A stretch of DNA of 40,025 nt from Bacilli bacterium. GTDB lineage: Bacteria > Bacillota_I > Bacilli_A > RFN20 > CAG-826. Location: the NCBI GenBank assembly GCA_017477255.1, contig JAFUXB010000002.1, forward strand, positions 246,474 to 286,498, written 5' to 3'. Below are positions 1 to 40,025 of this stretch, piece after piece. The notes beneath the pieces were generated by a model. The model did no database searches. It was given only the letters and a program-made list of their open reading frames with translations, and was not told the origin of the DNA. A program made the position numbers and the translations under genes. How positions within the stretch are numbered: position 1 is the stretch's first letter; every line of letters begins with the position of its first letter.

Positions 1-825
1 AGCTTCATCCATTAATCTTCCACCATTTGCATATAAAGCACTTAATCCATCTGGATCACTTGATTGAACAAATGATGAACCAAATGATGTACCAGCTGTT
101 CTCCAAGCGTGGTCTTGACCTTTATTAATAGTTCTAGTTAATAAAGTTCCTGCTTGAGCTTTATCTTTTAAACCTTTTAATAAACCTTGATATTCAGTTT
201 TGCTATGTGGAATAAATCTAGTATTATTATCAAAACCTAATTCATTTTTCTTGATGATATCTTGTCTAATATAAGTTAAGAAACCATGTGAATCGATTGG
301 GATACCATATCTAGTTCCATTTAAAATATTAGTTCTATCAATATTTTCATAAGCTGTAGTAAAATCAAATTTTGAATGAGCTTGTTCTAATAATGAATCT
401 GTAAGTGGTAATAAATATTGTTTAGTTTTTCCTGCATAAAGACTGATTTTTGTATTGTGTACCCATAAGAAATCTGGTAATTCATCAGGATCAGTTCTCC
501 ATGTAGTGTCTAATTGAGTGTAATAGTTTTCTTCATTAACGTGGGTGCATTTGACCATGATTTCACCAGCATATTTCTTATTGAAGTTAGCAATAAGTCT
601 ATCCATAGTGGATGCATCTGGGTCACCACCAACTGCCCAAAGGTTAATTTCTACATTATCAAAATAACCTCTACCATCTTCATCAAATTCAATATCTTCA
701 TCGACTTCGAATTGTGGTTCTGGTGGTTCTTGTGGACCATCATCACCGCCGCCTCCACAACCAGCAAGGCCGATTAAAGCGAAACAAGATAATGCTAAGA
801 TGAGAGCATTTTTTCTACTTTTCAT
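1..825 (-). CDS. ABC transporter sugar-binding lipoprotein, C-terminus beyond window
   Basis: The first 275 codons are present; the reading frame is still open at position 1. The protein starts MKSRKNALILALSC and has a lipobox ending LAGC, with Cys23 as the expected lipidated residue. A Gly/Asp/Pro-rich linker follows, then NVEINLWAVGGDPD, a typical first strand of family 1 extracellular solute-binding proteins, and later SLYAGKTKQYLLPL and GTRYGIPIDSHGF. It should capture a sugar or oligosaccharide outside the membrane for an ABC importer. The permease genes would lie beyond the left edge, which is inferred. An SD (GGAGGA, 831-836) precedes the ATG at 825. It heads its own unit and carries the operator shared with the other lipoproteins. 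The substrate is unknown. Confidence 0.88.
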   Translation of the reverse strand, partial: MKSRKNALILALSCFALIGLAGCGGGGDDGPQEPPEPQFEVDEDIEFDEDGRGYFDNVEINLWAVGGDPDASTMDRLIANFNKKYAGEIMVKCTHVNEENYYTQLDTTWRTDPDELPDFLWVHNTKISLYAGKTKQYLLPLTDSLLEQAHSKFDFTTAYENIDRTNILNGTRYGIPIDSHGFLTYIRQDIIKKNELGFDNNTRFIPHSKTEYQGLLKGLKDKAQAGTLLTRTINKGQDHAWRTAGTSFGSSFVQSSDPDGLSALYANGGRLMDEA

Positions 826-868
826 AATATTCCTCCATATAAAAATAACTTTTAAAAAAGCTACTTAA

Positions 869-931
869 ATTATATATTACTACATAGTAGTAATTAACCA
901 TTAAAATTAATGTAAACTATCAAATTAATGT
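869..931 (-). promoter_or_regulatory. Promoter and operator of the sugar-binding lipoprotein gene
   Basis: On the minus strand a TATAAT -10 lies at 869-874. The -35 position is poor (TTAATT at 892-897). Directly upstream is an inverted repeat, CCATTAA-AA-TTAATGT (898-913), and a further half site AAATTAATGT (922-931) in direct repeat 18 bp away. A second palindrome, TTACTAC-ATA-GTAGTAA (877-893), fills the -10/-35 spacer. A weak -35 with a site just upstream suits an activator; this is inference. Confidence 0.6.
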
Positions 932-1001
932 ATTTTCTTTAAAGTTATTAATGTCAATTAAATTATAAAAACTTATTTTTTATAAAAATAAAACAAATAA
1001 A

Positions 1002-1020
1002 AAGGAGCTAAAAGCCCCTT
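1002..1020 (-). terminator. Rho-independent terminator of the RDD-protein gene
   Basis: Stem AAGGAGC (1002-1008) pairs with GCCCCTT (1014-1020), with one G-U pair, around loop TAAAA. Read on the minus strand it is followed by a T-rich run. It lies about 25 bp after the stop of the 1044-2375 gene. Confidence 0.75.
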
Positions 1021-1043
1021 ATTCTTAACTATTTTTTATTTTT

Positions 1044-2375
1044 TTATAATGCACCTTCTGCTTTTTCATCAAAATCATATTCATCAATATGTTTTAAATC
1101 TCTTACTCCAGTTTTTAAAATAATGTCAACAAGTGTTGTTTTAAAATGAGTAAACAAGCAAGGAACAAAATTAATTACACCTAATACTGCAATAAAAATA
1201 TAAATAATAATTAAATTAATATTTAATGATCCAATTGAAAATAAAGTAATTCCAAATGGTGCACTATTTGCATTAAATGGTGGAAGTAAAGTAAATAAGA
1301 ATGTAATTGGGAAAAGGAAAATTCCTTCAAATAAACATCTTAAAATAGTTTGATAAATTCGAGGTTTTTCTTGATCATTTCTAATTACTGCTAGTCTTAT
1401 TATTTTTCTAGAAAAATTAATTCCATTATTAAATATAACTAAAGGAATAACAGTTAATAAAATAAATCCAATAACAAATCCAATAAATATGTCAAAATCT
1501 AAAGTTTTTCCTAAACTATTGTAGCTAGAAATATATTTAGTGTAATGTTCACTATAATATTTTTTTGATTTTAAAACTAATTCTTCAGCCTCTTCTTGAA
1601 GCTTATTATATAAATTAACAAGTGAGTCATATTCATCTGAATTTATCACATTTGTTCCTATATTTTTATAAGATTTAAATATAGTTTTTGCTACACTTTT
1701 TTCAATAACATATGGAAATAATGATTCATCACTACTTTTTGCAAAATAAGAATTATAACCAAAATAGTCAATTTTACTATCAAGTTCATTTAAATAATAT
1801 TCTTCATATGTGTGAGATCTAGGATCTAATATATCGTTATCCTCGTTATTATTTTTAACGTATTCTGTATAAAAATAAGCAATATCATCATTAACATATG
1901 AAGATTCTTTTGTAATTTGTTCTTCTTTATAACCTTTTTCTTTTGCTATTGATCTAAATTCTTCAACAATATCAGCATTAAATGATTTACCTTGTTCAGT
2001 AAGACGCATTTCATCATACCATCCTACTCCACTTAAATCATGTGAGTTTGAGAAAAGTAATAATCTAGAAATGTTATAAAAACAGAATGGTCCATTATCT
2101 AAATATCTATCTTTATTTCCTTCACCATCTTCTAAAAAATAAACTAAATGAGTTTTAGAAATAAGTTCATTATAATAATCTGTTTCAACTTTAACTATTT
2201 GTTCATTTTCTTTATATTTATTTGAATTTACTGAGATTCTAAAGCTTCCATAAAATAAAGCATAAGAAACTACAAAAAGCATTACAAATTCAAGTAAATA
2301 AGATAAAAATCTAGCTAATGGTTTAGCTGGGCTACTTCTTTGAATAAGTTCAAATTGTTGCTCTTTTTTAGTCAT
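1044..2375 (-). CDS. RDD-family-like membrane protein with large inserted domain
   Basis: A membrane protein of 443 residues. The first membrane segment (about residues 22-47) follows PAKPLARFLSYLLEF, which resembles the start of RDD domains. Three more segments lie at about 295-315, 350-368 and 385-410. The stretch after the second, with INFSRKIIRLAVIRND and then PRIYQTILRC, resembles the conserved middle of RDD proteins, and TTLVDIILKTGV resembles their end. RDD proteins are usually short; here about 240 hydrophilic residues (about 50-290) are inserted between the first two membrane segments, probably outside the cell. The function is unknown; some RDD proteins have been linked to ion transport. 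There is no SD before the ATG; a TATAAT lies six bases upstream, so the mRNA may be leaderless. Confidence 0.65.
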   Translation of the reverse strand: MTKKEQQFELIQRSSPAKPLARFLSYLLEFVMLFVVSYALFYGSFRISVNSNKYKENEQIVKVETDYYNELISKTHLVYFLEDGEGNKDRYLDNGPFCFYNISRLLLFSNSHDLSGVGWYDEMRLTEQGKSFNADIVEEFRSIAKEKGYKEEQITKESSYVNDDIAYFYTEYVKNNNEDNDILDPRSHTYEEYYLNELDSKIDYFGYNSYFAKSSDESLFPYVIEKSVAKTIFKSYKNIGTNVINSDEYDSLVNLYNKLQEEAEELVLKSKKYYSEHYTKYISSYNSLGKTLDFDIFIGFVIGFILLTVIPLVIFNNGINFSRKIIRLAVIRNDQEKPRIYQTILRCLFEGIFLFPITFLFTLLPPFNANSAPFGITLFSIGSLNINLIIIYIFIAVLGVINFVPCLFTHFKTTLVDIILKTGVRDLKHIDEYDFDEKAEGAL

Positions 2376-2381
2376 AAGAAT

Positions 2382-2410
2382 ATTATAGTTATTTGTTATT
2401 TAAAATACAA
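2382..2410 (-). promoter_or_regulatory. Promoter of RDD-protein gene, leaderless spacing
   Basis: TATAAT at 2382-2387 and TTGTAT at 2405-2410 are separated by exactly 17 bp on the minus strand. Six bases separate the -10 from the ATG at 2375, so transcription would begin at or next to the start codon. No SD is present. Confidence 0.6.
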
Positions 2411-2422
2411 TTTTTTTAAAAT

Positions 2423-2449
2423 AAACCTTGCAAATCTCAATTATTTTTT
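2423..2449 (+). repeat. Dispersed 27-bp repeat, copy 1
   Basis: Reads AAACCTTGCAAATCTCAAT followed by TATTTTTT. It lies between the RDD gene and the terminator of the next gene. It is a close match to the consensus AAAACCTTGCAAATCTC plus an A/T tail that is shared by about ten sites in this window. Confidence 0.6.
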
Positions 2450-2462
2450 AAAAAATCAAAAA

Positions 2463-2490
2463 GAAAAAGGAAGATTTCTCTTCCTTTTCC
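2463..2490 (-). terminator. Terminator of the 2518-3672 lipoprotein gene
   Basis: GAAAAAGGAAGA (2463-2474) and TCTTCCTTTTCC (2479-2490) form a 12-bp stem with one mismatch and loop TTTC. On the minus strand it is followed by a T-rich run. It lies about 28 bp after the stop. Confidence 0.75.
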
Positions 2491-2517
2491 CTTTAAGGTT
2501 GTTTTATTTTTTAAAAA

Positions 2518-3672
2518 TTAATCTTGAGCCCATTTAATAGCAGCTGAGCTACCTGGATCACCGATTGAATTTTTAGTTGTTATAGTTGCAATCTTTTGAT
2601 CAACTTCTGTTGGATCAACAGTGAATGAATAATTACTAAATGTAACATCACTATTAAATTCAAAGAAACCAAATCTACTTAATGCATCACCACTAGTTTC
2701 AACACTTGTTGAGAATAAATCATGTAATGCTTCAAATGAGAATACATAATTTCCATTAACGAAGCAGTGGAATTCAAGACCATCTCTAATCATTCCCATA
2801 GTGAATGAACCATTATTTTGTCCAACACCTTCAGCTAATGAATAAGCGCCATCACAGTGTCTAGCTTGTTCATTTGTAACTCCAGCATTCCATGCCCAGT
2901 TACCACCGTTTTGAATTTCACAAACACCGAATCTAGTAAATGTAGCTGCATCACCATTTTCATGTGCTCTTTCTGGGTTAAAGAAGTATACGACTTTATT
3001 TTGAGTCATTTGATCTTCAACTACTTTATTGCTTTCTGTTGAGAAGGTAATACCCATTTTTGGATAATCTTCACTAGCACTTGTTGAATGCCATTCAACT
3101 TTAGTTTCAATATATGCTTTTGTAACATCTGCTGATTTAACATATAAATCCATTGTCATAGAACCACTTGTTCTAACATATGGATTTTCTTCATCAGTTT
3201 CATGTTCGAAATCATCATCTGATGATACAACTGAACTAATCTTTCTATCAAAGAATGATGCAGTAACAACTACTTTGAAGCTACATGATTTTGTTTCATC
3301 AGCTTTTGAAACTACAGTAATTTTTGATTCACCAACTTTTAATGCAGTTAAGCTAGTTCCTTCGACTGCTACAACTGTTTCATCTTCTGAAGTAATAGTA
3401 ACTTTCTTATCTTTTGCAGTTAATTTGTTACCTTTTAATTCGTATAAGTTTGCAGCACTTACTGATTCATCTTCTTTCATTTCAACTACTTCACTTTTAG
3501 CAGTTAATGATTTAATTTTAGATTCAGTTTGTCCTGGTTCTTCTGTACCTGGATCACCTGGAGTAACAGGTGTTTCTTCTGTAGGTGTTGATTTTTTACA
3601 TGAACTTAATGAAAAAGCACCAGCAAGTAATAAAGCGGCTGTACTTAATATAAATAATTTTTTAGCTTTCAT
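2518..3672 (-). CDS. Secreted lipoprotein with one Ig-like (BIG2) domain
   Basis: A lipoprotein of 384 residues. The lipobox ends SLSSC, with Cys25 lipidated, and a Pro/Gly/Glu/Thr linker follows. Residues about 55-137 look like a bacterial Ig-like (BIG2) domain (SEDETVVAVEGTSLTALKVG is its typical core). Residues about 140-360 are beta-rich, with FTMGMIRDGLEFHCFVNG resembling the middle of the 3829-6294 protein (GEFVKMGILRNGTQYIYYL); a jelly-roll glycan-binding fold is likely but inferred. No catalytic motif is seen. It sits between terminators as a single gene with an SD (AAGGAG) and has the shared operator upstream. A role in holding or sensing glycans on the cell surface is probable. Confidence 0.75.
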   Translation of the reverse strand: MKAKKLFILSTAALLLAGAFSLSSCKKSTPTEETPVTPGDPGTEEPGQTESKIKSLTAKSEVVEMKEDESVSAANLYELKGNKLTAKDKKVTITSEDETVVAVEGTSLTALKVGESKITVVSKADETKSCSFKVVVTASFFDRKISSVVSSDDDFEHETDEENPYVRTSGSMTMDLYVKSADVTKAYIETKVEWHSTSASEDYPKMGITFSTESNKVVEDQMTQNKVVYFFNPERAHENGDAATFTRFGVCEIQNGGNWAWNAGVTNEQARHCDGAYSLAEGVGQNNGSFTMGMIRDGLEFHCFVNGNYVFSFEALHDLFSTSVETSGDALSRFGFFEFNSDVTFSNYSFTVDPTEVDQKIATITTKNSIGDPGSSAAIKWAQD

Positions 3673-3705
3673 AATAAAAACTCCTTTTGAATTTCTTATA
3701 TCAAT

Positions 3706-3766
3706 ATAATAATGAATTTAAACGATAAATAGAAACATTAATTTTAATGTTTTGTTGATTTAACGT
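3706..3766 (-). promoter_or_regulatory. Promoter and operator of the BIG2 lipoprotein gene
   Basis: The perfect palindrome ACATTAA-TT-TTAATGT lies at 3735-3750, with a degenerate half site (GATTTAACGT, 3757-3766) 16 bp away in direct repeat. TATTAT at 3706-3711 is a -10 candidate whose distance from the palindrome equals that before the gene at 825. No good -35 is visible. Confidence 0.6.
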
Positions 3767-3783
3767 ATTTTTTAAAGGAATAA

Positions 3784-3807
3784 AAAGTACGGCCGGAGCC
3801 GTACTTT
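3784..3807 (-). terminator. Strong terminator of the 3829-6294 gene
   Basis: AAAGTACGGC (3784-3793) pairs perfectly with GCCGTACTTT (3798-3807). The loop read on the minus strand is TCCG, and the stem runs into TTTTTA. It lies 21 bp after the stop and is the most GC-rich hairpin in this region. Confidence 0.9.
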
Positions 3808-3828
3808 ATATTGCCTTATAATTTACTA

Positions 3829-6294
3829 TTAATCTTCTAAAGCTAAGAATTTAGCTGATGTAATAGTTGCTTTTGCAAATTCAGCAGTTAATCCAAGATT
3901 TAATGCTTTTTCTGGATCATCTTGTAATTGAGTTGCCCAAGTTCTATAGACAAATGCTTTGTTATCAAGGTTAGTAGCTACGATATCAAATCTAATATCC
4001 ATTCTACTTCCGACTTTGAAATAAGTAGCTTTAATAGTTGATTTTTGAAGAACTTTAAGAATTTCAGTATTGAAATCACACCATCCTGCAGTTCTATCAA
4101 TAGCAGCACTGCCATCAACATTACCTGGAATCTTTGTAACGCTCATGCCATCACCATTAACATCATCATTCCAGCCCCACCAGTCAAGTCTCATGACCCA
4201 GCAGTCACCATCGCTATTTCTAACGATTGGTAATACATGTTTCCAAACTTGTCCACCTTTATCTTCTGCATTAACATCAAGATTACTTTCCATATCATAA
4301 GTAATTTGAGCAAGATAATTGCCTGTTAAATTAGTTAATGGGTATTTTTCGAGTTCAGCATTATTCCAACCAGCAGCATTATAGTTATCAACTATCATAT
4401 TTTCAGTTAATAAGTTTTCAGTAGCTTCAACTGCTTTAATTTGTTTTTCTTCTTCAGTATCAACATGATCAAAGTTAAATCCTTCAGTACCGAATTTAGC
4501 ATATGTATCAATATTTGAAGCACCCCAGAAGCTTACAGTCTTCCAACCAGCGGCTGGGTTTGATCCAAATTCTACTGCATAAACAGTATCGATATCACCA
4601 CCTAATTTTTCATAAGAAATGAATAATTCGAAGTCTGCATGGTATGTTCCATCTTCTTGTTGAATCATTGATGTAATGAAGCTTGATGCATCACAGTTAT
4701 TTCCTGGTTTTCCAGTACATGCCCAGAATTGACCACCATTACTATCTCTAGTTCCATCAACGTTAACTAATTTTTCATTTTTAATATGGAATTCGAAGTT
4801 ATCGTTTTCCCACCAGTTATTATCGTGTGGTCCTTTAACTGTTTCCATATTATAGTCAGCATAGACATATAATCCTTTTTTGTTTCTTGAACCATAGAAA
4901 TTAACATAGCTCTTATCTGTCCATTTAATTTGAACTGGATCTTTTAATTTGGCTTTTTCCCAAACTTTATCATCCATCTTACCATCTAAGACAACTTTAG
5001 CAGCTGGATCATCAGTGACAGTAAATTCTACTGAAGCACTTAATTCACCGTATCTAACAGTAAGTGTAGTTGATCCTGCGACATCTTTAGCAGTAACTAA
5101 ACCTTTTTCATCAACAGTAGCAACTTCTTCATTGCTTGATTCGAATGTGACAAGTGATCTGTCATATGCGAATGTATCTAACTTATATCCTAATTGATAA
5201 GTATCACCAAGATATAATTCTTGAGCAGGTGAAGTAATTTCAATACTTGTTGGAGTTTCAAATTTTGAATCAACTGCATCACCAACAGCACTATTGAATC
5301 CTTTGACTTCCATAGCAGTCTTAAATCCTGCTACCATGACATAAGCTGTTTCATCAGCAGCGATATCTGGATATTCTACGTTAGCAACTGGAGTCATAAC
5401 TCCTTCTTTTTCTAAGTAGTAAATATATTGAGTACCATTTCTTAAGATACCCATCTTAACAAATTCGCCAACTTTAACTGGTTTTTCAGCAACAGCTTTT
5501 CCGCCTAATGTTCTTGACCATTCCCAACCTTTGAAAGTGTCATTGTTAGCAACAGTATTGAATTGTGTCCAACCTGAAGCAATGTTGTTTCTATTTGCAT
5601 CGCAATAGAAGAATAATGATTTAATATCAGCAGATGCATCATCACCAGTCCATAAACCAGTTTCATTATTAGTAACGATTAAACCGAATTTTGCCCAGTT
5701 TTCATCATCAGCAAATGCTGTAGCTTTAATTTCAGCTTCAAAATAGAATTTTGTTCCTTTTGCATCAGCTGAAACTAAGTGTGGGTATGAACTAGAATCT
5801 TCAACAGTTAAGATTCCATCATCAACGAACATTGAACTATCAATTCCACCATATGGAGCTGATTTTTCAAAATCTACTGGACTATGAACTACTTCTAATG
5901 TAATTGAAGCTTTCTTTTCTGTATCTTCTTCTGAAGTTGCAGTAATTGTAACTTCTTTAGTTTCACTGACGGATAAGATTGATACAGTACCATTTTTAAC
6001 AGTAGCTACAGTTTCATCACTACTAGCCCAAGTAACTTTTTTGCTATAATCTTTAGTTTCATCAATTGCAGTAACTTTAGCCTTGAGAACAACTGATTGG
6101 TTGTCTAATACAACAGGTTTTTCTTCAATTACATCAACGTCTTCTGAAGTAATTGCAACTTTAGCAATGTTCTTTTGAACTTCAACTGGTGGGTTTTCTG
6201 AAGGTTTATCTTCAGCCTTTTTACAACCAGCGGCCATTCCAAGAGAAAGAACTAATGCTGATGAAAGTAAAAGTACATGTAATTTGTTTTTCAT
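3829..6294 (-). CDS. Large surface lipoprotein: two Ig-like domains, CBM9-like domain
   Basis: A lipoprotein of 821 residues; the lipobox ends GMAAGC. In order: BIG2 Ig-like domain (about 40-140), beta-rich domain (about 150-345), second BIG2 domain (about 350-430), CBM9/DOMON-like domain (about 435-610, starting VVLDGKMDDKVWEKA and containing WENDNFEFHI), and a C-terminal domain rich in Trp and Asp (about 625-821). CBM9-like modules bind sugars and often accompany polysaccharide-degrading enzymes. No catalytic site is recognised, so binding is the likely role. The start was placed at ATG 6294: the TTG directly before it is only 4 nt from the SD, whereas the ATG is 7 nt from AAGGAGG. It is transcribed alone from an operator-bearing promoter and ends at a strong terminator. 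Confidence 0.8.
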   Translation of the reverse strand: MKNKLHVLLLSSALVLSLGMAAGCKKAEDKPSENPPVEVQKNIAKVAITSEDVDVIEEKPVVLDNQSVVLKAKVTAIDETKDYSKKVTWASSDETVATVKNGTVSILSVSETKEVTITATSEEDTEKKASITLEVVHSPVDFEKSAPYGGIDSSMFVDDGILTVEDSSSYPHLVSADAKGTKFYFEAEIKATAFADDENWAKFGLIVTNNETGLWTGDDASADIKSLFFYCDANRNNIASGWTQFNTVANNDTFKGWEWSRTLGGKAVAEKPVKVGEFVKMGILRNGTQYIYYLEKEGVMTPVANVEYPDIAADETAYVMVAGFKTAMEVKGFNSAVGDAVDSKFETPTSIEITSPAQELYLGDTYQLGYKLDTFAYDRSLVTFESSNEEVATVDEKGLVTAKDVAGSTTLTVRYGELSASVEFTVTDDPAAKVVLDGKMDDKVWEKAKLKDPVQIKWTDKSYVNFYGSRNKKGLYVYADYNMETVKGPHDNNWWENDNFEFHIKNEKLVNVDGTRDSNGGQFWACTGKPGNNCDASSFITSMIQQEDGTYHADFELFISYEKLGGDIDTVYAVEFGSNPAAGWKTVSFWGASNIDTYAKFGTEGFNFDHVDTEEEKQIKAVEATENLLTENMIVDNYNAAGWNNAELEKYPLTNLTGNYLAQITYDMESNLDVNAEDKGGQVWKHVLPIVRNSDGDCWVMRLDWWGWNDDVNGDGMSVTKIPGNVDGSAAIDRTAGWCDFNTEILKVLQKSTIKATYFKVGSRMDIRFDIVATNLDNKAFVYRTWATQLQDDPEKALNLGLTAEFAKATITSAKFLALED

Positions 6295-6333
6295 CAAGTT
6301 TCCTCCTTATACAAAATACTTGTAGATAATATA

Positions 6334-6394
6334 ATTTTAATCACTTTTAAAGTGAGTTTTTAACATTAAAATTAATGTAATGCGAAATTAATGT
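6334..6394 (-). promoter_or_regulatory. Promoter and operator of the CBM9-like lipoprotein gene
   Basis: The perfect palindrome ACATTAA-AA-TTAATGT lies at 6363-6378, and AAATTAATGT is repeated at 6385-6394, 16 bp away. The -10 candidate is TAAAAT (6334-6339), at the same distance from the palindrome as before the genes at 825 and 3672. Another palindrome, TCACTTT-T-AAAGTGA (6341-6355), fills the spacer. The operator lies within about 40 bp of the stop of the upstream SGNH gene. Confidence 0.62.
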
Positions 6395-6403
6395 AAAACA
6401 TTA

Positions 6404-7372
6404 CTAAATTTTTTCTAATTCGACGTTTTCTTCGATTAATTGTTTAAATAAATCATATCCAGCTTGGTTAGGATGTAAGCCATCTTGTTCGTAAGATGCA
6501 TAATCATCACCATATAAACTCATTACATCTAAAACTTCAAGATATGAAACTTTTTCGCTATATTCTTTAACAAAATCATTAGCAACAATGTATTGAGGCC
6601 ATTTTGTAGCAAATCCTCCGCTACATCTAGTCAATGTAAACCAATAGATTTTTGTTTCAGGAAGTCTAATATGTAAATCATTAATAAAACTTACAACATT
6701 AATTCCTGCCATTTTACCGATCAAATTAGCATCATCAATGTCATTAATTCCAATATTGATAACGATATTTTTTGGTTCATAATCAGCTATAACTTTTTCA
6801 GCATAAGCTCTCCAGTGTTTAGTTTGGGTAGCACTTATTCCAATGTTATAAACGTTATAAGCACCAAATTCATCATTAAAACTTCTTTGAATTCCAATTT
6901 TTGCTTTCCAAAATTCAAAGAAAGAATCACCTAAAAATAAGGTAGATCCTTTTCTCATTTTAGATTCATCAAACATGTTTCTACGACCTTTTGATAAAAA
7001 GTCAGCATTTTCCATGTTTTCGATTGAATTTACAAAAAATGTTTTTTCAAAGTGTTCACTTTTAGCTTTTACTTCATTTAATCTACAGTTATCTTGACGA
7101 TATAAAATATCTCCATCGTCTAAATAAACTGCATCTTCATTTGAAATTGTATATTCAAAATGTTCATTTTTACATGCTTCTGGATTAGTAAAAACAGGTG
7201 CAAGTTGAACACTATCAAAATAGTTATAAAGAGTTACATCACTAAAATAAACCTCTCCATAATCTACTTCTTTATCAGTATTATTAGTTGGAGAGGAGCT
7301 CTCTTTTTTAGAACATCCTAAGAGAGCTCCTATACTTAAAACTGTTAATAAAAATTTAAAACTTTTATTCAT
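6404..7372 (-). CDS. SGNH/GDSL-hydrolase lipoprotein (short paralogue)
   Basis: A lipoprotein of 322 residues with lipidated Cys20 (GALLGC). Residues about 38-116 form one copy of an Ig-like repeat ending AKSEHFEKTFFV. The rest is an SGNH esterase: block I FLGDSFF with nucleophile Ser150, block II YNIGIS, block III NIGINDI with Asn210, and block V DGLHPN with Asp297 and His300. All four SGNH positions are present, so it should be active, probably removing acetyl or other ester groups from extracellular glycans. The start overlaps the end of the longer paralogue by 8 bp and has no SD, so translation is probably coupled. It appears to be a diverged duplicate of its neighbour. Confidence 0.85.
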   Translation of the reverse strand: MNKSFKFLLTVLSIGALLGCSKKESSSPTNNTDKEVDYGEVYFSDVTLYNYFDSVQLAPVFTNPEACKNEHFEYTISNEDAVYLDDGDILYRQDNCRLNEVKAKSEHFEKTFFVNSIENMENADFLSKGRRNMFDESKMRKGSTLFLGDSFFEFWKAKIGIQRSFNDEFGAYNVYNIGISATQTKHWRAYAEKVIADYEPKNIVINIGINDIDDANLIGKMAGINVVSFINDLHIRLPETKIYWFTLTRCSGGFATKWPQYIVANDFVKEYSEKVSYLEVLDVMSLYGDDYASYEQDGLHPNQAGYDLFKQLIEENVELEKI

Positions 7373-9146
7373 AATCGCAATATGCTTTAGCTGCAGTTAA
7401 AGCAGTATATTTTTTAACTTCTGCTCTTTCTTCAACTTTTGCCCATTCAGTTGGATCATCTTCTTTAGTAACAGCTGACATATTGATAAATTGAAGATTA
7501 ATTTTTTCACTACCTAAATGGAATGTTTCCCAAGTGAAGTTACCAAATACTGTTTCTAAAGTATTATTGATATAAAGGAATGCATCTTTTTCAGTAGCAA
7601 CTACTTCAAATGTAATTTCTAATCCATTTGTATATTGCCAGCTATGTCTAGTTGATGTTGGGTTTGGATAACCATTATATGCCCATCTTGAGATAAATTT
7701 TCCAGCATTTGCTGCGTCCCATAATAAGAATCTATGATCCATTCCTTCAGTAAATCTAAATTCAATGTGTGGGTTATTTCCAACGTTTGGAACTTCTGTT
7801 GTAGCAGCTTCCATCTTAATTGTTCCTTTTAATGAGAAGTTTTTAGTAAGTGAAGCGCCATAATATTCAACAGTTGGTGAACTTCCGACAGAATCACCGA
7901 TAGTTCTTGTGATGTTTTTAATATCACGAGTTAAATTTCTTCCTTCATCAAGTACTAATCCTGCATCAAGAAGCATCTTTTTATAAATTGAGAGATACAA
8001 TTCATTTTGTGGATGGACTCCATCTTTAAACATTGAAGCTTGAACAATACCGTCTGTATTATAGAATTTGGAAGCACTATCTAATACAGTTAAATAATCT
8101 TTATCTTCTGCAAATTCCATAATTCCATTATTAACTACATCAATATATTCTTTTTGAGCAGAATTTTGTTTTCCAGCTAAAGCATAAGTTCTTGGTTCAA
8201 TTGTAAACCAATAAACTTTAGTTTCAGGAATAACTGTATGGATTTCTTCAAAGTAAGCTTTTAAATTATCAAGTAAAGCTGTATTTGATAATCCATCATC
8301 AAACATATCATTAGTTCCAACGTGTAAAACTAAATTTTTAGGTGCTTGAGGATAAACGATTCTTTCTGAGAATAATCTCCAATCAGTAACAGTTGTTGCA
8401 CTAATTCCATGTTGTAAAACATCTTTCTTAGCAAAATCGTTATAGAATGTGCCCCAGAATTGTTTATCAAAGAATGAATCACCAGCAAAAACAGTTTGTC
8501 CTTTATATTCTGTTTCTTGCCATGCAGTTTCATAAGCACTTACTCTATTTTCATAATCATAATTTGCTGCATAAACTTTAAATTTAGCACTGAAATGTTC
8601 ACTAGTTGCTTGAACTTCTGTTGAACCAACTGAAAGTGGTACAAATAATCCATTTTCATATTTAACAATTGTAGGATCTGCAATTGTATAAGTTAATTCT
8701 TCAGCAAATTCTGGTTTTGAGAACTCTAATTTTGGAGCTCTTCCGTTATATTTTAAATATGTTCTAACATCAGCAATTTTTAATGTTCCGTAATCTTGAG
8801 GAACAGTTACTTTAAATGTAGTTTCAAAGTGCTCACTTTTTGCAGTAACTACAGTTTCAGTTCCAGCAACATCACCAACTACATATTGATTATCTTCGCT
8901 GATATGGATATTTTTTCCTTCAAATGTGTAAGTTAAAGCTTCTTGTTTTTTTGGATTTGAGAATACTGTTTCAATTTCAGCTCTTTTTCCTACTTTAACT
9001 GTAATATCAGCAATAGTTAAAGTTCCAAAGTCTTCAACTTGTTGTTGATTATTTTCTTGGTTATTGTTTGAATTTGATTTACATGCACCTAAACCTAAGC
9101 ATGCAAAAACACTTAAACCAAGGATAAATATTTTTTTCATTTTCAT
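7365..9146 (-). CDS. SGNH/GDSL-hydrolase lipoprotein (long paralogue)
   Basis: A lipoprotein of 593 residues with lipidated Cys22 (LGLGAC). Two Ig-like repeats follow (about 39-116 and 119-193); each starts with YG/FG-T-L-x-IAD and ends with SEHF-x3-FKV. The SGNH hydrolase domain has FAGDSFF (Ser224), LQHGIS, HVGTNDM (Asn279) and KDGVHPQN (Asp375, His378). A beta-rich domain from about 400 (FEVVATEKDAFLYINN) resembles the end of the 3829-6294 protein (FDIVATNLDNKAFVY) and may bind sugars. It is the first gene of a two-gene operon with a GAGAGG SD. Deacylation of an extracellular polysaccharide is the probable role. A second ATG two codons in is also possible. Confidence 0.85.
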   Translation of the reverse strand: MKMKKIFILGLSVFACLGLGACKSNSNNNQENNQQQVEDFGTLTIADITVKVGKRAEIETVFSNPKKQEALTYTFEGKNIHISEDNQYVVGDVAGTETVVTAKSEHFETTFKVTVPQDYGTLKIADVRTYLKYNGRAPKLEFSKPEFAEELTYTIADPTIVKYENGLFVPLSVGSTEVQATSEHFSAKFKVYAANYDYENRVSAYETAWQETEYKGQTVFAGDSFFDKQFWGTFYNDFAKKDVLQHGISATTVTDWRLFSERIVYPQAPKNLVLHVGTNDMFDDGLSNTALLDNLKAYFEEIHTVIPETKVYWFTIEPRTYALAGKQNSAQKEYIDVVNNGIMEFAEDKDYLTVLDSASKFYNTDGIVQASMFKDGVHPQNELYLSIYKKMLLDAGLVLDEGRNLTRDIKNITRTIGDSVGSSPTVEYYGASLTKNFSLKGTIKMEAATTEVPNVGNNPHIEFRFTEGMDHRFLLWDAANAGKFISRWAYNGYPNPTSTRHSWQYTNGLEITFEVVATEKDAFLYINNTLETVFGNFTWETFHLGSEKINLQFINMSAVTKEDDPTEWAKVEERAEVKKYTALTAAKAYCDYE

Positions 9147-9197
9147 ACAATTTACCTCTCTTTATTTTTTATTATAGAACATAGATTTTCAAATTAA

Positions 9198-9252
9198 AGA
9201 ATAAAAATTACTTTAAAATTAAAATTCATTAAAAATTAATGCCGATTAATCG
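9198..9252 (-). promoter_or_regulatory. Probable operator of the SGNH lipoprotein operon
   Basis: CATTAA-AAA-TTAATG (9227-9241) is a variant of the palindrome found before the other lipoprotein genes, with one more spacer base. A second palindrome, CGATTAATCG, follows at 9243-9252. TATTCT (9198-9203) is a weak -10 candidate. This is the weakest of the four sites. Confidence 0.45.
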
Positions 9253-9312
9253 CATGTTTTCTTCTATATATAAAGGAAAAATATTTAAAGTTATTTTTAT
9301 ATAAAATTATAG

Positions 9313-10503
9313 TTAATAAGTTCCAAATGATTTTGAAAGATCATCTAAAACTTCATTATTTGATTTTTTATCTTTAGAAGAGAGTCTATGTAAAATTAAT
9401 TGCTTTGTATAATAAACTTCATTTAAAGGAAGAGTTACTTTTTCTCCACCTTTCCAACCAGAAAGTTCCATTGCATTCATTAATTCAACCTGTTTAATTC
9501 CTTCTTTTCCATCAACATACAATTTTTCGTTTCCTAAGATTGCTTCAGTGAAATTACGAATAATTTCTTTATGTTGAGGGTTAGTTCCATCAGTTTCAAC
9601 AATTTGTTTATTAATTTTTAGTTTAGGAAAGGCTTCATCTGTTACTTTTGAATATTCAAGTGAATCTTGTTCATTTTCAAATAAATATATTTTTGAATCT
9701 AAATTAGAATCAATTAATATTTTTCCTTTTGTTCCACTAATTTCTAAACGGTTTGTTCCAGGGAATTCACCAGTAGAAGTAACAAAAACTCCAGTAACTC
9801 CATCTTCGAATTCAATTATTGATGTTGATTCATCTTCAACTTCAATATTGTGGAATTTTCCGTATTCATTAAAAGATCTAACACTTTTTACATTTTTATT
9901 AACAATCCAAAGTAATAAATCAAGTTGATGTGGACATTGATTAATTAAAACTCCACCACCTTCTTTATCCCAAGTAGCTCTCCAATCTCCACTTTTATAA
10001 TATTTTTCTGTTCTAAACCAATCTGTAATAATCCAAGTAACTCTTTGAAGTTTTCCAAGTTTTCCTTCTTCAACTAATTCTTTTGCCTTTTTATATAAGG
10101 AATTAGTTCTTTGATTAAACATCATTGTAAATAAACAATTATGTTTTAAAGATTCTTCATTCATTTTTCTAACTTCTAAACTTGTAACTCCAGCAGGTTT
10201 ATCACATAAAACATGAATATTTCTTTTAAGTGCTTCAATTGCTATTTCTGGATGAAAATAATGAGGTGTTTCAATTAATATTGCATCTACTAAATTTGAG
10301 TCTAATAAATCAATATAATTTTCAAAATATTTTATCTCATCATTATTTAAAATTTCTGAAATTCGTTTGAGTTTTGCAGGGTTATTGTCACAAACTGCAG
10401 TGATTTTTGCATTTTTAACAACCCCATTATTAATAATATCTTTTGTGTAATATGTGCCTTGGTTTCCAGCTCCAATTAATCCATATCTAACTACTTTACT
10501 CAT
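9313..10503 (-). CDS. Gfo/Idh/MocA-family sugar oxidoreductase
   Basis: A protein of 396 residues. The N-terminal Rossmann fold has YGLIGAGNQG (NAD(P) binding), an acidic residue after the second strand (AVCDNNPAKL), and CDKPAGV, the lysine motif of the family. The second half is the usual beta-sheet substrate domain, with GGGVLINQCPHQLDLLLWI carrying the conserved His/Asp of the active site. Members oxidise or reduce a hydroxyl of sugars, inositols or sugar acids. It overlaps the isomerase gene by 4 bp and has an SD (GGAGG) inside that gene, so they form an operon. The substrate cannot be read from the sequence; the isomerase neighbours suggest an inositol-like or sugar catabolic pathway. 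Confidence 0.9.
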   Translation of the reverse strand: MSKVVRYGLIGAGNQGTYYTKDIINNGVVKNAKITAVCDNNPAKLKRISEILNNDEIKYFENYIDLLDSNLVDAILIETPHYFHPEIAIEALKRNIHVLCDKPAGVTSLEVRKMNEESLKHNCLFTMMFNQRTNSLYKKAKELVEEGKLGKLQRVTWIITDWFRTEKYYKSGDWRATWDKEGGGVLINQCPHQLDLLLWIVNKNVKSVRSFNEYGKFHNIEVEDESTSIIEFEDGVTGVFVTSTGEFPGTNRLEISGTKGKILIDSNLDSKIYLFENEQDSLEYSKVTDEAFPKLKINKQIVETDGTNPQHKEIIRNFTEAILGNEKLYVDGKEGIKQVELMNAMELSGWKGGEKVTLPLNEVYYTKQLILHRLSSKDKKSNNEVLDDLSKSFGTY

Positions 10504-11348
10504 TTTGTAAAACCTCCATTTGTTTCTTTAAAGTTAAGCTCTAAAAGTAACTTTTTTAAATGTGCACAAGCTTCTTTAAAAGCGGTTTCATTATCTTTAT
10601 ATACATACTTATTTTTAAGTTCAGAATTATCAATTTTGAAATAAGCATCAAAAATTTTTAGGTGTGGTTCTAAAGTTAAAGTTGTATCAAAATCAATCAA
10701 AGATAACATCTTTTTGATATTTGCATCACCTAAACCACTTGGTACAACTTCTCCAGATTTTAAGCAATCTTTAATATGAAAATATGATGTAAATGATAAA
10801 CATTTTCCAATTGCTTCATCAATATTTTGACCAACTTGAATATAATTTGCTGGATCAAAAATAAACTTTAAACCTGGTACATTTTCTTTAATTTTTAATA
10901 CTCTAGAAACATTATCCCCATAAACATCTTTTTCGTTTTCATGACACAAAGTAATACCAAATTTATAAGCTTCTTCAACTAATAAATTAAGATATTTAAA
11001 AACTTTTTCTTCATCATTAAATGCTTCAAAAAAGCTAAACATTCTTACTCTTTTACATTCAAAAATATTGCAAATTTCAAAAAAAGAGTGGACTTTTGCA
11101 AGGTATTTGTCAAAATCAGTACTAATTTTAACTTTTCCAATTGGTGATCCAATAGACCAAACTTTAATGCCATTTTCTTTTAAAATTTTAGAATATTTAA
11201 GTGCTTCTTCTTTAGTAAAATCAAAAACATTTTTCCCATAAATACTTCTAAGTTCAAGCATAAAAATATTATTTTCTTTTAATATTCTTATTTGTTCAAA
11301 TAAGTCACTACTAGCTTCATCAGCAAATGCACATAATCTAAGTTCCAT
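10500..11348 (-). CDS. Xylose-isomerase-like TIM-barrel sugar isomerase/epimerase
   Basis: A protein of 282 residues of the AP-endonuclease-2/xylose-isomerase TIM-barrel family. Candidate metal ligands are Glu in LCHENEKD, Asp in FIFDPANY, His in YFHIKDC and Glu in TLEPHL, each at the end of a strand as in the family. Such enzymes move a carbonyl or invert a stereocentre in a sugar and often work with Gfo/Idh/MocA oxidoreductases, as here (4-bp overlap). The SD is AAGGAGG. It starts 87 bp after the transporter gene on the same strand and may be co-transcribed with it. A copy of the dispersed repeat lies in its coding sequence at residues about 81-90 (LAKVHSFFE). Confidence 0.85.
   Translation of the reverse strand: MELRLCAFADEASSDLFEQIRILKENNIFMLELRSIYGKNVFDFTKEEALKYSKILKENGIKVWSIGSPIGKVKISTDFDKYLAKVHSFFEICNIFECKRVRMFSFFEAFNDEEKVFKYLNLLVEEAYKFGITLCHENEKDVYGDNVSRVLKIKENVPGLKFIFDPANYIQVGQNIDEAIGKCLSFTSYFHIKDCLKSGEVVPSGLGDANIKKMLSLIDFDTTLTLEPHLKIFDAYFKIDNSELKNKYVYKDNETAFKEACAHLKKLLLELNFKETNGGFTK
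11081..11107 (-). repeat. Dispersed 27-bp repeat, in coding sequence of isomerase
   Basis: On the coding strand it reads TACCTTGCAAAAGTCCACTC and then a T run, and encodes LAKVHSFFE. GTC and CAC are unusual codons for this genome, which prefers GTT and CAT. It shares 14 consecutive bases (TGCAAAAGTCCACT) with the copy in the cysteine desulfurase gene. Confidence 0.5.
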
Positions 11349-11435
11349 ATTGCCTCCTTTATTAAAAACACAATATCACACTCTATTTTTAAACCTTAAA
11401 AATATTTAAAAAATTTAATGTTTTTAACAAAATAA

Positions 11436-12689
11436 TTATTTGCTTACCTTAAGTAAATATGTTTCACTCCATTTCTTATATATTAAGAATATACATGAAA
11501 CACCAATTATTGCACAAGCTATCCAAATATAAATTCCAATATCCCAACCATATTTAGTTGTAATTAAAGCAAATCCATATCCAGAAAGTGCGCTTCCACC
11601 GTAAACTGTAGCATTTAGTACTCCTGCTACTGTTGAAATTTTTCCTGTATCTTTAAAATATAAAGGCATAAATGAAGAAAATACGTGGTTAGTTCCAGCT
11701 ATTGATCCATATGCAAGTGATAATAAAATAATAACAATTATTGCATTATTAAATTTATTAAATATAGATAATAAAACTAAGAACCCTAAAGTCATAAATA
11801 ATGTAATTATTGCAAGTTTTAAAGGATGTTTAACTTTAGTTTTATATAAAATTGTCATTGTTTGAACTGCTAAAAAGCTTAATAATGGAAGTATCATTGA
11901 AGCCATAATTGCAGTTGATGAATCTAAAGAAAAACTTGTACTAATATAAGTTGGAGTCCAACTTTCAATTCCATCTCTTAAAGCACCTTGCATAACAACT
12001 GAAATTAACATAAAAATAAAGATAATACTAAAAAATAAGTGGGGTTTTGCAAGGTTTTCAGTATTTACTACTAATTTTTCTTCATTATTTTTATCTCTTT
12101 TTAAAGGTAATTCATATTCAAATTTTAATGTATAAAATAACCATAAAACACTAACAAAAACACCAAAAGCAAAAGAGAAAATAAATAAATATTTATAACC
12201 TACATACTTACAAAATAAAGCACTAATTACACATAAAATACATTGTCCTAAATAACCACTACTTGTTACTACTCCAATACCTGAATTATAGTTATTATCT
12301 TCTAAATAATAAGCTACAAATCTAACCATTGGAGGCCAAATAAAAGCTTGAGCTACTCCATTTAATATCCACAAAGCAAAAATAATATATGTGTTAGTTG
12401 TAAAATAAATTCCTAAATTTAAAAATGAACTTACAAGTAAAGCAATAAATATTAAATATTTAGGATTTGTTTTATCAGATATGATCCCACTAAATATCTG
12501 CATTACTCCATATGATATAAATAAGCCAGTAAATGCTAATCCTAAATCATTTTTAGTTAAATTTGTTGTTTCTATAATGTTTGCACTCGTTATAGCTAAA
12601 CTTTTTCTTGTAAAGTATGCTGTAAAGTATACGAAGCCGCAAATTAATACAAGCAATATTACTGAACTTTTTTTAGTAATTTTAATCAT
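11436..12689 (-). CDS. OPA-type MFS transporter (organophosphate/sugar phosphate)
   Basis: A protein of 417 residues with about 12 membrane segments. FTAYFTRKSLAI in the first segment and LGLAFTGLFISYGVMQIFSG followed by SDKTNPKYLI are typical of the GlpT/UhpT (OPA) branch of the major facilitator superfamily, which exchanges organophosphates for phosphate; the Arg of FTRK matches a phosphate-binding arginine of the family. The substrate is probably a phosphorylated sugar or related acid, judged from the isomerase and oxidoreductase genes that follow. No SD precedes the ATG; a TATAAT lies ten bases upstream, so the 5' leader would be only a few bases. It is divergent from the second isomerase. 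A repeat copy encodes ENLAKPHLFF in the central loop. Confidence 0.82.
   Translation of the reverse strand: MIKITKKSSVILLVLICGFVYFTAYFTRKSLAITSANIIETTNLTKNDLGLAFTGLFISYGVMQIFSGIISDKTNPKYLIFIALLVSSFLNLGIYFTTNTYIIFALWILNGVAQAFIWPPMVRFVAYYLEDNNYNSGIGVVTSSGYLGQCILCVISALFCKYVGYKYLFIFSFAFGVFVSVLWLFYTLKFEYELPLKRDKNNEEKLVVNTENLAKPHLFFSIIFIFMLISVVMQGALRDGIESWTPTYISTSFSLDSSTAIMASMILPLLSFLAVQTMTILYKTKVKHPLKLAIITLFMTLGFLVLLSIFNKFNNAIIVIILLSLAYGSIAGTNHVFSSFMPLYFKDTGKISTVAGVLNATVYGGSALSGYGFALITTKYGWDIGIYIWIACAIIGVSCIFLIYKKWSETYLLKVSK
12031..12058 (-). repeat. Dispersed 27-bp repeat, in coding sequence of transporter
   Basis: The coding strand reads AAAACCTTGCAAAACCCCAC followed by TTATTTTT, encoding ENLAKPHLFF in the cytoplasmic loop between the two transporter halves. 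It contains the rare codons CCC and CAC. Close match to the consensus. Confidence 0.6.
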
Positions 12690-12749
12690 AACATTTAATA
12701 TTATAGTTTGTTTTTGATATAATTAAAAATACTTTAGGAGATAAATATT
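12690..12749. promoter_or_regulatory. Overlapping divergent promoters, transporter and isomerase
   Basis: For the plus-strand isomerase: TTAATA (12695-12700), 17 bp spacer, TATAAT (12718-12723), then SD AGGAG ending at 12740. For the minus-strand transporter: TATAAT at 12700-12705. The two -10 elements are only 12 bp apart, so the promoters overlap and would compete or be controlled together. Confidence 0.6.
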
Positions 12750-13619
12750 ATGTTAGTTTCATGTCATACTAATCCTTTTAAAAAATTAAAAGACATACAC
12801 AAAATACTTGATATTATTAAAGCTGCTGGATTTGATGCTTATGATTATTCAATGTTTAATATGGGCGATGAATTCAACAAAACTATTAACTTTGCTTTTG
12901 TTGATGATTACAAAGAAAAAGCTATTGAATTAAGAAAATATGCTGATTCAATTGGTTTAAAATGTAATCAAGCACATTCAATTTTTCCTAGCTTCTTCTT
13001 AAATAATGAAGAGTTAACTAAAGAGAAAGTTGCACAAACTATTAAAACAATGGAAATTGCTTCAATTTTAGGTGCAAAAATTATTGTTGTTCACCCAGAA
13101 AATAATGCAACTCCAGAACAAAATTTAAAATTTTATAAACTCTTAGAACCATATTGTGAAAAATTTAATATTAGAATTGGTGTAGAAAATATGTGGAACT
13201 GGAAACAAGGCGAACCAAGATGTTGCGAAGCTGCTTGTTCTTATCCAGAAAACTTTTTAAAACATATGGAACTTTTAAATTCACCATGGTTTGTTGCTTG
13301 TGTTGATTTAGGTCATGCTGAAATGATGCCAGGTACTAATGCTCCTGCAATCATTAAAACTCTTGGAAGTTATGTACAAGCTTTACATGTTCATGATAAT
13401 GATTGTGTTCATGATGATCACATGATTCCTTATTCAAGCAAAATTCCTTTTGATCCAATTATTAAATCATTAAAAGAAATTAATTATAAAGGTGATGTTA
13501 CATTAGAAGTTGATAACTTTGTTAGATTCTTCCCAACTGATGAAGAACATTACTTAATAGCAGCAAAAATTTTATATGAAGTTGCTAATAAAATTAGAAA
13601 CGAAATTTTAGAAAAATAA
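12750..13619 (+). CDS. TIM-barrel sugar isomerase/epimerase (second copy)
   Basis: A protein of 289 residues, also of the xylose-isomerase-like TIM-barrel family but only distantly similar to the minus-strand one. Likely metal-site residues are Glu in IGVENMW, Asp in CVDLGHAE, His in LHVHDND and Glu in TLEVDNF. HPENNATP and HVHDNDCVHDDH are typical of the family. It probably epimerises or isomerises a keto-sugar. SD AGGAG, 9 nt before the ATG. It is divergent from the transporter gene and ends at its own terminator, so it is monocistronic. The substrate is unknown. Confidence 0.85.
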   Translation: MLVSCHTNPFKKLKDIHKILDIIKAAGFDAYDYSMFNMGDEFNKTINFAFVDDYKEKAIELRKYADSIGLKCNQAHSIFPSFFLNNEELTKEKVAQTIKTMEIASILGAKIIVVHPENNATPEQNLKFYKLLEPYCEKFNIRIGVENMWNWKQGEPRCCEAACSYPENFLKHMELLNSPWFVACVDLGHAEMMPGTNAPAIIKTLGSYVQALHVHDNDCVHDDHMIPYSSKIPFDPIIKSLKEINYKGDVTLEVDNFVRFFPTDEEHYLIAAKILYEVANKIRNEILEK

Positions 13620-13638
13620 TTGAGTTTTACGAGGTTTT
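13612..13638 (-). repeat. Dispersed 27-bp repeat, over a stop codon
   Basis: On the minus strand it reads AAAACCTCGTAAAACTCAAT and TATTTTT. It covers the TAA stop (13617-13619) of the plus-strand isomerase gene, so the repeat supplies the end of that gene. Confidence 0.5.
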
Positions 13639-13669
13639 AACTTAAATTCGTTAAAAAAATTTAAAAAAT

Positions 13670-13708
13670 ATTCACTTTATTCAGTAATGAATTAAAGTGA
13701 ATTTTTTT
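13670..13708 (+). terminator. Terminator of the plus-strand isomerase gene
   Basis: ATTCACTTTA (13670-13679) pairs perfectly with TAAAGTGAAT (13693-13702) around a 13-nt loop, followed by a run of T. Confidence 0.8.
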
Positions 13709-13729
13709 ATTTAATTTACCTAATAAAAT

Positions 13730-13759
13730 TTGTTAGAAATTATTTTTATTTAATATATA
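13730..13759 (+). promoter_or_regulatory. Promoter of the antitoxin-like gene
   Basis: TTGTTA (13730-13735), an 18-bp spacer and TATATA (13754-13759). A start about 7 bp downstream would leave a leader of about 20 nt that includes the SD GAGG at 13774-13777. Confidence 0.45.
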
Positions 13760-13785
13760 GTAGGTTTCAAATCGAGGAACAAATT

Positions 13786-14007
13786 ATAACAATTACGATT
13801 ACTGAATTAAGAACTCATCTAAGCAAATATTTAGATCTCGTTAAAAAAGAAGATATCATTGTTATTAAAAAAGGAATAATTGTTGCTCTACTTTCATGCC
13901 CATATTCAAATAAGATTAAAGCTTTAAGAAGTTTAATTGGTATAGCCAAGAACGGCAATAATATAACATTAAAAGAAATTAAAGAAGAAAGAATTTGCAA
14001 ATTATAA
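13786..14007 (+). CDS. Orphan Phd/YefM-like antitoxin, non-ATG start
   Basis: A reading frame of 73 codons encodes ITITELRTHLSKYLDLVKK and DIIVIKKGIIVALL, which matches the N-terminal DNA-binding region of Phd/YefM antitoxins (strand, then helix with LR-x2-LSKYL, then I-x-I-x-K-x-G). The C-terminus (ALRSLIGIAKNGNNITLKEI, ending ICKL) resembles the toxin-binding tail of such proteins. There is no ATG, GTG or TTG at the N-terminus. A Shine-Dalgarno site (GAGG, 13774-13777) lies 8 nt before ATA 13786, with ATT at 13783 just before it. Either it starts at ATA/ATT, as infC seems to do in this window, or the start codon has mutated and the gene is dying. No toxin gene follows; the next feature is a terminator. 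Confidence 0.65.
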   Translation: MTITITELRTHLSKYLDLVKKEDIIVIKKGIIVALLSCPYSNKIKALRSLIGIAKNGNNITLKEIKEERICKL

Positions 14008-14042
14008 AATAACAACTATTTCTATTTCAAATAAGCAAAAAT

Positions 14043-14064
14043 AAAAGGCACAATCGTGCCTTTT
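14043..14064. terminator. Bidirectional terminator, antitoxin and CDF transporter
   Basis: AAAAGGCAC (14043-14051) pairs perfectly with GTGCCTTTT (14056-14064), flanked by A and T runs, so it can work in both directions between the converging genes. Confidence 0.85.
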
Positions 14065-14083
14065 TGTTATAGCTTTTAATTTA

Positions 14084-15187
14084 TTAATCTGAAAAATTAG
14101 TGTCTAAAACTGGATAAATATTAAAATCACTAAATTTTTCATTCATTGCATTTAAGATATTATTAAATACTTCTTCAGGATTTTTTTCATCAAAACTAAT
14201 AATTAAATCATAAGTAATCATCTTAAGTTTTTCATCGACATAAAATCCATGGCATTGAATAATTGTTGGATATTTTTTAATTTCATTAAATAAAAAATCT
14301 TTAATTTCTTTAGATAATTCACTTGAATCATTACTAGCATAAATTCCAACAGTAATAATAATTCCAAACTTAGTATAAACAGCTCCTTGAATATTTCTTT
14401 CTAAAAATTGAATATCTCTAGCTGTTAATTTGTCATCAATTTCAATATGAACTGATGCTATTTTTTTATTAACACCGTAATTATTAACAATTAAATCAAA
14501 TACTCCTTTAACTTCTGGGAAACTTAAAATTAATTCTTTTAGTGATTTAATTAATTCTTCATCAGCTCTTTCTCCAATAATTTCGGATAAAGATTCACTA
14601 ATAGCTTCAATTCCACTTTTAATAATAAATAAACCAATAACAATACCTAAATAACCTTCAATATTGAATCCTGCAAATCTAGAAATAATAGCTGCAATTA
14701 ATGTTGATAAAGATAAAATTGCATCAAATAAAGCATCTTTTCCTGAATTCTTCAATAAATCTGATTCATATTTCTTTGATCTAACAATAAATAAAATTCC
14801 TAAAAATACTTTTACTGCAATAGCAACACTAATAATAATTAAAGATATATTTGTATAGCTTGGTGAACTTCCTTCAATTAATGATTTAATTGATTCAACA
14901 ATTGCTGTAACACCAGCAATTAAAATAATAACTGCAATAATAGTTGATGTAATATATTCAACTCTACCATGACCAAATGGATGCTTTTTATCAGGTTTTT
15001 TATTAGATAATGCAGTTCCTACTATAGTAATTGTTGAACTTAGTGCATCTGTTAAGTTGTTAATTGCATCAGTAATAATTGAAATAGATGATGAAACAAT
15101 ACCAACAAATGCTTTGAAAGCAACTAAGAATAAGTTACCTAATATTCCTATAATTGATGTTTTTATAATACCTTTACTTCTATCCAT
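14084..15187 (-). CDS. Cation diffusion facilitator (CDF) family metal efflux protein
   Basis: A protein of 367 residues with six membrane segments in the first 200 and a cytoplasmic tail. Membrane metal-site residues are Asn43-x3-Asp47 in segment 2 (TDAINNLTDALSS) and Asp151-x3-Asp155 in segment 5 (KDALFDAILS). The HPFGHGR loop after segment 2 is a family hallmark. A site without His resembles manganese-type CDF members more than the His/Asp zinc type; this is an inference. The tail is long: after the usual ferredoxin-like domain (VHIEIDDKLT) there are about 70 more residues that may be a second such domain. It should export a divalent metal in exchange for protons. No SD; a TATGAT lies six bases before the ATG. 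Confidence 0.9.
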   Translation of the reverse strand: MDRSKGIIKTSIIGILGNLFLVAFKAFVGIVSSSISIITDAINNLTDALSSTITIVGTALSNKKPDKKHPFGHGRVEYITSTIIAVIILIAGVTAIVESIKSLIEGSSPSYTNISLIIISVAIAVKVFLGILFIVRSKKYESDLLKNSGKDALFDAILSLSTLIAAIISRFAGFNIEGYLGIVIGLFIIKSGIEAISESLSEIIGERADEELIKSLKELILSFPEVKGVFDLIVNNYGVNKKIASVHIEIDDKLTARDIQFLERNIQGAVYTKFGIIITVGIYASNDSSELSKEIKDFLFNEIKKYPTIIQCHGFYVDEKLKMITYDLIISFDEKNPEEVFNNILNAMNEKFSDFNIYPVLDTNFSD

Positions 15188-15193
15188 GAATTT

Positions 15194-15199
15194 ATCATA
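15194..15199 (-). promoter_or_regulatory. -10 element of CDF gene, leaderless spacing
   Basis: TATGAT (read on the minus strand) lies six bases before the ATG at 15187, and there is no SD between. Transcription would begin at the start codon. No clear -35 is seen; TAGAAA at 18-bp spacing is the best candidate. Confidence 0.4.
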
Positions 15200-15288
15200 A
15201 AACTAAAACTTATTCATTTCTATTATGTTGCATAAAATAATATAAAATCTTCTTTAAATATTCTAAAATAATAAAAGTGAGGTAAGGT

Positions 15289-16065
15289 ATGGAAAATTAT
15301 ACATTAATTACTGGTGGAACAAGTGGACTTGGAAAAGAATTAGCACTTCTTTTTGGAAAAGACGGCAATAACTTATTACTTGTTTCTAGTAATAAAGAAA
15401 GATTGGAAAATACAAAGAAAGAATTAGAAGAAAAATTGGATGTTGATATTAAAATTTTAGCAGTTGATTTATCAGATCCTTCTAAATTTCATTTAGTAAC
15501 AGATTATACAAATTCTAACGATATATTCGTTAAAAACTTAGTTAACTGTGCTGGATTTGGTGATTGCACTGACTTTGTTGATATGGATATTGAAAAACAA
15601 ATTAAGATGACTGAACTTAATTGTAATGCTTTATTGTATTTAACTCATGAATATGTAAAACCAATGTTAAAAGAAAATTGTGGTCAAATATTAAATATCT
15701 CTTCAATTGCTGCATTTATGCCAGGACCATATATGGTTACATATCACGCAACAAAAGGCTATGTTTTATTATTAAGTGAAGGAATTTCTAGAGAATTAAA
15801 AGGAACAAACGTTAAATTAACTACAATTTGTCCAGGACCATTTGATTCAAACTTTGTTAAAATTGCTCATAATGATCATGCTTTTTCAAAAATTAAACCT
15901 ATAACTAGTGAAAAAGTCGCTAAAATTAGCTATAAAGCTTTCAAAAAGAAAAAATATATTAAAGTCATTGGTGGTGGAAACAAATTATTAGTATTTGCAT
16001 TAAGATTTTTCCCAAGAAAATTTGTTACAAATATTAGTGCAAAAACAATGAAAAAAGGTGCTTAA
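15289..16065 (+). CDS. Short-chain dehydrogenase/reductase (SDR)
   Basis: A protein of 258 residues of the classical SDR family. TGGTSGLGK (about 7-15) is the NAD(P) motif, LVNCAGFGD the NAG-type motif, NISSIA carries the catalytic Ser, and YHATKGY the Tyr-x3-Lys pair. The class oxidises or reduces an alcohol or ketone; sequences of this type are often annotated as DltE-like or 3-oxoacyl-ACP-reductase-like, but the substrate cannot be told. The SD is GAGGTAAGG. It is divergent from the CDF gene (101 bp between) and 15 bp upstream of the phospholipase-like gene, so the two are probably co-transcribed. Confidence 0.9.
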   Translation: MENYTLITGGTSGLGKELALLFGKDGNNLLLVSSNKERLENTKKELEEKLDVDIKILAVDLSDPSKFHLVTDYTNSNDIFVKNLVNCAGFGDCTDFVDMDIEKQIKMTELNCNALLYLTHEYVKPMLKENCGQILNISSIAAFMPGPYMVTYHATKGYVLLLSEGISRELKGTNVKLTTICPGPFDSNFVKIAHNDHAFSKIKPITSEKVAKISYKAFKKKKYIKVIGGGNKLLVFALRFFPRKFVTNISAKTMKKGA

Positions 16066-16080
16066 ATAGGAGAATAAATT

Positions 16081-17013
16081 ATGCCTGCAACAATCACGCA
16101 TTACGTATTTTTAAAAGAATTACATTTAGAAGATAATAAAGTTTATAACATTGGAACTCAAGGCCCAGATCCATTCTTTTTCTATGAATATGGAATAAGA
16201 AAATTACCAAATTCTAAAAAAATAGCTCAGATCGGGCACTTTTTACATGATATTAACCCTATAATTACATTTAATTATTTTGTTAAATTAATAAAAAATG
16301 AACACAATGAATATACTAGAAAAGTACTAAAAGACTACTTGTTTGGTATTGTTTCACATTACGCTTTAGATTCTACTGCTCATTCTTATATTTTTTATAA
16401 ATCAGGATTTGTAACTGATGAAGATAAAAATAGTAAAAAATTCTTTTTATCTCATGCAACAATTGAACATAATATTGATGTTTTAATTAGAGATAAATAT
16501 GGTTATAAAATTAATCCAATTCAAGCTTTAAAAATTAAAAACAAGGATTTAAAAATTATTAGTAACGCTTGGTATAAATATCTTAAAGATACATTTAAAT
16601 ATGACTATATTTCAGAAAATAATTTTCAAATTGGATTAAAAAGAATGCGTTTTATCTATAAAATCTTGTACTCAAAAACAGGTTTTAGAAAAGCTATTTT
16701 CAATAAATTCTTCCATAATTCAGCACTTAATGCATTCTCACATCCTAGAATTAAAAAAGTTTTGCCTTATGACTTCTTAAATCTTAAAAAAGAAACATAT
16801 AAACACCCTGTAACAGGTGAAGAATCAAATTATTCATTTATTGAATTAATGGAAAAAGGCAAAGAAAGATATAATTTGCTTGCTACCGAAATAGAAAAAT
16901 TAATTAATGAAGATTATAACGACAATAAATTAAAAGAAATAATCGATGATATTGATCATAACGGCAAAAAAGTTGATTCAGTTATGAAATATTATGATTA
17001 TCTTCTTAAATAA
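16081..17013 (+). CDS. Zinc-dependent phospholipase C family protein
   Basis: A protein of 310 residues. Conserved His/Asp positions recur in the order expected for zinc-dependent phospholipase C/S1-P1-like folds: ITHYVF near the N-terminus, GHFLHD (about 58-63), SHYALDSTAHSY (about 97-108) and SHATIEHNID (about 124-133). QGPDPFFFYEYG is a common motif of the small bacterial members. No signal peptide is visible, so unlike toxin-type phospholipases it probably acts in the cytoplasm. The natural substrate is unknown. SD AGGAG; it follows the SDR gene by 15 bp. The ribosomal-protein operon lies 227 bp downstream with its own promoter. Confidence 0.82.
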   Translation: MPATITHYVFLKELHLEDNKVYNIGTQGPDPFFFYEYGIRKLPNSKKIAQIGHFLHDINPIITFNYFVKLIKNEHNEYTRKVLKDYLFGIVSHYALDSTAHSYIFYKSGFVTDEDKNSKKFFLSHATIEHNIDVLIRDKYGYKINPIQALKIKNKDLKIISNAWYKYLKDTFKYDYISENNFQIGLKRMRFIYKILYSKTGFRKAIFNKFFHNSALNAFSHPRIKKVLPYDFLNLKKETYKHPVTGEESNYSFIELMEKGKERYNLLATEIEKLINEDYNDNKLKEIIDDIDHNGKKVDSVMKYYDYLLK

Positions 17014-17059
17014 GCACTTCTTCTTTAATAAATTTATTTATTAATAAATCAAATTCTGC

Positions 17060-17088
17060 TTGTAATTTACATTTAAATTCTATATATT
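17060..17088 (+). promoter_or_regulatory. Promoter of the infC-rpmI-rplT operon
   Basis: TTGTAA (17060-17065), a 17-bp spacer and TATATT (17083-17088). This places the transcription start near 17095, just before the structured leader. Confidence 0.6.
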
Positions 17089-17094
17089 ATTTAC

Positions 17095-17236
17095 GTACGT
17101 AGAAAGAAGAGCGCCTGCTTCTCACCAGATTGACTACGAGTTGATTGGTAAATATTGCTACAATTTATTTGTATTTTATATGGGCGCTAAAATTCTAGCG
17201 TCCATTTTATTTTATATAGTTATTTAGGAGGAAAAG
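17095..17236 (+). promoter_or_regulatory. L20-type leader RNA of infC operon
   Basis: The leader is structured and more GC-rich than its surroundings, and ends in a terminator hairpin: GGGCGCTA (17182-17189) with TAGCGTCC (17196-17203), then a T-rich run. An upstream segment AGCGCC (17110-17115) is complementary to GGCGCT (17183-17188) in the 5' arm, so the terminator and an antiterminator can exclude each other. Position, operon and layout match the L20 leader known in Firmicutes, where ribosomal protein L20 promotes early termination. The family assignment is from memory of its features. Confidence 0.75.
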
Positions 17237-17239
17237 ATT

Positions 17240-17824
17240 ATAGCTAACTATTATCAAAATCAAAACCCAGCACAAAACAATAATCAAAAAAGTCAAAAAA
17301 ATGGTAAAAACCAAAATAATGACATCGTTAACGAAAGAATTCATTTCAAAGAAGTTCTTCTTATAGGACCAGATGGTGAATCACTTGGAGTAATGAGTAG
17401 ATTCGATGCTTTTAAAAAAGCTGAAGAATACGATCTTGATATATTATGTGTTGCACCAAACGCTAATCCACCTGTTTGTAAGATTTTAAATTATGGTAAA
17501 TATCGCTTTGAAGCTCAAAAGAAAGCTAAAGAAGCTAAGAAAAACCAAAAAGTAATTGAAATCAAAGAAATTCAATTAAGTCCACAAATTGGTGAACATG
17601 ACGTTCAAACAAGAGTAAAAGCTGCAATTCGTTTCTTAAATGACGGAAACAAAATCAAATTAGGCGTTAGATACAGAGGAAGACAACTTTCCCACGTTGA
17701 AGTTGGCGAAGATGTCTTGAACAAGTTCATCGAAAGCGTATCAGAATATGCCGTTGTCGAAAAAGCTCCTGCTTTAGAAGGCAAATGGTTAACTTGCGTA
17801 CTTGCAAGTAAAGTTAAAAAGTAG
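17240..17824 (+). CDS. infC: Translation initiation factor IF-3
   Basis: About 194 residues. The sequence contains the IF-3 linker and domains: ILCVAPNANPPVCKILNYGK (end of the N-domain), FEAQKKAKEAKKNQK (linker helix) and the C-domain with EIQLSPQIGEHD and FLNDGNKIKLGVRYRGRQ. IF-3 keeps the small ribosomal subunit free and proofreads start codons. The start is upstream of the first ATG (17393), because the N-domain (VNERIHFKEVLLIGPDGE) lies before it. The strong SD AGGAGG (17226-17231) is 8 nt before ATA 17240 and 5 nt before ATT 17237; one of these must be the start. Rare AUU/AUA-type starts are a known self-regulation device of infC. ATA was preferred on spacing. The N-terminus is rich in Asn and Gln. 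Confidence 0.93.
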   Translation: MANYYQNQNPAQNNNQKSQKNGKNQNNDIVNERIHFKEVLLIGPDGESLGVMSRFDAFKKAEEYDLDILCVAPNANPPVCKILNYGKYRFEAQKKAKEAKKNQKVIEIKEIQLSPQIGEHDVQTRVKAAIRFLNDGNKIKLGVRYRGRQLSHVEVGEDVLNKFIESVSEYAVVEKAPALEGKWLTCVLASKVKK

Positions 17825-17842
17825 AAAGAAGGAGAAAAAATT

Positions 17843-18037
17843 ATGCCAAAAATGAAAAGCAAAAAAGCTTTAACTAAAAGAGTTAAAGTTACTGGAAGTG
17901 GCAAAGTTGTAAGACACCATGCTTATGTTTCACACTTAGCACCACACAAAACAACAAAACAAAAGAGACACTTAAGAAAACAAGCTTCAGTCCATGAATC
18001 AGATATGAAGAGACTTAAGCAACTCATTCAACAATAG
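17843..18037 (+). CDS. rpmI: 50S ribosomal protein L35
   Basis: 64 residues, starting MPKMKSKKALTKRVKVTGSG, with KVVRHHAYVSHLAPHKTTKQ and KRHLRKQASV, all typical of L35. Length is normal. The gene lies between infC (18 bp) and rplT (12 bp) in the conserved order. SD AAGGAG. It is governed by the operon leader. Confidence 0.97.
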   Translation: MPKMKSKKALTKRVKVTGSGKVVRHHAYVSHLAPHKTTKQKRHLRKQASVHESDMKRLKQLIQQ

Positions 18038-18049
18038 GAGGAAATAACC

Positions 18050-18400
18050 ATGAGAGTAAAAGGCGGAACAGTTACACACGCAAGAAGAAAAAAAGTTTTA
18101 AAACAAGCTAAAGGTTATTTCGGAAGTAAACATTTACTTTTTAAAACAGCCAAAGAACAAGTAATGCATTCACATTACTATGCATATGTTGATCGTAGAA
18201 ACATTAAAAGAGATTATAGAAAACTCTGGATTAGAAGAATCAATGCTGCTTGCAGAATGAACGATATTTCATATAGCAAATTCATGCACGGATTAAAACT
18301 TGCTAAAATCGATATCAATAGAAAAATGCTTAGTGAAATCGCTATTCACGACGAAGCTGGTTTTAAAGAATTAGTTAAACTTGCTAAAAACGCAAAATAA
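18050..18400 (+). CDS. rplT: 50S ribosomal protein L20
   Basis: 116 residues, starting [20 protein letters not shown], with [27 protein letters not shown] and RINAACR, which are diagnostic for L20. It binds 23S rRNA early in large-subunit assembly and, in Firmicutes, represses its own operon through the leader RNA seen upstream. SD AGGAGG. It is the last gene and ends at a bidirectional terminator. Confidence 0.98.
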
Positions 18401-18419
18401 TTAAACTAAACAATGTAAG

Positions 18420-18448
18420 AAAAACAGCGAATTAATCGCTGTTTTTTT
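18420..18448. terminator. Bidirectional terminator, rplT and thiI
   Basis: AAAACAGCGA (18421-18430) pairs perfectly with TCGCTGTTTT (18436-18445), loop ATTAA. T runs on both strands suit the converging rplT and thiI genes. Confidence 0.9.
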
Positions 18449-18459
18449 GTTATCTGCTA

Positions 18460-19626
18460 TTAAAGTTTAATAACTTTTAATTCTACGTTTTCTATAGCCT
18501 CTTCAAGCAAAGGTTCAAAATCAAATTTAGATTCAATGATTTTACATTCTTTTAATTTAGGTTTTGTCTTTGGTTTAACTGGAGCAAAAATTGTACAACA
18601 ATCTTCAAATGGTCTAATTGAAATATCATAACAATCAATCTTTTTAGAAAGTTCAATAATATCTAATTTATCCATTGCACATAATGGTCTTAAAATAGGC
18701 ATATTTGTAACTTCATTTATCACATTTAAAGATTCAACAGTTTGACTTGCTACTTGTCCAATTGATTCACCATTTCCAATTGCTGGAATATGTAATTTAT
18801 TAGCAAGTTTTTCAGCTAATCTATACATCATTCTTCTCATTATTGTAATTGGATATCCTTCAAATGAGATTTCATATATTTTTTCTTGAATTTTAGTAAA
18901 AGGAACAATATATAAATTAATTTTTTCTTGATAAAGATTTAATTTAGATAATAAATCTTCAAGTTTTAAAATAACGCCACTATTTGTATATGGTGGGGAG
19001 GCAAAATGAATACAAGTTACTTCTATTCCTCTTTTCATCATTAAATAAGCAGCAACTGGTGAATCAATTCCACCACTAAGCATCATTAAACATCTTCCAG
19101 TTGATCCACTAGGATAACCACCTATTCCATTAATAGTTTGAGTAAAAATATATATACCATCGACTCTAATTTCTAAAGACATTAAAATATCAGGATTATG
19201 AACATCTACTTTTAAATCTGTATTTTTTAAAACTTTAGTAGCAATTGCTCTATTAATTTCATCACTTATATAAGGGAATGATTTATCTATTCTTCTAGCA
19301 GCAATTTTAAATGTTTTTCCTTCTTCTTTTTTAATTTGTTCTAAGCAAATATCACATAATTCATCTAACTCATAAATATCAGTTACTTTTAAAGCAAGTG
19401 AAAAAGAGTGGAGTCCTGCAACTTCTTTTAATGAATTATAGTTAAAATTAGAAGTATCAGTAATATTTAAATAGATATGATCATGACGAACATCCATTGA
19501 ATAATATTCTTCATAATTAGTTAAAGATTTTTTAATAACTCTAGCTAATTTATTAATAAAATCTTTTCTATTTTTCCCTTTAGTTGACATTTCGCCAAAT
19601 CTAACAATAATCGTATTATAATCCAT
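18460..19626 (-). CDS. thiI: tRNA 4-thiouridine synthase ThiI
   Basis: 388 residues in the order of ThiI: N-terminal ferredoxin-like domain (VRFGEMSTKGKNR), THUMP domain (about 60-165), and PP-loop ATPase with SGGIDSPVAAYLMMKRG (about 184-200). Catalytic Cys lies in FEDCCTIFAP. There is no C-terminal rhodanese domain, as is common in Bacilli. It adenylates U8 of tRNA and adds sulfur from a cysteine desulfurase, whose gene lies 1 bp upstream. SD AGGAG. It also might take part in thiamin thiazole synthesis in some species, but forms without rhodanese are thought to act on tRNA. It ends at a terminator shared with rplT. Confidence 0.95.
   Translation of the reverse strand: MDYNTIIVRFGEMSTKGKNRKDFINKLARVIKKSLTNYEEYYSMDVRHDHIYLNITDTSNFNYNSLKEVAGLHSFSLALKVTDIYELDELCDICLEQIKKEEGKTFKIAARRIDKSFPYISDEINRAIATKVLKNTDLKVDVHNPDILMSLEIRVDGIYIFTQTINGIGGYPSGSTGRCLMMLSGGIDSPVAAYLMMKRGIEVTCIHFASPPYTNSGVILKLEDLLSKLNLYQEKINLYIVPFTKIQEKIYEISFEGYPITIMRRMMYRLAEKLANKLHIPAIGNGESIGQVASQTVESLNVINEVTNMPILRPLCAMDKLDIIELSKKIDCYDISIRPFEDCCTIFAPVKPKTKPKLKECKIIESKFDFEPLLEEAIENVELKVIKL
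19401..19429 (-). repeat. Possible diverged repeat copy in thiI
   Basis: The coding strand reads GTTGCAGGACTCCACTCTTT, similar to the isomerase copy (CTTGCAAAAGTCCACTCTTT). It encodes VAGLHSFS, which fits a normal ThiI sequence, so the match may be coincidence; CTC and CAC are rare codons here. Confidence 0.25.
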
Positions 19627-19627
19627 A

Positions 19628-20758
19628 CTAACTCCTAATATTTTTTAAAATATCATTTAATTCATTAATAAAAATTTTAGCTTCTTCTAATGTGTTTTCT
19701 TCTCCAAAAGAAAGTCTAATTGAGTTTTTAGCTTCATTTAAAGATTTATTTAAAGCGAGTAAAACATAACTTGGTTCTTCTTTTTTGCTTGAACAAGCAC
19801 TAACACTACTTACATAAATTTCTTTATTAGATAAAGCTTCAACTACAACACTTGATTTCTTATTTAATAAAGAAAAATTTAAAATATATTCACATTGATC
19901 TTTATAAGTATTTAATGAAATTTCTGGATTTTTTGATAGCTCATTTGTTAAAAATTCAAAAATTAAGTGGACTTTTGCATAGTTTTTCTCAAAATTTCTT
20001 AAAATATCTTCAATAGCAACAGTAAAAGAAACTATTAAAGGATAATCTTGTGTACCACTTCTTAAATTATATTCTTGACCTCCACCATTAATAATTGGAG
20101 AAAGATTAATTTTCTTTTTAATAATTAAAGCTGCAATACTTTTAAGTCCATAAATCTTATGAGATGAAATTGTAATTAAATCACCTAAAGAATAATCAAA
20201 TTTAGCTTTTCCTAATGTTTGAGCAGCATCAACGTGTAAAACACATTTAGGATAATTTTTAATAACTTCTTTAATTTCTTTTATGTTTAATTTAAGTCCT
20301 ACTTCATTATTAACAGGCATAATAGAAGCAAAAATAGTTGAGGATTTGATGGTTTTCTTAAATTCTTCGATGTCAATTTGACCATTTTCATTAACATTTA
20401 AATAACTTACTTCAAACCCTTCTTTTTCTAAAACTTTAAAACATTCTAAAACTGAAGCATGTTCAATTTTAGTTGTTATTATGTGATTTCCTTTATTTTT
20501 ATTTTTTAAGCAATAACCAATAATTGCTAAATTATTCGCTTCAGTTGCACTACTTGTGTAAATTACTTCATAATCACGGCTACTTAATTTTAATAAACTT
20601 AAAACCTTATCTTTTTCTTTATTAATTTTATTGTTAACTTCCATTCCAAGATGATGAATAGAATTTGGATTAGCAAAAAAAGAAGCGTTAGCATCTAAAT
20701 AGGTATCTAACACTTTTTTATTTACTTTAGTTGTACTAGCGTTATCAAAATAAATCAC
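19628..20758 (-). CDS. Cysteine desulfurase (NifS/IscS family)
   Basis: 376 residues. MIYFDNASTTKV is the usual start; Lys201 in ISSHKIYGLK binds pyridoxal phosphate; VDAAQTLGK holds the cofactor Asp and Gln; SGTQDYPLI is the substrate-binding RSGTxD loop; Cys322 in SVSACSSKKE is the active-site cysteine that carries the persulfide. It removes sulfur from cysteine and passes it on. Because it is next to thiI, as nifZ is in Bacillus, it is probably dedicated to tRNA thiolation. The start codon is GTG, sharing its G with the TAG stop of ezrA, with a GGGG SD-like run just before. A repeat copy encodes NYAKVHLIFEF at about 254-264. Confidence 0.93.
   Translation of the reverse strand: MIYFDNASTTKVNKKVLDTYLDANASFFANPNSIHHLGMEVNNKINKEKDKVLSLLKLSSRDYEVIYTSSATEANNLAIIGYCLKNKNKGNHIITTKIEHASVLECFKVLEKEGFEVSYLNVNENGQIDIEEFKKTIKSSTIFASIMPVNNEVGLKLNIKEIKEVIKNYPKCVLHVDAAQTLGKAKFDYSLGDLITISSHKIYGLKSIAALIIKKKINLSPIINGGGQEYNLRSGTQDYPLIVSFTVAIEDILRNFEKNYAKVHLIFEFLTNELSKNPEISLNTYKDQCEYILNFSLLNKKSSVVVEALSNKEIYVSSVSACSSKKEEPSYVLLALNKSLNEAKNSIRLSFGEENTLEEAKIFINELNDILKNIRS
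19958..19987 (-). repeat. Dispersed 27-bp repeat, in cysteine desulfurase gene
   Basis: The coding strand reads AAAACTATGCAAAAGTCCAC, then TTAATTTT, and encodes KNYAKVHLIF. It has the rare codons GTC and CAC and the same frame as the copy in the isomerase gene at 11081. Confidence 0.5.
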
Positions 20759-22479
20759 TAATTAACCCCGTTTTTTAGCGCTATTTTATTTAAAGCATTA
20801 TTAACAATATCTAAAGCTTGTTTATATTCACCATTTTTATATAAGTCTTCAGCTTGTTCAATAATAGAATTAATATCTGCAAATTTATTACGGTCTCTAT
20901 TAGCAGTAATAATTAAATTTCTTGCAGAACGTTTTAAATGTTTAACTTCTTCTACATTTTTAAATAAATTAGATGATAATTCAGTTAATGTATTTACAGT
21001 TTTATTAAGCTTTAAAATATCAATTGGAACTACAGATAAAATCGCATTAATTTCATCTAACATTTGGAATAATTTATCAAAATCATCAGCATAAACTTTA
21101 TAATGTTTTGGATAATTTTGTTTTAAATCACTAAAGTATTCTTTTGCTTTTAAATAATGAGTAGCAATTAATTTATATGCGTTTTCTGCATCGTTTTTTA
21201 AACTTGAAATATAAGTTAAATAATTATTGATTTTAGCGTTAAATTCACCGTTTCCACGTTTTAAATCTTCCATTTTACTAACTAAATCTTTAAATAAAGT
21301 TTTTTCCATGGAATGGACATAAATTTCAAGTCTTCTTTTGTCTTTACTTACTTCATTTAATTTATCTTTGAGTTCATTAAATTGTTCTTCATGTGATGGA
21401 TCAATTACATAATATTTTTTAATTTTAACCATCGCATTTGATATATTAATGAATTCTTTTTCAAGTTTTAAGAAATTATTATTTACTGCTTCATATTCAT
21501 TTTCAAAAATAACTTTACAATCTTTTTCTTGTTTAAATGATTCATGATATCCATTGATTAAGTTATAAATTGAATCAATTTCTTGTCTAATTCCATTAAT
21601 TCTTAAGCCTTTTAATCTTTCTTTAATTTCATCAATTTTAAATTGAATATTAGAAACTGTATCTTCTACTCTAAATGATGCTAAAGGATAACCTTCTTGA
21701 ACCATTTCATTATATTCTTTAACTAATTCATCAATTTCATCTGGTAAATAAATATTTACTTCTTTGATTAATTTTGGAATTTCAGTTATTAAAACCCCCA
21801 AAACCTCAAGTATTTTTTCAATTTCAGGGATCATTGCTTTAGCTTCATCATAGTTTGCAGTTTCTACTGCAGCTTCATAATCATAGAATTTATTTTCAAT
21901 ATTTTCGAAAACTTTTTGGAATGAATCATATACAAAAACTAAATCATTTTCATAAGAATTAAATTCTGATTTAACTTTTCTAAATTCATCTTTATATTTT
22001 AAGATTTGTTGTCTAGCTTCTTCTTCAGGTTTAATAATGTCATAAAGTTTATTAGAAAATGATTTAACACTTTCTTCAAAACCATTTAAAACATCAACAT
22101 TATCTCTATAATATTGTTTTAAACCTTTATAATCTTTTTGGAAAAATTTATCTTTTAATTCATTTAAAATTTCTAAATATTGTGCATCTTGATTATCTCT
22201 AATTTCTTTAAATTGTCTAAAATAAGTAGCATGAATATCTGAATACAAAAGATTAGATCTAGAAATAATTTCTAATCTTTGAATATATTGAGCATCTTGT
22301 CCTAAAAGTAAAGAATGGTTATATTCATACTTTTTTTCAACTTCATTTAAGATTTTTTTAGAATTTGCTTTCTTAATAATTAATTTTTCAATAAGTATAA
22401 AAGCACCTACTAAAAGAGCAACGCCAACGATACTTAAAACAATAATTAATGTTAATGTCATTGTACTTAAAAATACCAT
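20758..22479 (-). CDS. ezrA: Septation ring formation regulator EzrA
   Basis: 573 residues, the usual EzrA length. There is one N-terminal membrane segment (about 8-29, LTLIIVLSIVGVALLVGAFI) with a very short outside part, followed by a long coiled-coil cytoplasmic region rich in Glu, Lys and Leu. Motifs such as HSLLLGQDAQYIQRLEIISR and VYVHSMEKTL-like patterns fit the spectrin-like EzrA repeats. In Bacilli EzrA links the membrane to FtsZ and prevents extra Z rings. It begins a unit with the cysteine desulfurase and thiI (1-bp overlaps). No SD precedes either ATG at 22479 or 22461; a perfect 10-bp inverted repeat covers the first ATG. A repeat copy lies in the coding region at about residues 221-230. 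Confidence 0.88.
   Translation of the reverse strand: MVFLSTMTLTLIIVLSIVGVALLVGAFILIEKLIIKKANSKKILNEVEKKYEYNHSLLLGQDAQYIQRLEIISRSNLLYSDIHATYFRQFKEIRDNQDAQYLEILNELKDKFFQKDYKGLKQYYRDNVDVLNGFEESVKSFSNKLYDIIKPEEEARQQILKYKDEFRKVKSEFNSYENDLVFVYDSFQKVFENIENKFYDYEAAVETANYDEAKAMIPEIEKILEVLGVLITEIPKLIKEVNIYLPDEIDELVKEYNEMVQEGYPLASFRVEDTVSNIQFKIDEIKERLKGLRINGIRQEIDSIYNLINGYHESFKQEKDCKVIFENEYEAVNNNFLKLEKEFINISNAMVKIKKYYVIDPSHEEQFNELKDKLNEVSKDKRRLEIYVHSMEKTLFKDLVSKMEDLKRGNGEFNAKINNYLTYISSLKNDAENAYKLIATHYLKAKEYFSDLKQNYPKHYKVYADDFDKLFQMLDEINAILSVVPIDILKLNKTVNTLTELSSNLFKNVEEVKHLKRSARNLIITANRDRNKFADINSIIEQAEDLYKNGEYKQALDIVNNALNKIALKNGVN
21791..21818 (+). repeat. Dispersed 27-bp repeat, in ezrA
   Basis: The plus strand reads AAAACCCCCAAAACCTCAAG and then TATTTTTT. 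It is nearly the same as the copy at 34146-34172. On the ezrA strand it is antisense and encodes ILEVLGVL with the rare codons TTG and GGG. Confidence 0.5.
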
Positions 22480-22500
22480 ATTGTTATTTTATAACAATAT
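22478..22500 (-). promoter_or_regulatory. Palindrome over ezrA start codon and -10 region
   Basis: ATATTGTTAT (22478-22487) and ATAACAATAT (22491-22500) are a perfect 10-bp inverted repeat with spacer TTT. It contains the ezrA ATG (22477-22479) at one end and -10 candidates TAAAAT (22486-22491) or TATAAA (22488-22493), 6-8 bases before the ATG. It could be an operator or an RNA hairpin around the start. Confidence 0.5.
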
Positions 22501-22534
22501 TTTAATATTTGCTATAATTCTTATTAATTTTAAC

Positions 22535-25030
22535 CTAATTACCTAAAATATTAGCGTAATCTGGTGCGCCTTTATTTTCAATAGCCATTCTATACATCAT
22601 TGATTCAAAATATGTGATGTTTGCTTCACTCTTTCTATCAACTAATGTATATGAACCATCAACTTTATTGTAATATTTATAATCTCTAGTTCTAGTTGCA
22701 CCAGTAACTGTAGATTTATAACCATCACATTCAATAGTTAAATTGCCACAAATTCCTGCCCAATAAACTTCATTTGTCGCTTTACCCATTCTAATCATTG
22801 CATCTAAATATGGATGAGTTGAGAAGTTAGGAGTTTGGCTAGGATCACTAGTTTTTAAAGGAGCATTAACAAAACATAAATCTGGGTTTAAATATGAGAT
22901 GAAATCATCTTTATTTGAACCATTTGATCCATGATGTAATCCTTTAAATATTACATAATCATCATCAGTAAATAATCCTGGATAACTCTTAATAAATTGT
23001 TTACATGAGCTATCTTCCATATCTCCACCCATGAAAAGTTTTGTATTTTTATAATTGAAAATAGCTGGAATTGATGCGTTATTTTTATTTGATCCAGTAA
23101 ACATATCGTTATACATAATATCAATACTAAAATCGTTATCTACATTGATTGTATAAACTCTTTCAGTAGGTGAGGTAAGTTCACTTGCTACTTCTAAAGT
23201 TGCATTAGGATATAAAGAATTAACTTTATTTATGATGTTATTATTATCTGAATGAGAATTATTAGTAATTAATCTTTTAACTTCACTTACTCCTTCAAAG
23301 CCATTTCCACTAACAAGTCCTGCATAGTGGTCACTATCAGGGTGAGAAATAATAACTAAATCTAAAATTCCATCTTCTAAATATTCATTTAATAAATTTT
23401 TAATATATGGTCCATCAGCTTGAGTGCCACCATCAACTAATACGTCATAATTACCATATTGGATGAGGTTACAATCACCATATGTACCATTCATTTCAAG
23501 ACTATGAATAGTAAATCCATTACCTGTAATTTCTCCTGGATCTACTTCTTTAATTTCTTCAAATTCAACAGAAACGCTGCAATTCCCAGTTATTTTTGCT
23601 TTTCCAACGTTATTTGTAGCTCTAACTAATGTAGTTCCAACTAAGATTTTTTTGACTTGGTAACCTTCATCTGGATGACAAGTAATTGTTACTTCTTCAT
23701 TATAAGAAAGATCTTTAGTTTTACTTACTTCATAAGTTCCATGTGTAGTTTCTGTTAAAATTAATTCATATTTAACAGCAACAAAATCAACTACTTCATA
23801 ATTAATTATTTCTGGTGTTCCATAATAATTTTGAAGTTGACCAACTACTGTAACTTCATAGCCAATATACATATTTTTAACTTCTTCAGCGGAATAACAT
23901 TTAATATAGTTATCACCACTAGTTAATTTTGTAATTGAACCATTAATTTCAGTAACTGTACCTTTAATTTTATAAAATTCTTCAGAAGTTCCTTTATTTC
24001 TTGATAAGCCTTTAGCAATACTAACAGCTTCAGCAATTGTAACTTCTTTAGCTACAATTTCTTCTTTTTCACCACTATAAGTAACGATAAATTCTTTACA
24101 ATCTAAATCTTCAGTAGTTTCATTTTTAATAATAAAACCATCATATTTTTCTTCAAATTCGTATGTTGTTTTACTAGTGGCTGTGTCATATTTCCAACTA
24201 ATTTTAGTTTCTACTTGGTCTTTAATTCCATAAACACTAAATTTAGTGCTACCATTAACCATTTCGATATTTACAATATTTATTAAGTTAGGAGATTTAA
24301 TAAATGAATTTGCTTTAAATAATAAGTGTGTATCGTTATTTTCAACACCACTTACTTCAAGTCTAGAATCTTTTTTATAAGTATCTTTATTAATGTTAAT
24401 AATGCCTTCTTTTTCTACATAAGGCATTTCTCCACTAATTTCACCTTTATAAAAGATTGTAATTGAGTATAAATGAACGTCATAAGAGCTTGGATTTTCA
24501 ATTCTAAATTCATCAGCACCATTACTAAAAACATAGATGTGATCGGTTGCTGAATTATAATTAGGATTTGCTTCACTAGTTCCTGTTATTTCAGTTCCAC
24601 CACTTACTTTGTCATAAACTTTTAAATTGTCATAAGTTCCATAAGCTGTAGCAACGATTTTAGTTACTTGTTTAATACAACTTGAACTAATTTTTCCTGT
24701 AGATTTTTTAACAGTAAATTCTTCAGGATAAGTAGCATTAGGAACAACATCAACAAGACTAATATAATTTAATTTATTGAAGTTATTTGTATCTAATGTT
24801 AATGTTTTTTCTTCATCTGGATTTACTGGATCAACAGGTTGATCAGGATTATCTGGATTGTCAGGATTATCTGGTTGATCTGGTTGATCTGGTTTATCAG
24901 GATCATCAGGTTTATCAGGATTTACAACATCTGGATCTTTTGGTGTAGTTTCACTAAAATCACCAACATCACAAGATGTAACCATAAAAGCAAGTGCAGC
25001 TAAGCAAAATAACGTTTTTAGTTTTTTCAT
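22535..25030 (-). CDS. Surface lipoprotein with ComEC-type metallo-beta-lactamase domain
   Basis: 831 residues. The lipobox ends FMVTSC (Cys20). Residues about 32-72 are a Pro-Asp repeat linker (PDKPDDPDKPD, DNPDNPDNPD). Two beta-sandwich-like regions follow (about 80-190 and 200-320), an OB-fold-like domain (about 325-415, FYKIKGTVTEINGSITKLTS), an InlB/Flg_new-type repeat (about 420-490) and a metallo-beta-lactamase domain (about 505-790). The last has ISHPDSDHYAG (His563, Asp565, Asp567, His568), FMGGD (668-670) and GLHHGSNGS (His699, His700), the pattern of the ComEC C-terminal domain. That domain is thought to cut DNA, so a cell-surface nuclease is plausible; this is inference. SD AGGAG. 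It lies between the hydrogenase genes and ezrA, on the same strand. Confidence 0.8.
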   Translation of the reverse strand: MKKLKTLFCLAALAFMVTSCDVGDFSETTPKDPDVVNPDKPDDPDKPDQPDQPDNPDNPDNPDQPVDPVNPDEEKTLTLDTNNFNKLNYISLVDVVPNATYPEEFTVKKSTGKISSSCIKQVTKIVATAYGTYDNLKVYDKVSGGTEITGTSEANPNYNSATDHIYVFSNGADEFRIENPSSYDVHLYSITIFYKGEISGEMPYVEKEGIININKDTYKKDSRLEVSGVENNDTHLLFKANSFIKSPNLINIVNIEMVNGSTKFSVYGIKDQVETKISWKYDTATSKTTYEFEEKYDGFIIKNETTEDLDCKEFIVTYSGEKEEIVAKEVTIAEAVSIAKGLSRNKGTSEEFYKIKGTVTEINGSITKLTSGDNYIKCYSAEEVKNMYIGYEVTVVGQLQNYYGTPEIINYEVVDFVAVKYELILTETTHGTYEVSKTKDLSYNEEVTITCHPDEGYQVKKILVGTTLVRATNNVGKAKITGNCSVSVEFEEIKEVDPGEITGNGFTIHSLEMNGTYGDCNLIQYGNYDVLVDGGTQADGPYIKNLLNEYLEDGILDLVIISHPDSDHYAGLVSGNGFEGVSEVKRLITNNSHSDNNNIINKVNSLYPNATLEVASELTSPTERVYTINVDNDFSIDIMYNDMFTGSNKNNASIPAIFNYKNTKLFMGGDMEDSSCKQFIKSYPGLFTDDDYVIFKGLHHGSNGSNKDDFISYLNPDLCFVNAPLKTSDPSQTPNFSTHPYLDAMIRMGKATNEVYWAGICGNLTIECDGYKSTVTGATRTRDYKYYNKVDGSYTLVDRKSEANITYFESMMYRMAIENKGAPDYANILGN

Positions 25031-25066
25031 AAATACTCCTAAATAATGTGAATTTCAAAGCAAAAA

Positions 25067-25083
25067 AGCCTCAGAACGAGGCT
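25067..25083 (-). terminator. Terminator of the hydrogenase operon
   Basis: AGCCTC (25067-25072) pairs with GAGGCT (25078-25083), loop AGAAC; read on the minus strand it runs into TTTTTTG. It lies just past the hydA stop and before the next gene's SD. Confidence 0.85.
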
Positions 25084-25090
25084 CTTTTTA

Positions 25091-26863
25091 CTAATCTTTA
25101 TATTTTTCTCTATTTGAATTATAAGTTGTGTGTAATAATTCGTGAGCTCTGTGTGAGCCATATTTACCTTCAAGGTAATCATTATAAAGTTTAATGATAT
25201 CTGGGTTTAAATGGCTTCTTCTAATTGGTCTATTTTCATCTTCTTTATATAAGACACTAGCTCTTTTTGCAATATAAGTATCTAAGATATCATCATCTTC
25301 ATTTGGTAAGAATGCTGGGTTAACATATGGTTGACCACCACCATTAACACATCCACCTGGGCAGCCCATAACTTCAACAAAGTTATATTCGCAAGTTCCA
25401 GCTTTCATTGAATCTAAGATAACTTTTGCATTTCTCATACCACTACAAACTGCAACTTTGATAACTTTTCCATCAAGATTGAGTGTAGCTTCTTTAATTC
25501 CTTTAAGACCTCTAACTGGTTCAAATTCGATTGGTTCCATTTCTTTTCCAGTAACAAGGTAGTGAGCAGTTCTAATAGCTGCTTCCATAACTCCACCAGT
25601 TGCTCCAAATATTACACCAGCACCAGTATAATCACCAATTAAATCATCATCGAATTCTTCATCTGGTAATTTATTCCAAATGATACCACTTCTTTTAATT
25701 AATTGAGCAAGTTCTCTAGTAGTTAAGACGACATCAACATCTTGTACACCATCAACTGAGTTTTGTGGTCTTTCTTTTTCAAACTTTTTAGCAACACATG
25801 GCATAATTGAAACAACACAAATATTGTTACGATCTAATCCATGTTTTTCAGCATAATATGATTTAATAATTGCACCAACCATTTCGTGTGGGGATTTACA
25901 ACTTGATAAGTGAGAAATAAGTTCTGGATAATAATATTCAATATAATTAATCCAACCTGGTGAACATGAAGTAAGCATTGGATTTGCATCACCTTTAAGG
26001 AATCTTTCTACAAATTCATTTGCTTCTTCTGTAATAGTTAAATCTGCACCAAAGTTTGTATCAAATACTCTATAGAATCCAAGTCTATGTAATGCAGCAA
26101 CCATTTTTCCAGTACCAGCTGTACCAATCTTTTCTCCGAATTCTTCAGCAATTGCAGCTCTAACTGCTGGAGCAGTTTGAACAATAACAATCTTTCCTTC
26201 TTCGAAAGCTTTATCTAATTTATCAATTTCATTATGTTCCATTAATGCACCAGTTGGACAAACGAGTGTACATTGTCCACATTGAATACATGGAACGTTA
26301 TTAAATGATCTATTTTGAACTGGTGCAACAATAGTGTTAAAACCTCTGTTTTCAAATCCTAAAATTCCGATTCCTTGGGCTTTTTTACAAGCTTCAATAC
26401 ATCTTCCACAAAGGATACATTTTGAAGTATCTCTAATTAAAGCTGGAGCAAGTTCATCTTTAGTAGTTGGAGTTTTAGCACCTTGATACATTTCTGGTCT
26501 AGCACCAACTGTGTTTGCAACTTCTAAGAGTTCGCAATGACCATTTTTCTTACATGATTTACAATCAAAATAGTGATTGGATAATAATAATTCAACGTTT
26601 GTTCTACGAGCTTTAACTGCTTTTGGATCTGAAATTGAAATTTCAATTCCTTCATTAACTCTTCCTACACAAGCAGGAACAAGTCCTCTAGCACCTTTAA
26701 CTGCGACTAAACAAACTCTACATGAAGCAAGTGAACATTCACCATTTCTCCATGTACATAAACTTGGGATTTTATATCCACAAGCTTTAGCGGCTTGAAG
26801 AATAGTTAAGCCTTCTTCTACTTGATAATGTTTACCTTCAATATAAATATTAACTAATGCCAT
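25091..26863 (-). CDS. hydA: [FeFe] hydrogenase catalytic subunit HydA (HndD type)
   Basis: 590 residues from ATG 26863. In order: [2Fe-2S] ferredoxin domain (PSLCTW, CSLASCRVC), His-Cys3 [4Fe-4S] site (HYFDCKSCKKNGHC), two [4Fe-4S] sites (CILCGRCIEACKK, CIQCGQCTLVCPTGA), then the H-cluster domain with L1 TSCSPGWINY, L2 MPCVAKKFE and L3 VMGCPGGCVNGGGQP, and a small-subunit tail. All H-cluster cysteines are present. With HydB and HydC it should reversibly make H2, probably by electron bifurcation between NAD(P)H and ferredoxin. A GTG nine bases upstream is possible but too close to the SD; the ATG has AGGGGTG at correct spacing. It is the last gene of hydC-hydB-hydA. Confidence 0.95.
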   Translation of the reverse strand: MALVNIYIEGKHYQVEEGLTILQAAKACGYKIPSLCTWRNGECSLASCRVCLVAVKGARGLVPACVGRVNEGIEISISDPKAVKARRTNVELLLSNHYFDCKSCKKNGHCELLEVANTVGARPEMYQGAKTPTTKDELAPALIRDTSKCILCGRCIEACKKAQGIGILGFENRGFNTIVAPVQNRSFNNVPCIQCGQCTLVCPTGALMEHNEIDKLDKAFEEGKIVIVQTAPAVRAAIAEEFGEKIGTAGTGKMVAALHRLGFYRVFDTNFGADLTITEEANEFVERFLKGDANPMLTSCSPGWINYIEYYYPELISHLSSCKSPHEMVGAIIKSYYAEKHGLDRNNICVVSIMPCVAKKFEKERPQNSVDGVQDVDVVLTTRELAQLIKRSGIIWNKLPDEEFDDDLIGDYTGAGVIFGATGGVMEAAIRTAHYLVTGKEMEPIEFEPVRGLKGIKEATLNLDGKVIKVAVCSGMRNAKVILDSMKAGTCEYNFVEVMGCPGGCVNGGGQPYVNPAFLPNEDDDILDTYIAKRASVLYKEDENRPIRRSHLNPDIIKLYNDYLEGKYGSHRAHELLHTTYNSNREKYKD

Positions 26864-26874
26864 ATTCTTCACCC

Positions 26875-28749
26875 CTATTCTTTATAAATTGCACCAAATC
26901 TACAAGATGAGATACAAGTTCCACATTTAATACATTTTTTAGTATCAATAACGAATGGTTCTTTGCCAACTACGCCACTAATTGCGCTAACTGGGCATAC
27001 TCTTGAGCAAAGACTACATTTCTTACATTTATTTGGATCAATATGGAAGTCAAATAATTTCTTACAAACACCAGCGCTACATTTCTTTTCATTAACGTGT
27101 TCAAGATAAACATCATAGAATTTATTTAATGTTGATAAGACTGGGTTAGCAGCTGTTTGACCAAGACCACATAAGCTTCCTGCTTTGATTGATTCACTTA
27201 ATTCTCTTAAGTGCTCTAAATCTTCAACAGTTCCTTTTCCATCAGTAATCTTAGTTAAAAGTTCTAATAAACGTTTTGTTCCAATTCTACATGGTGAACA
27301 TTTACCACATGATTCATCGCAAATAAATTCAAGATAGAATTTAGCAACGTCAACCATACAGTTGTCTTCATCCATAACAATTGCACCACCTGATCCCATC
27401 ATTGAACCAGCAGCAATTAAGTTATCATAATCAATTGGAGTATCTAAATCTTTAGCAGTTAAACATCCACCTGATGGACCACCAGTTTGGATAGCTAAGA
27501 ATTTCTTATCGTGTTGGATACCACCACCGATATCATAGATTAATTCTCTTAAAGTTGTTCCCATTGGTACTTCAACAAGACCAACGTTATTAACTTTTCC
27601 ACCTAAAGCAAAGACTTTAGTTCCTTTACTTCTTTCTGTTCCAACTTTAGCGTATTCTTTACCAGTAATTCTTAATATATAAGGAACACTAGCTAAAGTT
27701 TCAACGTTATTAATGATTGTTGGTTTTTGCCATAATCCCTTAACAGCTGGGAATGGTGGACGAGGTCTTGGCATTCCTCTTTTACCTTCAATAGAATTTA
27801 AAAGTGCAGTTTCTTCACCACAAACAAATGCTCCAGCACCAAGTCTAATATGGACTCTGAAATTAAATCCACTTCCTAAGATGTTATCACCTAAAAGTCC
27901 GATTTCTTCGAGTTCTTTAATAGCAATTCTTAATCTATTAACTGCGATTGGATATTCAGCTCTAACATAGAAATATCCGTTTTCAGCACCAATTGCATAA
28001 CCTGCAATCATCATACCTTCGATAACACTTACTGGATTTCCTTCTAAGATGGAACGATCCATAAATGCACCTGGGTCACCTTCATCGCCATTACAAACGA
28101 CGTATTTAGTATCATTTTTTTGATCTAAGGCAAATTGCCATTTCTTTCCAGTTGGGAAGCCACCGCCTCCTCTTCCTCTAATACCACTGTCTAATACATC
28201 ATTAATAACTTCTTGTTGACTCATTGATAAAGCACGAACTAATCCTTTAAATGCATCATATCCTAAAGCTTCATCAACAACTTCTGGGTTAATTGTTCCA
28301 CAACCATGAAGTGCAATTCTTAATTGTTTTTTATAGAAATTAATATCATCTTGTCTTTTAACTTTTTCATGAGTTTGAGGATCAACATAAAGTAATTCTT
28401 CAACTACTTCACCACCTAAAATATCTTTTTCAAAAATTTTGTCTACATCGCTAACTTTAACGCCACGATATAAAGTTTCTTCTGGGAAAATTTTAACAAA
28501 AGGACCTTGTGAACAGAAACCAAAGCAACCAACTACGTTAGCAGTAACTTTATCTTCAAGTCCTCTTTCTTTAATTTGTCTATTTAATTCTTCTAAAATT
28601 TCATGTGAATTACTACTTAAACATCCAGTACCACCACAAACAACGATGTGACGTTTACCATCTGTTCCATTAAATTTAGCTTTTAAGCAATCTTCACATT
28701 TAGCAGTTTTTACTTTTAATTCTTCAACTGTTTTAATTACTTCTGCCAT
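26875..28749 (-). CDS. hydB: Hydrogenase NuoF-like subunit HydB (NADH-binding)
   Basis: 624 residues. The N-terminal thioredoxin-like [2Fe-2S] domain has VVCGGTGCLSS and VVGCFGFCSQGP. The NuoF core has GRGGGGFPTGKKW (FMN and NADH binding), VVCNGDEGDPGAFMDR and GAGAFVCGEETALLNSIEG. ESCGKCSPCRIGTKRL is the [4Fe-4S] site. The C-terminal ferredoxin domain has CKKCSLCSRVCPVSA and CIKCGTCISSCRFGA. This build is typical of HydB/HndC subunits of trimeric [FeFe] hydrogenases. It passes electrons between NAD(P)H, flavin and the iron-sulfur chain. SD AAGGAG; 2 bp after hydC and 11 bp before hydA. Confidence 0.95.
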   Translation of the reverse strand: MAEVIKTVEELKVKTAKCEDCLKAKFNGTDGKRHIVVCGGTGCLSSNSHEILEELNRQIKERGLEDKVTANVVGCFGFCSQGPFVKIFPEETLYRGVKVSDVDKIFEKDILGGEVVEELLYVDPQTHEKVKRQDDINFYKKQLRIALHGCGTINPEVVDEALGYDAFKGLVRALSMSQQEVINDVLDSGIRGRGGGGFPTGKKWQFALDQKNDTKYVVCNGDEGDPGAFMDRSILEGNPVSVIEGMMIAGYAIGAENGYFYVRAEYPIAVNRLRIAIKELEEIGLLGDNILGSGFNFRVHIRLGAGAFVCGEETALLNSIEGKRGMPRPRPPFPAVKGLWQKPTIINNVETLASVPYILRITGKEYAKVGTERSKGTKVFALGGKVNNVGLVEVPMGTTLRELIYDIGGGIQHDKKFLAIQTGGPSGGCLTAKDLDTPIDYDNLIAAGSMMGSGGAIVMDEDNCMVDVAKFYLEFICDESCGKCSPCRIGTKRLLELLTKITDGKGTVEDLEHLRELSESIKAGSLCGLGQTAANPVLSTLNKFYDVYLEHVNEKKCSAGVCKKLFDFHIDPNKCKKCSLCSRVCPVSAISGVVGKEPFVIDTKKCIKCGTCISSCRFGAIYKE

Positions 28750-28751
28750 AA

Positions 28752-29240
28752 TTATGCTCCTTTTTGTTCAAGTGCACGGTATTCATTAATAATACCTTCA
28801 ACTTGTTTAACTTCAACTTTTGGATAAACTTTACCATTAATTGTAATTGCTGGAGCAATACCACAAGCACCAATGCAACGTAAAGCATCTAAAGTAAATA
28901 AACCATCTTCAGTTGTTTGTCCTGGTTTAATTTTTAATAAATCACTAAATTTATCTAAAACTAATTGACCACCTTTAACGTAGCAAGCTGTTCCAATACA
29001 ACAACCAATAACATATTTTCCTTTTGGAGTTAAACTAAAGAATGAATAGAAAGTTACGACACCATAAATGTCACTAACTGGTAAATTTAATTCTTTAGCA
29101 ATTACTTCTTGAACTTCTAAAGGTATATAACCATATTCTTTTTGTACATCAGATAAAACAAGCATTAATGGACTTGGTTCATCTTTGTATCTAGCACAAA
29201 TGCTTATAATTTTTTCTAAAGCGTCTTTTCTTAAATGCAT
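28752..29240 (-). CDS. hydC: Hydrogenase NuoE-like [2Fe-2S] subunit HydC
   Basis: 162 residues from ATG 29240. It has the NuoE/HydC layout: N-terminal helical region (LVLSDVQKEYGYIP, VTFYSFF) and thioredoxin-like [2Fe-2S] domain with CIGTACYVKGG and LRCIGACGIAPA, giving four cysteines. It joins the HydB flavin to the iron-sulfur chain. An open frame extends 28 codons upstream, but a good SD (AAAAAAGGAGA, 29251-29261) lies before ATG 29240 and MHLRKDALEKI is the usual start, so the shorter form was chosen. It is the first gene of the hydrogenase operon. Confidence 0.94.
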   Translation of the reverse strand: MHLRKDALEKIISICARYKDEPSPLMLVLSDVQKEYGYIPLEVQEVIAKELNLPVSDIYGVVTFYSFFSLTPKGKYVIGCCIGTACYVKGGQLVLDKFSDLLKIKPGQTTEDGLFTLDALRCIGACGIAPAITINGKVYPKVEVKQVEGIINEYRALEQKGA

Positions 29241-29264
29241 AGACAAAACATCTCCTTTTTTAAC

Positions 29265-29300
29265 CTTTATTATTTTATATAATAAAGTCTTCTTTTTCAA
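29265..29300 (-). promoter_or_regulatory. Promoter of hydrogenase operon with palindrome
   Basis: On the minus strand TTGAAA (29295-29300), a 17-bp spacer and TAAAAT (29272-29277). A perfect 9-bp inverted repeat, CTTTATTAT (29265-29273) and ATAATAAAG (29279-29287), overlaps the -10 and could bind a repressor. No Rex-type sequence (TTGTGA/TTGTTA pairs) is seen. Confidence 0.6.
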
Positions 29301-29344
29301 TAAGGAATCAATCGATAAATTCAAATAATTTTATATGTTTTTGG

Positions 29345-30235
29345 TTAGATATGACTAACTACTCTACCACCATCACTGACAGCAGTAACTATTTGTCTAA
29401 GATCTTTCTCAGTGCAATCTCCAATTGCATATAATCCTTTAACTTTTGTTTCTAAATTTTCATCAACTTTTATATAACGAGATTCATCATAAACATCTAA
29501 ATTATTTAAAAGCGAAGTTGATGGAACATAACCTACATAAATAAATAAAGCATGTACATTTAAAATAATTTTTTCTTTTGTATCTTTATTTTCAATTTCA
29601 ACTTCTTCTAGTCTTAAATTTCCACTAAGTTTTTTAACGTTATAACCTTCTAAAACTTCGACATTATCTTTATTTTTTAATTCATTAAATAATTCAGAAT
29701 CTTTAACTTTAAATCTATTAATTAAATAAACCTTTTTACAAAGATTAGCTAAATAAAGTGCTCCTTTAAGTGCTCTTTCATTTTCACCTACTAAACTAAC
29801 TTCATCATTTTTATAAAAAGCACCATCACAAACAGCGCAGTAGCTAACTCCTCTTCCTAAAAATTTATCTTCATTTTCAATTGCTAATTTTTTAGGATTA
29901 CTTCCTAAAGCTAAAATTACTTTTTTAGCTAAATATTCTTCACCTGTATTTGATCTTAAATGAAAGATTTCATCTTCTTTTTTAATTTCTACTATTTCTT
30001 CATAAGTAACTTCAATATTAAGGTGTTTTAATTGATTTTTAAAATTAAGAGCTAAATCAAAACCATGGATTGAACTAAATCCTGGATAATTTTCAACTTC
30101 AAAAGCATTGACAACTTGTCCACCAATAACGTATTTTTCAAAAATTAAAAAATCAATATTTTTTCTTTTTGCATAAATTGCAGCAGTAACTCCTGCTGGA
30201 CCTGCTCCTACAATAATTAAATCTTTAGTTTCCAT
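29345..30235 (-). CDS. Thioredoxin-reductase-like flavoprotein with altered NADPH site
   Basis: 296 residues. FAD motif IVGAGPAGVTAAIYAKRKN at the N-terminus, redox pair CAVC (SYCAVCDGAFY) and a C-terminal FAD motif YAIGDCTEKDLRQIVTAVSDGG place it in the thioredoxin reductase family. However the second nucleotide site is changed: the usual GGGDSA is SLVGENERAL, and the HRR of the 2'-phosphate site is INRF. NADPH may not be the donor. Ferredoxin-dependent thioredoxin reductases of clostridia show such losses; here the hydrogenase next door uses ferredoxin. The change is seen; the donor is inferred. SD GAGG, 3-4 nt from the best spacing. It is on the same strand as hydC and 104 bp upstream. Confidence 0.82.
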   Translation of the reverse strand: METKDLIIVGAGPAGVTAAIYAKRKNIDFLIFEKYVIGGQVVNAFEVENYPGFSSIHGFDLALNFKNQLKHLNIEVTYEEIVEIKKEDEIFHLRSNTGEEYLAKKVILALGSNPKKLAIENEDKFLGRGVSYCAVCDGAFYKNDEVSLVGENERALKGALYLANLCKKVYLINRFKVKDSELFNELKNKDNVEVLEGYNVKKLSGNLRLEEVEIENKDTKEKIILNVHALFIYVGYVPSTSLLNNLDVYDESRYIKVDENLETKVKGLYAIGDCTEKDLRQIVTAVSDGGRVVSHI

Positions 30236-30277
30236 GTTTTTAACCTCGGTTTTATTATAAAGAGAAATAAATAAAAA

Positions 30278-30304
30278 AAGAATTTATTTGCTTAATAAAC
30301 TCTT
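30278..30304 (-). terminator. Terminator of the malQ-esterase operon
   Basis: AAGAATTTATT (30278-30288) pairs with AATAAACTCTT (30294-30304), one G-U pair, loop TGCTT. Read on the minus strand it is followed by seven T. It lies just after the esterase stop. Confidence 0.75.
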
Positions 30305-30313
30305 TTCTTTATT

Positions 30314-31153
30314 TTATTCTTTTGGAACAAAGTCGTGGTTAAATAACCACTCATCACATTTTGTTATCCAAGATGCACATCTTCTAATTACATCTGAATA
30401 ATCTTTTTTCCTATAAGAAGTTAAGTTACAAGTAGAAAGTCCATGTCCTCCTTCTTCAAGTAAATATAATTCATTATCAATTCCAAGTTCATTTAATTTA
30501 TTTGCTAAAACGACACTATTTTCATATCTAACATCATCATCTAATTTAGATGCCCAAATAAATGAAATTGGGAAATTTTTATCTGCTCTTAATTCAATTG
30601 ATACTTTTTTAGCTTTTTCTTTATCAGTAAATCCTAAATTTGCAAATGAACCTTCATGTTTAAATCCTTCTTCACTTGAAATTACGGAATAAGAGAAAAT
30701 TGCAGCATCAGGTCTATAAAGTTCACCAACATTTAATTCTTCTTTTTCTTTATTAGTAAATGAAGATAAAGTTCCAAGTAAATGTCCACCTGCGCTACAT
30801 CCAATTGCAGCTACCCTATTTTTTCTTATTCTTAAAGCTCTTGAATGTTCTTTTACATATTTCATTGCAAGTAAACTTTCAAAGAGTTGTGTAGGATATT
30901 TTTTGTGATCTATTGAATAATATAAAATTCCACAAGCAAAACCATTTGCTAAATAATGAAAGGCTAAAGGTTCAGCTTCTCTATCAGCTAAAAACCAATA
31001 TCCACCACCAGGAATCACTAACATGAATGGTAGTTTTCTTGATTTTTCAAATTCTTTATTAACAGCAGGAATATATAAATCTAAATATCCGCCATCGTTA
31101 TCTTTTCTATCTAATTTGTAAAATTTGTATAAATCAATCCTTTTAACTTTCAT
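30314..31153 (-). CDS. Alpha/beta-hydrolase, BD-FAE-like acetyl esterase
   Basis: 279 residues. LVIPGGGYWFL corresponds to the HGGG oxyanion motif, IGCSAGGHLLG holds the nucleophile Ser in G-x-S-A-G-G-H, ASKLDDDV gives a likely acid, and GGHGLSTC gives the catalytic His. The lack of a signal peptide puts it in the cytoplasm. Relatives include acetyl xylan esterases and other sugar esterases. The start is 3 bp after malQ, and its SD (AGGAGA) uses the last malQ codons, so the two are co-expressed; this suggests deacetylation of imported oligosaccharides, which is inference. Confidence 0.82.
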   Translation of the reverse strand: MKVKRIDLYKFYKLDRKDNDGGYLDLYIPAVNKEFEKSRKLPFMLVIPGGGYWFLADREAEPLAFHYLANGFACGILYYSIDHKKYPTQLFESLLAMKYVKEHSRALRIRKNRVAAIGCSAGGHLLGTLSSFTNKEKEELNVGELYRPDAAIFSYSVISSEEGFKHEGSFANLGFTDKEKAKKVSIELRADKNFPISFIWASKLDDDVRYENSVVLANKLNELGIDNELYLLEEGGHGLSTCNLTSYRKKDYSDVIRRCASWITKCDEWLFNHDFVPKE

Positions 31154-31156
31154 AAT

Positions 31157-32656
31157 TTATCTCCTATATTTTGTGTTTAAATTATTCAAAAACCTTGCAA
31201 TTCTCAACTTATTTTTCTCAAATTGCATTTTTTCCATTCTCCAGCTCCAGTTTGAAGTTGATAAAGTTGATGGCTTATTCATTCTTCCTTCAACACCAAG
31301 TTCAAGTAAATCCCACATTGGAGTAATTACACAAATTGCGTCAGATGCATAACTTATTTCAATCATTAATTTTTCAAGTTCTTCTCTACTAATTTCTTCC
31401 TTAAAATCAATATTAAAATATTTAGCATCTTCTTTAACGTTTTCTATCATTAATTTCTTTTTATCTTCAGTTAATTCATCATAGTACTCTAAAGCAGTTT
31501 CACTATCATGAGTTGATGTATAAATTAAATGGGTTTTATCAAAATTTGGAGCTCTCCAAGAATCTTCTTTAGAATTTAATATGCCTTGAACAAAAATTTT
31601 CATTCCAGGATATTTAACTTCTTTCATAAGTTTTTCAAAATCTTCATCAATAAAACCTAGATCTTCTGCAACTATTGGATAATCTAATTTATCTTTAAAA
31701 AGTTCGATTCCAGGGCCTTTAACCCATTTACCATTAATAGCAGTTTCATCACCATAAGGTATTGAATAATAAGCACTAAATCCTCTAAAATGATCAATTC
31801 TAACCAAATCATAAAGATTTAAAGCATTATTTATTCTTTCATTCCACCATTTATAATTAGTTGATTTTAAATATTTCCAGTTATATAAAGGATTGCCCCA
31901 TAATTGTCCTGTTTCACTAAAACAATCTGGTGGACATCCAGCAACATTTATTGGATTATGTTTTTCATCAAATTCAAACATTTGAGGGAATTTATAGCAT
32001 TCAATCGAATCAAAAGCTAAATAAATTGGAATATCTCCCATTATTTTTATGTTCTTTTTATTCGCGTATTTCTTTAACTTTTTATATTCATCTAAAAACT
32101 CAAATTGAGTCCACATAAAGAATTCATATAAATCTTTATTTTCTTTTTTAACTCTTTTTTCAAGTTCTATTGAATAAGGTAAATTCCATTCATTCCAAGG
32201 TCTAAAATTATGTAAAGTTTTTAAAGTCATATAAAAACTAAAATCAGATGCGTTTTTATTTTCTTTTAAGAAGGTTTTAAATCCTCTTTTACTTGTTTTA
32301 TTAAATCTAGAAAAAGCTAATTTTAATAGTTTTGTTTTTTCATTAAACATTATTTCAAAATTAGTTCTATCCTCTTCATAAAACCATTTAACTTTATTTA
32401 CTTCACTTTTTTTAAGTAAACCTTTTTCAATTAATATGTCTAAATCGATTAAATAATAACTATAACCATAATTTGATGGTGATTGATATGGACTATCTCC
32501 ATAACTAGTTAAATTTAAAGGTAAAATTTGCCAAATCTTTACATTAGATTTATCTAAAAAATCTACAAATTCATAACTAGCTTTGCCTAAAGTTCCAATT
32601 CCATATTTACTTGGAAGGCTAGTTATGTGTAAAAATATACCACTGCTTCTTTCCAT
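31157..32656 (-). CDS. malQ: 4-alpha-glucanotransferase (amylomaltase)
   Basis: 499 residues, normal for GH77. RSSGIFLHITSLPSKYGIGTLG at the N-terminus (SSGI and LPS-x-GIG), PSNYGYS, IMGDIPIYLAFDS, NPLYNW and LVRIDHFRGF (catalytic Asp), VAEDLG (catalytic Glu), and THDSE are all family motifs. It rearranges alpha-1,4 glucans and maltodextrins in the cytoplasm, releasing glucose. No SD is visible; TATAAT (32664-32669) lies seven bases before the ATG, so the mRNA would be leaderless. It is the first gene with the esterase. A repeat copy overlaps the end of the gene (RIARFLN). Confidence 0.95.
   Translation of the reverse strand: MERSSGIFLHITSLPSKYGIGTLGKASYEFVDFLDKSNVKIWQILPLNLTSYGDSPYQSPSNYGYSYYLIDLDILIEKGLLKKSEVNKVKWFYEEDRTNFEIMFNEKTKLLKLAFSRFNKTSKRGFKTFLKENKNASDFSFYMTLKTLHNFRPWNEWNLPYSIELEKRVKKENKDLYEFFMWTQFEFLDEYKKLKKYANKKNIKIMGDIPIYLAFDSIECYKFPQMFEFDEKHNPINVAGCPPDCFSETGQLWGNPLYNWKYLKSTNYKWWNERINNALNLYDLVRIDHFRGFSAYYSIPYGDETAINGKWVKGPGIELFKDKLDYPIVAEDLGFIDEDFEKLMKEVKYPGMKIFVQGILNSKEDSWRAPNFDKTHLIYTSTHDSETALEYYDELTEDKKKLMIENVKEDAKYFNIDFKEEISREELEKLMIEISYASDAICVITPMWDLLELGVEGRMNKPSTLSTSNWSWRMEKMQFEKNKLRIARFLNNLNTKYRR
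31189..31216 (+). repeat. Dispersed 27-bp repeat, in 3' end of malQ
   Basis: The plus strand reads AAAACCTTGCAATTCTCAAC and TTATTTTT, a near match to the consensus. On the malQ strand it is antisense and encodes KNKLRIARFL near the C-terminus. Confidence 0.6.
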
Positions 32657-32663
32657 ATAAATT

Positions 32664-32669
32664 ATTATA
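32664..32669 (-). promoter_or_regulatory. -10 element of malQ, leaderless spacing
   Basis: A perfect TATAAT on the minus strand with seven bases to the malQ ATG. The predicted transcription start is at or within one base of the ATG. No clear -35 is seen. The divergent dfx gene starts at 32738. Confidence 0.5.
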
Positions 32670-32737
32670 CATTTTTTGAAATGTTTTAGTTACGAATATA
32701 AAGCATTTATGTAATAATTTAATAGGAGGGTAAATTT

Positions 32738-33121
32738 ATGAAAGAATTTAAATTATTACGTTGCCCAAAATGTGGCAAAATAGTCGAATACATTGATGGA
32801 CCTGAAGGATGTCCAACAATTTGTTGTGGTGAACCAATGAAAGTAATGACTGCAAACACAACTGATGCAGCATTAGAAAAACACGTTCCATGTGTTGAAA
32901 TTGAAGGTGATGAAGTTTTAGTTCAAGTTGGTAGTGTTTTACATCCAATGACACCTGAACATCATATTTCATTTATCTATTTAGTTACTGACAAATCAGT
33001 AAGAAGAGTTGACCTTGATCCAGTAGGATCTCCAGTTGCAAAATTCTATGTTAAAGGTGAAAAACCATTAGCAGTTTATGAATATTGTAATCTCCATGGT
33101 TTATGGGTTAAAAACCTTTAA
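32738..33121 (+). CDS. dfx: Desulfoferrodoxin (superoxide reductase)
   Basis: 127 residues, the normal length of two-domain desulfoferrodoxin. The N-terminal domain has RCPKCGKIVE and ICCGEPM (four Cys, rubredoxin-like iron centre). The C-terminal domain has the ferrous centre ligands: EKHVP, LHPMTPEHHI and CNLHGLW (four His and one Cys), with the Glu-Lys pair next to the first His that serves catalysis. It reduces superoxide to peroxide without making oxygen, a typical anaerobe defence. SD GGAGGG. It is a single gene divergent from malQ and followed by a terminator. Confidence 0.96.
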   Translation: MKEFKLLRCPKCGKIVEYIDGPEGCPTICCGEPMKVMTANTTDAALEKHVPCVEIEGDEVLVQVGSVLHPMTPEHHISFIYLVTDKSVRRVDLDPVGSPVAKFYVKGEKPLAVYEYCNLHGLWVKNL

Positions 33122-33126
33122 TTTTT

Positions 33127-33154
33127 AAAAAAGAGCTTAGATCTGCAGGGTTTT
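33127..33154 (-). repeat. Dispersed repeat, diverged copy after dfx
   Basis: The minus strand reads AAAACCCTGCAGATCTAAGC and then TCTTTTTT. It lies between dfx and the terminator. It is less close to the consensus than other copies. Confidence 0.4.
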
Positions 33155-33156
33155 CT

Positions 33157-33190
33157 AAAAAAGTTGCCTTTATTCTGTAGGCAACTTTTT
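33157..33190. terminator. Bidirectional terminator, dfx and polysaccharide operon
   Basis: AAAAAAGTTGCCT (33157-33169) pairs with AGGCAACTTTTT (33179-33190), loop of 9. The stop and last codons of the dehydratase gene (33170 onward) are part of the loop and stem, so the hairpin overlaps coding sequence. Confidence 0.85.
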
Positions 33191-34138
33191 GTTTTTCTCT
33201 TCTTCTAAGAATCTATCAAATTCTTTAGCAAAATCTCTTTGAGTAGCAAATCCTAATTTTCTTAATTTAACTGTTTTCATTGAGTATTTTAAGTCATGTC
33301 TTTTTCTATCTTTAACAAATTTAATCTTTTCTTCAGGATAGTTAAATTTATTACAAATAGTTTTTACAATTTCTAAATTTGAATAAAGATTATGTTCACT
33401 AATGTTATAAATTTCATTCTTTTCACCATGTCTAACAATAAAATCTATAGCTTCGCAGTTTGTATCAACACTTAACCAATCTCTTATATTGCTACCATCT
33501 CCATAAACAGTTATATCTTGTTTTCTTCTGATAGCATCGATTGTTTTTGGTATTAATTTATCTTTATATTGGAATCTTCCATAACAATTGCTTGATCTAG
33601 ATATAGTGTAGTCAAATTTTCTGTGATTTCTTCCATAATGAAGTAAGAATACTTCTGCTCTTCTTTTTGATTCTGCATATGGATTAGATGGTGCAGGTGT
33701 ATCATCTTCCCAAAAGCTAACATCTGAAGTAATCGAATTTACACTTCCATAAACTTCATCAGTAGAAGCTTGATGGAATCGTTTAACTTTAAATCTTCTT
33801 GATAATCTAACTAGTACTTTTACACCATAAACATTTGTTCTAAAAAATGGTGTAATTAATTTAAAGCTTTTATCTACAGATGTTTCTGCAGCAAAATTAA
33901 TAACGTAATCAAATTTTTCTTTTTTAAAGAGTCTATACATCTTAAATACATCACAAATATCGCCTTTAACAAATTTGAAATTTGGTTCATTCATTATAGG
34001 GTCAAGGTTTGAAAGATTTGCGGCATAAGTTAATTTATCAACACAAACAAATTGATCATCTTTGTGATTTTCAACTACATTTAGAAGAAAATTAGCACCA
34101 ATAAAACCAGCGCCACCTGTAACTAAATACTTACTCAT
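33170..34138 (-). CDS. rfbB: dTDP-glucose 4,6-dehydratase-like NAD-dependent SDR
   Basis: 322 residues of the extended SDR family. LVTGGAGFIGANF (NAD), NFAAETSVDKS, STDEVYG (catalytic Thr, Asp, Glu), NPYAESK (Tyr-x3-Lys), SRSSNCYGRFQYKDKLIPK, YGDGSNIRDWLSV and YNISEHNL follow the RfbB pattern closely. It should make a 4-keto-6-deoxy nucleotide sugar for the surface polysaccharide. The other rfb genes (A, C, D) are not in the window, so the final sugar is unknown, and related dehydratases or epimerases cannot be ruled out. SD AGGAG is only 2 nt from the ATG. It is the last gene of the operon, 22 bp after the GT4 gene. Confidence 0.82.
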   Translation of the reverse strand: MSKYLVTGGAGFIGANFLLNVVENHKDDQFVCVDKLTYAANLSNLDPIMNEPNFKFVKGDICDVFKMYRLFKKEKFDYVINFAAETSVDKSFKLITPFFRTNVYGVKVLVRLSRRFKVKRFHQASTDEVYGSVNSITSDVSFWEDDTPAPSNPYAESKRRAEVFLLHYGRNHRKFDYTISRSSNCYGRFQYKDKLIPKTIDAIRRKQDITVYGDGSNIRDWLSVDTNCEAIDFIVRHGEKNEIYNISEHNLYSNLEIVKTICNKFNYPEEKIKFVKDRKRHDLKYSMKTVKLRKLGFATQRDFAKEFDRFLEEEKNKKLPTE

Positions 34139-34145
34139 AACTCCT

Positions 34146-34172
34146 AAAACCCCCTAAATCTCAACTATTTTT
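34146..34172 (+). repeat. Dispersed 27-bp repeat, over stop of GT4 gene
   Basis: The plus strand reads AAAACCCCCTAAATCTCAAC and TATTTTT. It spans the TGA stop (34161-34163) of the glycosyltransferase gene and much of the 22-bp gap to the dehydratase. It is most like the copy in ezrA. Confidence 0.55.
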
Positions 34173-35270
34173 ATTAATTTCAATTAATTCTTTGTATTTT
34201 TCAATTAAAATTTTTGCTTGTACATCTATATTAAATTTATATTTATCATTATAACAGTTATTCATATTTGTTACTTCTAAAATTGCATCAACCCATTTAG
34301 AATAATCATCTTCTAAAGAAACAAATTTTACAGCATTTGTAAATTTAGTTTCTTCAGTAATATTTGTAGATAATACACAAGGAATTAAAGCTGTTTGAGC
34401 TTCGACTGCTACCATTGGTAATCCTTCAAAAATTGAACTCATTATGAAACAATCAAAAGTTGGTAATATTTCAAAAATTCCAGGTAATGCTTCTAAAATA
34501 ACTACATCATTTACTAAATCTAGACTTTTAACTTCTTCTTTTAATGGTTCTAAATCACTTCCTGAGCCAACAATAACTAATTTTGCATTAGGTTTAGATA
34601 CTTTTAAAGCTTTTAAAACATGTGGTAAAAATAAAACATTTTTCTGAGATTCTAATCTTCCAATAAATCCAATAATAAAATCGTCTTTTTTGAATCCAAA
34701 TTTTTCTTTATTTACATCTTTATTAGCTTTTAAATCTTTATATCTTTCAACAATAATTGCGTTATTCATTTCAAAGAATTCTTTATCTTTAAACATGAAT
34801 TCCCCTGCTTTTATAGAACAAGCAAAATAATTTGTTGATAATTTAATAGCTCTTTTACTAAACCATTCAATGATCATCGATTTAATTTTGTTTGTTGCAT
34901 GAATTGTAGAATGTGAATGAATAATTCTTACATTGATGTTATATTTTTTAGCAAATTTACTAGCAAAATAGCCTAAGATATTATTATTAGAATGAACTAT
35001 ATCAAAATCATGATTTTCTTTGAAAAATCTAGCAAAAAACCTTCTAATCTTGAATAAATTTTTAGATTTTATCTTAGGACACAAATAAAATTTATATCCT
35101 TTTTCTTTCATATATTTGATATAAGCTTCACTAGGTTCATTATCTCCAGCAATAATACTAATTTCAAATTCTTCAGGATTAAATCTTTCTAAATAATTGA
35201 AAAACAAAGTCACAATTCCATTAGATTGCATCATTGTAGGAAAAACATACAAAATCTTAATTTTCTGCAT
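34161..35270 (-). CDS. Glycosyltransferase family 4
   Basis: 369 residues of the GT-B fold. The N-terminal half has ILYVFPTMMQSNGIVTLFFNYLERF (acceptor side); the C-terminal half has IGFIGRLESQKNVLFLPHVL, LVIVGSGSDLEPLKEEV and SSIFEGLPMVAVEAQ, the E-x7-E nucleotide-sugar motif (EGLPMVAVE). It should add a sugar to a lipid-linked chain at the inner membrane face. Gene order puts it in the polysaccharide operon: it overlaps the flippase gene by 14 bp and has SD GGAGAG. The stop is TGA, showing that TGA is not read as Trp here. Sugar specificity is unknown. Confidence 0.9.
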   Translation of the reverse strand: MQKIKILYVFPTMMQSNGIVTLFFNYLERFNPEEFEISIIAGDNEPSEAYIKYMKEKGYKFYLCPKIKSKNLFKIRRFFARFFKENHDFDIVHSNNNILGYFASKFAKKYNINVRIIHSHSTIHATNKIKSMIIEWFSKRAIKLSTNYFACSIKAGEFMFKDKEFFEMNNAIIVERYKDLKANKDVNKEKFGFKKDDFIIGFIGRLESQKNVLFLPHVLKALKVSKPNAKLVIVGSGSDLEPLKEEVKSLDLVNDVVILEALPGIFEILPTFDCFIMSSIFEGLPMVAVEAQTALIPCVLSTNITEETKFTNAVKFVSLEDDYSKWVDAILEVTNMNNCYNDKYKFNIDVQAKILIEKYKELIEINKNS

Positions 35271-36774
35271 TTAGTCTCTCCTTTTTAAAGAATGAAATAA
35301 AATATTGTCTAAATACTTTATCAAATGCAACATTTAATCCTAGTACTACTAAGCCAATAGCTACTGCAATTGATCCATTAACTAATATTTCAACATATAA
35401 ATTATCAAAGCTAAAATGTGCTAATTTAGTTAAGAATAATAATCCAACAAAAACAGCCATATACCCATATGTAAATGCGTAATATTTAAATGGTTTTAAT
35501 TTAAAATGATATTTATAAAGAATTAATGGTTCAATTATGTGACAAATTAATAAATTAGTTGCAATTGTTGCAATTAAAACACCATGGATTCCTATAAATT
35601 GAACAAGTAAAATTGATAAACCAATATTTACAACTCCTTCAATAATAGGTTTAAATCTATCATTATAAAAAGTTCCTGTTGCATCTCTAAATAATAAGCA
35701 AGCTTGCCTCATAAATTGGATAAAGTAATTAACAACAATTACAATAACAACTGTTACTTCAAGTTCTAGTTCTGCTCCAAAGAATATTTTTACAAAATCA
35801 TCAATTATTGCAAAATATCCAAGGAAGAAGATAACACCAATAATAAAGTTAAATGTTAAGAAGAAATGTAAATACTTAATTTGTGATTCTTTATCTTCTT
35901 TTACACACATCTGACCAATTGTTGAAGTCAATGGTGAGAAAAATAAAGTCAATACTCCAGTCATTGCGGTCATTATTAAAACATAATTAGAATATGATCC
36001 TAAACTTCCAACTCCAATAAATGAAGAAATAATGATGCTATCGACAGTATTTACTAATACATTTCCAATTTTGTGCATAAACATTGCACCAGTATTTTTA
36101 AATACTTCTTTTCTAGTTTCAGCATCGATTTTATCTTTAACAAGCAAGATTTCTTTAAAAGTTTTTCTAGTAAATATTTCAGTTAATACAAATTGAATAA
36201 CAACTGAAATAAATCTACAAAGCATAAAATAAATAAAGTTCTTTGTAGTAATTAAAATTACAATTTGAAAAGCGCCTTCAATAATTAAAGCAATTGCATT
36301 AAAGAATGAAGTTACATAATTCTTTTTATATGCATTAATTAACGAAGTTTTTGCGCTATAAAAATAAGTAAGGCAAACACTTAATAAATATATAAAGAAT
36401 GATAAATAAATATTCGTATCTAAAGTATTATCTTTTGCAAGTTTTGGAACAAATGGTAAAACAATTAACCCTGCAACCAAAATTACAGCACTTACAATTA
36501 AATAAACTTTTTTAAATAAATTATATAAAGCTCCTACTTTTTTAATATCGTTATCAACAATCGGTTTATACATTGAAAAACTAATTGCAGTTCCTACACC
36601 AAGTTCAGCAACAGCTAAAACTCCTAAAATACTTTTAAATAAGTTATTTAAACCATTGGCATCATTTGAAATTTCTTGGATTAAAAAACGGGTATAGAAA
36701 AGAGAAACAAGTAAGATACCTACTTTACCAAAAACTGAAATAAATACATTTAATAAACTCTGTTTTTTATTCAT
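35257..36774 (-). CDS. Wzx-type polysaccharide flippase (MOP superfamily)
   Basis: 505 residues, with about 14 membrane segments. The N-terminus NKKQSLLNVFISVFGKVGILLVSL and later GLGTAISF-like VGTAISFSMYK and SFIGVGSLGSYSNYVLI fit Wzx/polysaccharide-exporter members of the MATE/MOP group. It would move the lipid-linked repeat unit across the membrane for the EpsG-like polymerase. SD GAGG. It overlaps the upstream GT2 gene by 8 bp and the GT4 gene by 14 bp. Confidence 0.88.
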   Translation of the reverse strand: MNKKQSLLNVFISVFGKVGILLVSLFYTRFLIQEISNDANGLNNLFKSILGVLAVAELGVGTAISFSMYKPIVDNDIKKVGALYNLFKKVYLIVSAVILVAGLIVLPFVPKLAKDNTLDTNIYLSFFIYLLSVCLTYFYSAKTSLINAYKKNYVTSFFNAIALIIEGAFQIVILITTKNFIYFMLCRFISVVIQFVLTEIFTRKTFKEILLVKDKIDAETRKEVFKNTGAMFMHKIGNVLVNTVDSIIISSFIGVGSLGSYSNYVLIMTAMTGVLTLFFSPLTSTIGQMCVKEDKESQIKYLHFFLTFNFIIGVIFFLGYFAIIDDFVKIFFGAELELEVTVVIVIVVNYFIQFMRQACLLFRDATGTFYNDRFKPIIEGVVNIGLSILLVQFIGIHGVLIATIATNLLICHIIEPLILYKYHFKLKPFKYYAFTYGYMAVFVGLLFLTKLAHFSFDNLYVEILVNGSIAVAIGLVVLGLNVAFDKVFRQYFISFFKKERLNAEN

Positions 36775-37672
36775 AATGCCTCTTTAAAAACGATTGAAAA
36801 ATTTTATTTTTATGCCACTTTAAAAAGGTTTTTTCCTTAAAACTAAGGTTTTTCTTATATTTAAATGACTTAAAAAATTCTTCAGCAACTTTCTTTTCAT
36901 CTTCATCTAATAAGTAATAAACTCTACGATATTCAAGCATTTTTCTAAGTGATAATTCTTTTTCTAGATCTGGATATTTTTCAAGTAATAAATTAATTAC
37001 ATCAATAACATCAGTTCTATAAGTTTTATTACCCATCATTGAATCTTCTCTTAATAAATAGAAATATAATGTCTTATTTATTGTTTCAATTGATCTAGCT
37101 TTTTTAAAAGCTTCTACACAAGTTAATAAATCTTCACCTACTCTATAAGGTGTATTTAATGCGATGTCATCGAATAAAGCTCTCCTAAAGCATTTTGCCC
37201 ATAAAGAATTGGTTTTATGTGTTAAAATCATCTCTTTTATGTAAAAAGTTAAGTCGGATTCTATCGATGTAGTCTCAACTATTTTGCGTTCATCATTCAT
37301 GTCTTTTATTATTGAATAATCACAAACAACTATGTCTTTATTTGATGCTTTTTTAGCAAATTCTTCTAAATATGTATTAGCAATTCGATCATCTGCATCA
37401 ACAAATAAAACAAAATCTTTTTTAGCTGCTCTAAGTCCATTTTCTCTAGAACAATTTGGTCCCAAATTAACTTCATTTTTAATAACTTTAAATCTAGAAT
37501 CTATTGTACAAACTTCGTTAATAATTTCTAAGGTATTATCTTTAGAATTGTCGTTAATAAAAATAACTTCAAATTCTTTAAACGTTTGATTTATCAAATC
37601 TGAAATAATTTTATACACGTATTTTCCAGCGTTATAGCATGGAATTATTACCGAAAACCCTGCAGAACTCAT
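36767..37672 (-). CDS. Glycosyltransferase family 2 (first of two)
   Basis: 301 residues of the GT-A fold. FSVIIPCYNAGKYVYKIISDLINQTF, VIFINDNSKDNTLEII, NLGPNCSRENGLRAAKKDFVLFVDADDR carries the DXD motif. It transfers a sugar from a nucleotide donor during repeat-unit assembly. There is a weak SD (AAGGAAA) about 14 nt upstream, so its translation may rely on the previous gene. It starts 29 bp after the other GT2 gene and overlaps the flippase. The donor sugar is unknown. Confidence 0.92.
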   Translation of the reverse strand: MSSAGFSVIIPCYNAGKYVYKIISDLINQTFKEFEVIFINDNSKDNTLEIINEVCTIDSRFKVIKNEVNLGPNCSRENGLRAAKKDFVLFVDADDRIANTYLEEFAKKASNKDIVVCDYSIIKDMNDERKIVETTSIESDLTFYIKEMILTHKTNSLWAKCFRRALFDDIALNTPYRVGEDLLTCVEAFKKARSIETINKTLYFYLLREDSMMGNKTYRTDVIDVINLLLEKYPDLEKELSLRKMLEYRRVYYLLDEDEKKVAEEFFKSFKYKKNLSFKEKTFLKWHKNKIFQSFLKRHYE

Positions 37673-37701
37673 ATATTTTTTAAAATTTCCTTATTTTTAC
37701 A

Positions 37702-38538
37702 CTAACCTCTTAACTTCTTTTTATAGAACATTTCTCTAATAAAATTAGGTGCTAAATAAACTATAAATCGTGGAATAATTGTTTTTAAATATTCTCCTGT
37801 TGTAATAAATTTTGCTTTTTTCATATTCTTTAAACAAGATTTAACAGACTTATAATATTTAAGTCCACCTCTTCTTTTATAAAAATCTTTAGATACTCTC
37901 ATAAAAACTAAGTTTTCTTGAATGTTGTAACATTTAGCATTTTCTAAGAAGCATCTAAACCACATATCATAATCTTCACATAAATGAACGCTTCTAAAAT
38001 TACCAGCCTTTAAAATTAAACTCTTTTTAAACATCATTGAAGGATGAATAAATGGATTTCTTTTTTTAGCGTATTTATATATTTCTTCATTAGTTTCAGG
38101 CATTGTTCTATTTGATGCTACATTACTAATACTATCGATAAATTCAATACAATTAGAACCAACCATATCTAAATTATCTTCAATTAATTTATTTAATTCT
38201 TTTTCAAATCGATCAGTTACACTAATGTCATCGCTGTCCATTCTAGCAATAATTTCATTTTCACATTTGTTAATGCCAAAATTTAAAGCATAGCCCAATC
38301 CTTTATTTTCTTTATAAGCATAAACTTTAATTAAGTCTCTATAGTTTGTTCTATATTTAAATAAAAGATTTTCTACTTCTTCACTAATTGGTCCATCTTC
38401 AATAATTACTATTTCAGAAGGAACAATAGTTTGATTAATAATAGAATCAAGTGCTTCTTTCAATATTAAAGGTTTGTCTTTAATATATAAAGACATAAGA
38501 ACACTAAATTTAATATTTTCTAATTCTTTAAGTTCCAT
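37702..38538 (-). CDS. Glycosyltransferase family 2 (second of two)
   Basis: 278 residues of the GT-A fold. FSVLMSLYIKDKPLILKEALDSI, IVIIEDGPISEEV, NKGLGYALNFGINKCENEIIARMDSDDI with DSDD motif, and NPFIHPSMMFKKSLILKAG followed by CEDYDMWFRC, the ED-motif of the WaaE/galactosyl-type GT2. Shorter than its neighbour. There is no SD before the ATG, which lies 2 bp past the polymerase stop, so translation is coupled. Part of the polysaccharide operon; donor and acceptor unknown. Confidence 0.92.
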   Translation of the reverse strand: MELKELENIKFSVLMSLYIKDKPLILKEALDSIINQTIVPSEIVIIEDGPISEEVENLLFKYRTNYRDLIKVYAYKENKGLGYALNFGINKCENEIIARMDSDDISVTDRFEKELNKLIEDNLDMVGSNCIEFIDSISNVASNRTMPETNEEIYKYAKKRNPFIHPSMMFKKSLILKAGNFRSVHLCEDYDMWFRCFLENAKCYNIQENLVFMRVSKDFYKRRGGLKYYKSVKSCLKNMKKAKFITTGEYLKTIIPRFIVYLAPNFIREMFYKKKLRG

Positions 38539-38540
38539 AA

Positions 38541-39755
38541 CTAATAAATTAAATAATCCTTTGCTATAAATGTTCTATATGGATAAACTTTTGCAGGAAT
38601 TACTGTTCCAACAGTTAATGCAATCATTAATCCACCGACAATATATTTATAAGCTAATTTAGCTTTTCCATCTAATTTAGATAAAATATATGGGAAGATA
38701 AAAATATCTAAGCCATATAATAAAGTTCTTGTTCTATCAGCTAACATTAAATTTTTCATTAGCATCGTAGAAATTGATAAAGCAATACTTAAACCTAAAT
38801 ATAAGAAAATAGCTTTCATATTGTTATCATCTGTATTTTCAAAATAAATAAGCATGAAAATAAAGTTAGCATAACAAACAATAAATATTCCAAAACTACC
38901 ACCAATTAAAATGACGTTATTTAAGAATTTAGTAAATCCAGAATTTGGATCTAAAGATTTTAATGTGTTATCTAAAACTGATGTATCTTCGCTTGTAAAG
39001 AAATATGCATAACGTTTAATAAATGGAATATAAGAAATTGTGTATTTTAAAGCAATAAATAATACAGGAATTACAAAAATAACGCCAAATGTTAAAACCA
39101 TTAATTTATTCTTACTAAGCTTATTTCCAAACTTATCAACAAGTAAATAAATAGTTAAAATAACTAAATTAAATAATTCAGTAAAATGCGCTCCAATCGA
39201 TAATAACGCAATTAAATAAGCTAAAACAATACCTAATTTTTTATCTTTATAATTGATCAAAATTGAGAAAGCTAAAACACCCATTGATATTCCTAAGCCT
39301 TGTCTCATTTGATTCATTTGACTTACATATAAAGCATAGAATAAAAAGACAAATAACTTAGTCATGAAGTCATTTTTCTTACTTAAATAAATTGCTAAAA
39401 CAAAGTTTAAATTAGTTAATAAACCATAAATCGCAAAAAATAATTCAAATGGTAATTCGTGTTTAACAATTTGAGTAGCTAAAATATATGGAATAAATTC
39501 AATTTTTCTATACTTATCTTGATATAATCCATTTTGTAAGTCTTGTAAAACTGGAGTATCAATATCTAAATAGTCATATCCTATTCCATATCTTAAGCAA
39601 ACTGGTAAAGCTAAAATTATGAATGTTAAAACACCTAATAGAATAAAAAATAAAAGATCTTTTTTCTTCTTTTCTTTATCAAAACTTACTTTAAATTTTG
39701 TTGCAAAGAAAGTTGAAACAAATGCTAATACATAGGTTAAAGTGTAAACAAACAT
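38541..39755 (-). CDS. EpsG-like polysaccharide polymerase
   Basis: 404 residues, with about ten membrane segments. PVCLRYGIGYDYLDID, FIPYILATQ, and the SQMNQMRQGLGISMGVLAFS followed by SIGAHFTELF motif are typical of EpsG, the Wzy-like polymerases of Firmicutes (Arg-Gln and His positions conserved). It should join repeat units outside the membrane after flipping. SD GGAG. It is the first complete gene of the operon; the operon promoter should lie in the 39756-39834 interval, where no clear hexamers can be selected because the DNA is nearly all A and T. Confidence 0.85.
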   Translation of the reverse strand: MFVYTLTYVLAFVSTFFATKFKVSFDKEKKKKDLLFFILLGVLTFIILALPVCLRYGIGYDYLDIDTPVLQDLQNGLYQDKYRKIEFIPYILATQIVKHELPFELFFAIYGLLTNLNFVLAIYLSKKNDFMTKLFVFLFYALYVSQMNQMRQGLGISMGVLAFSILINYKDKKLGIVLAYLIALLSIGAHFTELFNLVILTIYLLVDKFGNKLSKNKLMVLTFGVIFVIPVLFIALKYTISYIPFIKRYAYFFTSEDTSVLDNTLKSLDPNSGFTKFLNNVILIGGSFGIFIVCYANFIFMLIYFENTDDNNMKAIFLYLGLSIALSISTMLMKNLMLADRTRTLLYGLDIFIFPYILSKLDGKAKLAYKYIVGGLMIALTVGTVIPAKVYPYRTFIAKDYLIY

Positions 39756-39834
39756 AATTTCTCCATTAAAGTAATTTTTAATTACTTTAAAATATTATAA
39801 GTGTTTTAGAAATCTTATTAAAGCAAATAAAAAA

Positions 39835-39861
39835 GTTTTCTATCTTTTTTTGATAGAAAAC
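39835..39861 (-). terminator. Terminator between IS3 element and polysaccharide operon
   Basis: GTTTTCTATC (39835-39844) pairs perfectly with GATAGAAAAC (39852-39861), loop of seven T. On the minus strand it runs into TTTTTTATTT. It would stop transcription that leaves the insertion sequence. Confidence 0.8.
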
Positions 39862-39877
39862 CCTGTATTTTGAAGTT

Positions 39878-39896
39878 AAAACCTTGCAAATCCCCA
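39878..39896 (+). repeat. Half copy of dispersed repeat beside IS3 end
   Basis: AAAACCTTGCAAATCCCCA matches the consensus well for 16-18 bases, then changes within 2 bp into the predicted end of the insertion sequence (TGAACCC at 39898). The A/T tail of the repeat is absent. Confidence 0.55.
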
Positions 39897-39897
39897 G

Positions 39898-40025
39898 TGA
39901 ACCCAAAAATTTAGACTTTTAATTTTAATTTTAAATAATGTTTTTTATATTCTAGCGGACTTAAATAATTTAATCTAGAATTAATTCTCTCTTTGTTATA
40001 AAAATTAATGTATTTATCCATTTCA
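39898..40025 (-). mobile_element. IS3-family insertion sequence, right part
   Basis: The outer end is taken at TGAACCCAAAAATTTAGAC (39898 on), which has the TG start and form of the terminal repeats of IS150-like members. The transposase end is inside it. The other end is beyond the window, so completeness is unknown. Confidence 0.6.
39911..40025 (-). CDS. IS3-family transposase (OrfB), C-terminal part
   Basis: The last 38 codons are in the window. They encode MDKYINFYNKERINSRLNYL and then SPLEYKKHYLKLKLKV with a TAA stop. YI-x-FYN-x-(K/R)RI-x-x-x-LNYLSP-x-EY is the characteristic end of IS3/IS150-type DDE transposases (integrase core). The gene is transcribed toward the polysaccharide operon but a terminator lies between. 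Only the end is seen, so whether the gene is intact cannot be told. Confidence 0.85.
   Translation of the reverse strand, partial: EMDKYINFYNKERINSRLNYLSPLEYKKHYLKLKLKV

Follow-up and report, generated by a model that had tools for sequence, protein, structure and literature searches.

A Bacilli lipoprotein that joins a predicted OB fold to a ComEC-type metallo-beta-lactamase domain, with relatives that carry the two as paired genes

A predicted lipid-anchored protein of a small-genome Bacilli bacterium (GTDB lineage Bacillota_I; Bacilli_A; RFN20; CAG-826) combines an OB-like fold with a metallo-beta-lactamase (MBL) domain of the ComEC type, on one chain that lacks the ComEC membrane channel. 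It is encoded in a stretch of 40,025 nucleotides (assembly GCA_017477255.1, contig JAFUXB010000002.1, positions 246,474 to 286,498 of the forward strand), hereafter the window. In relatives from the same order the two parts recur as neighboring genes, a linkage that is new here. We lean slightly toward the view that the protein is a metal-dependent phosphodiesterase, anchored by lipid at the cell surface, that serves mainly to cut extracellular nucleic acid.

The gene and its domains

The lipoprotein gene occupies positions 22535 to 25030 of the minus strand and encodes 831 amino acids, with an ATG start and an AGGAG site ahead of it at 25040 to 25036. A hairpin resembling an intrinsic terminator (25067 to 25083, unstranded, with T runs on both strands) separates it from the hydrogenase gene upstream; hydrogenase genes adjoin it across this terminator, and neither comEA nor comEC lies in its vicinity. 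The gene downstream encodes a coiled-coil protein that is presumably EzrA-like. At the start codon of this downstream gene is a perfect 10-bp inverted repeat, ATATTGTTAT-AAA-ATAACAATAT (22478 to 22500), which is possibly an operator. We rejected LmuB as an identity for this neighbor, as the match was weak (20 bits) and was attributed to the coiled coil.

The domains are those of the first-pass annotation, a model's reading of the sequence alone, and all lie on the minus strand. The protein begins with a signal peptide and lipobox (residues 1 to 20; 24971 to 25030), in which VTSC at residues 17 to 20 follows a hydrophobic stretch and, by pattern and by eye, forms a signal peptidase II lipobox. 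An acidic Pro-Asp linker (residues about 36 to 76; 24803 to 24925) is plain in the composition of the sequence. The "beta domains" proved to be two copies of one domain, at residues 74 to 197 (24440 to 24811) and 210 to 321 (24068 to 24403), the second diverged and recovered with an HMM of the first at an i-E of 2.3e-10. The first copy is also found on OB lipoproteins and on an Endonuclease I lipoprotein (L007, genome G056; 81 bits).

Residues 324 to 421 (23768 to 24061; model ma621e466c97e) form an OB fold as far as structure prediction supports it. In an AlphaFold model of residues 71 to 495 (mean pLDDT 80.8), this part (model residues 254 to 351) has a pLDDT of 79 to 97 in nearly all ten-residue blocks and aligns with OB domains of LysRS, Stn1-Ten1, and RPA at VIA-align Z scores of 11 to 12, in a match list that bears hardly at all on the beta and InlB-like domains. 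An InlB-like repeat (Flg_new_2; residues 421 to 493; 23552 to 23770) scores 21.8 bits in Pfam, under the cut-off of 23.6, and its homologs in two related lipoproteins exceed the cut-off at 44.3 and 49.7 bits.

A ComEC-type active site

The MBL domain (residues about 503 to 779; 22694 to 23524), beyond which there is a C-terminal extension, matches Pfam Lactamase_B at 26.7 bits (cut-off, 22.7) and was modeled by AlphaFold on 20 sequences with a pLDDT of 92 and a pTM of 0.92 (model m534a29322709). Among solved structures, this model is matched best by the Moorella glycerini ComEC nuclease domain (9ic4; Z 26.3, 2.4 Å, 250 residues), followed by Pce/CbpE (Z 22.8, 3.2 Å) and then RNase J (Z 17.3), and a sequence profile ranks likewise (ComEC, E 4.5e-25; Pce, 2e-12).

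The ComEC motifs that the first-pass annotation had named are kept exactly: HPDSDH at residues 563 to 568 (motif II; 23327 to 23344), GGD at 668 to 670, and HHGSNGS from 699 (HHGS, 699 to 702, at 22925 to 22936). A further ligand-type motif absent from that annotation, HP at 739, contributes H739 (22814 to 22816), which is invariant in 20 aligned stand-alone rows. These rows fall to about 25% identity; the residues at the ligand positions (H, D, H, N, D, H, H, and HP) are the same in all of them, except that the second position of motif II is His or Asp. The portion of PMC12455585 on the ComEC nuclease describes mutational tests of H598, D600, D602, H603, D700, H725, and S728; in pairwise and profile alignments with 9ic4, counted by hand, all seven are identical here, as H563, D565, D567, H568, D670 (metal ligand; 23021 to 23023), H699, and S702, respectively. 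In the part of PMC8579336 that describes it, the ComEC domain is reported to act as a phosphodiesterase and nuclease that depends on Mn. Given this activity, the intact metal site, and the ComEC-like fold, it is well supported, as a prediction from sequence and model, that the MBL domain is an active phosphodiesterase; we infer that nucleic acid is its substrate.

The position of Pce as second-best structural match leaves room for a different substrate. In a surface esterase like Pce/CbpE, the teichoic acid phosphorylcholine esterase (1wra, 2bib), the MBL domain would act on teichoic acids or host molecules, stripping off phosphorylcholine or a comparable phosphodiester head group, with glycan binding left to the beta domains. 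Such a role would suit the surface location, the beta domain and InlB-like repeat as surface-type modules, the acidic OB, and the weak match of a carbohydrate-binding model, NPCBM, to relative L154, which has two beta-domain copies (20.5 of 23.9 bits). ComEC, however, leads Pce by 3.5 Z and some 13 orders of E-value, no choline-binding repeats appear among the Pfam matches of the lipoprotein, and Pce has HTHSDH, with His where motif II has Asp here, and HH(h)DT instead of HHGS. The Asp-versus-His difference is itself weak, because this position varies within the family (23 His and 10 Asp among 33 close ORFs). We regard the esterase function as rather unlikely.

Both OB folds and MBLs serve a wide range of functions. 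This breadth, with the acidic surfaces, would also accommodate a secreted MBL of some other activity, acting on cyclic nucleotides, lactones, or other phosphoesters, with an OB fold that serves for protein contact only. Against this, ComEC, Pce, and RNases J and Z top the structural list and no lactonase appears in its best 50 rows, and we give such an activity a low probability.

Independence from ComEC

The lipoprotein has no membrane channel, as the first-pass annotation had stated: the full-length ComEC_Rec2 model scores 22.3 of 190 bits, covering the MBL part only, and there is no match to Pfam Competence (PF03772). A search of the genome for comEA and comEC, which that annotation had proposed, found both. 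With a relative's ComEC as the query, a full ComEC was recovered at G000:C2:146156-147946 (E 9e-143); it has 671 amino acids, and next to it lie a gene resembling holA and one for an HHH_3 protein of the ComEA type. The variant that the annotation had envisaged, a ComEC lacking an MBL domain, was not found in the genome, as this ComEC carries its own (THYDYDH, GDAS, LGHHGSS, and KHPH). The annotation had also paired two findings as counting against its reading. The first is true, in that the genome has a ComEC complete with an MBL domain; the second, a non-nuclease active site in the lipoprotein, is false, as the site is not degenerate and all seven tested residues are identical. PF03772 misses this true ComEC (L084:1483-3498); absences by that model in the order are therefore unreliable and were not used.

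A tree of 104 MBL domains also separates the two proteins. It was built by a quick method from 104 of 159 matches (the window row, ComEC rows above 50 bits, 28 of the named stand-alone rows, and, for the order, the first 34 rows plus every third), with rows called ComEC by a crude hydrophobicity count. The window row groups with 34 stand-alone rows (SH-aLRT 98), and this group nests in 61 stand-alone rows (SH-aLRT 100), apart from all 22 ComEC rows; the window genome's ComEC clusters with the ComECs, and 21 other stand-alone rows from named organisms fall on the ComEC side. The ComEC channel is present in 43 of the 46 genomes with stand-alone MBLs, the window genome included. Because the genome's ComEC is complete and the tree separates both MBLs, we rejected the idea that the lipoprotein is a displaced ComEC domain, and the proposed separateness from a ComEC pore stands. 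Compared with the extracellular MBL of ComEC/Rec2 (TIGR00361 C-terminus; 9ic4, 30bt), the protein shares the fold, the seven tested residues, HxDxDH, the bridging D, HHGS, and an OB partner. It differs in being a lipid-anchored lipoprotein without a channel, from another tree clade, with a longer insert, a C-terminal extension, and an acidic OB (pI 4.7) set among an InlB-like repeat and beta domains.

DNA uptake, which the first-pass annotation had offered beside nutrition, found no support. As a part of natural transformation, the protein would trim or nick DNA at the surface for ComEA/ComEC uptake, and the genome indeed has comEA and ComEC, and the domain is of ComEC type. Yet the gene is not linked to comEA or comEC, ComEC has its own MBL, and occurrence is patchy: of 279 genomes in the order, 93 (the window genome among them) match the MBL part of the lipoprotein at an E up to 1e-6. 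No pilus ATPase exceeds the cut-off in the window genome, which is 53% complete (best, 19.5 of 24.9 bits), and the relatives lie beside OB and Ig lipoproteins and, in some cases, Endonuclease I, with no competence genes. We consider this role very improbable. The PF00437 search also returned two places that agree in score and in reading frame (398 aa, one TGA), L265 (G000:C3:24196-24507) and L266 (G000:C7:133031-133342), perhaps a repeated mobile gene.

Anti-phage MBLs were rejected, given the secretion signal and scores of 44.7 of 420 bits for Avs1a and 12.9 of 220 for 6A-MBL, as was LmuA, with 50 bits from a partial match whose best stretch is 79 residues.

OB and MBL genes are paired in relatives

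The nearest relatives of the MBL domain (G125, 49%; G121, 46%; G086, 38%) are short MBL lipoproteins that lack the N-terminal half. For G121 and G086 this half, made up of beta, OB, and InlB-like domains, is encoded by the adjacent downstream gene as a lipoprotein of its own. In the nearest neighbors, L138 and L139, the OB gene is downstream of the MBL gene, the reverse of the fusion order. In another branch (L152, L160 to L163, L167, L173, and L200), the ORF directly upstream contains an OB, the intervening gap being −8 to 18 bases; these upstream ORFs are mostly Ig-domain lipoproteins (five of eight scanned and positive).

By a scripted count, an OB-domain ORF is the immediate same-strand neighbor of 15 of the 32 close MBL ORFs, those that match the HMM built from alignment A4 at an E below 1e-80. 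The count leaves out L153 to L156, which had been chosen for OB or beta matches, and L205, which is the same locus as L170; L171 and L183 supply no MBL ORF because the ORF caller preferred other frames, and in the genome of L171 (G072) the OB place is 1.6 kb before the MBL place. In the same loci, 16 of 39 adjacent ORFs were OB positive, versus 2 of 210 other ORFs (Fisher p 7e-13, with related rows and an OB HMM that was trained on part of the counted rows and iterated on the same loci). The neighborhoods cover most MBL places of the order, with G083:C22 and G078:C8 among those left out.

A genome-wide search matched the OB domain in 128 of 245 genomes, mostly at 1 to 3 places each, so chance adjacency to an MBL gene is small. 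At an E below 1e-14 there are 22 OB places in the 245 genomes: 18 have an MBL place close by on their own contig and strand, 1 is the window itself, and 3 have no MBL nearby (G092, G264, and G079). Four of the five places from outside the A5 alignment (G072, G083, G078, G193, and G079) are near an MBL place; nearness was read from match tables, a partly independent look in which intervening genes are known for fetched regions only. OB and MBL thus recur as separate paired genes, of which the window gene is a fused form, with the order reversed in its nearest relatives.

Two arrangements differ from these pairs. At L153:4675-7536 (G092:C18), a beta-OB-InlB lipoprotein stands behind a DHH-type gene, which we take to be NrnA-like, and the fetched stretch holds no MBL gene. 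Four loci of one genus, g50 (L164, L168, L169, and L170), have stand-alone MBL genes in tandem, with Endonuclease I downstream in L164; the adjoining gene looks to us like mnmA.

Channel-less MBL lipoproteins are already in print for haloarchaea. The passages of PMC3929857 and PMC5118699 that treat Halobacterium NRC-1 ComA and Hlac_1867 describe lipoproteins that resemble ours in the lipobox, the COG2333/ComEC-like MBL, and the lack of a channel; they differ in being archaeal and in having a Lamin Tail Domain instead of the OB, beta, and InlB-like domains. Pfam finds no Lamin Tail Domain in the 831-residue protein. In H. volcanii, according to the same passages, a thermonuclease takes the place of the MBL beside the Lamin Tail Domain. 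They also suggest that the Lamin Tail Domain-MBL lipoproteins take part in extracellular DNA metabolism. In open-access PMC texts we found no account of an OB-MBL lipoprotein or of an OB/MBL gene pair.

Evidence on a nucleic-acid substrate

Of the order's 279 genomes, 259 have Endonuclease I (PF04231), with up to 10 matches per genome; it was not found in the 53%-complete window genome. This secreted nuclease resembles the lipoprotein in bearing the beta domain once (L007) and in having MBL neighbors in one genus: in 7 loci, all from g50, the distance from a stand-alone MBL to Endonuclease I is one or two genes. It differs in its catalytic domain, which is unrelated to MBL.

Several points speak against nucleic acid. 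The OB of this type is on 0 of 40 Endonuclease I ORFs (30 loci), and a link between the two was rejected on that count; the seven shared loci come from a single genus, L138 and L139 have the OB and MBL genes in reverse order, and Pce, a surface esterase, shares the MBL fold. The OBs are acidic (all 17 aligned ones, pI 4.1 to 5.0), as is the MBL domain, at pI 4.65 versus a median of 6.27 for ComEC of the order; positive charge is how ComEC's OB binds DNA, in the part of PMC12455585 concerned with that domain. The Endonuclease I domains of the order, an established nuclease family, are acidic too (median pI 5.1, n = 47), so net charge does not decide the matter. In favor of nucleic acid, PMC12455585 reports that the nuclease activity of ComEC is markedly higher with OB on the same chain. 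All told, what the first-pass annotation observed is confirmed, and its interpretation is partly supported.

If cutting nucleic acid outside the cell is indeed the main task of the lipoprotein, its signal peptide and lipobox would place it outside the membrane and the Pro-Asp linker would cross the cell envelope. Holding the substrate, or serving as a scaffold, would fall to the beta, OB, and InlB-like domains, with the OB perhaps as the DNA-holding part, and the ComEC-type two-metal site of the MBL domain would hydrolyze phosphodiester bonds. OB and MBL together would repeat the two outer domains of ComEC in the absence of the channel, and the products may supply nucleotide or phosphate salvage, a nutritional role. 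We put forward more tentatively, as a doubtful though possible extension, that small-genome bacteria have re-created the OB and MBL outer half of ComEC as lipoproteins, from linked or fused genes, in a separate system that works alongside ComEC and feeds on environmental DNA, with an OB mode unlike ComEC's binding by positive charge.

If this is right, the ComEC nuclease fold would have its own lineage of secreted proteins in which it is repeatedly paired with an OB domain, and the fused and split forms would be natural OB/MBL constructs for testing how an OB helps an MBL nuclease. Extracellular nucleic acid would then be a food source for small-genome bacteria, in an order rich in Endonuclease I.
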